Assembly (NCBI RefSeq): GCF_000058485.1
Contig: NC_008278.1
Span: forward strand, 6,070,962-6,134,961
From: Frankia alni ACN14a
GTDB taxonomy: Bacteria; Actinomycetota; Actinomycetes; Frankiales; Frankiaceae
DNA length: 64,000 bases
Reading direction: 5' to 3'
Position numbers and translations under genes: made by a program. The notes below the pieces were generated by a model. It was given only the letters and a program-made list of their open reading frames with translations, did no database searches and was not told where the DNA came from. Shown here piece by piece: positions 1-64,000 of this stretch. The first letter of the stretch is position 1; every line of letters starts with the position of its first letter.

Positions 1-1
1 C

Positions 2-2038
2 CGGTTCATGCTGTGGCCGGGCTCGGCCATGGCCCGCGGCCGGGGCCGGGCCGACCGCGCCGCCGCAGCGGACGCCGCCATCGACGCAACCGGCCCGGAC
101 GCGCCGCGGCAGCGCCCGTCCGGGCCGCCGGCCTGGGTGATGGCCGCCGAGCTCGTCGAGACGTCGCGGCTGTGGGGCCGCACCGCGGCGCGGATCGACC
201 CGGACTGGATCGAGCCGCTGGCCGGACATCTCGTGCACCGCAGCTACAGCGAGCCGCGCTGGTCCCGCCGGCAGGGGGCGGTGCTCGCCGACGAGCGGGT
301 GACGCTGTACGGGGTGCCGATCGTCGCCGGTCGCCCGGTGCAGTACAGCCGGATCGACCCGGCGCTGTGCCGGGAGCTGTTCATCCGCCACGCCCTGGTC
401 GAGGGCGACTGGCAGACCCGGCACGAGTTCTTCCAGCACAACCAGCGGCTGCTCGCCGACGCCGAGGAGCTGGAGCACCGGGCGCGCCGGCGCGACATCG
501 TCGTCGACGACGAGGTGCTGTTCGGCTTCTACGCCGAGCGGATCCCGGCCGACGTCGTCTCCGTCCGGCACTTCGACGCCTGGTGGCGCAAGGCCCGGCG
601 CGGCTCCCCCGACCTGCTCGACTTTCCCCGTTCGCTGCTCGTCTCGGCGGGCGCGGGCGACGTACGCGAGACCGACTACCCCGACGTCTGGCGGCTGGGC
701 GAGCTGGCCCTGCCGCTGAGCTACCAGTTCGAGCCGGGGGCGGCGGCCGACGGGGTCACCGTGCACATTCCGTTGCCCGTGCTCAACCAGGTGAGCGCCG
801 AGGGCTTCGAGTGGCAGGTCCCGGGCCTGCGCGAGGAGCTGGTGACCGCGCTGATCCGCGGGCTGCCGAAGGTGGTCAGGCGCAGCTTCGTGCCGGCGCC
901 GAACTACGCGCGCGCGGTGCTCACACACCTCACCCCGGGGCAGGCCCCGCTGCTGGTCGCGGTCGAGCACGAGCTGCGCCGGATGGGCGGTCCGGAGATC
1001 CCGCGGGATTCCTGGTCGCTGGCCGCCGTCCCGGACCATCTGCGGATCACCTTCCGGGTCGAGGATGCTCGCGGGGCGGTGCTCGCCGAGGGCAAGGACC
1101 TCGACGCGATCAAGCAGCGGCTGCGGCCGCGGACCCGGGAGGCCGTCGCCGCCGCCGCGGACGGCGTCGAACGGACCGGGCTGCGGTCCTGGGACGGCGT
1201 CGGCAGCCTGCCCAGGGTCGTCGAGCTGCGCCGCGGCGGCCACGTCGTCAAGGCCTTCCCGGCGCTGGTCGACGAGGGCAGCACCGTCGCAGTCCGGGCC
1301 ACCGACACCGAGACCGAGCAGCGCCAGGCGATGTGGGCCGGCACCCGCCGGCTCGTGCTGCTCGGCGTCGCCTCCCCGATCCGCGGCCTCAACGGGCGGC
1401 TGTCCAACGCGGCGAAGCTGGCCCTGAGCCACAACCCGCACCGCGACGCCGCCGACCTGCTCGACGACTGCGTGCGGGCCGCCGCCGACCGCCTCATCAC
1501 CGCCGCGGGCGGCCCGGCCTGGGACGAGGCGGGCTTCACCGCGCTGCTCGCCGCGGTGCGCGCCGGCCTGCCCGAGGCGTCGTTCGCGGTCGTCCGCGAA
1601 GTCCAGCAGGTCCTCGCGCTCAGCCACACGGTCGACCTGGCGCTGCGGGACCTGCGCGCCCCGGCGTTGGCCGCCTCGGTCGCCGACGCCCGCGGGCAGC
1701 TCGACGCGTTGATCTACCGCGGTTTCGTCACCGACACCGGCGCGGACCGGCTCGCCGACCTCGCCCGCTACCTCACCGCGCTGGAACGGCGGCTGGAACG
1801 GCTGCCCCGCGACCCCGGCCGGGACCGGATCAACACGGCGACGGTCGGACGGGCGCGGGAGGCCTACCGGGAGCTGCTGGCGACGGTGCCGGCGGGTCGC
1901 GAGCCGGGCGAGGAGATCCGCCGCATCCGCTGGATGCTCGAGGAGCTGCGGGTGAGCCTGTTCGCCCAGAACCTGCGCACCCCGTACCCCGTCTCCGAGG
2001 AACGCGTCTACCGCGCCATCGACACCCTTCTCGGCTGA
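2..2038 (+). CDS. hrpA: ATP-dependent RNA helicase HrpA, C-terminal part (5' end outside window)
   Basis: The frame is open from the first bases of the window to TGA at 2036-2038. About 678 codons are visible, so this is the C-terminal half of a DEAH-box helicase of roughly 1300 residues; the helicase core lies upstream of the window. The motifs PAWVMAAELVETSRLWGR and HRSYSEPRWSRRQGAV (about residues 40-90) are hallmarks of the HrpA region after the helicase-associated domains. The downstream 400 residues match the DUF3418 C-terminal extension typical of bacterial HrpA (block RYLTALERRLERLP, end region RWMLEELRVSLFAQNL). Known role of the family: 3'-5' RNA helicase acting in mRNA processing and rescue of stalled ribosomes. 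No sign of disruption in the visible part. Confidence 0.9.
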   Translation, partial: RFMLWPGSAMARGRGRADRAAAADAAIDATGPDAPRQRPSGPPAWVMAAELVETSRLWGRTAARIDPDWIEPLAGHLVHRSYSEPRWSRRQGAVLADERVTLYGVPIVAGRPVQYSRIDPALCRELFIRHALVEGDWQTRHEFFQHNQRLLADAEELEHRARRRDIVVDDEVLFGFYAERIPADVVSVRHFDAWWRKARRGSPDLLDFPRSLLVSAGAGDVRETDYPDVWRLGELALPLSYQFEPGAAADGVTVHIPLPVLNQVSAEGFEWQVPGLREELVTALIRGLPKVVRRSFVPAPNYARAVLTHLTPGQAPLLVAVEHELRRMGGPEIPRDSWSLAAVPDHLRITFRVEDARGAVLAEGKDLDAIKQRLRPRTREAVAAAADGVERTGLRSWDGVGSLPRVVELRRGGHVVKAFPALVDEGSTVAVRATDTETEQRQAMWAGTRRLVLLGVASPIRGLNGRLSNAAKLALSHNPHRDAADLLDDCVRAAADRLITAAGGPAWDEAGFTALLAAVRAGLPEASFAVVREVQQVLALSHTVDLALRDLRAPALAASVADARGQLDALIYRGFVTDTGADRLADLARYLTALERRLERLPRDPGRDRINTATVGRAREAYRELLATVPAGREPGEEIRRIRWMLEELRVSLFAQNLRTPYPVSEERVYRAIDTLLG

Positions 2039-2106
2039 CGCCTTCGACCCCGGGCCTACCGCGGGGGTAACTTCACGCTTGCTCTGCGTGGTGGGATGAT
2101 GTCCAC

Positions 2107-2151
2107 TCTGCGGATGTCGGCTCTGCGGATGTCGGCTCTGCGGATGTCGGC
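2107..2151. repeat. Three perfect tandem copies of a 15-bp unit
   Basis: The 15-mer TCTGCGGATGTCGGC is repeated three times head to tail just after hrpA. A 15-bp period keeps frame if translated, and it runs directly into the NB-ARC-like remnant, so it may be expanded coding sequence of the decayed gene. Confidence 0.8.
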
Positions 2152-2420
2152 GGCGATGCGCCGGTTCGCCCCGGCGCTCGGCCTGCCTGCGCGCGCCGAA
2201 CCGTCCGCCGTCCTCGCGCGCGCCTCGACCGGACCGACCTTCGCTGAATGATCATCCTGGACGGCGCCCCCGGCCTCGACGCGCTGCCGGCATGGCTGCT
2301 CCCGGCCGAGGCCGGGCGGGTGCTGCTGACCTCCCGCGACCCCAGCTGGGAGCCATGCGACCGGACCCTGCCGGTCGGCTCCCTGAGCCGACCGGAGGCG
2401 ATCACCCTCAGCTCGGACTC
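2150..2420 (+). pseudogene. Decayed fragment of an NB-ARC/TPR (STAND) protein
   Basis: Two short reading frames in different phases resemble consecutive pieces of an NB-ARC ATPase. From about 2156 the phase-2 frame reads MRRFAPALGLPARAEPSAVL, like the helical segment before Walker B, and stops at TGA 2245-2247. From 2248 the phase-1 frame reads MIILDGAPGLDALPAW followed by LLTSRDPSWEP and LPVGSLSRPEAITL. These match the Walker B strand, sensor (TSR) and following segment of actinobacterial NB-ARC/TPR proteins. There is no Walker A, no TPR part and no continuous frame, so this is a remnant. The recognition is by pattern only, hence moderate confidence. A complete relative of the same class lies at 17.0-21.0 kb. 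Confidence 0.45.
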
Positions 2421-2443
2421 CGGCCAGATTGAGGCCAGATCAT

Positions 2444-2495
2444 GCCGAGGCTTCGGCACGGTTTTTCGGCCGAAAACCGTGCCTAACCCTCGGCA
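2444..2495. other. Long inverted repeat (hairpin)
   Basis: Arms GGCACGGTTTT (2455-2465) and AAAACCGTGCC (2473-2483) are perfectly complementary over 11 bp around a 7-nt loop. An outer stem GCCGAGG (2444-2450) / CCTCGGC (2489-2495) extends the structure. There is no terminal T-run on either strand. It could be a transcription terminator between hrpA and the convergent esterase gene, or the end of a lost mobile sequence. Confidence 0.6.
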
Positions 2496-2583
2496 CGATT
2501 CTGTACACGGTCGATCGCAGAGAGGCACTAAGTGGGTGGCACGGCCAGTGGCCGCAGAGGGCGGTGAGCCGACCCCGCGGCCC

Positions 2584-2723
2584 AGATCGGGGCGACCCGG
2601 ATCGGGGCGACCCGGATCGGGGCGGCCCAGATCGGGACGGTCGGGACCGGGACGGTCGGGACCGGGACGGTCGGGACCGGGACGGTCAGATCGCGCCGCC
2701 CGGATCGCGCCGCCCGGACCCTG
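2584..2723. repeat. Degenerate 15-bp minisatellite
   Basis: A run of about nine imperfect 15-nt units of the type GATCGGGGCGACCCG, drifting to GACCGGGACGGTCGG and then to a GATCGCGCCGCCCG variant. The region 2421-2845 otherwise shows nothing with coding character: frames through it give only low-complexity Arg/Gly/Asp text. Confidence 0.75.
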
Positions 2724-2845
2724 CGGGACTCGGTCATCCGGTTCCGCGGAACCGGGTCCAGCCGCGAGGTGACACCCGGGAACATGGCGCGGGTCTAACG
2801 CCCTTGGTCCTGGCGGTCGGCCGGGAGTACCGGGCCCGGACCGGG

Positions 2846-4567
2846 TCAGGGCCCGGCAACGGGAGCGGCCGGTGACGCCGCGGCGACGCTGGCGCCCAGG
2901 GCGGAGCCGATGTCCAGGGCTGAGTTGGCACCCAAACCGGAGTCGGAGCTCCGGGCGCCGGAGGCGTCCGGGACGACCAGCGTGTCCGGGATGGCCGAAG
3001 CGTTCGGGAAGACCGAGGCGTCCGGGATGACCGGGGTGTCGAGGGAGGCGGGGGCGGAGAAGTCCCACAGGGCGCCGATGGCCCACCACGGCCAGGCATG
3101 GCCGCCGTCCCACAGGATGTGCTGCAGCTCGGAGCCGGGCGCGAAGCGGCTGGCCTCCGCCTCGCCGTCGGGGAGGTTCATCTTCAGGTAGTCCGACCAG
3201 CCGCCGCGCCAGGGCACGGTCCTGTCCGCGGTGCCATGGATGTGCAGCATCCGGACGGGGACGGTCGGGCAGGACACCAGCGCCTGCCCGCCGACCATGC
3301 CGACCGCGGCGACGAGGTCGGGGGCCTCGCAGGCGACCCGGGCGGCGAGCATCGCGCCGTTGGAGAAACCCCACACGTACACCCGGCTGCGATCCACCGG
3401 GGTGTGGCGGGCGGCGTCGTCGACGATCTGGCGCAGGTAGCCGACGTCGTCGGTGGTGGCCTGGCCGCAGCAGCCGCCGGCGTTCCACGCCTCATGGACA
3501 CCGACCCCGTAGGCGACGGCGAAGCCATGGGCGTCGGCGAACGGATCCGCCCCCGACATCTCCCGCACGTTCTCGGGGCTGTTGAGCAGGCCGTGCAGGA
3601 GGATCACCAGCGGGCGGGCGGTGCCGCGGAATGTGGGCGAGAGCCGGACGTCGGTGTGCAGTTGGTAGGTCCGCCCGGAGGCCAGGCGGTGCACGGCGTC
3701 CGCGGCCGCTGCCGCCGGGCCGGTTCCGGCCGGGGAGGGCGCGGCGGACGCGGAAGGCCCGGCGGAGATCTCCGCGCCCAGGGCCGCGGCCAGGCCCCCG
3801 GCCGCGGGCGAACCGGCGGCAGCGGGCGCGCTCGTGCCGCCATGCGCGCTCGTGCCGCCATGCGCGCTCGTGCCGCCGGGCGAGCCCGCGCCGGCAGGTG
3901 AGCTGCCGCGAGCGGGCGGTCTGCCACCGGACGGCGAAAGGCCACCCGAAGGTGAAAGGCCACCGGACGGCGAAAGGCCACCCGAAGGTGAAAGGCCACC
4001 GGACGGCGAAAGGCTGCCCGAAGGTGAAAGGCCGCCAGCGGGCGACAGGCGGCCGGCGTGCGAGACGGCGGCCGATCGGGGGTCGGCGGGGGGCGGGCTG
4101 GCCGGTGGGAGCGGGGCGACGCCCGGCAGCCGGGGACCGGCGACGGAGGCGACGGCCGGTAGCCGGGGCGTGTCCGCGGTGGCCGCACCGGCCGCGGCGG
4201 CTGCGGTGGGAGCGGCGACTGCGGTGGGGGCAGCGGGTGCGGCGGGTGCGGCGGGTGCGGCGGGTGCGGCGGGTGCGGCGGGTGCGGCGGGTGCGGCGGC
4301 TATCGAGGACGGGCCGGTGAGGTGGGCAGTGCCGGCCGAGGACCCTGCGGCGGCCGCCGGGGCCGAGGCGACCGACGCGGCGGTGGCCGACGCGGATGAC
4401 GACGGCGACAACGCCGCGAGGATGAGGGTGGCCAGGCCGACGGCGACCACGCCGACGATCCCGACTCCGCGCCGCAGCCGTCCCCGCCGGGACAGCCCGA
4501 CCCGCGCCCAACGCAGCACGGACACCGTCCTCTCAACTCCTCGTCTCCGCCCGGTCAGAGCGGTCAT
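2846..4567 (-). CDS. Secreted PHB-depolymerase/feruloyl-esterase-like alpha/beta hydrolase
   Basis: 573 codons. The N-terminus is basic (RRR, RRGRLRRG) and followed by a single hydrophobic segment at about residues 34-54, so the protein is exported or membrane anchored. Residues ~55-295 are a low-complexity Ala/Pro/Ser/Gly linker containing perfect DNA repeats: a 9-bp AAP-type run near 4226-4300 and alternating 18-bp SPSGGL units near 3930-4030. The catalytic domain (about 299-545) matches the esterase PHB depolymerase family: oxyanion strand LVILLHGLL, nucleophile GFSNGA (Ser402), acid HGTADRTVPW (Asp448) and DGGHAWPWW (His490). The pair GGCCGQ fits the conserved cysteines of the family. Function: hydrolysis of a short-chain polyester or carboxylic ester outside the cell; substrate unknown. 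It is a monocistronic-looking gene. The upstream start could also be an internal GTG, which would not affect the signal segment. Confidence 0.8.
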   Translation of the reverse strand: MTALTGRRRGVERTVSVLRWARVGLSRRGRLRRGVGIVGVVAVGLATLILAALSPSSSASATAASVASAPAAAAGSSAGTAHLTGPSSIAAAPAAPAAPAAPAAPAAPAAPAAPTAVAAPTAAAAAGAATADTPRLPAVASVAGPRLPGVAPLPPASPPPADPRSAAVSHAGRLSPAGGLSPSGSLSPSGGLSPSGGLSPSGGLSPSGGLSPSGGRPPARGSSPAGAGSPGGTSAHGGTSAHGGTSAPAAAGSPAAGGLAAALGAEISAGPSASAAPSPAGTGPAAAAADAVHRLASGRTYQLHTDVRLSPTFRGTARPLVILLHGLLNSPENVREMSGADPFADAHGFAVAYGVGVHEAWNAGGCCGQATTDDVGYLRQIVDDAARHTPVDRSRVYVWGFSNGAMLAARVACEAPDLVAAVGMVGGQALVSCPTVPVRMLHIHGTADRTVPWRGGWSDYLKMNLPDGEAEASRFAPGSELQHILWDGGHAWPWWAIGALWDFSAPASLDTPVIPDASVFPNASAIPDTLVVPDASGARSSDSGLGANSALDIGSALGASVAAASPAAPVAGP

Positions 4568-5020
4568 GCTAACCCGCTTCCCGTCAAGAACTCCTATACC
4601 GGGCTAGCACAGCACAGCAGAGGGCAGTTCGTCCGAATCCGGACGGCTTGCGCACCCGCCCGGGTGCGCCCGACCGTGCCGCGACCGCCCGGAACCGGGC
4701 ACCTGCCCGGACCGAACTCGCCCGGCGGACCAGGCCGGACGGACTCGGGCCGCAGCCGTCCCGAAACGCCCGGCCCGGCCGACCGGCCGGGTAGCCCAGA
4801 CGAGTCCGGGGGGCCGCTTGCGGTGCGTTGTGCACGGTCGGAACCTGCAGACCGTTGTGAGGGAGGGGTCGTGACCCGAGGGTCGAGCGGGAGGCAGGGA
4901 GGTAGGCGGGTAGGGAGGTAGGCGGGTAGGGAGGTAGGGAGGTAGGGAGGTAGGGCGCGGCAGGGTGGGGGTACCGCCACTACCCGGCGTTGATCGTCTA
5001 CGACCTCGAGGAGGCAGGAC
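4568..5020. repeat. Intergenic region with an octamer repeat block (4889-4957)
   Basis: 453 bp between the esterase start and the galK stop with no plausible gene. At about 4889-4957 there is a purine-rich array of GGGAGGTA units interspersed with GCGGGTAG variants (around eight copies), immediately 3' of galK. The strand asymmetry (G/A on plus) could form an unusual structure; no terminator with T-tail is visible. Confidence 0.6.
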
Positions 5021-6405
<1,385 letters not shown>

Positions 6406-6409
<4 letters not shown>

Positions 6410-7539
6410 GACGGACGGATCCGCAGCGGCGCGGCGGGGACCGCCTCGAGGCCGCCGGGCAGGGTTGCCTCCCCGTCCCAGGCGTCCGCCATGACCGCGC
6501 GCAACCGGCCCGCGGCGTCCTCGGGGGTGAGGTCGCGCGCGGGCTCCGCGAGCATCTCGTAGCCGACGAGGTGCTTGCGGATCGTCGGCGAGCGCAGCAG
6601 CGGCGGGTAGAAGTGGGCGTGCAGCTGCCAGACCCCCTCGGCGGGACGCCGCGAACCGGTCGGCCGGCTCGTGGCCCCCGCCGGGTGCGGACCAGGGGCG
6701 CCGTGCCAGCCCATCGAGAACGGGAACGGGTGGTCGAACAGGGCGTCGTAGCCGGCGAGCAGGCGGCCCAGCACGTCGGCCAGGCTGTCCCGCTGGGCGC
6801 GGTCGAGGTCGGCGAGCCGCTGGACGGGTCGGCGGGGCAGCAGCAGCGTCTCGAAGGGCCACACCGCCCAGAACGGCACGACGACGAGCCAGTCGGAGTC
6901 GTCGAGAACGATCCGCTCCGCGGCGCGTGTCTCGGTGCGCAGGTAGTCGAGCAGCAGCGAGCTGCCCGACCGGGCGAAGTGCTCCCGCTGGTGGGTGTCC
7001 TCGGCGGCGGCCTCGTCGGGCAGGGCGTCGCAGGCCCAGATCTGCCCGTGGGGATGGGGGTTGGAGGCGCCCATCGCGGTGCCGCGGTTCTCGAAGACCT
7101 GCACCCAGCGCCACCGCTCGGACAGCTCGGCCTCCTGCGCCGCCCACGTGTCGACGACCGCGCGGACCTCGTAGGAGGACATGTCGACCAGCCCACGGCC
7201 GTGGTGCGGGCCGAAGCAGACGACCCGGCAGGTCCCGTGCGCGGGGGCGCTGCGCAGCAGTCCGCCCGGGTCGGCGCCGGGCGGCGCGGGATCGCTCTCG
7301 GCGGGTCGCAGCGCCGGGAAGTCGTTGGTGAACACGTACGTGCCCCGGTAGTCGGGATTGCGAGCGCCGCCCGCACGCTCGTTGCCGGGGCACAGGTGGC
7401 AGGCGGGATCGTACGCGACGGCGGGAGGCGTCGCCGCCGTCTCCCGGCCGCCGTGCCAGGGGCGCCGAACCCGCCCCGGCGAGACCAGGACCCAGCGGCC
7501 GGTCAGGGGATTGAACCGCCGATGCGTGGTGTCGTCCAT
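6406..7539 (-). CDS. galT: Galactose-1-phosphate uridylyltransferase
   Basis: Exchanges UMP between UDP-glucose and galactose-1-phosphate; first gene of a galT-galK pair. 377 residues from ATG 7539, where the protein begins MDDTTHRRFNPLTGRWVLVS, the usual GalT N-terminus; the frame is open further upstream but that sequence is not GalT-like. Visible motifs: zinc-site CHLCPGNERAGG, the substrate segment ENRGTAMGASN, and the catalytic HPH triad in NPHPHGQIWA, which carries the uridylylated histidine. No galE lies next to the pair; the epimerase at 52-53 kb belongs to a surface-polysaccharide block. Ends in a 4-bp overlap with galK. Confidence 0.95.
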
Positions 7540-7890
7540 CGATTCGACAGCCTGCCACGGCCCCGGCCGGACCGGCCCCGTCCGGACCACCCCGGAAGAT
7601 CCACCGGCGGCCGAGGCGACAGGCCACCCGGACCGCCCGGTTACCTGACGCAACGCACTGACGACTCTAGGGTCAGGGGGTGGCACCGCCGCGGCGCGGT
7701 CGCGACAACCCGCACGTGCGGCGATCCGGACGGGCGACGGCCGGGCAGGGGCCGGGGCCGTCGGCGCGTCGCGGCCCCCCGACGCATGCAACGCGCATCA
7801 CACGGCGGATCGGACAGGCGGCAGCGGTCAACCGCCGGCAGTCGGCAGTCGGAGGCCGGCGGCCGACCGGCTCGGAAGGGACGGCAGGGC
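7540..7890 (+). promoter_or_regulatory. Divergent intergenic region galT / PhoX-like gene with candidate promoter at 7645-7673
   Basis: 351 bp between two divergent starts. On the plus strand CTGACG (7645-7650), a 17-bp spacer and TAGGGT (7668-7673) form a reasonable vegetative promoter with a start point near 7680, giving the PhoX-like gene a leader of about 210 nt. A GTG begins exactly at 7680, but the frame behind it has only Arg/Gly-rich shadow text. No clear galT promoter or operator was recognised. Confidence 0.35.
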
Positions 7891-9051
7891 ATGGATCGAC
7901 GGACGTTGCTGCGCTCGGCGGTGGCGGCGCTGGGCACCGCCGCGTTCTCCGGGGCCACCTGGCGTGCGGCCCTGGCCGCCACCGCCCGGCCCGGAGTGGG
8001 GCCCTACGGGCCGCTGCGCCCGCCGGACCGTTCGGGGGTGGCCCTTCCCGCCGGCTTCACCAGCCGGATCGTCGCCCGCTCGCACCTGCTCGTCGGCGCG
8101 ACCGAGTACGTGTGGCACGACGCGCCGGACGGCGGGGCCTGCTTCCCCGGGCCCGGCGGCGGCTGGACCTACGTGTCGAACTCCGAGGTGATGCTGCACG
8201 GCGGCGCCTCGGCGCTGCGGTTCCGAGCCGACGGGACGATCGCCTCGGCGGGGCGCATCCTCGGCGGCACCACCGCCAACTGCGCCGGCGGGGCCACCCC
8301 GTGGGGGACGTGGCTGTCGTGCGAGGAGTTCTTCTCCGGCCGGGTGTACGAGGCGTGGCCGGACGGGTCGCGCAAGGCCGTGGCGCGCCCGGCCCTGGGC
8401 CGCTTCGCCCATGAGGCGGCCGCCTGCGACCCCGACCACCGGGTGATCTACCTGACCGAGGACCGCAAGGACGGCTGCTTCTACCGGTTCCGTCCGGACC
8501 GCTGGGGCGACCTGTCCGCCGGCCGGCTGGAGGTGCTGGTCGCCGATGCGCACGCCGAGTCCGGGCCGGTGCGCTGGGAGCGCGTACCCGACCCGGACGG
8601 CTTCCCCCGGGCCACCCGCCGGCAGGTTCGCGGGGCCCGCCAGTTCAACGGTGGCGAGGGCTGCTGGTACGCCCACGGCGTCTGCTACCTGACCACCAAG
8701 GGCGACGACCGGGTGTGGGCGTACCGGGCGGACGCCGGGCGGCTCGACCTGGTCTACGACCGGGCGAGCCAGCCCGACCCGCCGCCGCTCACCGGCGTGG
8801 ACAACGTCGTCGGCGCGCGCTCGGGAGACCTGTACGTGGCCGAGGACCACTCCCGTCCCGCCCTGGTACTCATCACCCCGGACGGCGTCGTCGCGCCCTT
8901 CCTGCGGCTGCCGGGACACGACAGGTCCGAGATCACCGGCCCGGCGTTCAGCCCGGACGGCAGCCGCCTGTACTTCTCCTCCCAGCGCGGGGTGACCGGG
9001 CGCAACCGCGGCGGCATCACGTTCGAGGTGACCGGCCCCTTCCGCCGGTGA
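7891..9051 (+). CDS. Tat-exported PhoX/DUF839-family protein (putative phosphatase)
   Basis: 386 residues from ATG 7891, with a purine-rich ribosome site (GGAAGGGACGGCAGGG) just upstream. The N-terminus MDRRTLLRSAVAALG is a twin-arginine signal with an Ala-rich h-region ending near residue 30. The mature part has the beta-propeller motifs of the PhoX alkaline-phosphatase/DUF839 family: WVSNSE-like YVSNSEVMLHGG, NCAGGATPWGTWLSCEE, GRFAHEAAACDP, IYLTEDRKDGCFYRF and the C-terminal SPDGSRLYFSSQRG. In characterised PhoX the Glu of SCEE, Asp/Glu residues of the propeller and Ca/Fe ions make the active site; here SCEE and TED are kept. Activity and substrate are inferred from family only. A paralogue (24599-25933) lies in the same window on the other strand. 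Confidence 0.82.
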   Translation: MDRRTLLRSAVAALGTAAFSGATWRAALAATARPGVGPYGPLRPPDRSGVALPAGFTSRIVARSHLLVGATEYVWHDAPDGGACFPGPGGGWTYVSNSEVMLHGGASALRFRADGTIASAGRILGGTTANCAGGATPWGTWLSCEEFFSGRVYEAWPDGSRKAVARPALGRFAHEAAACDPDHRVIYLTEDRKDGCFYRFRPDRWGDLSAGRLEVLVADAHAESGPVRWERVPDPDGFPRATRRQVRGARQFNGGEGCWYAHGVCYLTTKGDDRVWAYRADAGRLDLVYDRASQPDPPPLTGVDNVVGARSGDLYVAEDHSRPALVLITPDGVVAPFLRLPGHDRSEITGPAFSPDGSRLYFSSQRGVTGRNRGGITFEVTGPFRR

Positions 9052-9054
9052 CAG

Positions 9055-9087
9055 TTGAACCTGACTTCAGCTACAGAGACGTAGGAT
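9055..9087 (+). promoter_or_regulatory. Candidate soxR promoter with imperfect inverted repeat
   Basis: TAGGAT (9082-9087) lies seven bases before the soxR ATG, the spacing seen for leaderless transcripts, although AGGA inside it could also serve as a ribosome site. Upstream, GTTGAA (9054-9059) and TTCAGC (9066-9071) form a 5-of-6 inverted repeat spaced by six bases, where MerR-family proteins usually bind. It is only a weak match to the canonical SoxR box. Confidence 0.3.
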
Positions 9088-9094
9088 CGCGGGC

Positions 9095-9724
9095 ATGCTC
9101 CCCACCGACCTGCTGACCGTCGGCGAGCTGTCGCGGCGCAGCGGATTCGCACCCTCGGCGCTGCGCTTCTACGAGCGGCAGGGGCTGCTCGCCGCCACCC
9201 GCACCGCCGGCGGCCAGCGCCGGTACGAACGCCACGTGCTGCGCCGGCTGGCGTTCATCCGCGCGGCCACCGCGATGGGCCTGAGCCTCGACGAGGTCGC
9301 GCAGGCGCTGGCGTCACTGCCGGACGCCCGCACCCCGACGAAGGCGGACTGGTCGGCCATCTCGCGGCGCTGGCGCACCCGGCTGGACGAGGAGATCGCC
9401 GCCCTGGAGGCCCTGCGCGACGGGCTCGACTCGTGCATCGGCTGCGGCTGCCTGTCGCTGCGCCGCTGCCGGATCTCCAACCCCGCCGACCGGATCGGCG
9501 CCCTCGGCCCCGGGGCCCGCGCGCTGCCCGCGTCGCTGCGGGGCGCCGGGAGGATGCATCACGGCGGCCACCGCCCGCAGCCCGGCGTCGACGGCGTCAG
9601 TGGCGACGGCGTCAGTGGCGACGGCGTCAGTGGCGACGGCGTCAGTGGCGACGGCGTCAGTGGCGACGGCGACGGTCCGTGCCCGAGCGGACCCGCCGCC
9701 ACCCCGCCGGGGTCGGTCGGATAG
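9095..9724 (+). CDS. soxR: Redox-sensitive MerR-family regulator SoxR
   Basis: 209 residues. The N-terminal winged helix reads LTVGELSRRSGFAPSALRFYERQGLL (MerR class), followed by the dimerisation helix and the diagnostic [2Fe-2S] cluster motif C-X2-C-X-C-X5-C (CIGCGCLSLRRC; Cys114, 117, 119, 125). So it is a SoxR sensor responding to redox-active compounds rather than a metal sensor. After the cluster the protein should end near residue 145-150. Here about 60 more residues follow, including five copies of GVSGD encoded by a perfect 15-bp tandem repeat (about 9592-9666). In actinomycetes SoxR controls small oxidoreductase genes, and the next gene is an NADPH-dependent FMN reductase, which fits a SoxR target. 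Confidence 0.92.
   Translation: MLPTDLLTVGELSRRSGFAPSALRFYERQGLLAATRTAGGQRRYERHVLRRLAFIRAATAMGLSLDEVAQALASLPDARTPTKADWSAISRRWRTRLDEEIAALEALRDGLDSCIGCGCLSLRRCRISNPADRIGALGPGARALPASLRGAGRMHHGGHRPQPGVDGVSGDGVSGDGVSGDGVSGDGVSGDGDGPCPSGPAATPPGSVG
9592..9666 (+). repeat. Five tandem 15-bp units inside the soxR tail
   Basis: The unit GACGGCGTCAGTGGC is repeated five times in frame and encodes GVSGD repeats beyond the iron-sulfur motif. Perfect identity between copies indicates recent expansion. Confidence 0.85.
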
Positions 9725-9799
9725 ACAGACGTCACGGCGGGTGGCGCGGCGGTCCACGACCGCGCCAAGGTGAGCCGAAGCAGGGTCTGAGGAGGGGTT

Positions 9800-10534
9800 G
9801 TGGGGGACTCATACGGTGCGTTCCGGTCGAACGCCGGCTCCACGGAGCAGGTCGTCGGCCACGGTCAACGGCCTGGCGGCGAGCCGTTCTCCCCTCTGCC
9901 CAGCCGGGTGGCCCACCGGCCCGTCGAGGCGCCGCCCACCGGGCCCGGGCCGGTCCGCTCCCGTCGCCGCCGTCCGATGATCGTCGGGATCGGCGGCACC
10001 ACCAGGGCCGACTCCACCACCCACCGGGCTCTGACGACCGTACTCGCGACGATGGCCCAGGCCGGCGCCGAGACGGTGCAGTTCGGATCCGCCGAGCTGG
10101 ACCTGCCGATGTACGCGCCCGAACGCCGCGAGCGCTCCACCGCGGCCCTGCGCCTGCTCGCCGCCGTGGAGCAGTCCGACGCCGTCGTGATCGCCACTCC
10201 CGGTTACCACGGCGGGATGTCCGGCCTGGTCAAGAACGCGCTGGACTACCTGGAGGACCTGCGCGGCGCGCCGCGGCCGTACCTCGACGGGCGGGCAGTC
10301 GGTCTCATCGTCTGCGCCGAGGGCAGCCAGGCGGCCGGAACGACGCTGAGCGCCCTGCGCTCGTCCGTGCACGCCCTGCGCGGCTGGCCGACCCCACTGG
10401 GCGTGACGCTCAACACCGAGCAGCCCCTGTTCGACTCCGCCGGCCGGCTCGTCGACGCCGCCGCCGCCGCGAGACTCGAAACGCTCGCCGATCAGATCAT
10501 GGGATTCACCTACGCCTGGTCCCAGGTGATCTGA
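9800..10534 (+). CDS. NADPH-dependent FMN reductase family oxidoreductase
   Basis: 244 residues from GTG 9800, chosen because GAGGAGG (9789-9795) sits just ahead of it. The flavodoxin-like core begins only at residue 60 (MIVGIGGTTRADSTTHRAL, the phosphate-binding GSxRxxS-type loop). The other FMN-binding signature is TPGYHGGMSGLVKNALDYLE, and GRAVGLIVCAEGS is the third conserved strand. Family role: NAD(P)H-driven reduction of flavin or quinone-like compounds in the cytoplasm. The 59-residue N-terminal extension is polar, Arg/Pro-rich and has no recognised domain; if translation started at ATG 9977 the protein would be a standard 185 residues. Adjacent to soxR on the same strand, so it is a probable member of the redox-stress response. 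Confidence 0.85.
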   Translation: MGDSYGAFRSNAGSTEQVVGHGQRPGGEPFSPLPSRVAHRPVEAPPTGPGPVRSRRRRPMIVGIGGTTRADSTTHRALTTVLATMAQAGAETVQFGSAELDLPMYAPERRERSTAALRLLAAVEQSDAVVIATPGYHGGMSGLVKNALDYLEDLRGAPRPYLDGRAVGLIVCAEGSQAAGTTLSALRSSVHALRGWPTPLGVTLNTEQPLFDSAGRLVDAAAAARLETLADQIMGFTYAWSQVI

Positions 10535-10801
10535 CCCGCCCGGCCGGGCCGCCGCATCGTTCCGTCGCACGGCCCGGTCGCCGGATCCCCGTCGCAGGGC
10601 CCCGCCGCGGGTCCCCGCCGCACCGCCACCGCTCTACCCGGTGGCGACCTCCCCGTCCCGGTACCGTTCCGCATCGTGACGGTCCCGCCACGGCTCACCC
10701 TGGCGTATCCGCCCAGACGGGACGGGTCTACCGTGGCTGGCCCCGGCGGCGGAACGGGGGTGCCCGGCGCGGCCGGGCGGGCGGATGACGAGGAGACGGA
10801 C

Positions 10802-12088
10802 GTGCGACGACGGTACGGGCTGCGTGGGCTCGCCCGGACAGGTCTGGCCCGGGCGGGTCTGGCCGCCGCACTCGCGGCGACGCTCGCCGGGTGCGGCGGT
10901 GGTTCGGACGGCGGGTCGGGCGGCTCGGCGGCGTCCGATCCCGCCGCGAAGGGATCCCCCGTCAAGCTGATGATCATCGCGCCGACGGGCACCGCGGGGA
11001 CGAACTACCCCGAGATGGTGGCGTCCGCCCGCGCCGCCGTCCGTGGCGTCAACGCCCGCGGCGGGATCGCCGGGCACCCCGTCGAGCTCGTCCACTGCAA
11101 CGAACGCAACGACGCCGCCAGCGCGAAGAAGTGCGCCCAGCAGGCCGTCGACTCCGGCGTCCTCGCCGTCGTCAGCGAGGTCAGCGGCACCGGTGGGATC
11201 ATGCCGATCCTGCAGAACGCGGGCATCCCGTCGATCGGGTCGGCCGGCATCTCCGCCGACGGCTCCGAGCTCAGCTCCCCCGTCAGCTACGTCGTCAGCC
11301 CGTTGACGCTCTACCCGGCGGTCTGCCCGGCGCTGCTGGTGAAGGCGGGCGCGAGCCACCTCGGCCTGGTCGGCTACGACCTCAGCGCCAGCGACCGGCT
11401 GATCGTCATGGCCGAGGGCGGCGCGAAGGCCGTCAGCCACCCGATCAACCCGAAGATCCGCATCCCGATCACGACGAGCGACTTCACCCCGGCGATCTCC
11501 CAGCTGTCGCGCTCCGGCGCCGACGGCGCGGTGCTGGTCGTGTTCGACCAGGCCGCCTACGCGGTGATCTCCAAGTCCGGCCAGCAGATCCGCACCTGCC
11601 ACGCGGCGGGCACCCTGTCGCCGAAGTACCTGGCCACGCTCGGCCCGGCGGCGGACAAGCTCGTCGTCGCCACCGCCTTCCCGGAACTGAGCCAGGCCGC
11701 CCAGTTCCCCGAGGTCGCGCGGATGGTCTCCGAGCTGGACGCGGAGCAGGCCGCCGGGGACGCCGACGCCGCACCCGCCCTGCGCACCACGACGACCACC
11801 ACCGGGGCGTGGCTGTCCGTCCAGATCGCCGCGAAGGTCGGCAGTCAGGTGTCCGGGCCGCTGACGTCGAAGAACCTGCTCGCCCAGCTCAACCGGACCA
11901 GGCATCTGGACTTGGGCGGCATCGTCCCGCCGCTGGACCTCACCGCGACCACCCCGATCCCCGGCGCGGAGCGCATCTTCAACACGACTCTGCGGGGTGC
12001 CCGCTGGGACAGCGCCTCGAAGTCGTTCGTCCCCCTCGGCCCCGAGACCTACAACGGCCTGGACATCCTGCGTCGCGCCGGCTCCTGA
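10802..12088 (+). CDS. Branched-chain amino acid/amide ABC transporter substrate-binding lipoprotein (LivJ/K type)
   Basis: 428 residues from GTG 10802, preceded by AGGAG six bases upstream. The signal ends in the lipobox LAGC with Cys at about residue 26, so the protein is anchored outside the membrane. The body is a type I periplasmic-binding fold: PTGTAGTNYPEMVASARAAV, VNARGGIAGHPVELVHCNERND, and VLAVVSEVSGTGGIMPILQNAGIPSIGSAG are typical Liv-binding-protein segments. It runs convergently toward a fused Liv permease/ATPase gene only 79 bp away, so the two probably form one uptake system transcribed from separate promoters. The ligand (amino acid, amide or urea-like) cannot be read from the sequence. 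Confidence 0.88.
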   Translation: MRRRYGLRGLARTGLARAGLAAALAATLAGCGGGSDGGSGGSAASDPAAKGSPVKLMIIAPTGTAGTNYPEMVASARAAVRGVNARGGIAGHPVELVHCNERNDAASAKKCAQQAVDSGVLAVVSEVSGTGGIMPILQNAGIPSIGSAGISADGSELSSPVSYVVSPLTLYPAVCPALLVKAGASHLGLVGYDLSASDRLIVMAEGGAKAVSHPINPKIRIPITTSDFTPAISQLSRSGADGAVLVVFDQAAYAVISKSGQQIRTCHAAGTLSPKYLATLGPAADKLVVATAFPELSQAAQFPEVARMVSELDAEQAAGDADAAPALRTTTTTTGAWLSVQIAAKVGSQVSGPLTSKNLLAQLNRTRHLDLGGIVPPLDLTATTPIPGAERIFNTTLRGARWDSASKSFVPLGPETYNGLDILRRAGS

Positions 12089-12167
12089 GCGCCGTCCGCC
12101 CGCCGGGCAGCGACGCGCCACCATCCCCCTGCGCCGGCGGCGCGCGCCGGCTGGCCGGCGGGGCTGG

Positions 12168-15100
12168 TCAGGGAAGGGGGGCGTAGGCGGGCTCCGGGTC
12201 ACCGAGGTAGGCCGCCCGCACCCGGGGGTCGGCGGCCACCTGCGCCGGGGTTCCCTCGGCGATGAGCGTGCCGGCGTCGAGGACGACCACCCGGTCGCAG
12301 ACTCCCATGATCACGTTCATGTCGTGCTCGTTGAGCAGGATGCCCAGCCCCCACTCGTCCGCGAGGCGGCGCAGCAGGGCCGCGACCTCGGCGCTGGCCG
12401 ACTCGTCGAGGCCGGCGCACGGCTCGTCGAGCAGCAGCACGGCCGGCCCGGCCGCGACGGCGCGGGCGATGGCCAGCAGCCGGCGGCGGCCGTAGGGCAG
12501 GTCGGAGACGGTGCGCAGCAGATCCTCGCGCAGCCCGAAGGCGTCGACGGCGGCGATCGCCGCGGCGGGCAGCGGCCGCGACCGCGGGACCACCAGGTCG
12601 GTCAGGTACGCGCGGGCGTCGCGGCGGTCGCTGGCCGCCTGGATGTTCTCCAGCACGGTGAGGTCGTCGAACAGCTCCAGGTTCTGGAACGACCGGCTGA
12701 TGCCCGCGCGGGCCCGCCGGTGCGCGGGCAGCCGGTCGAGGCGGACCTCGCCGAGGGTCATCGAGGTGACCGACGCGGAGGTGTAGCCGGTGATCGCGTC
12801 GATGACCGTCGTCTTGCCCGCGCCGTTCGGGCCGATCATCCCGACCACCTGGCCGGGCGCGACCCGCAGGTCGACGGCGCGCACCGCGTGCACCGCGCCG
12901 AAGCTGACCGTCAGCCCCCGCACCGACAGCGCCGCCGGCTCCACCGCGCCGGAGAACCCGCGCCCCGGCGAGACGGCGACAGGGGCGCCCGCAGCGAGCG
13001 CCGGAGAGTGCGCAGGTGCGCCCGATGCGAGCGTCGGAGAGTGCGCAGGAGCGAGCGCCGGGCGGTCCCCCGGGGCCGCGCGCAGCGCCCGGTCCAGCCG
13101 GCCGGCGTCGGCGCGACGGCGACGGTCGGCCGCGCCGGGCAGGTGGCGGTCGCGCAGCAGGCGGGCGGTGCGGGCGTTCTCGGGCGCCATCCCGCCGCCG
13201 GAGCGGGAGAGCACGACGACGAGGACGATCCCGCCGATCAGCGGCACGTACCGGTCCAGCTCGGCCAGCCAGTCGCGCACCACGCCCCCGAAGGCGACGC
13301 CGAGCACGGCCGCTCCCACCGCGACGACCCAGGGCAGCCGCCGCCGCGCCGCCGCGCCGAGCCGAGCGCCGGTGCGCCGGTCGCCGGCCACCGCGGCGCC
13401 GGCGGCGAGACCACCCACGCCGGCGATCGCCGCGACGACGACCCGCAGCAGCGCGCCGAGCCGGCCGAGCCACTCCCCGACCGCGCCGCCGATGCGGGTC
13501 GCCAGCGCGCCGGCGGCCATCGTCGCGCCCGCGAACGAGCCGCTGACCCAGCCGACCCCGCCGACGACGGCGTAGGCGATGAGCAGGATCGAGGAGAACG
13601 GCGCGAACGTTCCGTCGCCGTAGTCGATGTTGCCGCGCTCGCCGTAGACGTAGAAGGCGTAGAGCACCCCGCCGAACCCGGCGATGGCCGCCGACAACGC
13701 GAACGCGTACAGCTTGGCGGCCACGACGCTGATGCCCAGCGCCGCGGCGGCGCGCTCGTTGGTCCGCACCGCGATGAGCCGCCGCCCGGCCCGTCCCCGG
13801 CGCAGGTTCGCGACCGCGAGCGCGACCAGGACGAAGGCGAGCACGGACACGGTCGCGAAGCCCCGCGGATCGGTCACCTTGTCCAGCGGGACGCCGAGGA
13901 AGCGCTGGCGTCCCACCACCGTTCCCTCCGGCGAGGCGAGGTCACCGAACAGCGACCCGAGTCCCCCCGCCCCCGGGGGTGGCGGAGAGTGGTAGCCACG
14001 CTGGAACAGCAGGGCGTCGACGGCCGCGCCGAGGCCGAGCGTCACCACCGCGAGCTGCAACCCCCGGGTGCGCAGCGCGGGCAGCGCGAACAGCAGCCCG
14101 ACGACGGCGGTGCCGGCCACCCCGACGGCCATCGCCGCCTCCAGCGGCCAGCCGCGGGTCGCCACCAGCCGCCCGGCGATGAGCGCCGCGATCCCGGAGA
14201 AGGCGAGCTGGGCCAGCGAGAGCTGCCCGGTGAACCCGACGAGCACCACGACCGACAGGATGATCAACGCCCACAGCGCGTTGGCGTCGAGGGCGTCGAC
14301 CCAGTCACGGGGCAGCAGCCAGACCGCCGCCAGCATCGCCGCGACGGCGACGGCGAGGGCACGCGGATGGACCCGGCCGCTGCCGAGCACCGGATGGCGC
14401 TCGGCGAGGTGGCCCCGCTCGGGCAGGCCCCGGCCGCGTACGGCCAGGTAGAAGACGATGACGGCCAGCGGCACCGCTCGGTCGACCCCGCGCCACCAGG
14501 GATGGTGTGCGACGAGCTCGTACTGCGCCTCCACCTCGATGACGCCGAGGGCGAGACCGCCGAGCAGCACCCCGGGGAAGGACGCGAACCGCGCCACCAG
14601 CGCCACCGCCAGCGCCGGCACGATGAGCAGCAGCAGGTTCGTCGCGGACAGCGGGTTCTGCAGCGGGGCGAGCAGGACGCCCCCGAGCCCGGCGAGCGCG
14701 CCGCCGGCACCCCACGCCCCGGCGGCGATCGCGTCGACGGACCAGCCGAAGGTGGCGGCGGCCCGCGGGTTCTCGGTGGCCGCCGTCGCCGCGAGCCCCA
14801 CCGTCGTGAACCGGAAGACCGCCCACGCCGCCGCGACGACCGCGACGACCGCGGCGAGCCGGACGAACACGTCCACGCCGACGGACTCGCCGAACAGCTC
14901 GACCGTGCCGGTGGGCAGCACCGTCGGGGAGGTGCGCACCGCACCGGCGAACATCAGCGTCAGCGACGACTGGAGAATGATCAGCAGGCCGAGGGTCGCC
15001 ATCAGCCGCAGCAGCGCCGTCGCCTCCCGCAGCGGGCGCATGACCAGAACCTGGAACCCGACGCCGATGCCGGCCGTCGACGCGACCGCGAGCACCGCGG

Positions 15101-15290
15101 CCAGACCCAGGGGAAGCCCCCACGGACCGTGCAGGCCGTGGAAGGCGTAGGCGGCCCACGCCACCAGCGCACCCTGGGCCATGTTGAGCACCCCGGCCCC
15201 GCGGGCGATCACCACCACGCCCGCGGCGACCAGCGCGTACAGCGCGCCCGTCCCGAGGCTGAGCAGCGCGAAGCCCATGACGTCGTTCAC
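12168..15290 (-). CDS. Fused LivH-LivM-LivG: branched-chain amino acid-type ABC transporter permeases and ATPase in one chain
   Basis: 1040 residues in one uninterrupted frame from GTG 15290. Residues ~1-290 are a LivH permease (ALYALVAAGVVVIARGAGVLNMAQGA). Residues ~325-650 are a LivM permease (VGFTGQLSLAQLAFSGIAALIAG and RGLQLAVVTLGLGAAVDALLF). Extra hydrophobic segments and a linker with APAHSPTLASG-type repeats lead to the ATPase from about residue 787. The ATPase has Walker A GPNGAGKTT (~820), Q-loop in SRSFQNLELFDD, signature region SDLPYGRRRLLAIARA, Walker B AVLLLDEPCAGLDE and switch His in LNEHDMNVIM, so it is a LivG-type protein. The signature LPYGRRR is a variant of the LivG form LSYGQQR. 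No second ATPase (LivF) is present in the window. The convergent lipoprotein gene is the likely binding protein. Confidence 0.9.
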   Translation of the reverse strand: MNDVMGFALLSLGTGALYALVAAGVVVIARGAGVLNMAQGALVAWAAYAFHGLHGPWGLPLGLAAVLAVASTAGIGVGFQVLVMRPLREATALLRLMATLGLLIILQSSLTLMFAGAVRTSPTVLPTGTVELFGESVGVDVFVRLAAVVAVVAAAWAVFRFTTVGLAATAATENPRAAATFGWSVDAIAAGAWGAGGALAGLGGVLLAPLQNPLSATNLLLLIVPALAVALVARFASFPGVLLGGLALGVIEVEAQYELVAHHPWWRGVDRAVPLAVIVFYLAVRGRGLPERGHLAERHPVLGSGRVHPRALAVAVAAMLAAVWLLPRDWVDALDANALWALIILSVVVLVGFTGQLSLAQLAFSGIAALIAGRLVATRGWPLEAAMAVGVAGTAVVGLLFALPALRTRGLQLAVVTLGLGAAVDALLFQRGYHSPPPPGAGGLGSLFGDLASPEGTVVGRQRFLGVPLDKVTDPRGFATVSVLAFVLVALAVANLRRGRAGRRLIAVRTNERAAAALGISVVAAKLYAFALSAAIAGFGGVLYAFYVYGERGNIDYGDGTFAPFSSILLIAYAVVGGVGWVSGSFAGATMAAGALATRIGGAVGEWLGRLGALLRVVVAAIAGVGGLAAGAAVAGDRRTGARLGAAARRRLPWVVAVGAAVLGVAFGGVVRDWLAELDRYVPLIGGIVLVVVLSRSGGGMAPENARTARLLRDRHLPGAADRRRRADAGRLDRALRAAPGDRPALAPAHSPTLASGAPAHSPALAAGAPVAVSPGRGFSGAVEPAALSVRGLTVSFGAVHAVRAVDLRVAPGQVVGMIGPNGAGKTTVIDAITGYTSASVTSMTLGEVRLDRLPAHRRARAGISRSFQNLELFDDLTVLENIQAASDRRDARAYLTDLVVPRSRPLPAAAIAAVDAFGLREDLLRTVSDLPYGRRRLLAIARAVAAGPAVLLLDEPCAGLDESASAEVAALLRRLADEWGLGILLNEHDMNVIMGVCDRVVVLDAGTLIAEGTPAQVAADPRVRAAYLGDPEPAYAPLP

Positions 15291-15885
15291 GGTCCACCCT
15301 GCTCCGGGCGCCGCGTGCCGGCACGCCCTGCTTCATCCCCCCAGCGGTCCCCCGTGGCGGCCACCGGCCCGCCCCGGTCGCGACGAGCGGCTCGGCGCCC
15401 ATCGCGCCACGGACCTGGCGCGTCGGAACCGCTGATCACGGCGACCGACGCAGACGGTACGGCGGGCGCGACCGGCGTGACAAGCAAACCCTCCACAACA
15501 GCCGCGGCAGCCCACGCCATGATCACCGATCGGCGGTGGCGACCATTGCGGCCCACAGGGCCCACCGGACTCCCGGCAGCAGGCCGGGCCGGGTGATCGT
15601 GGCCTTACCGGCGGACACCGGACGCTCACGCCAGGTCGCTCGGACGAGCCGCAATCCGCCCGGACGTGGCACGGACCTGGCGCCGCGCGGCGTCAGGCAT
15701 GGTGGCCGCGCCCATCTCCCGGTACATCTAGAACAGGCAGACAGAACAGGCCGACACGTCGCCGTCGCCCGGCGCCCGCCCGAACCCGGTGATCGGCCGA
15801 CGGCGGCGCATCCTCACGACCAGTACACGGCCTCACGACCAGTACGCGGCCACGGCCGACCAGAACAGCCACGGGAGTGGGACGG
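15291..15885. other. Intergenic region, no gene recognised
   Basis: 595 bp between the divergent Liv fusion and the TerD-CAP gene. Frames through it have no recognisable domain. Near 15814-15852 there is a direct repeat of about 20 bp (CCTCACGACCAGTAC followed by a variable base and CGGC, twice). Promoters for both flanking genes must lie here but none is clear enough to place. Confidence 0.5.
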
Positions 15886-16983
15886 ATGACAGAGCTCGTG
15901 CCCGGTGCGAACGCGCCGCTGCCCCGCGGCCCCGTCTCGGTTCGCCTGATCGGGCCGTTCGACCTGTGCGCGTTGGTGACCGCGGCGCATGGCAAGGTCG
16001 ACGGGGATGACGACTTCGTGTTCTACAACCAGCCGGCGACGGCCGGCGTCATCCTCAGCGGCGACGAGGTGATGGTCGACCCGGAGCGGCTGCGGCCCGG
16101 TGCCGAGCGCGTCGTGATCGTCGCCAGCTCCGAGGACGGCACGACGCCCTTCGGGCGGCTGCCCGGGCCCGTCGTCACGTTGCACGACCGGCGCGGCAAC
16201 CTCAACGCCCACTTCACCCCGCCGCCGCTGACCAGCGAGACCGTGGTCACCCTCATCGAAATCTACCGTCGGGGCGCGCAGTGGAAGGTCCGCGCCGTCG
16301 GGCAGGGGTACGCCGACGGCCTGGCCGGCCTCGCCCGCGACTTCGGCGTGGACGTCGACGACGGCAGCCCGGCCACGCCCGAGACCGCGGCTCCCCCGCC
16401 CGACCCCACCCCGGCCGTCCCCCGCCAGGACACTCCCGCCAGCCCTGCCCCGACCCACGCCGCCCACGCCGGCGCCGGCGCCGCCCCCGTCCCGGCCGGC
16501 GGCCCGCCGGCACGGTGGGGCGAGCAGGCCGCGGCCGGCCGCGGGCAGGTGCGCGACGAGCGGCCGGGGCCGGCCGGGGCCGGGGAGGACGGCGTCTCGT
16601 CGATGCTGGCCCAGGTCGTCACGCTGACGAACATCGAACGCGAGCGGGAGGGCCTCGCGCCGCTCGCCGTCGACGCGCGGCTGGCCGCCGCCGCCGAGTC
16701 CCACAGCCGGGACATGGCGGCACGGGGCTTCTTCGCCCACACCAGCCCGGACGGCCGTACGGTGTCCGACCGGGTGACGGACCTGGGCTACCGCTACGCC
16801 CGGGTCGCCGAGAACATCGCCGCCGGCCAGACCACGGCCGAGGAGGTCGTCGCCGGCTGGATGCAGAGCCCCGGCCACCGGGCCAACATCCTCATCCCGC
16901 AGCTACGCCAGATCGGCGTCGGGCACGCCACCGGCGGCGAGTACGGCACCTACTGGACGCAGGTCTTCGGCGTCCTGCTCTGA
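15886..16983 (+). CDS. TerD-like stress domain fused to a CAP/SCP domain
   Basis: 365 residues from ATG 15886 (GGGAG eight bases upstream; an in-frame GTG three codons earlier is weaker). Residues 1-~155 start MTELVPGANAPLP and continue LCALVTAAHGKVDGDDDFVFYNQPATAGV and RVVIVASSEDG, the pattern of TerD/TerZ bacterial stress proteins. The segment DGDDDFVFYNQ carries the Asp/Asn cluster that binds Ca2+ in TerD. A Pro/Ala-rich linker (~160-225) joins a CAP/SCP-PR1 domain (~235-365) with LTNIEREREGLAPLAVD, HSRDMAARGFFAHTSPDG, AENIAAGQ and GWMQSPGHRANIL, the four family signatures. CAP proteins are normally secreted, but no signal peptide or membrane segment is visible here. TerD proteins are cytoplasmic, so the location is unresolved. 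Function unknown. Confidence 0.85.
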   Translation: MTELVPGANAPLPRGPVSVRLIGPFDLCALVTAAHGKVDGDDDFVFYNQPATAGVILSGDEVMVDPERLRPGAERVVIVASSEDGTTPFGRLPGPVVTLHDRRGNLNAHFTPPPLTSETVVTLIEIYRRGAQWKVRAVGQGYADGLAGLARDFGVDVDDGSPATPETAAPPPDPTPAVPRQDTPASPAPTHAAHAGAGAAPVPAGGPPARWGEQAAAGRGQVRDERPGPAGAGEDGVSSMLAQVVTLTNIEREREGLAPLAVDARLAAAAESHSRDMAARGFFAHTSPDGRTVSDRVTDLGYRYARVAENIAAGQTTAEEVVAGWMQSPGHRANILIPQLRQIGVGHATGGEYGTYWTQVFGVLL

Positions 16984-17020
16984 ACCGGCGGCCGGACGCC
17001 CACCCCGGGGGGGGATGCGC

Positions 17021-20000
17021 CTACCGGCGGCGCTCCTCGGCGAGCCGGTCCAGCTGACCGTGGGTGAGCGTGGCCCCATGCTCGTCCCCGACCTTCAGGA
17101 ACAGGTCGAGGGAGCGGCGGTAGAGGGTGTCGGCCTCCTCGAACCGTTGTAGCTCCTGTAGGAGCAGGCCGAACTCGTGGTAGGTGCGCGCGGCGAGGAC
17201 GTCGTCGCCGGTCTTCACGAAGAGGGCGGTGGCGTGGCGGTAGTGGCCTTCGGCCTCCTCGAACCGCTGTTGCTCCTTCGTGAGCAGGCCGAGGTTGTGG
17301 TGGATGAGTGCGGCGCCATGCTCATCGCCGGATTTCAGGAAGAGCGTGACGGACTGGCGGTAGTGGGCTTCGGACTCCTCGAACCGTTGTTGCCGATCCG
17401 CGCCCAGGCCGAGATAGAAGTAGATGAGCGCGGCGCTGTGGTCGTCCCCGAGCTTCAGAAAAAGGTCGAGAGCGTGCCGCTGGTGGGTCTCGGCTTCCTG
17501 GAACCGCTGCCGCCCCTGCGCAATCGCACCGAGCTGACGGTGGGTCAGGGCAGCGTTGTACTCGTCACCGGACTTCAGGAAGAGGTCGAGAGCGTGGCCG
17601 TAGTGGGTCTCGGCGTCCTCGAACCGCTGCTGCTCCTGGGCAATCCTGCCCAGGCCGTAGTAGCCGAGCGTGGCACCTCGCTCGTCACCGACCTTCAGGC
17701 TGAGGTCGAGGAAGCGGCGGTAGTTGAGGTCGGCTTCCTCGAACCGTCGCTGGTCCACCGCGATCGCACCGAGCTGGTGGTAGGCGAGCGCGGCGCCATG
17801 CTCGTTACCGGCCGCCAGCGTGAGGTCGAGCGAGCGGCGGTAGTGGGCGTCGGCCTGCTCGAACTGTCCCTGTGCCTGCGCGACCGTGCCGAGCTGGTAA
17901 TAGGTGTGCGCGACGCCGTCCCGGTCGCCGAACGTGCGGAGCAGGTCGAGGGCGTGCTGGTAGTGGGTGCCGGCCTCCTCGAACCGTCGCTGCTGCTGGG
18001 CCGCGATGCCGAGATTGTGGTAAATACCTGCGGCACCGTGCTCGTCCCCGATCTTCAGCTTGAGGTCGAGGGAACGGCGGAGATAGGTCTCGGCTTCCTG
18101 GAACCGTCGCCGGTCCACCGCGAGCGTGCCGAGCTGGTGATAGGTGCTCGCGGCGCCGGGCTCGTCCCCGAAATTCAGGAAGAGGTCGAGGGAGCTGCGG
18201 TAATGGGCGTCGGCCTGCTCGAACTGGCGCTGCATCTGCGCCAGCTTGCCGAGCTGGTGGTAGGTGGCCGCGGCATTGTTCTCGTCCCCGGCCTCCAGCC
18301 TGAGGTCGAGGGCGGTCCGATAGTGGATTTCGGCCTCGTCGAACTGGCGCTGTTCCTCCGCGACGATGCCGGCGAGATGGTGCAGGTGGGCGATCTCCTC
18401 CCGCCCGGAGGCGGTGCCGGGGTCCGGGTAGGCGCCGATGGTGCGGGTGATCAGGTGCAGTCGAGGGTGGTGCTGCTGCGTCTGCCCGAGGTACGAATCC
18501 AGCGGTACGAGAACGGGAAGGACGGGTTGTGCCGTGGTGAGGGCATGAGTGAGGGCCCCCTGCAGGTTGGCGTAGGACGCGGCGGTAACGGCCCGCCCCA
18601 GTGTCCGTTCCTCCGCCGCCTGGGAGATGAGGAGCTGCTGGGCCCACTCACCGATGCCACAGTAGAACTGGTAATGGGCGTCGGCCGCGTCCGCCCGGTG
18701 GGGAAGGTCGCGGATACGGGTGCGCAGAAAGTAGGGCAGAACGGGTTGGACCTGCACCATGTCACTGAGATGCGGGTGCGGGGTGGCGAGGCCGACGCCG
18801 ACGGCATGCTCCACCGCGCCCGCCAGGTCGAGCGGGCCGAGCGCCGCGATCGCCGGAAAGCCGGCGAGGATCTCCTGGTAGTGGGCCAGGGACGCGCCGG
18901 TGGGCACGACGGCGGTGAACGGGGCGAGCAGGAGCAGGGACTGCTGAAGTGCCGGGTCGAGTTTGCCGTAGCTGTACTCGATCGCGGTGCGGACCAGCCC
19001 GACCGGGTCGGCGTCGCGCTCGCCGGTGTCGAGATCGTCCAAGACCCCCGTCGGAGTGGCTCCAGCCAGCACGGGCAGGACGGCGGTGAGCGGGAGCGGG
19101 TAGCCGCCGAGCAGGTCGATGAGCCGGTCCAGCGCCGCCCGTTGGTCAGGATCCTCCCGGTGCCGGGTGGCGCCGTGGCGGATCAGGATCCGTCCGGCCA
19201 GGTCCCGGGCCGCCTGGGGATCCAGCCCGGGCAGCAGGTAGACGTTGTCCGTGAAGGTCCCGGGGGCGAGCCAGCCCTCCGCCTCGCGGGAGCCGATCAG
19301 GGCCAGCGTCCGGCCGCCCCGCAGCCGACCCAGCAGCAGCCGCAGCCGCTGCTGCTCGGGTTCGGGGAGGGCGTGCGGGATCGACGCCGGACTCGCCGTG
19401 ATCGACTCGGCGTTGTCCACGAGGAGCAGGTGCCGTCGGGACCGTAGCAGCCCCGCGATCTTCTCCAGCTGGGCGTCCTCGGACAGCGCGTCGAGTCTCG
19501 CCTGCTCGACCGGGTCGAGGAGACGTCTCCCGATCTCTCGCACGATCTGCCCGGCAGTCCACGCCTGATCCTCGTAGCTGAATCGGAACACCTCGTCCAC
19601 CAGGCCGGTGCGCTGCCACCACCAGCCCAGATGGGCCAGCAGCGCCGACTTCCCGGCCCCGGCCATTCCCCGCACGAGCAGCACGTTCCGAACGTCGTCG
19701 AGCAGGAGGCGGCGTTCGACGGTCTGCACGTCCAGGTCTCGGCCGACGAAGCCGTACTCGGTAGCCGGTTCGTCGGCCACCGCCGCCTGCCTGGCGTAGA
19801 ACCGTTCGGATTCCGGCCCGGTCATCTCCCGTAGCCGCAGATCCACCGGGCGCTGCCGGTAGAGCACCGGCAGCATCCAGTCCTCCAACGTGAGTTCCTC
19901 GTTGAAGTACGCCTGCCGGGCCGGCTCCTCGAACAGCCGTCGCCGGGCGACGTGCACCGCGGCCACCGGATCCGCCTGCGCGGCCAGCCTGCCGTACAGG

Positions 20001-21013
20001 GCCGGGATCGCCCGCGCCGCCGCCGACACCGTCACCGAATAGGCCATCCCCACCGTCGTGGGCACTCCGGCCTCGACCAGTCGGTGGGCCAGGCTCGCCT
20101 CGTCCCCGTGCTGCATCGCCGACTGGCACGCCGAGACCACCGCCACCGGCACCCGGTGCTCCGCCAGCAGGCCGGCAACCGCGCCCGCGGGAACAGGCTC
20201 GGCATCCCCGTCCCGCGCGGTCTCGAAGAACAGGAATCCCTGCTCGCCGTCGAACGCCTCGAACCGCCGCCGCAGGAACAACCCCTCCGCCGCCCACTGC
20301 CCTGCCGCCAGTTCGGCCTGCGTGGTGAACAGGCCGTGCAGGTCGAAATGAACCACGTGGTACCAACCTGATCCGTGCTCGGCACGCGCCTCGTCGAGAT
20401 GGTCGCGCAGCGCGTCCCACGTCCCCGGGCGGACCAGATCCACCTGCACCGGTACCGGAGCCTGCCGCAGCGCGTCCAGCAACGGCCGTGACAACGTCCG
20501 AAAACCCACGTCGGACGGGCCGTCCGGTCTCGCCGTGACCACCAGAATGTTCAACGTCGTCCGACCCGACACCCCCTCGAACCGGGCCGCCAACGGCTCC
20601 ACCCGCCGCGTCACCGGCAGCCGCACCGCCAGCGGTGAAGGCAGGTCGGGATCCCGCAGGGCCTCCCAGTGCAGGCGCTGGAATGCCGCCGACCCACTCA
20701 CCTCCACCCGGCAGCCGTCGAATCCCTGCTCCCGCATCCGCCGATAGTCATACGCCCCCGCGCCGCCGAAAACCTGGGTGAACAGCACCCGCCCGTACTC
20801 GGCGATCCGCGCCTCCGCTGCCCGCTCCAGATCCTTGTCGAGGAACGGATAGCGCAGGTGCTCCTCGAAATACCACGCCAACGACGCTTCGTCCCGCTCG
20901 TCGGCGGGATCACGTACATCGATGTCATAGTCGACACCGTCGTCGAACGCCAGTCGAACCGCGAACGACCCGTCGGGGCGACGTTCCCGCTCCCGGACGA
21001 CAACCGTGCCCAC
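17021..21013 (-). CDS. CHAT protease / NB-ARC ATPase / TPR (STAND-type) protein
   Basis: 1330 residues from GTG 21013, preferred because GGAGGGAG lies about seven bases upstream; an ATG 15 codons earlier is possible. Residues ~1-400 form a CHAT (caspase-like) domain: strands LNILVVTARPDG and WYHVVHFDLHG (catalytic His ~226), then VPVAVVSACQSAMQHGD (catalytic Cys ~296). An NB-ARC ATPase follows with YGFVGRDLDVQTVERRL, Walker A RGMAGAGKSALL (~449-456), Walker B HLLLVDNAES and TLALIGSREAEGW. From about 840 to the end are eleven nearly identical 40-residue tetratricopeptide repeats of the form Q-R-F-E-E-A-x-x-H-Y, giving a 120-bp periodicity in the DNA. The layout (protease effector, nucleotide switch, repeat sensor) is that of bacterial STAND proteins used in signalling or immunity. 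Trigger and substrate are unknown, and no partner gene is recognisable beside it. Confidence 0.88.
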   Translation of the reverse strand: MGTVVVRERERRPDGSFAVRLAFDDGVDYDIDVRDPADERDEASLAWYFEEHLRYPFLDKDLERAAEARIAEYGRVLFTQVFGGAGAYDYRRMREQGFDGCRVEVSGSAAFQRLHWEALRDPDLPSPLAVRLPVTRRVEPLAARFEGVSGRTTLNILVVTARPDGPSDVGFRTLSRPLLDALRQAPVPVQVDLVRPGTWDALRDHLDEARAEHGSGWYHVVHFDLHGLFTTQAELAAGQWAAEGLFLRRRFEAFDGEQGFLFFETARDGDAEPVPAGAVAGLLAEHRVPVAVVSACQSAMQHGDEASLAHRLVEAGVPTTVGMAYSVTVSAAARAIPALYGRLAAQADPVAAVHVARRRLFEEPARQAYFNEELTLEDWMLPVLYRQRPVDLRLREMTGPESERFYARQAAVADEPATEYGFVGRDLDVQTVERRLLLDDVRNVLLVRGMAGAGKSALLAHLGWWWQRTGLVDEVFRFSYEDQAWTAGQIVREIGRRLLDPVEQARLDALSEDAQLEKIAGLLRSRRHLLLVDNAESITASPASIPHALPEPEQQRLRLLLGRLRGGRTLALIGSREAEGWLAPGTFTDNVYLLPGLDPQAARDLAGRILIRHGATRHREDPDQRAALDRLIDLLGGYPLPLTAVLPVLAGATPTGVLDDLDTGERDADPVGLVRTAIEYSYGKLDPALQQSLLLLAPFTAVVPTGASLAHYQEILAGFPAIAALGPLDLAGAVEHAVGVGLATPHPHLSDMVQVQPVLPYFLRTRIRDLPHRADAADAHYQFYCGIGEWAQQLLISQAAEERTLGRAVTAASYANLQGALTHALTTAQPVLPVLVPLDSYLGQTQQHHPRLHLITRTIGAYPDPGTASGREEIAHLHHLAGIVAEEQRQFDEAEIHYRTALDLRLEAGDENNAAATYHQLGKLAQMQRQFEQADAHYRSSLDLFLNFGDEPGAASTYHQLGTLAVDRRRFQEAETYLRRSLDLKLKIGDEHGAAGIYHNLGIAAQQQRRFEEAGTHYQHALDLLRTFGDRDGVAHTYYQLGTVAQAQGQFEQADAHYRRSLDLTLAAGNEHGAALAYHQLGAIAVDQRRFEEADLNYRRFLDLSLKVGDERGATLGYYGLGRIAQEQQRFEDAETHYGHALDLFLKSGDEYNAALTHRQLGAIAQGRQRFQEAETHQRHALDLFLKLGDDHSAALIYFYLGLGADRQQRFEESEAHYRQSVTLFLKSGDEHGAALIHHNLGLLTKEQQRFEEAEGHYRHATALFVKTGDDVLAARTYHEFGLLLQELQRFEEADTLYRRSLDLFLKVGDEHGATLTHGQLDRLAEERRR

Positions 21014-21305
21014 CGTCCACTCCCTCCGGGACCAGCTTCCCGGGGCCGGGGCACGCACGATGACGACTCCGACCGGCCGACACGCCGAATTTTACCCGCC
21101 GCGTACAACAAAGGGTGCCATCACCGAAAAGAATGGCGTGACGCGACCGGCGGATTCCGGCGTCCGACCGGAGACTCCGGGTGTCGGCTCCCGCTTTCGG
21201 CTCCCGCTGTCGGGTTCTGCTGTTCTCGCGACGGCCGGGTGAGCCCCGGATTCTCGGCTCGGAAGCGGAGCACGCGGGCCGAGGCCTGCGAGTCAGGGGC
21301 AGGGA

Positions 21306-22409
21306 TCAGGGGGCGACGGGACGGCCGCGCAGGACGATGAGGTCGGGGGCGGCGAGGACGCCGACGTCGGCGCGCGGGTCGGCGGGGTAGACGACCAGGT
21401 CGGCGGGGGCGCCCTCGGTGAGCGCCGGATGCCCCAGCCACGCCCGCGCCGACCAGGTGGCCGCGGACAGCGCGGCCTGTGCCGGCAGGCCGGCGCGGCG
21501 TAGCTCGGCGACCTCGGCGGCGACCAGGCCGTGCGGCAGGCTGCCCCCGGCGTCGGTGCCGACGTACAGGGGGATCCCGGCGTCGTGGGCGGCCCGCACC
21601 GTGTCATACCGGCGAGCGTGCAGGGCCCGCATGTGCCGGGCGTAGGCGGGGAACTTCTCCTCGGCGCCGCGGGCGATGCCCTCGAAGGTGGCGATGTTGA
21701 CCAGGGTCGGGACGATCGCGACCCCCCGCTCGGCGAACAGCGGGATCGTGTCCTCGGTGAGCCCGGTGGCGTGCTCGATGCAGTCGATGCCCGCCTCGAC
21801 GAGGTCGGCGAGCGAGTCCTCCGCGAAGCAGTGAGCGGTCACCCGGGCGCCGGCCGCGTGCGCCGCGTCGATCGCCGCCTTCGCGGCGTCCGCGGGCCAG
21901 CAGGGCGCGAGGTCCCCGACGCCGCGGTCGATCCAGTCCCCGACGAGCTTGACCCAGCCGTCGCCGCGACCGGCCTGGGTGACGACCTCGGCCACCAGGT
22001 CGTCCGGCTCGACCTCGGCGGCGTAGTTGCGGAGGTAGCGGCGGGGACGGGCGATGTGCCGGCCGGCGCGCACCAGGCGGGGCAGGTCGTCGCGGTCGTC
22101 GACCCAGCGGGTGTCCGCCGGGGAGCCGGCGTCGCGCAGCAGCAGCGCGCCGGCCGCCCGGTCGGTGGTGATCTGTTCCTCCGCGGTCGGCCGGTCCACG
22201 GCGCCGCCGGCGTCGAGGCCGACGTGGCAGTGCGCGTCGACCAGGCCGGGCAGCGCCCACCCGGACACCGTGCGCACGTCCCGGGCGGCGGTGCCGGTCG
22301 GCGCGGTGAAGCTGATGCGACCGTCGACGACCCACAGCTCGTCGCGGACCTCCTGCGGCCCGACCAGCACCGCGCCCCGGATCCGCAGCGCCGGCGGAAT
22401 CACCACCAC
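21306..22409 (-). CDS. Metal-dependent amidohydrolase (imidazolonepropionase/prolidase-like)
   Basis: 367 residues from GTG 22409, chosen because GGGAG is seven bases upstream; the frame is open further but the upstream text is repetitive (two copies of GTCGGGAGCGGGCAG). The composite beta-domain precedes ALPGLVDAHCHVG (metal-binding HxH at strand 1). The further metal and catalytic residues expected for a subtype I amidohydrolase follow: Lys in GWVKLVGDW, His in VTAHCFAE, His in IDCIEHATG and Asp in YVGTDAGGS. Family members hydrolyse C-N bonds in cyclic amides, dipeptides or related compounds; the substrate is not assignable. It stands alone between the CHAT gene and the Roadblock gene, all on the minus strand. 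Confidence 0.82.
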   Translation of the reverse strand: MVVIPPALRIRGAVLVGPQEVRDELWVVDGRISFTAPTGTAARDVRTVSGWALPGLVDAHCHVGLDAGGAVDRPTAEEQITTDRAAGALLLRDAGSPADTRWVDDRDDLPRLVRAGRHIARPRRYLRNYAAEVEPDDLVAEVVTQAGRGDGWVKLVGDWIDRGVGDLAPCWPADAAKAAIDAAHAAGARVTAHCFAEDSLADLVEAGIDCIEHATGLTEDTIPLFAERGVAIVPTLVNIATFEGIARGAEEKFPAYARHMRALHARRYDTVRAAHDAGIPLYVGTDAGGSLPHGLVAAEVAELRRAGLPAQAALSAATWSARAWLGHPALTEGAPADLVVYPADPRADVGVLAAPDLIVLRGRPVAP

Positions 22410-22642
22410 CTGCCCGCTCCCGACCTGCCCGCTCCCGACCGGCCTGCTCCCGAGTGAGCCGCCCCCGCTCCGCAACCTTCCGTCCCGGGGATGGCCAGCC
22501 TGGTTTCGACCAGTGTTGTCACATTCGCCTCCGCTGCTCCGTCGAGCCAAGTCTGCCCTCTTCCCGACGAAGCAGCGCGCCCCGGCCCGCGCTGTGGCCG
22601 GTGCGCGGGGATCCGGCCGGGGCCGGGGCGGCGATGCCGGCG

Positions 22643-23014
22643 TCAGACGTCGAGCTGGGCCTCGACGGCACGCAGGCGGTGGCGGGCCAGCGCGAGGTTC
22701 GCCCGCCCCTTGTCCAGCACCAGGTAGAGGAACAGGCCGCGGCCGGAGTGACTCTGCAGCAGGCGGATCAGATGGTACTGGCGGCCGAGCGTGATGAGGA
22801 TGTCCTCGATGGTGTCCTGCAGGCCGAGGCTCTCCATCGTCCGCAGCTTCGCCCGGATGACTTCGGTGTTACCGGCGGCGGCCACCTCCAGGTCGAGGGT
22901 GTGCGCGTTTCCGGCCGTGCCGAGGGTCATGCCGCTGGTGAAATCGACGAGGGCCGCCCCGAGCGCGCCCCCGATCTCCAACGACTCCTTCAGGGCTATA
23001 TCGACACTGTTCAT
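22643..23014 (-). CDS. Roadblock/LC7-domain protein
   Basis: 123 residues from ATG 23014, with a strong ribosome site GGGAGG four bases upstream; the frame is open further upstream but unsupported. The segment GGALGAALVDFTSGMTLGTAGN (residues ~13-34) is the first beta-hairpin of the Roadblock/LC7 fold, followed by the long helix VIRAKLRTMESLGLQDTIEDIL and the final strands YHLIRLLQSHSGRGLFLYLVLD. In actinobacteria such proteins usually sit in operons with an MglA-like small GTPase, a histidine kinase and a DUF742 protein. None of those partners is next to it here, so this is an orphan copy. Likely a cytoplasmic dimer acting as a GTPase regulator; specific role unknown. Confidence 0.75.
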   Translation of the reverse strand: MNSVDIALKESLEIGGALGAALVDFTSGMTLGTAGNAHTLDLEVAAAGNTEVIRAKLRTMESLGLQDTIEDILITLGRQYHLIRLLQSHSGRGLFLYLVLDKGRANLALARHRLRAVEAQLDV

Positions 23015-23475
23015 ATCGCCTCCCGCGTTGTCGAGGTGGATGGCGGCGCCGACGCCACCGTCCGTGTGCACCGACGTGGGCTCACGCGAACCGCGCGTCG
23101 ACAATCGTCCCCGCATCACAGTCCCTCGCAGACTTCAAACCGCCCGATCTACGACTGCTCATCCAACTTTAAACGGCCGCGACCGGAACGCACGAGGCTG
23201 AACCAAAAAGGTACGTCCGCGGACAGAGAGACCACATTGACCTGGCCTCCACCGATGCGCGATCACCGTGCCACCGAACCGTCGGGCACTGAATTAACAT
23301 GCAGAAATGAATACGAAGATTGGTCTTCGACGGTGGAGATATCCATCGGACGGCGTGGGGGCCGCCCGAGAGCCGTCGACGGCCCCCCCGTCGCCGCGGG
23401 ATCCGCCTGGGCGGCAGCGCATCTCCCCCTGCTCGGGCGCCATGATCCGGTGTTGCGCGGGGTAGGAGCGGCGGC
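23015..23475. promoter_or_regulatory. Divergent intergenic region, promoter not resolved
   Basis: 461 bp between the divergent Roadblock and lipoprotein genes. It contains a relatively AT-rich patch (23160-23330, with TTTAAAC, CCAAAAAGG and GAATTAACATGC) that stands out from the GC-rich surroundings and is the likely site of both promoters. No repeat, gene or known operator was recognised. Confidence 0.4.
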
Positions 23476-24591
23476 ATGGCCGATCACCGAGCGACAGTGC
23501 ACCGGGGCAGCCTTCGGCACGACGACTCGCGGCACGACGACTCGCGCCGCGGCGGCGGGCAGCGCGGGTGGCGAGGTGCGCTGCCGGTCGTGGTGCTGGG
23601 CCTCCTGCTGCTCGTCTCGGTGCTCGGGGCGGGATGCGGCTCGCAGCCGACGGGCGCGCGGCAGACCGCGGCGGCGCAGCGCGCACCCGCAGCCGGCGCC
23701 ACCAGCCCGGTCGGCCCCGGCAGGGAGCAGCGGGGATCGACGCCCGAGGCCGGTGCGGTCGGACACGGGGACGAGCCGGGGCGGCCCGCGGCCGGGGGCG
23801 TCAGCGCGCCGCAGCTGCCGATGGGCGGGCGCACGCTGCTGCCGCGCTACCGGATCGTGGCGCACTACGGCTCGGTGGGCGGTGGTGCGCTCGGCGTGCT
23901 CGGCGAGGGAACGCCGGAGCAGGCGGCGCAGCGCGTGCTCGCGGCCGCGGCGCCCTTCGCCGCGGGCGGCCGGCCGGTGCAGCCGGCGATGGAGCTCATC
24001 ACGACCGTCGCGTCGGCCTCACCCGGCCCGGACGGGCTGTACAGCTCCGCGCTGCCGGCGGCCGCGGTCGAGCCGTACCTCGCCGCCGCCCGGGCGCACC
24101 GGATGCTGCTCATCCTCGACCTGCAGCCCGGGCGCGGGCGTTTTCTGGACCAGGCGCGGCGGTACGAGCAATTCCTGCGGGAGCCGGACGTCGGGCTTGC
24201 CCTCGACCCGGAATGGAAGATGGGGCCGGACCAGATCCCCGGTCGCCAGATCGGCAGCAGTGACGCGGCCGGACTGAACGAGGTCTCGGCCTGGCTCGCC
24301 GATCTCACCCGTGCGCGCAATCTGCCACAGAAACTGTTCGTGATACATCAGTTCACCGAATCGATGCTGCCCGACCGGGCGGCCATCGCCGCCCGCCCCG
24401 AACTCGCCACCGTCTTCCACATCGACGGGTTCGGCGTCCGTCAGGACAAACTCGACAAGTACGCGCTGCTGGCAGCCAGAGCGCCGTTCTTCACCGGATT
24501 CAAGCTCTTCCTCGACGAGGACACGAACATGTTCAGTCCGGCGGAGACGCTCACCCTCACGCCCCCGCCGGACCTCATCACCTACCAGTGA
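23476..24591 (+). CDS. Putative lipoprotein of unknown function
   Basis: 371 residues from ATG 23476 (GGAG seven bases upstream). The N-terminus is basic and His/Asp/Arg-rich, then a hydrophobic stretch VVVLGLLLLVSVLGAGC ends in the lipobox LGAGC near residue 53. A 60-residue low-complexity linker follows. The C-terminal 240 residues are compact: LLPRYRIVAHYGSVGGG, RMLLILDLQPGRGRFLDQARRYEQFL, VGLALDPEWKM and KLFVIHQFTESML are spaced like beta-strands of a TIM barrel with acidic residues at strand ends (LALDPEW, HIDGFG). That pattern is reminiscent of a glycoside-hydrolase-like barrel, but I cannot name the family. Divergent from the Roadblock gene and 7 bp from the convergent DUF839 gene. Confidence 0.7.
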   Translation: MADHRATVHRGSLRHDDSRHDDSRRGGGQRGWRGALPVVVLGLLLLVSVLGAGCGSQPTGARQTAAAQRAPAAGATSPVGPGREQRGSTPEAGAVGHGDEPGRPAAGGVSAPQLPMGGRTLLPRYRIVAHYGSVGGGALGVLGEGTPEQAAQRVLAAAAPFAAGGRPVQPAMELITTVASASPGPDGLYSSALPAAAVEPYLAAARAHRMLLILDLQPGRGRFLDQARRYEQFLREPDVGLALDPEWKMGPDQIPGRQIGSSDAAGLNEVSAWLADLTRARNLPQKLFVIHQFTESMLPDRAAIAARPELATVFHIDGFGVRQDKLDKYALLAARAPFFTGFKLFLDEDTNMFSPAETLTLTPPPDLITYQ

Positions 24592-24598
24592 ACGGCGC

Positions 24599-25933
24599 TC
24601 AGCCTCGCCACCACGGCCCGGTGATGGCCACCGTGAGGCCGTCGCCCTGGACGTTGGCGTACAGCCAGCGGCCGTCCTGGGAGAAGGTGGCGCCGGCCCA
24701 CTCGCTGTCGCTGCCGGCGTTGCGGGCGAGCGGGTAGGGGGTGCCGTCCGCCGAGGGGGCGACAAGGTAGTTCTCGCCGTCGCCGTCCTCGCAGAGCACG
24801 ATCCCGCCGAGCGGCGAGACGGTGATGTTGTCGGGCCCGTCGAACCGGCCGCCCGGCTCCAGGCGCAGGACGAGTTCCAGGGTGGAGTGCTTCGGGTCGA
24901 ACCGCCAGACCTGCCCGGAGTGGTCGGTTGCGGCGCCGTCGGCCTTCTTCGCGTAGCTGGAGACGATGTACGCGGTGTCCCCGGACCAGAAGATGCCCTC
25001 GGCCTTCGGCACCCGGGTGATCTTCGCGGCGTCGAACTGCGACCGGACCGACACCGTGGTCGCGTCGGGGTCGGGCACGTCCACCCAGGTGACGGCCAGC
25101 TTGGTGCGCAGCTCCCGCACCGCGGACAGGTCGCGCACGTCGGGCACCGACAGCGCCTGCAGCGTTCCGCCGGCCCGCAGGCTGCCGGGGCCGCCGAGCG
25201 GGCGGCGCGGCAGGAATCGGTAGAGCAGGCCATAGGGCTTGGAGGCGTCTTCGGTGAGGTAGACGATGCCGGATCGCGGGTCGATCGCCACCGCCTCGTG
25301 CGGGAAGCGGCCGAGCGCCGTCAGCGGCACCGGGGCGGCGTCGCGCAGCCGGCCGAAGGGATCGACCTCGAACACGTAACCGTGCTTCTTGGTCAGCACC
25401 GCCTCGGTGGCCGGGGTCGCCTCGGTCTCCTCGCAGGACAGCCAGGTCCGCCACGGCGTGCCGCCGCCGGCGCAGTTGCGGTAGGTGCCGGCGAGGCTCG
25501 GCACGTGGCCGAGCAGCCGGTCGCCCGCGACCGTGAGGGTCGTCGTCCCGCCGGGGCAGGCCGGGTCGTAGACGAGGCCGTCGCGGTGCGGCACCGCCGG
25601 GATGTCGGTTCCCGGCGACAGCTCGTGGTTGCGCACCAGCACGCTGCGCCCGAATCCGCCGGGGAAGGCGAACATGCCGTCATGCGACCCGGGCACCGCG
25701 CCGCCGCCGTCGAGCGTGTCCTTGCCGGCGCGTGAGAACACCGAGTAACGGAAGCCGGCAGGCAGGTCGACGACCTTCTTCGGATCCGCGACGAGCTCCC
25801 CGTACCCGCGGAAGGCCTTCGGCGTCGCGGCGTTCGCGGTGCCCGCGAAGACGGCGTCCACCGCCCCGGCCAAGGCGAAGCCGAGGCCGGCGGTCCCCGC
25901 GCCGGCCATCAGCTGTCGACGGTTCACAACCAT
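24599..25933 (-). CDS. Tat-exported PhoX/DUF839-family protein (second paralogue)
   Basis: 444 residues from ATG 25933, with AGGAGG six bases upstream. The signal is of Tat type (MVVNRRQLMAGAG followed by GFALAGAVDAVFAGTANAA). Mature-domain motifs: AFPGGFGRSVLVRNHELSPG, NCAGGGTPWRTWLSCEETE, GRFPHEAVAIDP, IVYLTEDASKPYGLLYRF, FDGPDNITVSPLGGIVLCEDG and FSQDGRWLYANVQGDG. These are the conserved blocks of PhoX-like phosphatases, and RNHE plus SCEE are the metal-site segments. It is closer to classical PhoX-like proteins than the shorter gene at 7.9 kb, which has YVSNSE in place of VRNHE. Likely secreted phosphatase; regulation by phosphate was considered, but no clear Pho box is visible upstream. 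Confidence 0.85.
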   Translation of the reverse strand: MVVNRRQLMAGAGTAGLGFALAGAVDAVFAGTANAATPKAFRGYGELVADPKKVVDLPAGFRYSVFSRAGKDTLDGGGAVPGSHDGMFAFPGGFGRSVLVRNHELSPGTDIPAVPHRDGLVYDPACPGGTTTLTVAGDRLLGHVPSLAGTYRNCAGGGTPWRTWLSCEETEATPATEAVLTKKHGYVFEVDPFGRLRDAAPVPLTALGRFPHEAVAIDPRSGIVYLTEDASKPYGLLYRFLPRRPLGGPGSLRAGGTLQALSVPDVRDLSAVRELRTKLAVTWVDVPDPDATTVSVRSQFDAAKITRVPKAEGIFWSGDTAYIVSSYAKKADGAATDHSGQVWRFDPKHSTLELVLRLEPGGRFDGPDNITVSPLGGIVLCEDGDGENYLVAPSADGTPYPLARNAGSDSEWAGATFSQDGRWLYANVQGDGLTVAITGPWWRG

Positions 25934-26203
25934 GTTTGTCCTCCTCCGGCGCCGGTCCCATCGACGCCGCAGGGAACGCTGTCAGCCGAACATGGCCGGA
26001 GATCGACACGGACGGAAACATCAGTGCACGTACAACCGACCGAGACCCTCGCCCACCGTCACCGAGATGGCCAGCCGCCCCGGCCCGCCGACCAGCCCCG
26101 ATGGCGGGCGGGGCCATCGGGGTAGACGGGCTCCGCTCGACCGAACCGACCCGCCACCCGAGCACGGCCCCTCCAGCTCGGCCGCCCACGCCGCCACCAC
26201 CAG

Positions 26204-26733
26204 ACACGCGACGCCGACACCAGCGCCGAGGCCACCGGCCTCACCCTGCTTGCCTTCCCGGTCGCCATGGGCATCGCGGGGCCGATCGGTGGGCGCCTGG
26301 CCGACCGGGCCGGCTCCCGGCCAGTCGCAGTTGCGGGCGCCGCGCTGACCACCGTCGGGCTGGTGCTCCTGGCACCCCTCGGCACCGCATGGTCACCGGC
26401 CGAGGTGGCCGTCCGGCTCGCACTCGCCGGTACCGGCATGGGTCTGTACGGCGGCCGGCGCAGACGCTGGTGATGACCGCCGCGCCACCGGACCGGATCG
26501 CCACCGCGGGATCGATCGTCCAGCTCGCCCGCAGCCTCGGCTTCGCCATGGGCCCGGCGGTGGCCACTGCCGCCTGGGCGCTGGGTGGCAGAGCTGAGGC
26601 CGGCACCCGGATCGGGCTCGGCATCGCCGCGCTGGCCGCCTTCGCAGCCGTGCTGCTGCTTGCCCGCCCACGCCCGGCTGCGCCGCTGGTGCCGTCCGAG
26701 CCGCCCGTTCCCGCCGGCCCACCGATCGGCTGA
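26204..26733 (+). pseudogene. MFS transporter remnant, frameshifted and lacking its N-terminal half
   Basis: The frame around 26204-26455 reads TLLAFPVAMGIAGPIGGRLAD followed by the R-A-G-S-R-P loop, the typical start of the second six-helix half of a drug-efflux MFS protein (G-x-L-A-D-R motif between helices). After GMGLYGG near 26453 the reading moves to another phase and continues as QTLVMTAAPPDRIATAGSIV and SLGFAMGPAVATAAWALGG up to TGA 26731-26733, which is the expected remainder of the same protein. One missing base in the GGC-GGC-CGG stretch explains the shift. No start codon or N-terminal helices exist upstream. The remnant immediately precedes asnB and may be a lost exporter of the same cluster. 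Confidence 0.8.
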
Positions 26734-26823
26734 CCCGAGGCCCTGCTTCGGCCAGCCCTGCCACGTGCAATCCGACGAGGCCGCATTCGCCCCGCCGGCC
26801 CCGCAGAGAACAGGAGGCCCGAC

Positions 26824-28665
26824 ATGTGCGGCATCACCGGGTGGGTGTCGTTCGGCCAGGACGACTACGAACAGAAGACGGTCATCGAGGCGATGACGGC
26901 CACGCTGCGGCGGCGTGGGCCCGATGCGGGCGGCACCTGGGTCGGCGCCCACGCCGCGATCGGTCACCGCCGCCTCGCCGTCATCGATCTTGTGGGCGGC
27001 GTCCAGCCCATGGTCAGCGACCAGGACGGAGCCGAGACCGTCCTGACCTACAGCGGCGAGATCTACAACCATCACGAGCTGCGGGGCGAGCTCGTCCGGC
27101 GCGGCCACACCCTGCGCACCCGCAGCGACACCGAGGTGGTTCTGCACGCCTACCTGGAGTGGGGCGACCTTCTCGTTGATCGCCTGGAGGGGATGTACGC
27201 GTTCGCGGTGTGGGACGAGCGGGCGGGGCGCCTGCTGCTCGTCCGCGACCGACTGGGGGTGAAGCCCCTGTTCTATGCCGAGATCCCCGGCGGCGTCGTC
27301 TTCGGATCCGAACCGAAGGCGCTGTTCTGTCATCCGCTGGTGCGCCCCCGGGTCAACGCCGACGGACTGCGGGAGGCCTACAGCCTGTTGTTCAACACCG
27401 GACCGACGGTGTGGACGGGGGTTCGGGAGCTGGCGCCCGGTGCCCTGGCCACGTTCGGCCCGCACGGCCTGACCGAACGGACCTACTGGGCACTGGATGC
27501 CGCTGCGATGGCTGCCGTCTCACCCCAGGCGGCCGTCGAGCAGGTACGCGTCCATCTGGAGCGCGCCACCGCCGCCCAGCTTGAGGCGGATGTCCCACTC
27601 TGCAGCCTGCTGTCCGGCGGGTTGGACTCCACCGTTCTCACCGCGCTGCTCGCCGACGAGCTGCGCCGCCGCGAAGGGCCGCACGCCCGCATCCGTTCCT
27701 TCGCCGTCGACTACAGCGACCAGGCCGTCCAGTTCACCGGCGACGTCCTGCGGACCGGCCACGACGCCCCGTACGCCGTGGAAGCGAGCCGGTACATCGG
27801 CACCGACCACAGCACCGTCGTGCTCGACCCCCACACACTGCTCGACCCCGAGCACCGGCTGGCCGTCGTCGCCGCCCGTGACTCACCGATCGGGGTCGGC
27901 GACATGGACACCTCGCTCTACGTGCTGTTCGGGAAGATCGCCCAATCCTCGACGGTGGCCCTGTCGGGCGAAGCCGCAGACGAGGTCTTCGGTGGCTACC
28001 CGTGGTTCCACTCGCCCGCGGCGCTGTCGGCACCGACCTTTCCCTGGCTGCTGGTGACCGGCGACGAAGCGGCGATGCCGCTGCATCCAGATCTGGCGGC
28101 CACCCTGCGAATCGAGGAGTTCCGGGCGGACACCTACCGCGACGCTCTCGCCGCTGTGCCACACCTCGACGGCGAGGACCCGACCGAACACCGTCAGCGC
28201 GAGATGGCCCACCTGTCACTGACTCGCTGGCTTCGTCAGCTCCTGCACCGCAAGGACCGGCTCAGCATGGCCCAGGGCATCGAGGTGCGCGTGCCGTACT
28301 GCGACCACCGACTCGTCGAGTATGCCTTCGGCGTCCCCTGGGCGGTCAGAAGTTTCGACGGCAGGGAGAAAAGCCTCCTGCGTGCGGCCGGCGCCGGCCG
28401 CTGCCCCGAGTCGGTCCTGATCCGGGAGAAGAACCACTACCCGACCACCCACCACCCCGACTACAACCGTGGGCTGCAGGCGATGGCCCTGGATGCCCTG
28501 GACGCCCACGGCGGCCGGGTGCGTGACCTGGCCGACGTGAGTCGCCTCCGACCGCTGATCGACGGGCCGCCCGAGCGGCTGGAGTGGGGTCAGCGGCTGA
28601 GCCTCGAACGCGTTGTCGACCTCGCCCTATGGCTCGACCACCACCACCCGGAACTCACCCTCTGA
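26824..28665 (+). CDS. asnB: Asparagine synthetase B-type (glutamine-hydrolysing) amidotransferase
   Basis: 613 residues from ATG 26824 (AGGAGG six bases upstream). The mature N-terminus begins with the catalytic nucleophile (MCGITGWVSF, Cys2), with RRRGPDAGGTWV, IGHRRLAVIDL and SGEIYNHHELR marking the glutaminase domain. The synthetase domain has the PP-loop SGGLDSTV near residue 263 and SGEAADEVFGGYPWF, both typical of AsnB. Full length and apparently active: ATP + aspartate (or another carboxylate) + glutamine give the amide. Sixty-six bases downstream lies the P450/isocyanide-synthase chimera with its own AGGAGG, so they are probably co-transcribed. In secondary-metabolite clusters AsnB homologues amidate carboxyl groups of products, so the substrate may not be aspartate. 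A housekeeping role cannot be excluded. Confidence 0.92.
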   Translation: MCGITGWVSFGQDDYEQKTVIEAMTATLRRRGPDAGGTWVGAHAAIGHRRLAVIDLVGGVQPMVSDQDGAETVLTYSGEIYNHHELRGELVRRGHTLRTRSDTEVVLHAYLEWGDLLVDRLEGMYAFAVWDERAGRLLLVRDRLGVKPLFYAEIPGGVVFGSEPKALFCHPLVRPRVNADGLREAYSLLFNTGPTVWTGVRELAPGALATFGPHGLTERTYWALDAAAMAAVSPQAAVEQVRVHLERATAAQLEADVPLCSLLSGGLDSTVLTALLADELRRREGPHARIRSFAVDYSDQAVQFTGDVLRTGHDAPYAVEASRYIGTDHSTVVLDPHTLLDPEHRLAVVAARDSPIGVGDMDTSLYVLFGKIAQSSTVALSGEAADEVFGGYPWFHSPAALSAPTFPWLLVTGDEAAMPLHPDLAATLRIEEFRADTYRDALAAVPHLDGEDPTEHRQREMAHLSLTRWLRQLLHRKDRLSMAQGIEVRVPYCDHRLVEYAFGVPWAVRSFDGREKSLLRAAGAGRCPESVLIREKNHYPTTHHPDYNRGLQAMALDALDAHGGRVRDLADVSRLRPLIDGPPERLEWGQRLSLERVVDLALWLDHHHPELTL

Positions 28666-28731
28666 CACCCGGCGGACTCACCGCCGTCGAACCACTCCGT
28701 GACCATCCGGACCGCATCCCAGGAGGTCCCC

Positions 28732-29490
28732 ATGTCACCGACCGATCCGATCCCCCTGTACGGGCCCCAGTACAAGCGCGATCCCTACCCCCTCTATCGG
28801 CGACTGCGCGCCACCGGACCCGTTCATCGGGTCCGCTTTCCCAGCGGCGTGATCGGCTGGCTGGTCACCGGCTACCGGGCAGCCCACGAAGCGCTGAACG
28901 ACCACCGGCTCGGCAAGAATCACGCACTGGGTACCTCCGATGCGCTGAGCGCCCTGATCGACGAGGAGGGACTCCGTCACCTCGACCTGTTCAGCCTGCG
29001 CGACATCCTCGGGGACCTTCCCTACGACGACAAGCGGTCGTCGGTCAGCAGGCGTTATGGACCGACCTCCGAGCAGCTGCGGGCCGAGGTGCGATCCGAT
29101 GAGGACACCCGCCGCCTGTACCAGGGCATAACCCGATTTCTGGTCGAGGACACCGCCGAGTTTGTGGGCAGCCGGTCGGCACTGCAGCGTGAGTGCCGCC
29201 AGCGGGCCTATGGCGTCATCGGCCGCAGTCGAGCCTGGGGGCGGCTGGTCGCCGAGCACCATCCGCGGGCGGTGCGTCTGTCGATCCATCCCCAGCGCCG
29301 CGGCACGTCCAAGTTCGGCATCCGCCTGTTGGAAAGCTCCGACGCCTGGATGACACCGTGGCACGCCACAGTTCTGCGCCGGGCGGACGGCGCCTCGGAA
29401 CTGATGCGACGCGCGGACGCGCAGCGGCTCGGCCGGTTGGTGACGCGCGACGGCCGGCCGAGCCATTTCCAGGCCCACGCTGCGGTCTGA
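28732..29490 (+). CDS. Chimera: cytochrome P450 N-terminus joined to the C-terminal part of a Dit1/PvcA isocyanide synthase
   Basis: 252 residues from ATG 28732 (AGGAGG five bases upstream). Residues ~1-90 match the N-terminus of actinobacterial P450s: YKRDPYPLYRRLRATGPVHR, then the strand GWLVTGYRAAHEALNDHRLG. The P450 I-helix, ExxR and haem-Cys loop are all absent. From about residue 95 the protein changes to the isocyanide-synthase (DIT1_PvcA) family: DLFSLRDILGDLPYDDKRSS, RRLYQGITRFLVEDTAEF, RAVRLSIHPQRRGTSKFGI and AWMTPWHATVL. The last two are the most conserved blocks of that family. The first ~110 residues of an isocyanide synthase (with the SDGRVF-type segment) are missing. The frame is continuous, so a deletion most likely fused two neighbouring genes. 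Whether the chimera has any activity is doubtful. It lies between asnB and a metal-chelate uptake operon. Confidence 0.75.
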   Translation: MSPTDPIPLYGPQYKRDPYPLYRRLRATGPVHRVRFPSGVIGWLVTGYRAAHEALNDHRLGKNHALGTSDALSALIDEEGLRHLDLFSLRDILGDLPYDDKRSSVSRRYGPTSEQLRAEVRSDEDTRRLYQGITRFLVEDTAEFVGSRSALQRECRQRAYGVIGRSRAWGRLVAEHHPRAVRLSIHPQRRGTSKFGIRLLESSDAWMTPWHATVLRRADGASELMRRADAQRLGRLVTRDGRPSHFQAHAAV

Positions 29491-29516
29491 CCACGCCGTC
29501 GGGACACCCTGCGGCT

Positions 29517-30425
29517 TCAGCACGGATTCCGTTTCTCCTCGCTCTCCCGCCCGGCCTCCTCCCGCCCGGCCGCCCGCCCGGCCTCGGTCGGGACCGAGCC
29601 GGCGGCCGGCGCTGGGCGGCGGCCATGGCAGCTCCACAGGCAGGGGCGCTGTGGGCAGACGCAGCGTGGTCGCCCGATCAGGCGTGGGCGACCGGTGAAC
29701 GGGTCCGCGAGCAGGAATCCGTCGATGTCGAAGACGTCGCGGAGGACCTCGGCGCCGAGTACGACGGCCGGCGGCCCGGCGGCGACGACCCGGCCGGCAC
29801 GTAGCGCCACAAGCGTGTCCGCGTAGGCGGCGGCCAGGTCGAGAGAATGCAGGGCAGCCAGAACGGTCAGATTCAGGCTGCGTACCAGCTCCAGAACATC
29901 AAGCTGGTGGAACGGATCCAGGTGATTCGTCGGCTCGTCCAACACGAGCAGCCGCGGCTGCTGGGCGAGCGCCCGAGCGAGCAGAACCCGTTGCCGCTCC
30001 CCGCCGGACAGCGTCGAAAGCCGGCGATCGGCGAACGGGCCGCAGCCGGTTCGGTCGAGCGCCTGGTCCACCACGGTCCAGTCGGATTCCTGCAACCGGT
30101 CGAACATCCCCAGGTACGGCGTACGCCCCAGGCCGACGGACTCCCGCGCGGTGAAGTCGAACCCGCCGTGCTGATCCTGGGCGAGAACCCCGACGGCCCG
30201 GGCGACCTGTCGAGCCGGCGCCCGCCACAGGTCGTCCGGGCCGAGCAGGATCGACCCCGCACGAGGCCGCAGCGCCCGGTACACGGTCTTGAGCATCGTC
30301 GACTTACCGCTCCCGTTGGGACCGACGAGAGCGACGAACGCACCGGCCTCGACAGTGAGGTCGATGCCGTTGACCGCGGGCACAGAGGTCCATCCGGCGG
30401 TCACTCCAGCGATGGACAACCTCAC
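29517..30425 (-). CDS. FecE/FepC-type iron-chelate ABC transporter ATPase with Cys-rich tail
   Basis: 302 residues from GTG 30425, which overlaps the permease stop (GTGA). ATPase motifs: Walker A VGPNGSGKSTMLK (~34-46), Q-loop in GVLAQDQHGGFDF, signature STLSGGERQRVLLARAL, Walker B LLVLDEPTNHLDP, switch His AALHSLD. This is the ferric-siderophore/cobalamin/haem importer class, which energises uptake with the FecCD permease. FecE-type proteins usually stop near residue 255-265. Here about 40 residues follow, beginning RPRCVCPQRPCLWSCHG (four Cys in 13 positions), which could bind a metal or be a fortuitous extension. The gene ends 26 bp from the convergent chimera gene. Confidence 0.9.
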   Translation of the reverse strand: MRLSIAGVTAGWTSVPAVNGIDLTVEAGAFVALVGPNGSGKSTMLKTVYRALRPRAGSILLGPDDLWRAPARQVARAVGVLAQDQHGGFDFTARESVGLGRTPYLGMFDRLQESDWTVVDQALDRTGCGPFADRRLSTLSGGERQRVLLARALAQQPRLLVLDEPTNHLDPFHQLDVLELVRSLNLTVLAALHSLDLAAAYADTLVALRAGRVVAAGPPAVVLGAEVLRDVFDIDGFLLADPFTGRPRLIGRPRCVCPQRPCLWSCHGRRPAPAAGSVPTEAGRAAGREEAGRESEEKRNPC

Positions 30426-31531
30426 AGCACACCCGCCGATCCGATCGCACCACGGCGTAGCGTGATCACGAACAGGGGCACCCCGATCGCCGCGGTCAGG
30501 ATGCCGACCGGCAGCTCCGTCGGCGCGAGGACGAGGCGGGCCGCCGTATCCGCCCAGACCAGGACGATGGCACCGAGCAGCGCGGCGACGGGAAGTACCC
30601 GCCGATGGTCCGCGCCCACGAGCAGCCGGGTCAGGTTCGGGATCACCATGCCGACGAAGCCGATGGCTCCCGACATCGCGACCGCCGTGCCGGTCAGCAG
30701 GGCGACGAGTACGAGCAGGAACCCTCGAGATCGGCTCGCGTCCACGCCGAGCGCGGCGGCTGCCTCATCCCCGAGTACGAGGACGTTGAGCCGGCCACCG
30801 AGGGGCAGCAGCAGGGTGGCGAGCGCACCGACGACCAGCACGACGGTCACGGTCAGGTCCCAGCGCGCCCCGGAGAAACTGCCCAGCAGCCAGAACAGGA
30901 CTTGCGCCTGGGCGTCCGCGTTGCGGGTACGTAGCAGCAGAAAGGAGGTGACGCCGTCCAGCAGCTGCGCGGCGGCCACACCGACCAGTACCAGGCGGGC
31001 CGGTGCCAACACCCCGCCGGTGCGGGCCACCAGGAACACCGCGGCCCCCGCCAGCAGCGCCCCGCCGAACGCCGCGAGTGGCAGCGTCATCGTTCCGAGA
31101 GTCACTGCGCTCAGCACGGTCAGGGCGAACACCGCCGCGGCACTCGCTCCCGAGGACAGCCCGAGGATGAACGGGTCTGCCACCGGATTGCGCACCAGCG
31201 CCTGCGTGACTGTTCCGGCCAGCGCAAGACCCGCACCGACGGCTGCTGCCGTGAGCACCCGGGGGGCCCGCAGCTGCCAGACGATGATGTCCGTCGGCCC
31301 CGTGATGTGACCCGAGCCGAAAACGTGCGCCCGCAGTATCCCCACGACCTCGCCGACCGGCACCGCGACCGGGCCGAGTCCGACGGACATGACGACCGAC
31401 ACCGCCAGGGTGCCAGCCAGAACGGTGATCACGACGGCGGTCGGGACGGCTGCCGCCAAACCGCCGTTCCGTGACCCGTGCGGCGTCGTCGCGGTGGTTC
31501 GGGTGGCGCCGGGCGCGGCGGTGACGGTCAC
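30422..31531 (-). CDS. FecCD-family iron-chelate/cobalamin ABC transporter permease
   Basis: 369 residues from GTG 31531, overlapping the stop of the binding-protein gene (GTGA). It has about ten hydrophobic segments. Family motifs include IIVWQLRAPRVLTAAAVGAGLALAG, LVRNPVADPFILGLSSGASA, VLVLGDEAAAALGVDASRSR (the cytoplasmic loop contacting the ATPase) and GAIGFVGMVIPNLTRLLVG followed by DHRRVLPVAALLGA, then LPVGILTAAIGVPLFVITL. Works as a homodimer in the membrane with the downstream ATPase. The three genes are translationally coupled, indicating one operon: membrane protein (33.7 kb), binding protein, permease, ATPase. Confidence 0.93.
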   Translation of the reverse strand: MTVTAAPGATRTTATTPHGSRNGGLAAAVPTAVVITVLAGTLAVSVVMSVGLGPVAVPVGEVVGILRAHVFGSGHITGPTDIIVWQLRAPRVLTAAAVGAGLALAGTVTQALVRNPVADPFILGLSSGASAAAVFALTVLSAVTLGTMTLPLAAFGGALLAGAAVFLVARTGGVLAPARLVLVGVAAAQLLDGVTSFLLLRTRNADAQAQVLFWLLGSFSGARWDLTVTVVLVVGALATLLLPLGGRLNVLVLGDEAAAALGVDASRSRGFLLVLVALLTGTAVAMSGAIGFVGMVIPNLTRLLVGADHRRVLPVAALLGAIVLVWADTAARLVLAPTELPVGILTAAIGVPLFVITLRRGAIGSAGVL

Positions 31532-32793
31532 CGGGCCGACCGATGCAGGGCCGCGCCGACCATGGTGACGGCCTGCCCGTTCAGGGGGCTCGGGGACAGG
31601 AAGACCGTGTTGGAAACGGTGACGATCCGCCGCTCGCGGACCGCGGTGATCCGGGCTAGCTGGGGGCTGGCCAGGATGGCGCTGACCAGGTCGGCGGCCT
31701 TCGCGGACCCGGCGAAGGTGATGGCGACGATGGCTTCCGGGTCGCGGGCGACGACCTCTTCGAGGTTCACGTTGGCGCTGTCACCGGGGAGATCGGCGAA
31801 GATGTTCGCCCCACCGGCCTGGGAGACGATGCCGTTGGCCAGGCCACCGCCGCCAATCGTGCCGATCGACTGCCCCGCCGCCGGCGCCGCGGACAGCACG
31901 AGTGTGCGAACGGGGGGCCTTCCTTCGAACAGAGCACGGGCCGGGGCGATCTCCGCCCCCAGCTGGGTGATCAGCGCCTCGCCTCGCTGCTCCACACCGA
32001 AAGCACGGGCCGTGTCCCGGATGAACTGCCACGTCGGGGCCAGGTCTCGCACCCGCGTCCCGGTTGGTGCGGCGCAGGCGACGACGACCGGGATACCGGC
32101 AACGGACAGGTCCCGGGCGGTCGGTGTGCCGGGAAACCCGCCCAGTTCCAGGGTGGAGGTGCCCAGAACGAGGTCGGGTCGTTCGGCGATCACCTGCTCC
32201 CGGTTGGGCAACCGGTCGGACAGCAGCGGAATCCTGTTCAGCCGGGTCCGGTCACCGGTCGGGTACGCGGCGAAGAAGTCGTTGCCCGCCGTGGCGACCA
32301 CCCGGTCGAGAAGGCCGAGTCGCAGCAGCAATCCGGCGGCGCCGCCGTCCAGGGTGACCACCCGGCGCGGCGTGCTCGGCGGTCTCACGGGAGTGGGGCA
32401 GTCCGCCGAACCACTGGCCGCGGATCCGTGGCCGCCGCCTGCGTTCCTGTCCCCCGACAGGCCACCGCCCGGGCTGGCCGCCGCAGGGGCACCGGCGGAA
32501 GCGTCGTGTGCCACGGCAGACGAGTCGGCGCAGCCCGCCGCGGAGCAGGCTACGAGCGCGATCGACGCCGCAAGCACCCGGGATCCTCGGCGCCCGAGCC
32601 GCGATCGGTGAGAGCGGACGGGTCCCTGCCTCCCGCCGTGTCCGGACCGAATCACGCGGTCGGCGCCGAGCTGACGGGTAGCTGCCCGCGGGCGGCTCGA
32701 ATCCGGGGCCCCTTGGCTCGGTGCGGGCGGGGAAGAACTCGCGGAAGGCGAAAGATCCTCACCAGGCGAGAAGATGTATTTGCAGTGCGTCAC
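31528..32793 (-). CDS. Iron-chelate-type ABC transporter substrate-binding lipoprotein (FecB/FepB class)
   Basis: The mature domain is a class III binding fold: TPRRVVTLDGGAAGLLLRLG, NRIPLLSDRLPNREQVIAE, RPDLVLG, and the C-terminal ADLVSAILASPQLARITAVRE. A lipobox SAAGC follows RVLAASIALVACSAAGC, so it is membrane-anchored. The start is uncertain. GTG 32793 has a good ribosome site (GGGAG six bases upstream) but places about 85 polar residues before the signal. GTG 32655 gives a normal signal peptide (375 residues in total) but has no visible ribosome site. Ligand class (ferric siderophore, cobalamin, haem or other chelate) is not determinable. Next to an isocyanide-synthase relic, a metal-isonitrile complex is an attractive but unproven option. 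Confidence 0.85.
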   Translation of the reverse strand: MTHCKYIFSPGEDLSPSASSSPPAPSQGAPDSSRPRAATRQLGADRVIRSGHGGRQGPVRSHRSRLGRRGSRVLAASIALVACSAAGCADSSAVAHDASAGAPAAASPGGGLSGDRNAGGGHGSAASGSADCPTPVRPPSTPRRVVTLDGGAAGLLLRLGLLDRVVATAGNDFFAAYPTGDRTRLNRIPLLSDRLPNREQVIAERPDLVLGTSTLELGGFPGTPTARDLSVAGIPVVVACAAPTGTRVRDLAPTWQFIRDTARAFGVEQRGEALITQLGAEIAPARALFEGRPPVRTLVLSAAPAAGQSIGTIGGGGLANGIVSQAGGANIFADLPGDSANVNLEEVVARDPEAIVAITFAGSAKAADLVSAILASPQLARITAVRERRIVTVSNTVFLSPSPLNGQAVTMVGAALHRSAR

Positions 32794-33106
32794 AACAGTC
32801 TCCCTTGGCTGGGCAGACGTGAGCACGGCCATGGGTCGACCCCACCGGGGCCGCCCACGGCTCGCAGACGGGGTTCGGCTACCTGCGGGCACGAGGAGAT
32901 ACCCAACCGGTGAGTACGGCCTTCCAGAGGCCGAACGCGTGCCGCTCAGGCGCCAGCGGCGTGAAGCGGCGAGCAACGCCCATCCATCTCGACGGAGCGC
33001 GCAGGACGCCGGGGCACAGCCCGGCCGATCCGTCAGCGTCCCCGCGGTCGCCCGTCCGCTCGAGGCAGTGTCGGCAGTAGGCCGTGGGACAGGCCTCGGC
33101 AGCCGG
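32794..33106. other. Intergenic region, no gene recognised
   Basis: 313 bp between the small membrane protein gene and the binding-protein start, both on the minus strand. A short hairpin (CGGCCTC/GAAGGCCG type, near 32920-32940) is visible. I searched by eye for a cobalamin riboswitch (B12 box) in this upstream region and found no convincing match. Confidence 0.4.
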
Positions 33107-33727
33107 TCAGGTTGTGCCGGGAACCGGCGGCCCTCGGCGGATGACGACATGGCGGAGCAGCACAAGGCGGCGAACCGGTCGGTTGGTTGCCGGCTTCCAC
33201 GCTGCGCGGCCCGGCCTGGGCCGGCGTGTTCCATTCGGGCGTCGGCGCAGCCGCCTGACCACTCGCCGGGCCACCCGGACGACGCCGCTGGTCACCCGCC
33301 ACAGGGCATGTTCCCCGATGGCGAGCCACCAGGTGAGCAGGAGGGCCGCGCCGAGGTGGGCTGCGGCCATCGCCGGTCCTCCGGGCAGCAGGTTCACGCC
33401 GGAATGCCCGACCGTCCCGCCGGGTCCGACCTCGCCGGCGAGCCCCCCGCTCCGGCTCGCGCCGTGGGTGGGCATGGCCAGGGTGAACGCGACATGCAGC
33501 CCCACCTGAACGGAGAGCATGAGCCCGGCGAGGCGTCGCCGGCACATCGGCCGGTCGGCGACGCCCCAGCAGATCCGCGCGGCCAGCGCCGCGCCTACCC
33601 CCAGAACCGGCAGCGAAGGCGGCCGAGCACAGGTTGTGAGGTGAGCGGCCGTCGCCAGTCCGACGGCCACGCCGGCCACGGTCGCGGTGCGCACCGCACG
33701 CCCGACTCGTGTCGCGGCCCAGATCAC
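33107..33727 (-). CDS. Small polytopic membrane protein, first gene of the FecBCD-type operon
   Basis: 206 residues from GTG 33727. Four hydrophobic segments are apparent: TATVAGVAVGLATAAHL, SLPVLGVGAALAARICW, LAGLMLSVQVGLHVAFTLAM and AAAHLGAALLLTWWLAIG. His and Met residues lie in or near the helices (AAHL, LHVAF, AMPTHG, MAAAHLG), followed by a basic C-terminal tail (RRVVRRLRRRP). Similar four-helix His-containing proteins occur near copper and iron handling genes in actinobacteria, but I do not recognise a named family. Same strand as, and 313 bp upstream of, the binding-protein gene, so co-transcription is plausible. Confidence 0.65.
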   Translation of the reverse strand: MIWAATRVGRAVRTATVAGVAVGLATAAHLTTCARPPSLPVLGVGAALAARICWGVADRPMCRRRLAGLMLSVQVGLHVAFTLAMPTHGASRSGGLAGEVGPGGTVGHSGVNLLPGGPAMAAAHLGAALLLTWWLAIGEHALWRVTSGVVRVARRVVRRLRRRPNGTRRPRPGRAAWKPATNRPVRRLVLLRHVVIRRGPPVPGTT

Positions 33728-33818
33728 AGTCCCAGCATCCTAGCTCTTCGCGGACAGAGTCCTTACTTTCCGCAACGCTCCACGCTTATGCGTGACCGAA
33801 CATGTGCTGCCTGCGGTT

Positions 33819-33847
33819 ATTCTACGAGATGTAGAGGTGAGGTTCCA
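33819..33847 (-). promoter_or_regulatory. Candidate promoter with overlapping inverted repeat upstream of the uptake operon
   Basis: Read on the minus strand, TGGAAC (33847-33842), a 17-bp spacer and TAGAAT (33824-33819) form a good vegetative promoter starting near 33812, about 85 nt before the membrane-protein GTG at 33727. An inverted repeat TCTAC-N5-GTAGA (33821-33835) overlaps the -10 box and is a candidate operator. It does not match DtxR/IdeR or Fur boxes that I know. The rest of 33728-34136 (409 bp) shows no gene and is AT-richer than its surroundings. Confidence 0.4.
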
Positions 33848-34136
33848 TCTTCTGATGCGGTTCGCAGCCACCACAGTCCGTACGGGTGGTCGTACGTGAC
33901 GCCTGCCCGGTGCCTTCCTGGGGCGAACATCCGCAATCATCGAAACGTCGTTCGGCATCGGGCACCGTAGAGCACACCGATCGCCACGGCCGGAGAAAAT
34001 CTGAGCCCCTGATGTGACGGCTGCGAGACGGGCAACCCAATCCACGAGCAGCGAGGGCCGTGGTCCGTGGGTTTCGGAGGGCCGCCCCACGGACGGCTCC
34101 CGGCACGGCGGGTCGTACCCGCCGTGCCGGGCCCGG

Positions 34137-36485
34137 TCAGCCGACGCCGACGGTGTCGTAGTCGGCGATGCGCAGGGACATCGTCTCGGCGAGGCGGGCC
34201 ATGGCGCCGTCGATGAGCTTGAGGTCGCGGATGGCGAGCTGGCCGTCGTGGACGGTGCCGGCCTGCTCCTCGCTGCGACGTTCGGCCCGGTCGAGCAGCG
34301 CCGACGAGCGGGTGTAGGTCGCGTCGCGCGGGCCGTTGAGCGCGGCGGCGATGACGTCCAGCGACTCGTGCAGGGTCGCGGTCGCCCCCTTGATCTCCCG
34401 TCGGCTGCCGAGGTCGAGCGGGCCGGCCCTGTCGACGTCGTGGACGAGGTTGCGGCTGTAGCTGCGCGACGCGGTGGCCAGGCGCATGACCTCCCCGATG
34501 CCCTCGTCGATGCCGCCGACCGCATTGCGGCGCAGGGGCTGGGCGGTCGCGACCAGGCCCTGGTAGGCGGCGTCGACGGCGCGGGCGTCGGCCCGCAGGG
34601 CGGTGTCGCCGCCGACCGGGTCGCCGAGCAGGCGGGCGCTGGCGTGCTCGACGAGGTCCGCCACCGCCTGCACGTACGCCCGCAGGGCAACCCGCAGCAC
34701 TCGGCGCGTACGCAGCGGGAACACCACCATCACGACCACGATGGCGACCCCGGCGCCCAGGGCGGTCTCCTCCAGCCGCAGGCGCAGCAGCGAGTTGGAG
34801 AACTCGTCGAGCTGGACGTAGAGCTGGGAGACCATCACGGTGATCCCGACGACCATGAAGGCGTAGTTGATCCGCATCAGGTAGAAGCCGAGGAACAGCG
34901 ACACGAAGATGACCGTGAGCGACAGCGCGGTGTCGTGGCCGACCGCGTGCGCGAGCACCGAGCCGATCAGGATGCCGACCAGCGTGCCGATCACCCGGGA
35001 CAGCGCCTTGCGCACCTGCTCGCCGGAGTTGTTCGCCCCCATGAAGGTGATGAACGCGGCGATCACCGCCCAGTAGAACCGCCGGCCCGACAACAGGTCG
35101 CCGAGCGCGATCGCCGCCGCGACCGCGACGCCCATCTGGATGGCCGCCCGAACGTGCGGTGCGAGCCGGATGCTGCCACCGGGACGCTCGCCCCGTTCCA
35201 GCGAGGCCACGGCGCTGGGCACCGCGGACCCCGGCAGCCAGCCGCCGAACAGCATCACCGACGGCTGGAACGCGGCCGCGCCGTCCTCGGCCTTCGCCGA
35301 GCCCAGGGCGAGCCACTGGACCATCGCCTCGGTCAGCGCGAGCACCGATCCGGCGAAGCGGTGCACGACGACGACCGCGGTGCGGTCCCGGCTGCCGGCG
35401 AGGGGATCGGGGTCGTGGTCGACCGCCCGCAGCAGCTCGATCAGCGCACGGGCGTGAGCGTTGGCCGCCTCGGCGTCGCGGTCGAGGATCCCGTTCAGGG
35501 CGCCGCGGACCTCGGCGAGCTGGTCGGCGGGCAGGCCGAGGCGGGCCATGGCCTGGGCGAACCGGGCGACGTTGGTCAGGGCCAGCTCGACGTCGAACAG
35601 GCGCTGGTGCAGCAGCTGGCCCGACGAGCCGTCCGCCACCGCGGCGGGATCGCCGAGCTGGGCGTCGATCATCAGGGCGGCCTCGTTGAGCCGGACGAGC
35701 TGACGCTGCAGGCGCTGCTCCTGGCGTTCGCCGTGCTCCGGGTCCTCGAACAGCTCCAGGGCCAGCTTCGCCACCTTGCGGGCGCGGGCGGCGTAGGAAC
35801 GCTGGGTCCGCTGCAGGGCCTTCGCGGGATGCGGGTAGAACAGCACGAAGCGGACGATGATCGCCACCGCCAGCCCCACCCCGAGCTCGGCGCACAGCCA
35901 GCCGAGGTCACCCAGCGACACGCCTGCCCCGAGGAAGAACCCCAGGAAGACGCCCATGAACAGCAGCATGCCGCCGATGAAGCCGCGCAGGCCGAAACGC
36001 CGGCAGTAGGTGCCGACCGCCAGGCTGAGGGCGAGGACGATCAGCGAGATCGTCCGGTGATCGGCGAGGCTGATGCCGAGCACGAGCATCGGGACCAGGG
36101 GGACCGGCAGCAGGAGCATCGTCACGAGCTGGCCCCGCGCGGTCGCGTCCATCACCCCGAAGACCGAGATCAGCCCGATCAGCGCGCCCATCATCATGGC
36201 GATGACCTGGTACTGGTGGTTGGCCGCCGCCACCGCGGCCGCCTTCGCCGCCGGCAGGTGCGCGCCGTGGGTGTCGATCTGCAGCGCGTGGGTGGCCCGG
36301 ACGAACAGCCACTCGACGAGCAGGATCGCGCCGATCGTGATGACGCAGTGCAGCGCCATCCGGAACCGGTTCAGGCCGGGGTCCGAGCCGAGGAAACGGT
36401 CGACCCAGCGGGTACGGAGCTGCTCGGCCGGTCGGGCCGGCGGGCTGGCGGTGGCGACGTCGAGCCGGACCTCACCGATGCTCAA
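34137..36485 (-). CDS. FUSC-family membrane protein (aromatic-acid-exporter-like)
   Basis: 782 residues from TTG 36485, chosen because GGAGGG stands five bases upstream; upstream frame text is not conserved-looking. The architecture is two membrane modules, each of about six helices: residues ~40-200 (GLNRFRMALHCVITIGAILLVEWLF, QYQVIAMMMGALIGLISVFG) and ~420-580 (RAAIQMGVAVAAAIALGDLL, SGRRFYWAVIAAFITFMGAN, VIGTLVGILIGSVLAHAVG). The block F-Y-W-A-V-I-A-A-F is the FUSC signature. A large helical cytoplasmic domain lies between the modules and another at the C-terminus. Family members are linked to export of aromatic acids or to envelope stress; the substrate here is unknown. Convergent neighbours are absent and it appears monocistronic. 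Confidence 0.85.
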   Translation of the reverse strand: MSIGEVRLDVATASPPARPAEQLRTRWVDRFLGSDPGLNRFRMALHCVITIGAILLVEWLFVRATHALQIDTHGAHLPAAKAAAVAAANHQYQVIAMMMGALIGLISVFGVMDATARGQLVTMLLLPVPLVPMLVLGISLADHRTISLIVLALSLAVGTYCRRFGLRGFIGGMLLFMGVFLGFFLGAGVSLGDLGWLCAELGVGLAVAIIVRFVLFYPHPAKALQRTQRSYAARARKVAKLALELFEDPEHGERQEQRLQRQLVRLNEAALMIDAQLGDPAAVADGSSGQLLHQRLFDVELALTNVARFAQAMARLGLPADQLAEVRGALNGILDRDAEAANAHARALIELLRAVDHDPDPLAGSRDRTAVVVVHRFAGSVLALTEAMVQWLALGSAKAEDGAAAFQPSVMLFGGWLPGSAVPSAVASLERGERPGGSIRLAPHVRAAIQMGVAVAAAIALGDLLSGRRFYWAVIAAFITFMGANNSGEQVRKALSRVIGTLVGILIGSVLAHAVGHDTALSLTVIFVSLFLGFYLMRINYAFMVVGITVMVSQLYVQLDEFSNSLLRLRLEETALGAGVAIVVVMVVFPLRTRRVLRVALRAYVQAVADLVEHASARLLGDPVGGDTALRADARAVDAAYQGLVATAQPLRRNAVGGIDEGIGEVMRLATASRSYSRNLVHDVDRAGPLDLGSRREIKGATATLHESLDVIAAALNGPRDATYTRSSALLDRAERRSEEQAGTVHDGQLAIRDLKLIDGAMARLAETMSLRIADYDTVGVG

Positions 36486-37241
36486 TACATCCCTCCAACG
36501 GGGGTCGCGATCCTGCCCTGGTCGAGGACCGGATCGGCTGGATGAGGGCGACGGGGGAACGCCCTCGCGCCTGACGCGGCGGTGCCCGGCGAACGGCAAC
36601 GGTCATCCGGACCGGCGCCCGTGCGGGCGATGGACGCGGCCAGGCCGACGGCCCCGGCGGCGATCCGCACGATCGGAACCCTGATGTGCGGCCACCCGAT
36701 GTGCGGCTATTGATAAGTTAGCAATATTTCAGCTTCCGGAGTGCATTCTCCGGATGTGGGAGATGTGACAGCGGGTGAGGGAATAGGGTGATCTCCCCCC
36801 GCGCCGTTCGGGCCGGTCCTGACGGGGCTCACCGCCCGCCCACCACCCACCACGGAACGTGCGACGATCCGCACCCCGCTCGTGGCGCCCGCCGCGCCCG
36901 GGCGAGATCAGCCCACCCCCTGTCGGTCGCCGAGAGCGACGATGATCTCGCCGGTCGCCCGCGGCGACGGCCACCGCCGGCACCCACGGGACGATAACCG
37001 GGCGCCACCATTCCCGAACCTGATTATCCGTAGACGGACTTCCCTGGGAGCCCTGATGCGCCGATTCCCCGGATCGCCGTCAGTACCGACTGAAACCACC
37101 ACCAGTACGCGTGTCACCGGTACTGGTTTCACCGGTGCGGGCATCCCCGGTGCCGGTCAACGGGGAAAAGCCGGCCGGCGGCGATGTCCAACCAGCGGCC
37201 GTCCGGTTTCTCGAAGATTCTGCGATTCTGCGATTCTGCCG
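36486..37241. other. 756-bp intergenic region with palindromes, no gene recognised
   Basis: No frame has domain-like sequence. Notable sites: a direct repeat GATGTGCGGC at 36683-36692 and 36698-36707; an unusually AT-rich inverted repeat TATTG-N9-CAATA (36708-36726); a perfect hairpin TCCGGAG-TGCATT-CTCCGGA (36735-36754); and CCAGTAC/GTACTGG arms near 37103-37127. The AT-rich patch likely holds the FUSC promoter or a regulator site; the hairpins may terminate transcription from the LysR gene side. Confidence 0.5.
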
Positions 37242-38276
37242 TTAGCTCGACTCGTCGGTTCCGGCCAGGCCCGTGAGGTCCGCGGCGGCGACGGGTAGCC
37301 CGGCGGAGACGGGGTCGGCGGAGGGGGCGGGGGCGGGACCGGCGCGGTCGCCGAGCAGGCGGGTGCCGTCGGGGAGGTTGCCGGTGGCGGAAGCGTGGCG
37401 CAGGTACTCCCACAGGGCGCGCTGGAGCTCGAGGGCGGCGCGGGTCGGCTCGACGTCGCGGCGCCGGGCCAACCCGATCGTGCGCTGCAGCCCGGGTGCC
37501 ACGAAGGGGGTCACCCGCATGCCGAGCCGGCGGGCGACCATGCTCGGGATCACGGCACTGCCGAGCCCCGCCGCGACGAAGCCGAGTACCGCGTCCATCT
37601 CCCCGCCCTCGATCGCGAAGGTCGGCTCGAAGCCGACCTCCCGGCAGGCCGTCACGGTGGCCTCGCGCAGGTCGTAGCCGCGCCGGAACATGACCAGCGG
37701 GTGGTTGCGCAGGTCGGCGACGGTCAGCGAGCGACCCGTGACAACCGGCGGCTCGTCCAGGGAGGAGACCAGGACCAGGCTCTCCCGGATGAGCGGGGAG
37801 GTGGCCAGCGCCGGGTCGGAACTCTGCAGCGGCAGGATGATCAGGGCGAGGTCGAGGTCGCCGCCCGCGAGGTCGCGGACCAGGTCACGGGAGCCGCCCT
37901 CCTCGACCAGCAGGCGGATGCCCGGGTAGCGCTGGTGGAACAGGCGCAGCACGTCGGGCAGGAAGCCGGTGCACAGACTCGGTGTCGCGCCGAGGCGGAC
38001 CGTGCCGTGGCGCAGGTCGAGCAGCTCGTTGACGCGCTGGCGAGCCGTCTCCGTGTCCGCGAGGATGCGCCGCGCCAACGGCAGCAGCGTCTCCCCCGCC
38101 GCGGTCAGGCTGATGTTGCCCCGAGCGCGGTTGAACAGTGGTGTGCCCAACTCCTGTTCGAGCGCGCGAACCTGTTGGGACAGTGAGGGTTGCGCCACAT
38201 GCATCCGCTGCGCGGCCCGGGTGAAATGGCGGGTCTCCGCGACGGCGACGAAATAGGCGAGCTGGTGGAACTGCAC
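37242..38276 (-). CDS. LysR-family transcriptional regulator (probable regulator of sdhCAB)
   Basis: 344 residues from GTG 38276, where the protein begins MQFHQLAYFVAVAETRHFTR, the standard LysR N-terminus. The winged helix-turn-helix reads RAAQRMHVAQPSLSQQVRAL followed by LEQELGTPLFNR. The effector domain (about 90-300) is complete, with VRLGATPSLCTGFLPDVLRLF and LVMFRRGYDLRE. A Pro/Ala-rich tail of about 40 residues follows. It is transcribed away from sdhC, with 92 bp between the starts containing a perfect LysR-type site, so autoregulation and control of succinate dehydrogenase are likely. The effector is unknown. Confidence 0.9.
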   Translation of the reverse strand: MQFHQLAYFVAVAETRHFTRAAQRMHVAQPSLSQQVRALEQELGTPLFNRARGNISLTAAGETLLPLARRILADTETARQRVNELLDLRHGTVRLGATPSLCTGFLPDVLRLFHQRYPGIRLLVEEGGSRDLVRDLAGGDLDLALIILPLQSSDPALATSPLIRESLVLVSSLDEPPVVTGRSLTVADLRNHPLVMFRRGYDLREATVTACREVGFEPTFAIEGGEMDAVLGFVAAGLGSAVIPSMVARRLGMRVTPFVAPGLQRTIGLARRRDVEPTRAALELQRALWEYLRHASATGNLPDGTRLLGDRAGPAPAPSADPVSAGLPVAAADLTGLAGTDESS

Positions 38277-38296
38277 GCCCGCCAGCGTAGACCTCG

Positions 38297-38311
38297 ATAG
38301 CAGCCGACTAT
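38297..38311. promoter_or_regulatory. LysR-type operator (T-N11-A) between the regulator and sdhC
   Basis: ATAG-CAGCCGA-CTAT is a perfect 4-bp inverted repeat with 7-bp centre, containing T-N11-A exactly as in LysR recognition sites. It lies 21 bases from the LysR start and 58 bases upstream of the predicted sdhC transcription start, the usual activation-site distance. Confidence 0.65.
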
Positions 38312-38332
38312 GGAGTCCAGGTTTATCATGTC

Positions 38333-38362
38333 TTGGACCACTCGAGGCCCCGGTTCTAGGGT
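38333..38362 (+). promoter_or_regulatory. sdhC promoter, probably leaderless
   Basis: TTGGAC (38333-38338), an 18-bp spacer and TAGGGT (38357-38362) match the vegetative sigma consensus. The -10 box ends six bases before the sdhC GTG at 38369, so transcription should start at or one base from the start codon; no Shine-Dalgarno sequence is present. Confidence 0.6.
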
Positions 38363-38368
38363 GCGGGC

Positions 38369-39109
38369 GTGGCTGTAACAACCCCGACGCGACCGGCGCC
38401 CGCTGGACGCCCCCCGCGCCCCGCGCGATCCTCCTTCGCCCCGTTGAACTTCTGGCGTTCGACGATCGGCAAGAAGACCGTGATGGCGGTCACCGGTCTG
38501 CTGATGCTGCTGTTCCTGATCGTCCATATGCTCGGGAACCTGAAGATCTTCTTCGGCCGAACCGACTTCGACCACTACGCCCACTGGCTGCGCACGATCG
38601 GGAACCCGGTCCTGCACGAAAGCTGGTATCTGTGGATCCAGCGGTTCGTCCTGGTAGTGGCCGTCGTGCTACACGCCGTCTCGGCCTACCAGCTCAGCCG
38701 ACGGGACCTGAAGGCCCGGCCGACGAAATACTCCCACCACCAGCGGGCCAGGGCCGGCTACGCCACGCACATCATGCGTTACGGCGGCATCACCCTGGCG
38801 CTGTTCATCGTTTACCACATCCTCGACTTCACCACGCTCACCCTGAACCGCCACGGAGTCGACGGCGCCGCCTACGACAACGTCGTGTCGAGCTTCAGCG
38901 TGTGGTGGGTCACGGCCATCTACATCGCCGCCATGATCTGCCTGGGCCTCCACATCCAGCACGGCTTCTGGAGTGCCGCCCAGACCCTCGGGTACAACCG
39001 GCCGAGCCGCGACCGCGCCTTCAAGGGTGTGGCGACGGGTCTCGCCGTGCTTCTCACGGTGGGATTCCTGATCGTTCCGGTGTCGGTCCTCGCCGGCCTC
39101 GTCGACTGA
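38369..39109 (+). CDS. sdhC: Succinate dehydrogenase cytochrome b subunit (single-subunit anchor)
   Basis: 246 residues from GTG 38369. Five hydrophobic helices are visible, starting GKKTVMAVTGLLMLLFLIVHMLGN and including FVLVVAVVLHAVSAY, RYGGITLALFIVYHILDF, AIYIAAMICLGLHIQHGF and VATGLAVLLTVGFLIVPVSV. Candidate haem-ligand histidines are His53, His102, His150 and His195/198. This is the type B anchor (one polypeptide with two haems, as in Bacillus and Wolinella), so no separate sdhD is needed, and none follows. It anchors SdhA/SdhB to the membrane and passes electrons to menaquinone. First gene of sdhCAB, with 18 bp to sdhA. Confidence 0.93.
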   Translation: MAVTTPTRPAPAGRPPRPARSSFAPLNFWRSTIGKKTVMAVTGLLMLLFLIVHMLGNLKIFFGRTDFDHYAHWLRTIGNPVLHESWYLWIQRFVLVVAVVLHAVSAYQLSRRDLKARPTKYSHHQRARAGYATHIMRYGGITLALFIVYHILDFTTLTLNRHGVDGAAYDNVVSSFSVWWVTAIYIAAMICLGLHIQHGFWSAAQTLGYNRPSRDRAFKGVATGLAVLLTVGFLIVPVSVLAGLVD

Positions 39110-39127
39110 CGCACGAAAGAGGCTGAC

Positions 39128-41065
<1,938 letters not shown>

Positions 41066-41176
41066 GAGACGGGGTCGGACAGCCATGAACCACGCGACAC
41101 GAACGATCGACGCGCACACCATGACCCGCGCGCTCCCGACGAACCACGACAGCGCAGACAGCGCAAGGAGCCGACC

Positions 41177-41923
41177 GTGAAGCTCACCCTGCGGATCTGG
41201 CGCCAGGCCGGCCCGGCCGAACCCGGCCGCATGGTGGCCTACGAGGTGCCCGACGCGAACCCGGACATGTCCTTCCTCGAACTGCTCGACGTGCTCAACG
41301 AGCGGCTCACCCTGGAGGGCGAGGACCCGGTCACCTTCGACCACGACTGTCGCGAGGGCATCTGCGGCTCCTGCGGCGTGGTCATCAACGGCCAGGCGCA
41401 CGGTCCGCGCGCCCTGACCACCACGTGCCAGCTGCATGTGCGCTCGTTCTCCGACGGCGACGTGATCGACGTCGAGCCCTGGCGCTCGGTTGCGTTCGGC
41501 GTGCTCAAGGACCTGATGGTGGACCGGTCGGGCCTCGACCGGATCATCCAGGCCGGCGGGTACATCAGCGCGCCGACGGGGAGCGCCCCCGAGGCGCACT
41601 CCACGCCGGTACCGAAGCCGATCGCGGACACCGCGTTCGACAACGCCACCTGCATCGGCTGCGGAGCCTGCGTCGCCGCCTGCCCGAACGGTTCGGCGAT
41701 GCTGTTCACCTCGGCGAAGGTGACGCACCTCAACAGCCTGCCGCAGGGGGCGCCGGAGCGGGCGAGCCGCGTGCTCAACCTGGTCGAGGCGATGGACGCC
41801 GAGGGCTTCGGCGGCTGCACGAACACCGGCGAGTGCACCAACGCCTGCCCGAAGGGCATCCCGCTGGACAGCATCGCGACCCTCAACCGCGAGTACCTGC
41901 GCGCCTCCCTCGGCCGCAAGTAG
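41177..41923 (+). CDS. sdhB: Succinate dehydrogenase iron-sulfur subunit
   Basis: 248 residues from GTG 41177 (AAGGAG seven bases upstream). The [2Fe-2S] ferredoxin domain carries DCREGICGSCGVVING and TTCQLH; the [4Fe-4S] and [3Fe-4S] sites are CIGCGACVAACPNG and CTNTGECTNACPKGI. All cluster cysteines are present. It carries electrons from SdhA to the cytochrome b anchor. A 111-bp gap separates it from sdhA, without a visible terminator, so the three genes form one operon. Confidence 0.96.
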   Translation: MKLTLRIWRQAGPAEPGRMVAYEVPDANPDMSFLELLDVLNERLTLEGEDPVTFDHDCREGICGSCGVVINGQAHGPRALTTTCQLHVRSFSDGDVIDVEPWRSVAFGVLKDLMVDRSGLDRIIQAGGYISAPTGSAPEAHSTPVPKPIADTAFDNATCIGCGACVAACPNGSAMLFTSAKVTHLNSLPQGAPERASRVLNLVEAMDAEGFGGCTNTGECTNACPKGIPLDSIATLNREYLRASLGRK

Positions 41924-42100
41924 CCCGCAAGGAGAAGGCCGGTCCGCGCCCCGTCGACAGCACCCCGTCGGCGGGGCGCCGCCATGCCACCGCCGCGATG
42001 CCACGCACCCTGCCCGCGCACCACCGATGAGCGCCCGAAAAATGCGGCATAGGTCGCGAACGGGACGGAACGGCAGCGGCGCCCCGACGGTCGGCGGACC

Positions 42101-43390
42101 ATGGTGACGGTGGACAGGCAGGCGCGGGACGTTCCTGATCGGGTGGCGGTGATCGGCGGCGGGATGGTCGGGCTGTGCGTGGCCTGGTTCCTGCAGGAAC
42201 GCGGGGTGCGGGTGACGGTCTTCGACCGGGACCGGCTCACCACCGGGCCGAGCTGGGCCGGCGCCGGCTCGTCGTGGGGCAACGCGGGTTGGCTCACCCC
42301 CGGCCTCGCCACGCCGCTGCCGGAGCCGGCGGTGCTGCGCTACGGGCTGAAGGTGCTGCTGCGGTCGGACTCACCGGTGTACGTGCCGCCGGTTGCCGAC
42401 GCCGGGCTCGCCCGCTTCGTCGCCGGGTTCGTCCGGCACAGCACGACGGGTCGCTGGCGGCGCGCCATGCGGGCACTCGCACCGCTGACCCGGGCGGCCC
42501 TCGGCGCGTTCGACGAGCTCGCCGCGGGCGGCGTGACCGCGCCGACCCGGGCCGCCGCGCCCTTCCTCGCCGGCTACCGGGACCGTGCCGACCTCGACGC
42601 GCTGCTCGTCGAGCTCGCCGAGGTGCGCGCCGCCGGCCAGCCGGTCGACGCCGAGGTGCTCGATCCCCTCGCCGCCCGCGATCTCGAGCCGCTGCTGTCC
42701 GAGCAGGTCCGATACGTCGCCTCCGTGCACGGGCAGCGGTTCTGCGACCCGGGGCGCTTCGTCGCGGCCCTCGCCGACAGCGTGCGGGCCCGCGATGGCG
42801 TGGTCCACGAGTCGACGGCCGTCGCGGGCCTGCGGGAGGCCGGCGACCGGGTCGAGGTGCTCGGCCCGCTCCCGGCGGCGGGCGCGTTCAACGCCGCGGT
42901 CCTCGCCACCGGCGCCTGGCTACCCAGGCTGGCCCGGCCCTTCGGGGTCCGCCTGCCCGTGCAGGCCGGTCGCGGCTACAGCTTCCACGTCACGACCGAG
43001 CAGCCACCGAGCGGGCCGATCTACTTCCCGGCCTCCCGGGTGGCCTGCACACCCATCGGCGACGGCCTGCGGGTCGCCGGGATGATGGAGTTCCGCCATC
43101 CGGACGCGCCGCCGGATCCGCGGCGCACCCGCGCGGTGGTCGAGGCTACGCGCGGCCTGCTGCGCGGGGTCGACCTCGAGGCCCGCACGCACGAGTGGGT
43201 CGGACCGCGTCCCTGCACGCCGGACGGGCTGCCGCTGATCGGCCCGACCGCATCGCCGCGGGTGTTCGTCGCGGGCGGTCACGGCATGTGGGGCATCACC
43301 CTGGGCCCGGTCACCGGCCGACTTCTCGCCGACGCCGTGGTCGCCGGCACCCCCGCGGCCGATCTGGCCCCCTTCGACCCGCTGCGCTGA
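42101..43390 (+). CDS. FAD-dependent D-amino-acid dehydrogenase-like oxidoreductase (DadA class)
   Basis: 429 residues from ATG 42101 (a GTG directly follows as an alternative). The dinucleotide-binding motif is VAVIGGGMVGLCVAWFLQERG, followed by VTVFDRD with the Asp that binds the FAD ribose. Then SSWGNAGWLTPG (DadA-type SxGNAG loop), the substrate-domain middle, and the C-terminal GPRPCTPDGLPLIGPT and AGGHGMWGITLGPVTGRLLAD, all diagnostic of the DAO/DadA family. Probably oxidatively deaminates a D-amino acid or glycine-like amine and passes electrons to the quinone pool. It stands 177 bp after sdhB; co-transcription is possible but not shown. A shared respiratory-chain role fits. Confidence 0.85.
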   Translation: MVTVDRQARDVPDRVAVIGGGMVGLCVAWFLQERGVRVTVFDRDRLTTGPSWAGAGSSWGNAGWLTPGLATPLPEPAVLRYGLKVLLRSDSPVYVPPVADAGLARFVAGFVRHSTTGRWRRAMRALAPLTRAALGAFDELAAGGVTAPTRAAAPFLAGYRDRADLDALLVELAEVRAAGQPVDAEVLDPLAARDLEPLLSEQVRYVASVHGQRFCDPGRFVAALADSVRARDGVVHESTAVAGLREAGDRVEVLGPLPAAGAFNAAVLATGAWLPRLARPFGVRLPVQAGRGYSFHVTTEQPPSGPIYFPASRVACTPIGDGLRVAGMMEFRHPDAPPDPRRTRAVVEATRGLLRGVDLEARTHEWVGPRPCTPDGLPLIGPTASPRVFVAGGHGMWGITLGPVTGRLLADAVVAGTPAADLAPFDPLR

Positions 43391-43480
43391 CCCGCGGATC
43401 CCCGCCACGCTGACTGAGTGCGGCCGGGGTGGGCAGATTTCGCCCTCACCCGGCCGCACCGCCTCCGTTACCGGGCTCGA

Positions 43481-45397
43481 TCAGGCCCCGGTACGGGGGG
43501 TGGCGCCGGCGACCCGACGACGCCGGGCCGCGACCCGCAGCAGCGCACCGCCGCCGAGCAGGGCCACCGCGATCGAGGCCATGGCTCCGGTCTCGACACC
43601 GGTGAAGGGCAGCGCGCCGCCCGCGGGTGCCGCCGCACCGACACCCACGCCCGCGCCGACCACGCCTACCCCGACGCCGGCGCCGACGAAGCACGGGCCG
43701 CCGTCACGCCTGTCGCGGTCCTTGTCGTCCTTGTCGTCGAACCAGTCGTCCTTGTCGTCGCGGCCGTCCTTGCCGCCCCAGCCGTCCTTGCCGTCCCGAC
43801 CGTCCTTGTTGTCCCAGCCGTCCCGGCCGTCCCGGCCGTCCTTGTTGTCCCAGCCGTCCCGGCCGTCCCGGCCGTCCTTGTTGTCCCGACCGTCCCGGCC
43901 GTCCTTGTTGTCCCGGCCGTTCTTGCCGTCCCAGCCGTCCCAGCCGTTCTTGCCGTCCCAGCCGTTCTGGCCGCCCCAGCCGTTCTGGCCGCCCAGCTCG
44001 TCGGCCCGCGCCACCTTGTCGTTGCTGATGTTCCTGTTGCCGAACCCGTCCCTACCGAACCCGTCCCTACCGAAGCCGTTGTTGCCGAAGCCGTCCTTGC
44101 CGTCGCGGCCGTCCTTGCCGAAGCCGTCCTTGCCGTCGCGGCCGTCCCTGCCGAACCCGTCCTTGTCGCCGAAGCAGTCGTCGCGGTCGTGCCGACGCCT
44201 GCCGTGGTGGTCGAACACCCAGTCGCCGATCCAGTTGGTGATCCAGCCCGGGTTGAACGGCAGGCCCTCGATGCCGTCTTCACCGAACCCGACCACCAGC
44301 ACGGACGCGCTGACGACGCGCGTCGCCAGCGCCTGCTTCGCGGGCGTCAGCGGAGCCGCCAGCCCGATGTTGATCGGGGGCAGGATCGGCTTGTCCTTAC
44401 CCGGCTCGTACCCGGGTGGGAGGCCCGGACCCCCAGGACCCCCAGGACCGCCGGGACCCCCCGGACCGCCCGGTGTCTCTGGGCCCCCAGGGACACCCGG
44501 CCCGGCGGCCAGTCCTGGGGCAGCCTGGATGTCCTGATCGTCGAGCGACCCCGGACCCTCGGACACCCCCGGCGGCACCGGGCCACCCGGCGGGGGCGTC
44601 ACCAGGGGCGGGGGCGTCACCAGGGACGGTCGATCGGCGATGCCCTCGCCGACCGCGGTGATGGTGTGCTGGCCGGTCCTCGGAAGGTTGACCGGCACGC
44701 TGAACGAACCCGCGCTGCCCACGGCCTGGGCCTCGTACAGGTATTCCCCGTCGAGCTCGATCTCGATCTGGGTGCCGGGGAGAAATCCGCAGCCACCGAA
44801 GGTCACGGTCTCGCCCAAAGTAACAACGGAATCGCTAAGGGTACCCGCCCCGGTCGGACCGGCGCACACGGAACCCTCAGGACCCTCGGAACCCTCAGAA
44901 CCCACAGAACCCACAGGACCCACGGAACCCTCAGGACCCTCAGGACCCTCAGGACCCACGGAACCCACAGGACCCTCGGAACCCTCAGGACCCACGGAAC
45001 CCACAGGACCATCAGGACCCACGGAACCCACAGGACCATCAGGACCCACGGAACCCACGGAACCCTCAGGACCCACGGAACCCACAGGACCCTCGGAACC
45101 CTCGGAACCCACAGCACCCACAGGCGGATAGACGGTGCCAGGCGGAGTGCCGGGCGGAGTGCCGGGCGGAGTGCCGGGCGGAGTGCCGGGCGGAGTGCCG
45201 GGCGGAGTGCCGGGCGGAGTGCCGGGCGGAGTGCCGGGCGGAGTGCCGGGCGGAGTGCCGGGCGGAGTGCCGGGCGGAGTGCCGGAGTCGTCGCCGAAGA
45301 TGGGCTTGTCAAAGGCCGCGGCTGGAGAAGCCGGCAGGGCGGCGAGCGCCACACTGCCGCCTGCCACCAGTGCGACTCCGAGGGGTCGGAACTTCAT
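43481..45397 (-). CDS. Collagen-like repeat surface protein with LPFTG sortase signal
   Basis: 638 residues from ATG 45397 (GGGAG nine bases upstream). A signal peptide [14 protein letters not shown]...ASPAAA leads to thirteen GTPPG-type repeats encoded by a near-perfect 12-bp array (about 45138-45290). A collagen-like Gly-X-Y stretch rich in [13 protein letters not shown] follows (44880-45120), then a globular part ([23 protein letters not shown], an IPT/Ig-like fold). Next come a second collagen-like run (GGPGG) and a long Asp/Lys/Gly/Asn/Trp repeat ([24 protein letters not shown]). The end is a classical sorting signal: [12 protein letters not shown], a hydrophobic segment and RRRR. So it is exported and covalently linked to the wall by a sortase, not present in this window. 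It sits next to the tyrosine-kinase/polysaccharide block and shares an upstream element with it. Confidence 0.85.
45138..45290. repeat. 12-bp tandem array encoding GTPP repeats
   Basis: About thirteen copies of CCGGGCGGAGTG in head-to-tail order inside the collagen-like gene; copies are almost identical, so the number probably varies between strains. Confidence 0.9.
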
Positions 45398-45447
45398 ACA
45401 GGCACTCTCCCTGCGGATCATCAGGCCAAACAGTTGGACGATTGACT

Positions 45448-45479
45448 ACACGGAGAGTATCGATGATTACTCTCCGTGT
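45448..45479. promoter_or_regulatory. 12-bp perfect palindrome upstream of the collagen-like gene
   Basis: ACACGGAGAGTA (45448-45459) and TACTCTCCGTGT (45468-45479) are perfectly complementary around an 8-nt loop. The site lies 50 bp upstream of the collagen-like protein start and 17 bp beyond the DUF4012 stop, so it may be a terminator for the latter. Its core GAGTA-CGAT-ATT-ACTCTC recurs upstream of the polysaccharide genes at 49865-49886, which favours a regulatory site. Confidence 0.6.
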
Positions 45480-45495
45480 CCACAACCCTCCGTAG

Positions 45496-47703
45496 TCAGT
45501 TCTTGACTCTGCGTGACCAGGGAGAAGTGATCGGCACCCCCTCGACGTCGAGGCGCTCGGGCACCGGCAGCGGCTGGGGACGGACCGCGAGCGCGGGGCC
45601 CGCCTGCGGCTCGAGCACCTTGAGTTCCAGGGTCCTGGTCTGGCCGCGGTCGACGGTCAGGTAGGTGGAGACGACGGGCAGGCCGTCCTCGGAACCGCTG
45701 GTCAGCCCGACCGGCTGGCCGTCGAGATGGGCACCGGCGAACAGGCTGTCCCGACCCGTGTACACCGACAGCCACAGGTTGTTCTGGGCCTGCGGGTTGG
45801 TCCCGCGTCCGCGGACATCCTGACGATCGCGGACGTACTCCGGCAGGCCGTCGGGGGCCACGTTGGTCAGTTGGACGGCGATCGTCACCGCACCGGCCCC
45901 GTTCGGTAGCCGCTGCACCCGATAGATGGTCCGGCGGCGAAGCCAGTAGTCGAGCTTGCTCGCCGTGGCGTTCTGCGTGACGACGGCGAGATAGGGCCCG
46001 GATCCCGTCGGCAACGCGCCACCCAGCGCGGTCGTCGAAAGAACGTCCTGCTCATCGGCGTGGTTACTTGACAGACTGAGTCGCCCCTCCCCCGCCGCCC
46101 TGGACAAGGCCGTGAGCAGCTTCGTCGTGTCCCCGCTGCCCGATTCCACCGCCGCATAGACGGCCTGGCCCACCTGCGCGAAGAAACGGTCCCGGGCAGG
46201 CACCGTCGGGATGCGGGCGTACACCCTGGACTCGACGAGGTCGACCAGGTTCGCCGCGGTGACGACCTGGCCGTCGGGCAGTACCGCGGGGCGGCTCGCC
46301 GCCAGCAGATAGGACAGCGTGGTCGGGTCGACGCTGATGGTGCCGTCCACGTCGATGCCGGTCCCGGACTGGTAGAGGTGGGAGTAGAGCTTGCCGACCG
46401 TGGGGTAGTCGGGCGTCAGGTTGGCGTTGGCCCACACCCGGTCCGGCCAGAACGACGCATAGCGCGCCGCGAACGGGCCCGGCAACATGGTGGCCGGGGT
46501 CTGCTGGGTGGGACCGCCGGGCAGCGACCCGTTGCCGGAGATGCCGTCGAGGGACAGGCGCCCCTGATCCGCGGTCAGCAGGCCGAAGCCGCCGATGATC
46601 CCGCCGGTCGCCCGGGACTCGGCGGGGTTCTGGACGATCAGCAGGTAGCGCCGCCGCTCGGTGGCGCCGAGCATGTCCGGCCCGATGCGGGCCGCCAGCG
46701 CCACGCTGTCCAACGCCCCGGACAGGGTCCGCCCGCGGTCGATCACCTCGGCGCGGGCGTCCTCGACGCCGCTGACCCGACCCGGCCAGCCGCAGGTCTC
46801 GGTTCTCTCGGCCGCCACCTGCAGCGCCGACAGCGCCGCTGCGGCCCGCTGCGCCGGCGCGCGGGCCGCCGCCAACGCCGAGACGTTGATCGTCATCTGG
46901 TGACGCAGCCGGTCCGGACTGAGGTCACCGCCGAGATCCGCGACGGCCGGCAGCCCGGCGCCGGCCATCGTGTCGACGGCCCGCACGAGCGCCGCCGCCG
47001 AGCGCAGCGGGCAGCCCGCCCACGGCAGGCGTCCGAAGGCCGACCACACCGGGTCGCCGGTGAGTGACCGGGCGGACCGGGCCCGTTCGGCGATCCCCGC
47101 CACCTGTGCCCGCAGCTCGCCGTCCGCCGGGATGTCCCCGGCCAGCACCTGCCGCTGCAACGTCGTGATGCGCGTGCGCGCCTCGTCGAGCTCGGAGCGG
47201 GCCATCAGACCGCGGACAGCCACCCAGCCGGTGAGGCCCACGATCACCGCGAACGCGACGGCGAGGCCTCCGACCAGCCAGCGGGCCCGTCCGCCGCGTC
47301 GGCTGGACGTCCCTGCGCCACCCACGGACCGCCCGCCGCCCGCGATCCCTTCCCCGACCACGCCCGGTTCCCCGGCCGGATCCGCCGCACCGCTCGCACC
47401 CGCCGCACCGCTCGCACCAGCCACGCTGGTCGCCTCGGACGCACCGATCCGGCCGGCGCCACCGATCTCATCGGCGGCAGGGCTGGCGGTTCCGGACGCG
47501 GGAGTCGCCGCACCCCGATCGGTCGGCCCGCCGGCCAGGGACGCCGAGCGCGCCCCGGCCCGGCTCGGCACGCCGTCCGGGGCGGAATCCACGCCGAGCT
47601 GGCGTGGAATGGCCTGCCCTGCGCCCGCGCGCCCGCCCGTGCCGCCGTTCTCCGTTCCCTCAGCCCCCGAAGTTCCCTCAGCCCCCGAATCCCCGGCCGT
47701 CAC
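45496..47703 (-). CDS. DUF4012-domain membrane protein of the surface-polysaccharide block
   Basis: 735 residues from GTG 47703, overlapping the kinase stop (GTGA). The first ~135 residues are low-complexity (Gly/Ala/Ser/Thr), then one transmembrane helix [20 protein letters not shown] at about 138-162, then a large extracytoplasmic part. The block [26 protein letters not shown] is the DUF4012 signature. Further conserved segments are SGNGSLPG and [30 protein letters not shown]4012 proteins often accompany capsule or exopolysaccharide genes in actinobacteria and resemble the LytR-CpsA-Psr surroundings, but their biochemical role is not established. Translational coupling with the tyrosine kinase indicates a joint task. 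Confidence 0.82.
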
Positions 47704-49793
47704 CGGTCAGACGGCGGTCGGGAGGAGTCGCGTCCGCCCGTCGCCACGGCGGAGCCGCCACCATCCGCGCCGTCACCATCCGCGCTGCCCGCGCCACGCG
47801 AGCTGCCGGCGCTCCGCGAGCCACCGATTCCGGGTGCCCCGCCGGTTCCGAGTGCCCCGCCGGTTCCGGGTGCCCCGCCGGTTCCGGGTGCCCCGCCGGT
47901 TCCGGGTGCCCCGCCGGGACCGGGAGAGCCTTCGGGCCGGCCGCCGGGTGCGCGGCGATCCGCGGGCGGCTTCGTCGCCGACCTGCCGACATCTCCCGGC
48001 CGAGTCTCACTCCGACGGGCACGGGCGCGCCCCGGGACGGCGTAGCCGCCGCGTAGCCCGGCACCGGCCAGGTCGGCGGGGTCGCCGGATTCCGCCGAGG
48101 CGGACGGGTCCGCGTCGATCGGTTCTCGCGCGGCCGGGACGGAGACTGCCCCAGGCCCGCCGTCCCCGGCCGAGCCTCGGATGCCGCCGGTACGACCGGC
48201 CGTGGCAGCAGACGACGACCTTCCCGACGACCTCCCCGCCGCCACGCCCGACGATGACGCGCCCGACGATGACGCGCCCGACGATGACGCGCCCGATGAT
48301 GCTGTTCCCGACGACGACCCGGTCGGCATGGGGGCCCCGAGCGGCCGGGCGGGCCCGACGCCGGCGTCCGGTGCGGGGACTCTGGCCGCCCGCACCGCCG
48401 ATGAGCGGGCGTGCCGGCCCCGCGGTGCGTAGTTGCCGTACTGGCCGAAGTAGTAGGCGTCCGGCCCCTTCGTCGGGACCATGTTCAGCACCGTGCCGAC
48501 CATCCGGGCATCCACCGCGCGCAGCGCCTCGGCGGCGCGGCGAAGCTGCTCGCGGCGGGTCCGGCCGACCCGCGCCACCAGCAGCACCCCCTCGGCCCGG
48601 GTCGCCAGCACCGCCGCGTCGGTCACGGGCAGCAGGGGTGGGGCGTCGATCAGCACGATGTCGAATCGGGCCTGCAGCAGCTGGACGAGGTCGGCCATGC
48701 CCTTGGAGCCCAGCAGCTCGCTGGGGTTCGGGGGGACCGGTCCGGAGGCGAGCACCTCCACCCGGCCCTCCCCCACGCGCCCCTCGCCCCACGGCTGCAG
48801 CACGTCGTCGAGGTCGGCGGCGCCGATGAGGACGGAGGTCAGGCCCGCCGCGGACTCGACGCCGAGATAGTCGCCGAACGACGGCCGGCGCAGGTCGCCC
48901 TCGATCAGGCAGACCCGGGCACCGCCCTGCGCCAGACTGATGGCGAGGTTGCAGATCGTGGTGGTCTTGCCCTCGCCCGGCACGGAGCTGCTGACGAGGA
49001 TCGACCGTGGGCCGGCGTCCACGTCGACGAACTGCAGGTTGGTGCGGAGCTGGCGGAAGGCCTCCGCTCGGGCGGAGTGCGGCCGGGCGTTGGTGATGAG
49101 CGGCCGGCGGACCGCGTCGGCGTCGAAGGCGATCACGGCCAGGTTGGGCAGGTCCGTCGACTCCCGCGCGTCCTCCTCCCCGGAGACGCTGGTGTCCAGG
49201 CGGAAGCGGGTGAACGCCACCGTCACCCCGGCCATCAGCCCCAGCAGCAGACCGAGGGCCAGGTTGCGGGTCGGTTGCGGGGAGACCGGCGAGACCGGCA
49301 GCTTGGCGCGTTCCCAGACGCTCACCCGGACCGACGGCGGTTCGTCGTCCGCGGGCGCCTCGATCTGGGCGACGGCGACGGAGAACGACTCGCCGACCGC
49401 GTCGGCGATCGACTGGGCCCGCCTGGGCACCCGGTCGCGGACGATGGCACGCAGCAGCACGGTGTCCGGAACGGCCTGCGCGGAGATCTGCCCCCGCAGC
49501 GCCTCCGGGGTGGTCTTCAGGTGGAGCCGGTCGATGACGGAGGCCGCCACCCGCTCGCTGGCCACGAGGTTCGCGTACGACTTCACCCGCTGTTGGGAGA
49601 GCAGCCCGCCCTGGTAGGCCGAGGCGGCGCCCTCGGCGTTGTCGGGCGAGGAGACGACCATGGTCACGGACGCGGCATACTCCTTCGTCGCCCGCCAGGT
49701 CGAGGCTGCGGCCAGCAGGCCGCCGAGCACCACGCAGGCCACCATGACCATCCAGCTGCGGCGAAGGACGCGGACATAGTCACGCAGCTCCAC
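47700..49793 (-). CDS. Wzz/chain-length domain fused to bacterial tyrosine kinase (BY-kinase)
   Basis: 697 residues. N-terminal Wzz module: MELRDYVRVLRRSWMVMVAC with the first membrane helix at ~16-36, a periplasmic part, and the second helix NLALGLLLGLMAGVTVAFTR near 177-195. The kinase domain has Walker A SSSVPGEGKTTTICNLA (~270), CLIEGDLRRPSF (A' motif) and Walker B FDIVLIDAPPLLPVTDA. A tyrosine cluster DAYYFGQYGNYAPRG (Y-Y-x-x-x-Y-x-x-Y) follows, the usual autophosphorylation site. It sets polymer length and controls export of surface polysaccharide. Beyond the cluster an unusual tail of over 200 low-complexity residues is encoded by repeats (SSGAS units; 18-bp GTGGAP units around 47836-47915). 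Confidence 0.88.
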   Translation of the reverse strand: MELRDYVRVLRRSWMVMVACVVLGGLLAAASTWRATKEYAASVTMVVSSPDNAEGAASAYQGGLLSQQRVKSYANLVASERVAASVIDRLHLKTTPEALRGQISAQAVPDTVLLRAIVRDRVPRRAQSIADAVGESFSVAVAQIEAPADDEPPSVRVSVWERAKLPVSPVSPQPTRNLALGLLLGLMAGVTVAFTRFRLDTSVSGEEDARESTDLPNLAVIAFDADAVRRPLITNARPHSARAEAFRQLRTNLQFVDVDAGPRSILVSSSVPGEGKTTTICNLAISLAQGGARVCLIEGDLRRPSFGDYLGVESAAGLTSVLIGAADLDDVLQPWGEGRVGEGRVEVLASGPVPPNPSELLGSKGMADLVQLLQARFDIVLIDAPPLLPVTDAAVLATRAEGVLLVARVGRTRREQLRRAAEALRAVDARMVGTVLNMVPTKGPDAYYFGQYGNYAPRGRHARSSAVRAARVPAPDAGVGPARPLGAPMPTGSSSGTASSGASSSGASSSGASSSGVAAGRSSGRSSSAATAGRTGGIRGSAGDGGPGAVSVPAAREPIDADPSASAESGDPADLAGAGLRGGYAVPGRARARRSETRPGDVGRSATKPPADRRAPGGRPEGSPGPGGAPGTGGAPGTGGAPGTGGALGTGGAPGIGGSRSAGSSRGAGSADGDGADGGGSAVATGGRDSSRPPSDR

Positions 49794-49856
49794 TCGTCGA
49801 CCACCCTCCGGAGTCTATGTACCGACCACTCACCGTCATCGAGGACCACCTCAACA

Positions 49857-49900
49857 TACTCGATGAGTAGCGATTATTTTACTCTCAGTCACGCTTACTC
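49857..49900. promoter_or_regulatory. Cluster of TACTC/GAGTA half-sites between the kinase and dehydratase genes
   Basis: In the 116-bp divergent region, TACTC (49857-49861) and GAGTA (49865-49869) form an inverted repeat spaced by GAT. A further TACTC follows at 49880-49884, so GAGTA-N10-TACTC is a second pairing, and another TACTC is at 49896-49900. The stretch GAGTAGCGATTATTTTACTC parallels the palindrome at 45455-45472. It is likely an operator for both divergent transcripts. Confidence 0.5.
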
Positions 49901-49909
49901 TATGGCCTC

Positions 49910-51976
49910 ATGTGGAGACGTAGAGTAGACGGCACGGCCGACCAGCGGCGGACAGCGCACCTCGCGCGGCGCGTCCTGAGGCTCAACCTCCGCCAACGAG
50001 TGGGACTGCAGATCGCCCTGGACAGCGCGGCGATGGTCATCGGCCTCACGTCGGCCCAGCTCGGACGGTTCGACTTCGCCCACGACGCCCTGGCCGACCT
50101 CGGCTTCTGGGTGATCTGCGCCCTGGCGGTCTGCCTGCTCCACTTCTTGGGCACGGCCCTGCACCTCTATCTGGGGCGCTACCGCTTCGGCGGCTTCGAG
50201 GAGGTGCTCGGGCTGCTCGTGGCGGTGCTGTTGACGAACGTCGGCGTGCTCGTCGTCATCGCCGCGTTCGGCTCGCCGCGCCCGATGCCGCTGAGCGTGC
50301 CGCCGCTCGGCGGCGCGGTGACCCTGGTCGTGATGTTCGGCGTGCGTTACCTGTGGCGACTGGTGGAGGAGCAGCTGCGCCGGCCGAACCGGGACAGCGC
50401 CGAGCCGGTGCTGATCTTCGGCGCCGGCGACGGAGCCGAAGGGGTCCTCACGGCGATGATGCGCACCCAGGACAGCCCCTATTACCCCGTCGCCCTGCTG
50501 GACGACGACCCGAACCTGCACAACCTGCGTCTGCTCGGGGTCCGGGTGCTCGGTGGACGGGAGTCGATCGGCCCGGTCGCGGCGGCCACCGGAGCGAGAA
50601 CCCTGCTGGTGGCCATCCCGAGCGCGGACGCCGGACTGCTCCGGGACATCAGCAGAATCGCCGAGAGCGTCGGCCTCACCGTGAAGGTCCTTCCCAAGGT
50701 CGGCGACCTGATCGACGGACGGGTCGGCGTCGGCGACATCCGCGACCTGGACCTCGCCGACCTGCTCGGCCGCCGCCAGGTCCGCACCGACATGGCCGCC
50801 GCCGCCAGCTACCTGGTGGGGCGCCGGGTGCTGGTGACCGGTGCGGGCGGGTCGATCGGCTCCGAGCTGTGCCGGCAGATCGCCGGCTACCGCCCGGCCG
50901 AACTGATCATGCTGGACCGGGACGAGTCCGCGCTGCGGGCGGTGCAGCTGTCGCTCACCGGCCGCGCGATGCTCGACGACGACGCGATCGTGCTCGGCGA
51001 CATCCGCGACCTCGACCTCGTCACCACGCTGTTCATGGAGCGCCGCCCGCAGGTCGTCTTCCACGCCGCGGCCCTCAAACACCTCCCGCTACTCGAACGC
51101 TTCCCCGGGGAGTCGGTGAAGACCAACGTCTGGGGCACGCTGGCGATCCTGCGCACGGCCGTGGCCTGCGGCGTCGAACGGTTGGTGAACATCTCGACGG
51201 ACAAGGCCGCCAACCCGGTCAGCGCGCTGGGCTACTCGAAGCGGATCACCGAACGGCTCACCGCCCACCTGGCCCGGGAGGCCAGCGGGACGCTGGTCAG
51301 CGTGCGGTTCGGCAACGTGCTGGGCAGCAACGGCTCCGTGCTCACCGTCTTCGCCGGCCAGCTCGCCGCCGGTGGCCCGATCACGGTCACCCATCCCGAC
51401 GTCACCCGATACTTCATGACCATCCCCGAGGCCGTGCAGCTCGTGCTGCAGGCCGGCGCGCTCGGCGCTCCCGGGGAGGCCCTCGTCCTCGACATGGGGG
51501 AGCCGGTGCGGATCGCGGACGTCGCCGCGCGGCTCGCGGCGCGCGAGAAGCGGCCGATCGAGATCGTCTACACCGGTCTGGGCCGCGGGGAGAAGCTGCA
51601 CGAGGAGCTGTTCGGCGACGGCGAGACCGACCAGCGCCCGCACCATCCCCTGATCTCGCACGTCGACGTGCCCTCGCTGGACCCGACCCGGGCGCTCGCC
51701 CTCGACCCCTGGGCCCCGCCGGAGCGGGTGCTGGCCGAGCTCGCCGCCCTGGCCCGCGAGGCCGTCCTCGTCCCCGCCACCGCGACTGTCGAGGCCCCGA
51801 CCGCCGCGACCGCTCCGACCGCCCCGACCGCCCCGGCGGCTCCTGTCCTTCCGGCAGACCCGGTCCTCCCGCCAGCCCCGGTCCTCCCGGCGGCCTCCGT
51901 CCTCCCGGCGGGCGGCCTGATTCCCCGCCAGCCGACCGCGGACCGTTCCGACGCGGCCCGGCCCGCCACGCCGTGA
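49910..51976 (+). CDS. Membrane nucleotide-sugar 4,6-dehydratase (FlaA1/CapD/PglF class)
   Basis: 688 residues from ATG 49910. The N-terminal membrane region (~30-150) has four hydrophobic segments, including LGFWVICALAVCLLHFLG and VLGLLVAVLLTNVGVLVVIAAF. A CoA-binding-like Rossmann domain (VLIFGAGDGAEGVL, ~165) precedes the SDR domain with VTGAGGSIGSELCRQIAGY (~305), HAAALKHLPLLE, ISTDKAANPVSALGYSKR and VRFGNVLGSNGSV. The last is the nucleotide-sugar dehydratase signature. The catalytic stretch reads GYSKR where most 4,6-dehydratases have GASKR or GATKR, retaining Tyr and Lys. A Pro/Ala/Thr-rich tail of about 75 residues follows. Likely makes a UDP-4-keto-6-deoxy-HexNAc precursor for surface glycans. 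Divergent from the kinase gene. Confidence 0.88.
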   Translation: MWRRRVDGTADQRRTAHLARRVLRLNLRQRVGLQIALDSAAMVIGLTSAQLGRFDFAHDALADLGFWVICALAVCLLHFLGTALHLYLGRYRFGGFEEVLGLLVAVLLTNVGVLVVIAAFGSPRPMPLSVPPLGGAVTLVVMFGVRYLWRLVEEQLRRPNRDSAEPVLIFGAGDGAEGVLTAMMRTQDSPYYPVALLDDDPNLHNLRLLGVRVLGGRESIGPVAAATGARTLLVAIPSADAGLLRDISRIAESVGLTVKVLPKVGDLIDGRVGVGDIRDLDLADLLGRRQVRTDMAAAASYLVGRRVLVTGAGGSIGSELCRQIAGYRPAELIMLDRDESALRAVQLSLTGRAMLDDDAIVLGDIRDLDLVTTLFMERRPQVVFHAAALKHLPLLERFPGESVKTNVWGTLAILRTAVACGVERLVNISTDKAANPVSALGYSKRITERLTAHLAREASGTLVSVRFGNVLGSNGSVLTVFAGQLAAGGPITVTHPDVTRYFMTIPEAVQLVLQAGALGAPGEALVLDMGEPVRIADVAARLAAREKRPIEIVYTGLGRGEKLHEELFGDGETDQRPHHPLISHVDVPSLDPTRALALDPWAPPERVLAELAALAREAVLVPATATVEAPTAATAPTAPTAPAAPVLPADPVLPPAPVLPAASVLPAGGLIPRQPTADRSDAARPATP

Positions 51977-52013
51977 CCCGGGCGGGCGGCGGCGGGACTC
52001 GGCGGGTGGTGGG

Positions 52014-53003
52014 TCAGAGCCGCTCGGCTGCCGGTGCGCCGGGCACCGCGCCGGTACCGGGGCCGGCGCCCGGTGTGGTGCCGGTGCGGTCGGCGTACCA
52101 GGCGACCGTCGCCTCCAACGAGGCGGCGAGATCCAGGCCGGTCGCGTCGGGGAACAGCCTCCGCATCGTCGTCGCGTCCGCCTGGGAGTCGCGGACGTCG
52201 CCGGTTCGGGGAGCGCTGTGGTGCACGCTGAGGCGGCGCCCGACGATGCGCTCCAGCTCGCCGATCACGGTGAGCAGATCCGTGCGGGTACCGAAGGCGA
52301 TGTTGACCGGCCGCGGGTGGCTCACCCGGCGCACCGCCGCGTCGCACAGCATGCCGGCGACCCCCGCCACGTAGGTGAAGTCCCGGGTCTGGCGGCCGTC
52401 GCCGTGCAGCGTCAGCGGCCGTCCCGCGAGCGCGGCCTCGATGAAGGTGGGGACGACGGCGGCGTAGGCATGCCCCACCGACTGGTACGGGCCGAACACG
52501 TTGAACAGCCGGACGGCGAGCACGGGCAGGCCGAATCCGGCCTGGTAGGCCAGCGCGTATCCCTCCGCGGCGAGCTTCGAGGCCGCGTACGGGCTGCGCG
52601 GCAGGGTGGGCGCGTCCTCCGCGCGGGGCAGCGGCCCCGCCCCGCCGTAGACGGACGACGACGACGCGACGACGACGTGCGTCTCGGCCCGTTGGGCGAC
52701 GTCGAGCACCGTCAGGGTGCCCGTCGCGTTGACCGTGTGGGTGGCCATGGGGTCCAGCAGTGAGCGCTCCACCGACGGCCGGGCGGCCAGGTGCACGATG
52801 CTGCCCGCCCCCGTGCATGCCTCCTCGACCAGGGAGCGGTCGGTGACGCTGCCGATCACCAGCTTCACGGGCAGGCCCGCGAGGTTCGACACCGCTCCCG
52901 TACTGAGATCATCGATCACCACCACCTCGGCCCCGGCGGCGAGCAGCGCTCTGGTCAGGTGGGCACCGATGAAGCCGGCACCGCCCGTCACGACTACCTT
53001 CAC
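52014..53003 (-). CDS. NAD-dependent nucleotide-sugar epimerase/dehydratase (GalE/WbpP-like)
   Basis: 329 residues from GTG 53003, where the protein starts MKVVVTGGAGFIGAHLTRALL, the Rossmann glycine motif. Also seen: VVVIDDLSTGAVSNL (NAD ribose Asp), HLAARPSVERSLLDP, ASSSSVYGG, catalytic SPYAASKLAAEGYALAY (Tyr-x3-Lys), and VRLFNVFGPYQ. These are features of extended SDR epimerases acting on UDP- or GDP-sugars (4-epimerisation or 4,6-dehydration). The exact reaction cannot be read. It ends in a Pro/Gly/Ala-rich tail and lies divergent from the NeuD-like gene, converging on the dehydratase with 37 bp between stops. Member of the surface-polysaccharide block; it could also supply the galactose pathway because no galE sits next to galTK. 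Confidence 0.88.
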   Translation of the reverse strand: MKVVVTGGAGFIGAHLTRALLAAGAEVVVIDDLSTGAVSNLAGLPVKLVIGSVTDRSLVEEACTGAGSIVHLAARPSVERSLLDPMATHTVNATGTLTVLDVAQRAETHVVVASSSSVYGGAGPLPRAEDAPTLPRSPYAASKLAAEGYALAYQAGFGLPVLAVRLFNVFGPYQSVGHAYAAVVPTFIEAALAGRPLTLHGDGRQTRDFTYVAGVAGMLCDAAVRRVSHPRPVNIAFGTRTDLLTVIGELERIVGRRLSVHHSAPRTGDVRDSQADATTMRRLFPDATGLDLAASLEATVAWYADRTGTTPGAGPGTGAVPGAPAAERL

Positions 53004-53121
53004 CGATTCATCACCCTTCGAGTTCAGAAGGATGCCGATAGTAGTAGAGCCGACCCGATCCACGGACCACCCCGCCCGGAGGGGCGGCAACACCGGCCGC
53101 ATGGCTACGTTGAGTGTCAAG

Positions 53122-53150
53122 TTGAACTCATAGAGACACGGGTCTACGGT
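53122..53150 (+). promoter_or_regulatory. Promoter of the NeuD-like gene, probably leaderless
   Basis: TTGAAC (53122-53127), a 17-bp spacer and TACGGT (53145-53150) form a good vegetative promoter; the -10 box ends six bases before the GTG start at 53157, so the transcript should begin at the start codon. Confidence 0.6.
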
Positions 53151-53156
53151 CACCGC

Positions 53157-54047
53157 GTGCCCGACCACTCGCGCTCGCTGGTCATCGTGGGCGCCGGCGG
53201 CCACGGTCGGGAGTTGCTCGACGTGGTCGAGGCGGTCAACGCGGCCGACGGCCGGACCCGCTACGCCTTCCTCGGTTTCCTCGACGACGGTTCGGCCGAC
53301 CCCGACCTCGTCGCCCGCCGCGGCGCGCCCCTGCTCGGTGGGCTGGACATGCTCGGCCGCCTCGACGCCGACTACCTGATCGGCTTCGGCGACGCCGCCG
53401 CCCGCCTGCGCGTCGACCGGTACGCCAGCGTCCACGGCCGGCGTCCGGCGACTCTCGTGCACCCCCGCGCCAGCCTCGGCGGCGACGTCCGGCTCGGGCC
53501 CGGCACCGTGGTCTGCGCGCTGGCCAGCATCACCACGAACGTTCGCACCGGTCGGCACGTGGTGGTCAACGTCGGCGCCAGCGTGGCCCACGACTGCCGC
53601 CTCGGCGACTACGTGACGGTCGCGCCGGGAGCGCGGATCTCCGGCGGGGTCGCGGTCGGCGCCCAGGCGTGGATCGGCGCGCAGGCGAACATCGTCGCCC
53701 GCCGCAACGTCGGCGACCGTGCCGTCATCGGTGCCGGCTCGGTCGTCACCGACGACATCCGCGTCGCCCAGGTCGTCGCGGGCGTGCCCGCCCGGCCGAT
53801 CAACGCCGTCCCCGACCGACCGCGCCCCCTCGACCGACCGTGGCCCCCCGACCGACCACAGCCCCTCGACCGACCACAGCCCCTAGACCAGCCATGGCCC
53901 CCCGACCGGCCACGGCCCCTCGATCGACCGCGCCCCCTCGACCCACCACAGCCCCTCGACCGACCACAGCCCCTCGACCAGCTGAGGCCGCCCGGCGACC
54001 ACACCGGCCGCCCGCCCGGCCAACGCGACGCCCCGGCACCGGGCTGA
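53157..54047 (+). CDS. Sugar O-acyltransferase of the sialic-acid NeuD family
   Basis: 296 residues from GTG 53157. The N-terminal Rossmann-like domain (SLVIVGAGGHGRELLDVVEA, FLGFLDDGS, GGLDMLGRLDADYLIGFGDAAAR) is joined to a left-handed beta-helix of hexapeptide repeats (LVHPRASLGGDVRLGPGTV, VGASVAHDCRLGDYVTVAPGA, ISGGVAVGAQAWIGAQANI, IGAGSVVTDDI, ending VVAGVPARPI). The His of VAHDC is the catalytic base in this family. It acetylates an amino-sugar in capsule or glycan biosynthesis, consistent with the neighbouring dehydratase and epimerase. After residue 222 a tail of about 70 residues consists of PLDRP/PPDRP repeats (DNA repeats 53810-53990), absent from ordinary NeuD proteins. Confidence 0.85.
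   Translation: MPDHSRSLVIVGAGGHGRELLDVVEAVNAADGRTRYAFLGFLDDGSADPDLVARRGAPLLGGLDMLGRLDADYLIGFGDAAARLRVDRYASVHGRRPATLVHPRASLGGDVRLGPGTVVCALASITTNVRTGRHVVVNVGASVAHDCRLGDYVTVAPGARISGGVAVGAQAWIGAQANIVARRNVGDRAVIGAGSVVTDDIRVAQVVAGVPARPINAVPDRPRPLDRPWPPDRPQPLDRPQPLDQPWPPDRPRPLDRPRPLDPPQPLDRPQPLDQLRPPGDHTGRPPGQRDAPAPG
53810..53995 (+). repeat. Tandem Pro/Asp/Arg-coding repeat in the NeuD-like tail
   Basis: Imperfect repeats of CCCCTCGACCGACCACAG and a CCCCCCGACCGACC variant, in multiples of three bases, encode RPLDRP-type text. Nucleotide identity is higher than needed for the protein, indicating slippage expansion. Confidence 0.8.
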
Positions 54048-54207
54048 GCGCGCCTGCCTCGCGGACTGACGGCGCCCCGGCATCCGGAGCACGCCGGGCT
54101 CCCCGTGGGCTGCGAACGCCTCGGCCCCGGGCGGTCCGGGCCGGCCGGCAGCACCGATTCGCCTGTTTCGGCCCGGCGGATGGCACCTGTGGTCCTAGGA
54201 TCGCCTT

Positions 54208-54963
54208 GTGGAGCGTTGGTTCAACCTCGCGGGCTGCGACAACGTACGCGATCTAGGCGGGCTGCCCACCGTCGACGGAGCGGCCACCCGGCACGGCGTG
54301 TTTCTGCGATCCGATTCGGTACAGACGCTGACCGAGGCCGACGTCATCCTGCTGCGGGAGACCTTCGGCCTGCGGACGATCATCGACCTGCGAGCCAGGG
54401 AGGAGGCGGCCCGAGAAGGCCGGGGTCTCCTCGCCGAGCAGCCCATCGACTATCACAACCTGTCGTTCCTGCCCGGTGAGTGGGTGATGCCCGACGACCC
54501 GCGATACCCCGCGATCGTCCGGGACCTCGACTCGGTTGACCGCATCGAGCACTACCTGGACTACCTGCGCCTTGCCGGCCCCGCCGTGGCACAGGCACTG
54601 CGGGTGCTGGCCCAGCCCACCGCGGGCCCCGCGCTGTTCCACTGCGCGGCCGGCAAGGACCGCACCGGCGTCCTCGCGGCCCTGCTGCTGAGCATCGCCG
54701 GGGTCGACCGGGACGCCATCGTCGCCGACTACGCCCAGACCAACGAGCGGATCCACCTGGTCAACGCACGCCTGGCGAAGCGTCCCTCCTACAACCGGCC
54801 GACCGCCCCGCTCACTCCCGACCAGCTCTCCTGCCGTCCGGAGGTCATGCGGGGCTTTCTCGCCGGTGTCGACGCCGGTTGGGGTGGCCCCGCCGCCTGG
54901 GCCATCAAGGAGGGACTCACCGAGTCGGACCTGATCGCGCTACGCCGGACCCTGGTCGCGTAG
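54208..54963 (+). CDS. Tyrosine/serine protein phosphatase (PTP superfamily)
   Basis: 251 residues from GTG 54208. A TAGGAT box ends six bases before the start, with no ribosome site, so a leaderless transcript is likely. The N-terminus WFNLAGCDNVRDLGGLPTVDG is the usual opening of the Y_phosphatase3 family, followed by FLRSDSVQTLTEAD and LRTIIDLRAREEA. The P-loop FHCAAGKDRTGVLAALLL gives the CX5R active site (Cys146, Arg152). It may dephosphorylate the BY-kinase encoded about 5 kb upstream, a common pairing, though such partners are usually low-molecular-weight or PHP phosphatases, and a phosphoinositide-like substrate is also possible. Confidence 0.85.
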   Translation: MERWFNLAGCDNVRDLGGLPTVDGAATRHGVFLRSDSVQTLTEADVILLRETFGLRTIIDLRAREEAAREGRGLLAEQPIDYHNLSFLPGEWVMPDDPRYPAIVRDLDSVDRIEHYLDYLRLAGPAVAQALRVLAQPTAGPALFHCAAGKDRTGVLAALLLSIAGVDRDAIVADYAQTNERIHLVNARLAKRPSYNRPTAPLTPDQLSCRPEVMRGFLAGVDAGWGGPAAWAIKEGLTESDLIALRRTLVA

Positions 54964-54994
54964 TCAGGGCCGGGAACGGCTCGTCCGGAGCGCC

Positions 54995-55567
54995 ATGACC
55001 GACCGGACCCCGCCTACGGCGCCGCCGCCGGACGATGAGCACATGGTCCACCGCGTGCCCCCGAAGGCGGTCCTGGCCGCCCTGCTGGCGGTCGTGCTGG
55101 TGGCGAGCTGCGGCGTCCTGCGGCGGACCCACCGCGTGCCGGACGACCTGGTCCCGGTGTTCCGCTCGGCCGCCACCGCGTACGGCATCCTCACCGCCGC
55201 CCAGCTCGCCGCGCAGGCACGCGTGGAAAGCAAGTTCGACGCGCAGGCGGTGTCGCACGCCGGTGCCCGCGGCATCATGCAGTTCCTGCCGACCACCTGG
55301 GCGGCATTCGGGCTCGACGGCAACAAGGACGGCGTGGCGGATCCGCTGGACCCCCGCGACGCCATCCCGTCGGCCGCGTACTACGAATCGTGGCTCGCCG
55401 AACAGGTGGCGCACCTGCCCGGGGATCGCGTCTCGCTGATCCTCGCCGCCTACAACGCCGGGCCGGACGCCGTGCGCCTCGCGGGCGGCATCCCCGACTT
55501 CGGCGAGACCCGGGCGTACGTGACGAAGGTCCGGGACTGGGCGGACACCTTCTCCGACCAGCTCTGA
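54995..55567 (+). CDS. Lytic transglycosylase (SLT domain), probably membrane-anchored
   Basis: 190 residues from ATG 54995. A hydrophobic segment KAVLAALLAVVLVASCG near 24-40 ends in VASC, which could be a lipobox. The SLT/goose-lysozyme-like domain shows QARVESKFDAQAVSHAGARG (catalytic Glu in V-E-S-K-F), IMQFLPTTWAAFG, DPLDPRDAIPSAAYYESWL and LILAAYNAGPDAVR, the three conserved blocks. It cleaves peptidoglycan glycan strands with formation of 1,6-anhydro ends. Located 31 bp after the phosphatase gene, probably in the same transcript. Confidence 0.9.
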   Translation: MTDRTPPTAPPPDDEHMVHRVPPKAVLAALLAVVLVASCGVLRRTHRVPDDLVPVFRSAATAYGILTAAQLAAQARVESKFDAQAVSHAGARGIMQFLPTTWAAFGLDGNKDGVADPLDPRDAIPSAAYYESWLAEQVAHLPGDRVSLILAAYNAGPDAVRLAGGIPDFGETRAYVTKVRDWADTFSDQL

Positions 55568-55616
55568 CCCAACCTGCTCCGACCCCCAACCTGCTCCGAC
55601 CCCCAACCTGCTCCGA
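55567..55616. repeat. Three tandem copies of a 17-bp unit after the transglycosylase gene
   Basis: ACCCCCAACCTGCTCCG is repeated three times (first copy shorter by two bases) between two convergent genes. The repeat begins at the stop codon; no hairpin terminator is evident. Confidence 0.8.
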
Positions 55617-55649
55617 CCTCCGGCCAGCCCGGACGGACCACCCGATTCC

Positions 55650-55868
55650 TCAGCCCACCCGCAGCCGCTCCCCCGACACCACGACCTCGTCGCCGGGGAC
55701 CAGCTGGCGTCCGCGGCGGCTCTCCACCTCGCCGTTGACCCGCACCATCCCTCCCGCCAACAGCCCCTTCACATCCGACCCGACCCCGACGACGTCGGCG
55801 AGCTTGAGGAACTGGCCCAGCCGGATCGCGTCACCCTGGATGCTCACCTCGCGCATGCCCTCAAGCAT
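55650..55868 (-). CDS. S4-domain RNA-binding protein (YbcJ-like)
   Basis: 72 residues from ATG 55868, with GGGGA about six bases upstream; an ATG four codons later is possible. The whole protein is one S4 domain: IRLGQFLKLADVVGVGSDVKGLLAGGMVRVNGEVESRRGRQLVPGDEV carries the helix-turn and RVNGEVESRRGRQL loop that bind structured RNA. Family members (YbcJ/RqcP-like) associate with ribosomal RNA; the role here is unassigned. Monocistronic and convergent with the transglycosylase gene, with a divergent start toward the FasR-like gene. Confidence 0.85.
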   Translation of the reverse strand: MLEGMREVSIQGDAIRLGQFLKLADVVGVGSDVKGLLAGGMVRVNGEVESRRGRQLVPGDEVVVSGERLRVG

Positions 55869-56124
55869 CGCCGGTCCCCGAAACCGGGCGCGCGGGGCAT
55901 CCCCCGATGCGCCCGCCCCGGTGCAGCCGCCCCGTCGCGCCCGCCCGGTCCGCCGGCCTTGCGCCGGACACGCCGCACAGCGGGCTGCTCGCGGCCGACG
56001 CCCCGCACAGGCACCATCGGGCGTGACCGGCGCGACCGCGAACACACCCGCTCACCCGCGGCACCGGCCCCTCCGGACCATCGTTCGGGAACGACAATCC
56101 ACATCCCGGGCGGAGGGCTGAGGC

Positions 56125-57958
56125 ATGCTGGCGGACGTGGCAGGTATCCCCTCGGACCCGTCGGACGGCACGGGCAGACGCGGCAGCGGATCCCCGCGAC
56201 CAGCGAAAACGCCCGGTAGCGGTCCGCCGGCACCGCGCGCCGCGCGCCCGCCTGTCGCGCCGGACCGCCGGACCGTCCCGCTCCCCGGCTCGCCCGCCGC
56301 GCCGGCCGACCCGCTCGGTCCACCAGACGGCCCGCAGGACTCCCCGGACAGCCTGCTTGACTCGGACGAGCCGCGCGCTCCGTCGGAGAGTCCCTTCGCC
56401 TCGTCCGGAGACGGGGACGGGGACCCCACGCCGGCCGAGGCCGATCGGGCTGCGGCGCGACGGCGCATCGCCGCGCGCGGGCGGGCAAGGCGCGGCGTGC
56501 GCACCCCAGCCCTCGGCACCGCGGCCCCCGGCGAGCTGCCCGCCCTCGACGACTACCCGGACCAGCGCATCCCCCCGCTGGACAACCTGCGAACGGGTGC
56601 CCCGACCGGCGACGGCCCGGGATCGGCAACCGTCGGCGGCACCAGCGAGGACGTGGTCCGCCGGGTCGAACGCTCCAGCGGGATGCTCGCCTCCCGCGCC
56701 GCGGCGCGGATGAGCGAGGTCCTGCCCTGGTTTCCGGCCATGTCGGCGAGCCATCGGGCCGGGATCCAGCTCGTGGTCCAGGCCGGCATCTCCTCGTTCG
56801 TCGAGTGGTGTCGGCGACCGGAGCACGCCCGGGAGCTGTCGGAGGACGTCTTCCGGGTCGCCCCGCGCGAGCTCGTGCGGGCGGTGACCTTCCGTCGCCT
56901 GGTCGATCTGGTCCGGGTCGCGGTGGAGGCGATCGAGGCCGAGGTGCCGAACCTGGCCGGCCCCGAGGACGAGCTGCGGCTGCTCGCCGACGTCCTGCGC
57001 TACTCCCGCGACATCGCCTTCGCCGGTGCGGTCGTCTACGCCCGCGCGGCCGAGGAGCGCGGCGCCTGGGACGCCCGGCTGGAAGCGCTGGTCGTCGATC
57101 ACGTGGTGCGTGGCGAGGTGGACCGGGCGCTGCCGTCGCGGGCGGCGGCGGTGGGCTGGCGCAACCCGCCGGCCGTGACCGTCATCGTCGGCGGCGCCGA
57201 GGGCAACGCGCCGGAGGCGGTGGTCGACGAGGTGCACCGGCTGGCTCGGGCGGCCCAGCTGGAGGTGCTTGCCGGGGTCCATCACAACCGGCTGGTGATG
57301 GTGGTCGGCGGCCGGTTCGCCACCTCCGACTTCGCCACCTCCGACGACATCGGTCGAACCGACGGGCTGGCGGCCGCCACCGCGGCCGGGGACACCGCGA
57401 CCGCCGGCGGCCCCTCCGGCGCCGGCGCGCCGGGCGGCCAGGCTCCCGACCGGCAGCCCGGCGCCACGGTGCACACCGCACTCGACGCGGCCCGGGCACT
57501 GCTGCCCGCCTGCGGTCCGGGGCCGGTCGTCGTCGGCCCGGTCGTCGCCGACCTGACCGGCGCACCGCGCGCCGCCCGGGTGGGCGCTCGCCGCGACCGA
57601 CGTCGTCGCCGCCTGGCCGGCCGCGCCCCGGCCGGTCCAGGCCCGGGCGCTGCTGCCGGAGCTGGCGCTGGCCGGGGACGCCGATGCCCGGCGGGTGCTC
57701 GTCGAGGAGGTCTACCTGCCGCTGCGCGACGCGGGCACGCCGTTGTTGGAAACCGCCGGGGCGTATCTCGACTTCGGTTCGTCCCTGGAGGCCACGGCCC
57801 GAGCCCTCTACCTCCATACCAACACTGTCCGTTACCGGCTCCGAAAGGCCGCGGAGGTCTGCGGACTCGACCCCGCGGATCACCGGGAGCGTTTCATCCT
57901 GCATGTTGCGCTCGTCCTGGGACGCCTCGACGGTGCGTTATCTACAGGGAAAACATGA
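56125..57958 (+). CDS. PucR/FasR-like transcriptional regulator of fatty-acid synthesis, interrupted by a one-base frameshift
   Basis: Begins at ATG 56125 with GGAGGG seven bases upstream. About 190 low-complexity residues precede the conserved part: SEVLPWFPAMSASHRAGIQLVVQAGISSFVEW, EDVFRVAPRELVRAVTFRRLVDLVRV and AIEAEVPNLA. These are typical of the regulator next to actinobacterial fabD (FasR). After APRAARV near 57582 the frame loses similarity, while the next phase continues correctly (ALAATDVVAAWPAAP...). It ends with the PucR helix-turn-helix GSSLEATARALYLHTNTVRYRLRK, stop at 57956-57958. One extra G in the run 57582-57584 explains this. Restored, the protein would have 610 residues. 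Without restoration the DNA-binding domain is lost, so this is either a sequencing error or a recent inactivation. Immediately upstream of fabD. Confidence 0.8.
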
Positions 57959-58089
57959 TCGGGCGCATCGCTCCGGAGTCGTCGCACCCCAGTGCGAGAA
58001 CGGTCACATCGGGCCACTCTGCTGGCCTGTCACGCGAATCCGGCCCGATGCCCGCAGCACGAACGAATTCACGGTGACGGCAGATCGGT

Positions 58090-58106
58090 TTGTAGGCCAT
58101 CTACAA
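58090..58106. promoter_or_regulatory. Candidate FasR operator upstream of fabD
   Basis: TTGTAG-GCCAT-CTACAA is a perfect inverted repeat (6-bp arms, 5-bp centre) located 70-86 bp upstream of the fabD GTG, directly after the regulator gene. It stands out as AT-rich in a GC-rich region. Confidence 0.5.
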
Positions 58107-58175
58107 CGCCCGGTCGGGACATCGGTGAGTGGCCGCCAGCGACAAGTAGTCCTCCCGAAGGGTTAGGTAGTACAC

Positions 58176-59201
58176 GTGCTCGCGATCCTCGCACCCGGCC
58201 AGGGTGCACAGACCCCCGGACAGCTCCGCGCCTGGCGCGGTCTCCCCGGGGCGGAGGAAAGGCTGCGCTGGTGGTCGGCCGCGGCTGGCATCGATCTGCT
58301 GGAGGTCGGGTGCGAGGCGCCTGCCGAGACGATCCGGGACACGGCGATCGCCCAGCCGCTCATCGTCGCCAGCGGTCTCGTCGCCGCCGAGCAGCTCGGC
58401 CTGCCGGTCGCCGCCCCGGTCGGCACCACCTCGCTCGTCCTGGCAGGCCACAGCGTCGGGGAGATCACCGCCGCGGCCCTCACCGGCATCCTCTCTGCGG
58501 AGGAGGCCCTGGTCCTCGTGGCCCTGCGCGGCCGCGCGATGGCCGAGGCGGCCGCGCGGACCGAGACCGGGATGACGGCGCTGCTCGGCGGGGAGCCTGA
58601 GGCCGTGACCGCCCGGCTGGCCGAGCTCGGCCTGACCGCGGCGAACCGCAATGGCGCCGGCCAGATCGTCGCCGCCGGCACGACGGAGGACCTCGCCCGG
58701 CTCGCGGCGGAACCGCCCGCGGGCGTCCGGCTGCGCCCGCTGTCCGTCGCCGGCGCCTTCCACACTCACCACATGTCCTCGGCGCGCGACGCGCTCGGCG
58801 CCGTCGCCGGCGGCATCCGGCCGGCCGCGGCCCGGGTGGCGACCCTGTCCAACGCCGACGGTACGGTCGTCACGGACCCGGCCGATCTCCTCTCCCGACT
58901 CGTCGCCCAGGTTGCCGCGCCGGTCCGGTGGGACCTGTGCCTGGCGACGCTGCGGGGGCTCGGCGTCACCGCGGTCATCGAACTGCCGCCGGCCGGCACC
59001 CTGGCCGGCATCGCGCGTCGCGAACTGCCCGGCGTGAAGATCCTCGCCGTGAAGAGCCCCGACGACCTGCCCGCCGCGCGGGAGCTGATCGCCGAGCACG
59101 TCGGCACCGACCACCTCAGCCAGGCGCCGGCGAGCCCAGCGCCGCGGACGCCGCCGGACCTGGCGACGGACGACGCGGCCCTCGTCGGGGTGCGGGCGTG
59201 A
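58176..59201 (+). CDS. fabD: Malonyl-CoA:ACP transacylase
   Basis: 341 residues from GTG 58176. The N-terminus MLAILAPGQGAQTPGQL is the acyltransferase opening; the active-site motif LAGHSVGEITAA gives Ser93, and GAFHTHHMSSA holds the catalytic His. RGRAMAEAA carries the Arg that selects malonyl groups. It transfers malonate to ACP for chain elongation. First gene of fabD-fabH-acpP-fabF; its stop overlaps the fabH start (GTGA). The ~40-residue C-terminal tail is Pro/Ala-rich. Expression is presumably controlled by the adjacent FasR-like regulator. Confidence 0.95.
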   Translation: MLAILAPGQGAQTPGQLRAWRGLPGAEERLRWWSAAAGIDLLEVGCEAPAETIRDTAIAQPLIVASGLVAAEQLGLPVAAPVGTTSLVLAGHSVGEITAAALTGILSAEEALVLVALRGRAMAEAAARTETGMTALLGGEPEAVTARLAELGLTAANRNGAGQIVAAGTTEDLARLAAEPPAGVRLRPLSVAGAFHTHHMSSARDALGAVAGGIRPAAARVATLSNADGTVVTDPADLLSRLVAQVAAPVRWDLCLATLRGLGVTAVIELPPAGTLAGIARRELPGVKILAVKSPDDLPAARELIAEHVGTDHLSQAPASPAPRTPPDLATDDAALVGVRA

Positions 59202-60145
59202 GCGCCGTGAGCGGAGCCCGGATGCTCGGGCTCGGCGTCTACCGCCCGACGCGGCTCGTCACCAACGACGAGATCGCCCAGCGGGTGGACACCTCGGACG
59301 CGTGGATCCAGAGCCGCACGGGCATCGCCACCCGGCGGGTCGCCGACGAGGAGGAGACGACCGTCGCCATGGGCGCGGCCGCCGCGGAGAAGGCGCTCGC
59401 GGCCGCCGGCCTGACGGCCGACACCATCGACCTCGTCATCGGCGCGACCTGTACCTCGCCTTCGCAGATTCCCGGCGCCGGGCCGCAGATCGCCCACCGC
59501 ATCGGGGCCGGCAACGCCGGCGCCTTCGACATCAACGGTGCCTGCGCCGGGTTCAGCTACGCGGTGTCGACGGCCGCCGACATGGTGCGCGCCGGCAGTG
59601 TGCGCCACGTCCTCGTGGTTGCCACCGAGCGACTGTCGGACTACACCGACTGGGATGACCGCAGCACCTGCATCCTGCTCGCCGACGGTGCCGGGGCGAC
59701 CGTGATCGGCACGGCCGAGACCGACGAGATCGGCCCGGCGGTCTGGGGCCATGACGGCTCCCGACCGGAGGTGATTCGCGTCCCCGGCTACGGGGACAAC
59801 ATGTTCCGCATGGAGGGCCAGGCGGTCTTCCGCTGGGCGATCTCCCTGGTGCCGACCGTGCGGCAGATCTGCGAACGGGCCGGCGTGGCGCCCGACGAGC
59901 TCGCGGGTATCGTTCCGCATCAGGCCAACCTGCGGATCGTCGAGGCACTCGCGACGGGCATCGGCGCCACGAACGCCGCCGTCGCCCGCGACGTCGTCGA
60001 CTCGGGCAACACCTCCGCCGCGAGCATTCCGCTGGGGCTCGCCCGCCTGCTCGACACCGGCGAGATCCGCCGGGGCGACCCGGTGCTGCTGTTCGGTTTC
60101 GGCGCCGGCCTGACCTACTGCGGGCAGGTCGTGCGATGCCCGTGA
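59198..60145 (+). CDS. fabH: 3-oxoacyl-ACP synthase III
   Basis: 315 residues from GTG 59198, coupled to fabD by a 4-bp overlap. The KASIII catalytic triad is complete: Cys in FDINGACAGFSYAV, His in IVPHQANLRIVEA, Asn in DSGNTSAASIPL. Also TGIATRRVADEEE and FGAGLTYCGQVV are the family start and end blocks. Starts chain synthesis by condensing an acyl-CoA primer with malonyl-ACP; in actinomycetes this enzyme also selects branched primers. A 178-bp gap follows before acpP with no gene. Confidence 0.95.
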   Translation: MSAVSGARMLGLGVYRPTRLVTNDEIAQRVDTSDAWIQSRTGIATRRVADEEETTVAMGAAAAEKALAAAGLTADTIDLVIGATCTSPSQIPGAGPQIAHRIGAGNAGAFDINGACAGFSYAVSTAADMVRAGSVRHVLVVATERLSDYTDWDDRSTCILLADGAGATVIGTAETDEIGPAVWGHDGSRPEVIRVPGYGDNMFRMEGQAVFRWAISLVPTVRQICERAGVAPDELAGIVPHQANLRIVEALATGIGATNAAVARDVVDSGNTSAASIPLGLARLLDTGEIRRGDPVLLFGFGAGLTYCGQVVRCP

Positions 60146-60323
60146 CCCTGTTCGACCTCGCGGCGCGGACACCCGCGCGCCGCGCCGTGCCCCCGGCGGC
60201 CCGATGACCAGGCCCGCCGCACCCCTGTCCCAGGTACCAGCATCCTGGCGCCTGCCCGCGACGATCGCCTGATCGCGCGCAGCCAGCGCCGCCACCAGCC
60301 CAGCTCTCACAGGAGGAACCACC

Positions 60324-60569
60324 GTGTCCCAGGACATTCTCGCCGGCCTCGCCGTCATCCTCGAAGAGGTCGCCGGTGTCGACCCCGCCGACGTCACCCC
60401 CGAGAAGACCTTCATCGACGACCTGGACGTGGACTCGCTGTCCATGGTCGAGGTGGTCGTCGCCGCGGAGGAGAAGTTCTCCGTGAAGATCCCGGACGAC
60501 GACGTGAAGTCCCTCAAGACCGTCGGCGACGCGGTCTCGTACATCCAGCGGGCTGGTGTGGCGGCGTGA
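60324..60569 (+). CDS. acpP: Acyl carrier protein
   Basis: 81 residues from GTG 60324, with AGGAGG eight bases upstream, the strongest ribosome site of the operon. The phosphopantetheine site is DDLDVDSLSMVE (Ser38), and the protein is acidic with the expected four-helix pattern (ILAGLAVILEEVAGV ... DAVSYIQRA). It carries growing acyl chains in type II fatty-acid synthesis. Stop overlaps the fabF GTG start (GTGA). Confidence 0.96.
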   Translation: MSQDILAGLAVILEEVAGVDPADVTPEKTFIDDLDVDSLSMVEVVVAAEEKFSVKIPDDDVKSLKTVGDAVSYIQRAGVAA

Positions 60570-61792
60570 CCACAACCCCAAGGCAGGTCGTCGTCACCGG
60601 CCTCGGGGCAACCACTCCCCTCGGTGGCGATGTCGCCTCGACGTGGGAGGGTCTGCTCGCGGGCCGCTCCGGCGCCCGGCGGCTCACCGAGGAATGGATC
60701 GAGAACCTTCCGGTCCAGATCGGCGCGCCGCTCGCGGCGGAGCTCCCGCTGGGTCGGGTCGAGGCACGCACCCTCGACCGCAGCCAGCAGATGGCACTGG
60801 TCGCCGCCCGCGAGGCGTGGGCTGACGCGGGCTCGCCCGACGTCGACCACGAGCGCCTCGCGGCCTGCGTGGCCTCGGGGATCGGCGGCGTGATCACGCT
60901 GCTCACCCAGCACGACGTGCTGCGGGAGAAGGGTGCCCGGCGGGTCTCGCCGCACGTGGTGCCCATGCTCATGCCCAACGGACCGGCGAGCACCGTCGGC
61001 CTGGAGTTCAAGGCAAAGGCGGGCGTGCACGCCCCGGTCAGCGCCTGCGCGTCCGGCTCGGAGGCCATCGCCCTCGGGCTGGACATCATCCGGGCCGGCC
61101 GGGCGGACGTCGTCATCGCCGGCGGGACCGAGGCCGCGATCGCGGCCCTGCCGATAGCCGGCTTCGCGCAGATGCAGGCCCTGTCCCGCCGCAACGACAC
61201 GCCGGAGACGGCGTCCCGCCCGTTCGACAAGGCGCGGGACGGCTTCGTGCTTGGCGAGGGCGCGGCGATCCTGGTCCTCGAGGCCGCAGAGCACGCGGCC
61301 GCCCGCGGCGCGCGGGTCCACGGCACGCTGGCGGGCGCCGGGATCAGCTCGGACGCCTACCACATCGCCGCGCCGGATCCCACCGGTGCCGGCGCCGCGC
61401 GGGCCGTTCGTGCCGCGTTGCGCTCGGCGTCGCTGGAGCCCACCGACATCGTCCACATCAACGCGCACGCCACGTCGACCCCGGCCGGTGACGTGGCCGA
61501 GGCGGTGGCCCTGCGCTCCGCCCTGGGCGACCACATCGACGCGGTCGCGGTGACGGCGACCAAGTCGATGACCGGTCACCTGCTCGGGGCGGCCGGCGCG
61601 GTGGAGGCGGTGGCCAGCATCCTGGCCCTGCGCGAGCGGATCGTCCCGGCGACCCGCAACCTCGACGCCCTCGACGACGAGATCGCGCTCGACGTGGTGA
61701 GCATCGACAACCGCAAGATCGGCACGGGTGCGGCCCTGTCGAACTCGTTCGGCTTCGGCGGCCACGACGTCTGCCTGGCCTTCACGGTCTGA
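60566..61792 (+). CDS. fabF: 3-oxoacyl-ACP synthase II
   Basis: 408 residues from GTG 60566. KASII triad: Cys in VSACASGSEAIALG, His in INAHATSTPAGD, His in TKSMTGHLLGAAGAVEA. The N-terminal VVVTGLGATTPLGGDVASTWEGLLAG and C-terminal ALSNSFGFGGHDVCLAF are standard. It extends acyl-ACP by two carbons. Coupled to acpP by a 4-bp overlap. A perfect palindrome 38 bases after the stop may end the transcript before accD. Confidence 0.95.
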   Translation: MTTTPRQVVVTGLGATTPLGGDVASTWEGLLAGRSGARRLTEEWIENLPVQIGAPLAAELPLGRVEARTLDRSQQMALVAAREAWADAGSPDVDHERLAACVASGIGGVITLLTQHDVLREKGARRVSPHVVPMLMPNGPASTVGLEFKAKAGVHAPVSACASGSEAIALGLDIIRAGRADVVIAGGTEAAIAALPIAGFAQMQALSRRNDTPETASRPFDKARDGFVLGEGAAILVLEAAEHAAARGARVHGTLAGAGISSDAYHIAAPDPTGAGAARAVRAALRSASLEPTDIVHINAHATSTPAGDVAEAVALRSALGDHIDAVAVTATKSMTGHLLGAAGAVEAVASILALRERIVPATRNLDALDDEIALDVVSIDNRKIGTGAALSNSFGFGGHDVCLAFTV

Positions 61793-61829
61793 CGGCCCCG
61801 CCGCGGGGACGGCCCATGCCGCCCCGCAT

Positions 61830-61847
61830 CGGCCGGAATTCCGGCCG
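61830..61847. terminator. Perfect 18-bp palindrome after fabF
   Basis: CGGCCGGAATTCCGGCCG is fully self-complementary, located 38 bp after the fabF stop, without a T-run. Within the 396-bp gap between fabF and accD (61793-62188) no gene is visible. The structure may terminate or attenuate the fab transcript. Confidence 0.4.
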
Positions 61848-62188
61848 GCCCGGCCGGCACCGTCGGCACGCCGGCGGAACCGCACGCCGCGCCCAGCCGG
61901 GCGCGGATCCGGATCCGCCGGCCGCAGCGACAGGGCACCGAGCGGGTGCCCGCACGGCTCAGCACCACCCCCGTTCCACCGCTGAGCACCGCACCAGATC
62001 CGCCCATCGCAGTCACCTACATGTCGCCGTGACGCCGGCCGCCCCACCGCTGCCACGGCACCGCCCGCCGGTGCGGCGGGCGCCCATGGTCGCCGGACCG
62101 AGTGTGTCGCGGGTACCGGCGCGTACCCCAGGTGGTCGCGCGTCGGCCGATGAACCGGTCCGGCGCCGTTCAGGCAAGGAGACGCACG

Positions 62189-63592
62189 GTGAGTCTGTCC
62201 ACGATCGACCGAGTTGACCCACGCACACCCGAGGCCCGGCTTGCCCGGTTCTTCGACGCCGACACGGTGTCCCTGTTCGCAGCCGGCGACACATCCGGGG
62301 TCGTCGCCGGCCAGGGCCTCGTCGACGGGAACGAAGTCGTCGCATTCGCCACCGACCCGACCGTACAGGGTGGGGCGATGGGGCGCGACGGCTGCGCCCG
62401 GATCGTCCACGCCATCGAGTCCGCCGTCCGACTGGGCTGCCCGGTCGTCGGCATCTGGCACTCCGGTGGCGCCCGGCTCCAGGAGGGTGTCGCCTCGCTC
62501 GACGGCGTCGGACGGATCTTCGCCGCGACCGTCCGGGCCTCCGGCCGCGTCCCGCAGCTCTCGCTGGTGCTCGGCGCGGCGGCGGGCGGCGCCGCCTACG
62601 GCCCCGCGCTGACCGACATCGTCATCATGGGGCCCGAGGCGAAGGTCTTCGTCACCGGCCCGGACGTGGTGCGGTCGGTGACGGGCGAGGAGTGCACCGC
62701 CACCAGCCTCGGCGGCCCCGAGGTGCACTCCAAGCGCAGCGGGGTCGTGCACGTGACCTGCGACTCCGAGGACGAGGCGATCGAGCGGACCCGCGCGCTC
62801 GCGGTCCTGCTCGCCGACCAGCGTGACATCGGCCAGGTCGCCGGGCGCGAGCTCGCCGAGCTGCTGCCCGAGAACCCGCGCCGGGCCTACGACGTGCGGC
62901 CGCTGGTGAACGCCGTGCTGGACGGCGAAGGCATCGAGCTGCACCCGAAGTGGGCCCCGAACATCGTGACCTCGCTCGGCCGGCTCGGTGGCCGCACTGT
63001 CGGGGTGGTCGCGAACAACCCGCTGCGCCGCGGTGGCTGCCTCGACGCCACCTCCGCCGAGAAGGCGGCGCGCTTCGTGCGCATGTGCGACTCGTTCGGC
63101 GTGCCGCTGGTCGTCCTGGTCGACGTGCCCGGCTACCTGCCGGGCGTCGGACAGGAGTGGGAGGGTGTCGTCCGCCGGGGGGCGAAGCTGCTCTACGCCT
63201 TTGCCGAGTGCACCGTGCCGCGGGTCACCGTCGTGACGCGCAAGGCCTACGGCGGCGCGTACATCGCGATGAACGCCAGCTCGCTCGGGGCGACGGCCGT
63301 GTTCGCGTGGCCGACGGCGCAGGTCGCCGTCATGGGCGCCGAGGCCGCCGTCGGCATCCTGCACCGGCGCAAGCTGGCCGAGGTGCCGGCCCAGCGCCGG
63401 CCGGACGTGCTGGCGGAGCTCACCGAGGAGCACATCCGCACCGTCGGCGGCATCGACCGGGCCGTCGAGCTGGGCGTGATCGACGCCGTCGTCACCCCGG
63501 CCGCGACCCGAGGCGCCGTCGCCTCCGCGCTGGCCAGCGCGCTCGCCGACGCCCGCGCCGACAAGAACGTCCACGGCAACATCCCCCTGTAG
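62189..63592 (+). CDS. accD: Acyl-CoA carboxylase carboxyltransferase (beta) subunit, AccD6-like
   Basis: 467 residues from GTG 62189 (AAGGAG seven bases upstream); the open frame extends upstream but without family similarity. Carboxyltransferase motifs: GVVAGQGLVDGNEVVAFATD, GCPVVGIWHSGGARLQEGV, VLGAAAGGAAYGPALTDIVIM, the biotin/acyl-CoA region HSKRSGVVHVTCD, and the C-terminal half's FGVPLVVLVDVPGYLPGVGQEW with RKAYGGAYIAMNA. Its length and its position behind fabF match mycobacterial AccD6 (behind kasB), which makes malonyl-CoA for the same pathway. It is shorter than propionyl-CoA-type AccD5 (~550). The biotin-carrying alpha subunit is not in the window. Confidence 0.92.
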   Translation: MSLSTIDRVDPRTPEARLARFFDADTVSLFAAGDTSGVVAGQGLVDGNEVVAFATDPTVQGGAMGRDGCARIVHAIESAVRLGCPVVGIWHSGGARLQEGVASLDGVGRIFAATVRASGRVPQLSLVLGAAAGGAAYGPALTDIVIMGPEAKVFVTGPDVVRSVTGEECTATSLGGPEVHSKRSGVVHVTCDSEDEAIERTRALAVLLADQRDIGQVAGRELAELLPENPRRAYDVRPLVNAVLDGEGIELHPKWAPNIVTSLGRLGGRTVGVVANNPLRRGGCLDATSAEKAARFVRMCDSFGVPLVVLVDVPGYLPGVGQEWEGVVRRGAKLLYAFAECTVPRVTVVTRKAYGGAYIAMNASSLGATAVFAWPTAQVAVMGAEAAVGILHRRKLAEVPAQRRPDVLAELTEEHIRTVGGIDRAVELGVIDAVVTPAATRGAVASALASALADARADKNVHGNIPL

Positions 63593-63717
63593 CGGCCACC
63601 GGGGCCACCGCGCCCCGTCTCCCAGTGCCCTCGGACCCCCCTGACCCGGGGCCCGAGCCGCAGATCGTTCCGACGCCGACCGCCTCCCCCGGCCGCCGCG
63701 CCGCCCGATCGTGACGC

Positions 63718-63999
63718 TCATCCGTCCGCCAACTGCATCCAGGTGCGCACGACGTTGCTCATCTGCCGCGGGTTCATCCACAGGGCGGCACGGGCGAAGA
63801 TCGGATCCGCCCGCAACGCGACCTCACGTCGCTGCGGTGCGGCGGCGGGCGCGATCGCCCGCATGTGCTCGAAACTGAGGGTGCCCGCGCGGAAGGCCGC
63901 GCCGGAGGCCGGCAGCGCCTCGACGGCATGCGCGACCGCCAGTGCCGTGGCCGTCGTGGGGTGCACCAGCCGGCATTCCCGCCGCAGCCAGGCCGCGGC
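63718..63999 (-). CDS. DUF222 (13E12-type) family gene, partial at window end
   Basis: The frame is open from the window edge to TGA 63718-63720, about 93 visible codons. The text AWLRREC...TALAVAHAVEALPASGAAFRAGTLSFEHMRAI is the DUF222 pattern found in front of HNH nuclease domains in actinobacteria (residues L-x-x-A-R-A-V-x-x-L-P, then G-x-L-S-x-x-H). The protein stops only ~50 residues after that motif (VVRTWMQLADG), where full-length members continue for another 200-300 residues to an HNH domain. So the gene may be truncated or a relic. The start lies beyond the window. Confidence 0.6.
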   Translation of the reverse strand, partial: AAAWLRRECRLVHPTTATALAVAHAVEALPASGAAFRAGTLSFEHMRAIAPAAAPQRREVALRADPIFARAALWMNPRQMSNVVRTWMQLADG

Positions 64000-64000
64000 C

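Follow-up and report, generated by a model that had tools for sequence, protein, structure and literature searches.

The window analysed here, a 64,000-nucleotide stretch of Frankia alni ACN14a DNA, contains at positions 28732-29490 of the forward strand a single open frame of 252 codons that runs from an ATG at 28732 to a stop codon ending at 29490. A ribosome-binding site, AGGAGG, is read from the sequence at 28721-28726 on the same strand, 5 nt 5' of this ATG, and all of these assignments agree with the initial annotation of the locus; a GTG at 28699 is a possible upstream start that would add 11 residues. The promoter scan returned no promoter-like site, and both terminator-like sites found fall inside the upstream asnB gene. 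Our analyses confirm that the frame joins the start of a P450 to the C-terminal part of an isocyanide (isonitrile) synthase (ICS). It is composed of (i) a P450-derived part encoding residues 1-67 (28732-28931, + strand), delimited by similarity to P450 starts and by the end of DNA homology at 28931, (ii) a junction of three bases (28932-28934, + strand) that match neither parent in the alignments, as given by the blastn ends and starts with loci L005 and L007, and (iii) an ICS-derived part encoding residues 68-252 and the stop codon (28935-29490, + strand), delimited by its PF05141 match and its identity to the ICSs of relatives.

PF05141 describes the DIT1_PvcA isocyanide synthases, which use ribulose-5-phosphate to convert tyrosine or tryptophan to an isonitrile. 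Fusion residues 70-232 align with positions 86-267 of the 273 positions of this profile in a Pfam search (E 8.3e-35; 121 bits vs. a curated cut-off of 26.4), i.e. there is a significant match to the family that the initial annotation had named, and PF05141 is the sole Pfam family in the protein at E up to 1. Residues 71-246 align, below cut-off, with positions 132-313 of 315 of the NCBIfam L-tyrosine isonitrile synthase model; the score of the fusion for TyIsonSynPvcA is 139.5 of 600 bits, and the intact ICS of L005, which matches PvcA over residues 32-329 (5.3e-83), is also under this cut-off at 274.4 bits. Among PDB sequences, residues 1-72 match bacterial P450s (PikC, E 4.1e-12). Compared with L005, the P450 part has 75% identity to the start of the P450 over 65 residues and the ICS part 67% identity to the ICS. 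The claim of two unrelated halves in one frame was upheld: residues 1-67 reach 109 bits in the best BLAST match to the P450s of 11 relatives and residues 68-252 reach 263 bits against the ICS set, far above the maxima of 24.6 and 30.0 bits, respectively, in 100 shuffles each, ruling out chance resemblance of either half.

The fusion gene lies within what appears to be a larger cassette. Directly upstream and co-directional is an intact asnB-like amidotransferase gene (26824-28665, + strand; PF00733, 5.2e-81), the product of which carries MCG at the N-terminus and the SGGLDS motif and is without internal stop. Farther upstream lies the remnant of an MFS exporter gene (26198-26673, + strand), identified by similarity to relatives in two frames, with a frameshift near 26455 and only the C-terminal part present; it has 63-71% identity to the MFS proteins of five relatives from residue ~282 on, and the N-terminal half was not found upstream of the remnant. 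Elsewhere in the genome, MFS genes have 24-38% identity to the exporter of the cassette. Convergent to the fusion gene and 26 bp away are three intact genes for an importer: an ABC ATPase (29517-30425, - strand; PF00005, 1.1e-32) with Walker A, Walker B and signature motifs, a FecCD-type permease (30422-31531, - strand; PF01032, 3.9e-84) and an ORF (31528-33234, - strand) with a C-terminal substrate-binding domain (Peripla_BP_2, 1.4e-23, at residues 292-540). The latter has a lipobox-like AAGC, and its true start is probably inside the annotated frame. The permease is the best match of the genome to the permease of a Kitasatospora cassette (49% vs. 40% for the next), and the ATPase is 46-55% identical to the importer ATPases at the cassettes of relatives. 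Overall, the importer has 45-55% identity to its counterparts in relatives, well under the 71-75% of the asnB-like protein, and in the rows listed none of the NCBIfam names that it attracted (F420-0, B12 and iron siderophore types) reaches its cut-off.

Both parents of the fusion are found as separate genes in relatives. Scanning of genome contigs gave four loci, i.e. L005-L007 from Kitasatospora or Streptomyces and L008 from Protofrankia coriariae, a member of the Frankiaceae. L005-L007 each have two separate ORFs on one strand that match the fusion: a P450 ORF, the start of which aligns with fusion residues beginning at 2-6 and ending at 70-89, and, downstream of it, an ICS ORF that aligns with residues beginning at 59-63 and ending at 239-249 (the ICS of L007 runs into a stretch of Ns at its end so that its C-terminus is not visible). 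With the fusion protein as query, a search of 393 actinobacterial genomes added eight further P450 and ICS loci among the matches listed (L049-L056). In all 11 relatives with both genes on the same contig, these are separate, adjacent and co-directional, 8-177 bp apart with gene starts picked mechanically, as anticipated by the initial annotation, in which a deletion between neighbouring P450 and ICS genes was proposed. No second P450-ICS fusion, and hence no relative with the same fused N-terminus, was present among the matches listed for the 393 genomes. PF05141 was detected in 16 of these genomes, and only F. alni ACN14a has kept the C-terminal part without profile positions 1-85; in another actinobacterial genome (G263:C181:26688-27041) the match is confined to profile positions 1-118, the opposite truncation.

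The surroundings of the parents are shared as well. An asnB-like gene with 71-75% identity to that of F. alni lies directly upstream of the P450 gene in six of the 11 relatives (L007, L049, L051, L053, L054 and L056), with the same co-directional asnB-P450-ICS order as in the window; a Fec-type importer is present within the examined DNA of all 11. Seven have a close MFS gene (64% or more) there; L007 has just 76 bases 5' of asnB, in which an MFS gene could not show. At the remaining five loci (L050, L052, L055, L005 and L006) the examined DNA has no asnB-like gene, and there may therefore be two cassette types, with and without asnB, that make different end products (amide and acid). The cassette of P. 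coriariae (L060:2899-7637 and L058:466-1463) also looks damaged, possibly because of draft errors: on L060 the MFS gene is N-truncated, asnB and P450 have frame changes, asnB continues in frame into P450 near L060:5307-5321 and a DDE transposase gene (6480-7637) directly follows P450; the ICS gene is on the separate contig with an internal gap and Ns.

To map the join, blastn was run with six loci. P450 homology stops at 28931 in L005 and L007 and 6-7 bases earlier in L049 and L054, and ICS homology begins at 28935 in all four. The homologies to the two parents thus meet within 3 nt, placing the join at codons 67/68, 28 residues earlier than the join at residues 95/96 in the initial annotation, which has to be corrected in this respect. 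The split search proposed there gave a Pfam match for one of the two segments: residues 96-252 match PF05141 (2.6e-34), and residues 1-95 had no hit at E up to 1, probably owing to the shortness of the P450 part and to the 28 ICS residues in this segment. Between the two join points, the 11 relatives have 1407-1694 bp of DNA, from which we estimate that ~1.4-1.7 kb (about 1.5 kb) would have been deleted.

What the fusion has lost is considerable. On the P450 side about 338-371 residues are gone including the loop that carries the haem ligand, for which the pattern is FGxGxHxCxG. This pattern is found in the P450s of 10 of the 11 relatives (the loop of L051 has one changed residue) and is absent from all six frames of window positions 28601-29600, in line with the predicted loss of the haem site; since a P450 without the cysteine loop cannot bind haem, the fusion product cannot be a P450. 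On the ICS side, residues 1-149 of 335 (L005 numbering), or about 45% of the protein, are missing. The likewise predicted loss of the synthase N-terminus is evident from the start of the match at PF05141 position 86 and from the 78 residues shared without change by 11 intact ICSs (those of the cassettes except L007, omitted for its Ns, 10 in all, and the more distant L059): 36 are lost, 40 are kept and two are changed, one of them at the join, i.e. 40 of the 42 invariant positions within the retained part are kept. The N-terminal blocks PGFPCKSPN, LPD-GE and CSDGHVFGD are among what is missing. So large and conserved a part is absent that the product is very likely not an isocyanide synthase. 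No further PF05141 gene exists in the genome, and none of its remaining P450s is more than 38% identical to that of the cassette. With no haem site, 36 of the 78 invariant ICS residues lost and no other PF05141 gene, the strain has almost surely lost isonitrile synthesis by the ICS route.

The cassette lies in an 8.0-kb island (26100-34134), which was delimited by blastn with five sister genomes of the genus (six loci) and is absent from all five. In the sister-species locus L064 the island flanks are 92-96% identical and 282 bp apart; L062, L063 and L067 have other DNA at this site, L065 has lost the greater part of the right-hand gene and in L066 the contig ends. The site is flanked by a PhoX-like and a FUSC-family gene, and its content varies among the sister genomes, from nearly empty (L064) to a GmrSD-type restriction gene with an AAA protein (L062) or, by our own reading, other transport-like genes (L063). 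Repeats at the island edges are limited to a 22-bp inverted repeat (86%) at 34092-34138 that overlaps the right edge, with none on the left. Within the 13 genomes of the genus, a PF05141 search of 35 genomes gave matches only in ACN14a and G002, and the ICS of G002 (L059:9048-10016) is full-length and of a different subfamily (37-41% identity). DNA searches of the same 13 genomes for a second copy of asnB plus fusion returned short or weak matches only.

The retained ICS part evolves no faster than the intact asnB gene, and there is no clear relaxation. In leave-one-out comparisons at otherwise invariant columns, with L059 and Protofrankia left out, Frankia differs at 3/67 and the intact L054 at 7/71 columns of the ICS part, and at 28/391 and 33/396, respectively, for asnB; in the P450 part Frankia differs at 2/37, the highest among 12 rows. 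Ratios of the Frankia branch to the rest of the tree, on a fixed topology of the seven taxa with asnB, are 0.18 for the ICS part (30 bootstraps: mean 0.18, sd 0.05), 0.30 for asnB (bootstrap mean 0.28, sd 0.04) and 0.45 for the P450 part, a value from 66 columns only and without bootstrap that, taken alone, would suggest faster change. Three-taxon estimates of dN/dS on the Frankia branch are 0.19-0.29 for the ICS part and 0.22-0.24 for asnB, and are rough given that the branch dS is 0.43-0.61 and L054 is in every one of the five trios. Pairwise dN/dS of the P450 part is 0.19-0.37 for Frankia vs. the 11 relatives and 0.25-0.75 for other pairs. These rate tests fit either a recent deletion or a product that is still constrained; because the branch tested includes time before the deletion, the codon tests give no date for it.

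Combining the separate, adjacent parents in 11 relatives with DNA homologies that meet within 3 nt, we regard an origin of the fusion by deletion as strongly supported. We suggest, with a probability of about 0.88, that a ~1.5-kb deletion in an asnB-P450-ICS cassette made the fusion in the Frankia lineage and that the cassette no longer makes its product. In this model, (i) the deletion would have run from near the start of the P450 gene through the spacer and past the first ~149 codons of the ICS gene, (ii) the remaining P450 start and ICS end would have been joined in frame by chance, (iii) the fused gene, which kept the start codon and ribosome site of the P450 gene, is for that reason probably still translated and (iv) with the exporter also broken, synthesis of the product would have ceased. 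In our view the cassette is decaying and the fusion is a pseudogene-like remnant, retained function having a small probability. What counts against decay is that the retained ICS part is without signs of it and that asnB and the importer are intact, observations that would fit a recent deletion or a useful product.

Alternatively, the fusion could be a new working protein in which the P450 N-terminus aids expression and folding and the ICS part has a non-catalytic role, either in binding of tyrosine or an isonitrile or in a complex. The initial annotation had left room for a product with a new role, and the intact frame, the good ribosome site, the lack of accelerated evolution and the high conservation of the retained ICS part speak for it. 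However, the branch tested says nothing on constraint after the deletion, about 45% of the ICS and nearly half of its invariant residues are gone, no second such protein is among the matches listed for the 393 genomes, and the cassette also has a broken exporter, which makes a new role less likely than decay; we consider this alternative improbable. The more specific scenario in which the translated stub is maintained for binding or regulation, beside the intact importer, in a strain that receives the isonitrile-copper complexes of neighbouring actinobacteria would likewise be a long shot. An assembly or cloning error, by which DNA between P450 and ICS genes that are separate in the real genome would be missing from the sequence, is very improbable: the species is represented by one genome only, and the several lesions in the draft Protofrankia cassette may be such errors, but the ACN14a genome is a single contig of 7,497,934 bases and 99.87% complete, the frame continues cleanly across the join, where there is no N, and the exporter lesion would need a separate explanation. 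Finally, a distinct ICS family in which the P450-like N-terminus is a normal part has virtually no probability left and is ruled out by the two-gene arrangement in the 11 closest relatives and by the lack of a second fusion among the matches listed; moreover, the ICS architectures listed in PMC5974471 are single-domain, ICS-dioxygenase (ICS-DOX) and ICS-NRPS.

The locus represents a biosynthetic cassette caught mid-decay for which both parents of the fusion are known from relatives and the join is fixed within 3 nt, and it cautions that a PF05141 match at this locus does not imply an isonitrile producer. The relatives seem equipped to make a copper-binding compound, and production in ACN14a has most likely ended. 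Siderophore 'cheaters' keep uptake while lacking synthesis, and the locus raises the question whether synthesis and export of a copper chelator were similarly lost and uptake kept. The importer would be weak proof of cheating because its identity to the importers of relatives is so far under that of asnB.

The combination of asnB, P450, ICS and a metal-chelate type importer is presumably that of the cassette for the copper-binding chalkophore hazimycin, reportedly the subject of a 2024 article by Matsuda et al. in J. Antibiot. By analogy, the amidotransferase, P450, ICS and importer together would fit a tyrosine-derived isonitrile amide (dimer) of the hazimycin type that binds copper. Compared with the presumed make-up of this cassette, the window has the amidotransferase-P450-ICS order and is missing intact P450, ICS and exporter genes. 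Among the open-licence PubMed Central papers listed, we recognised none on the P450-ICS fusion locus.

The closest parallels to the locus are the actinobacterial asnB-P450-ICS cassettes (Kitasatospora, Streptomyces and genomes of two families), which have the same order, 71-75% identity in asnB and 62-69% in the ICS part, a Fec-type importer alongside as in the window and, in some cases, an MFS gene upstream of asnB. They differ in that the P450 and ICS genes are fused in F. alni, the exporter gene is truncated and frameshifted and the importer is only 45-55% identical. Isonitrile synthases of the PvcA/IsnA type (PF05141; PDB 3e59 and 9dhm) have the N-terminal ~149 residues, with their highly conserved blocks, that the fusion lacks. 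ICS-DOX and ICS-NRPS proteins resemble the fusion in that an ICS piece is joined to a piece of another enzyme; as described in PMC5974471, however, these consist of whole domains and are recurrent, whereas the fusion consists of two fragments, has a P450 partner, was found once and has no dioxygenase or NRPS domain by Pfam at E up to 1. The initial annotation had reasoned from known isonitrile clusters with an ICS beside a P450 (as DIT1/DIT2) or an oxygenase; an ICS beside a P450 is borne out, and the source is corrected here to an actinobacterial cassette with asnB and a metal-chelate type importer. According to PMC5974471, the ICS gene also lies near a P450 gene in yeast DIT1/DIT2 and fungal XanB/XanG, and the co-regulated P450 is proposed to dimerise the tyrosine-derived ICS product; in these systems, the two genes are separate and intact, and DIT1 and DIT2 are divergently transcribed, unlike the co-directional parts of the fusion in the window.
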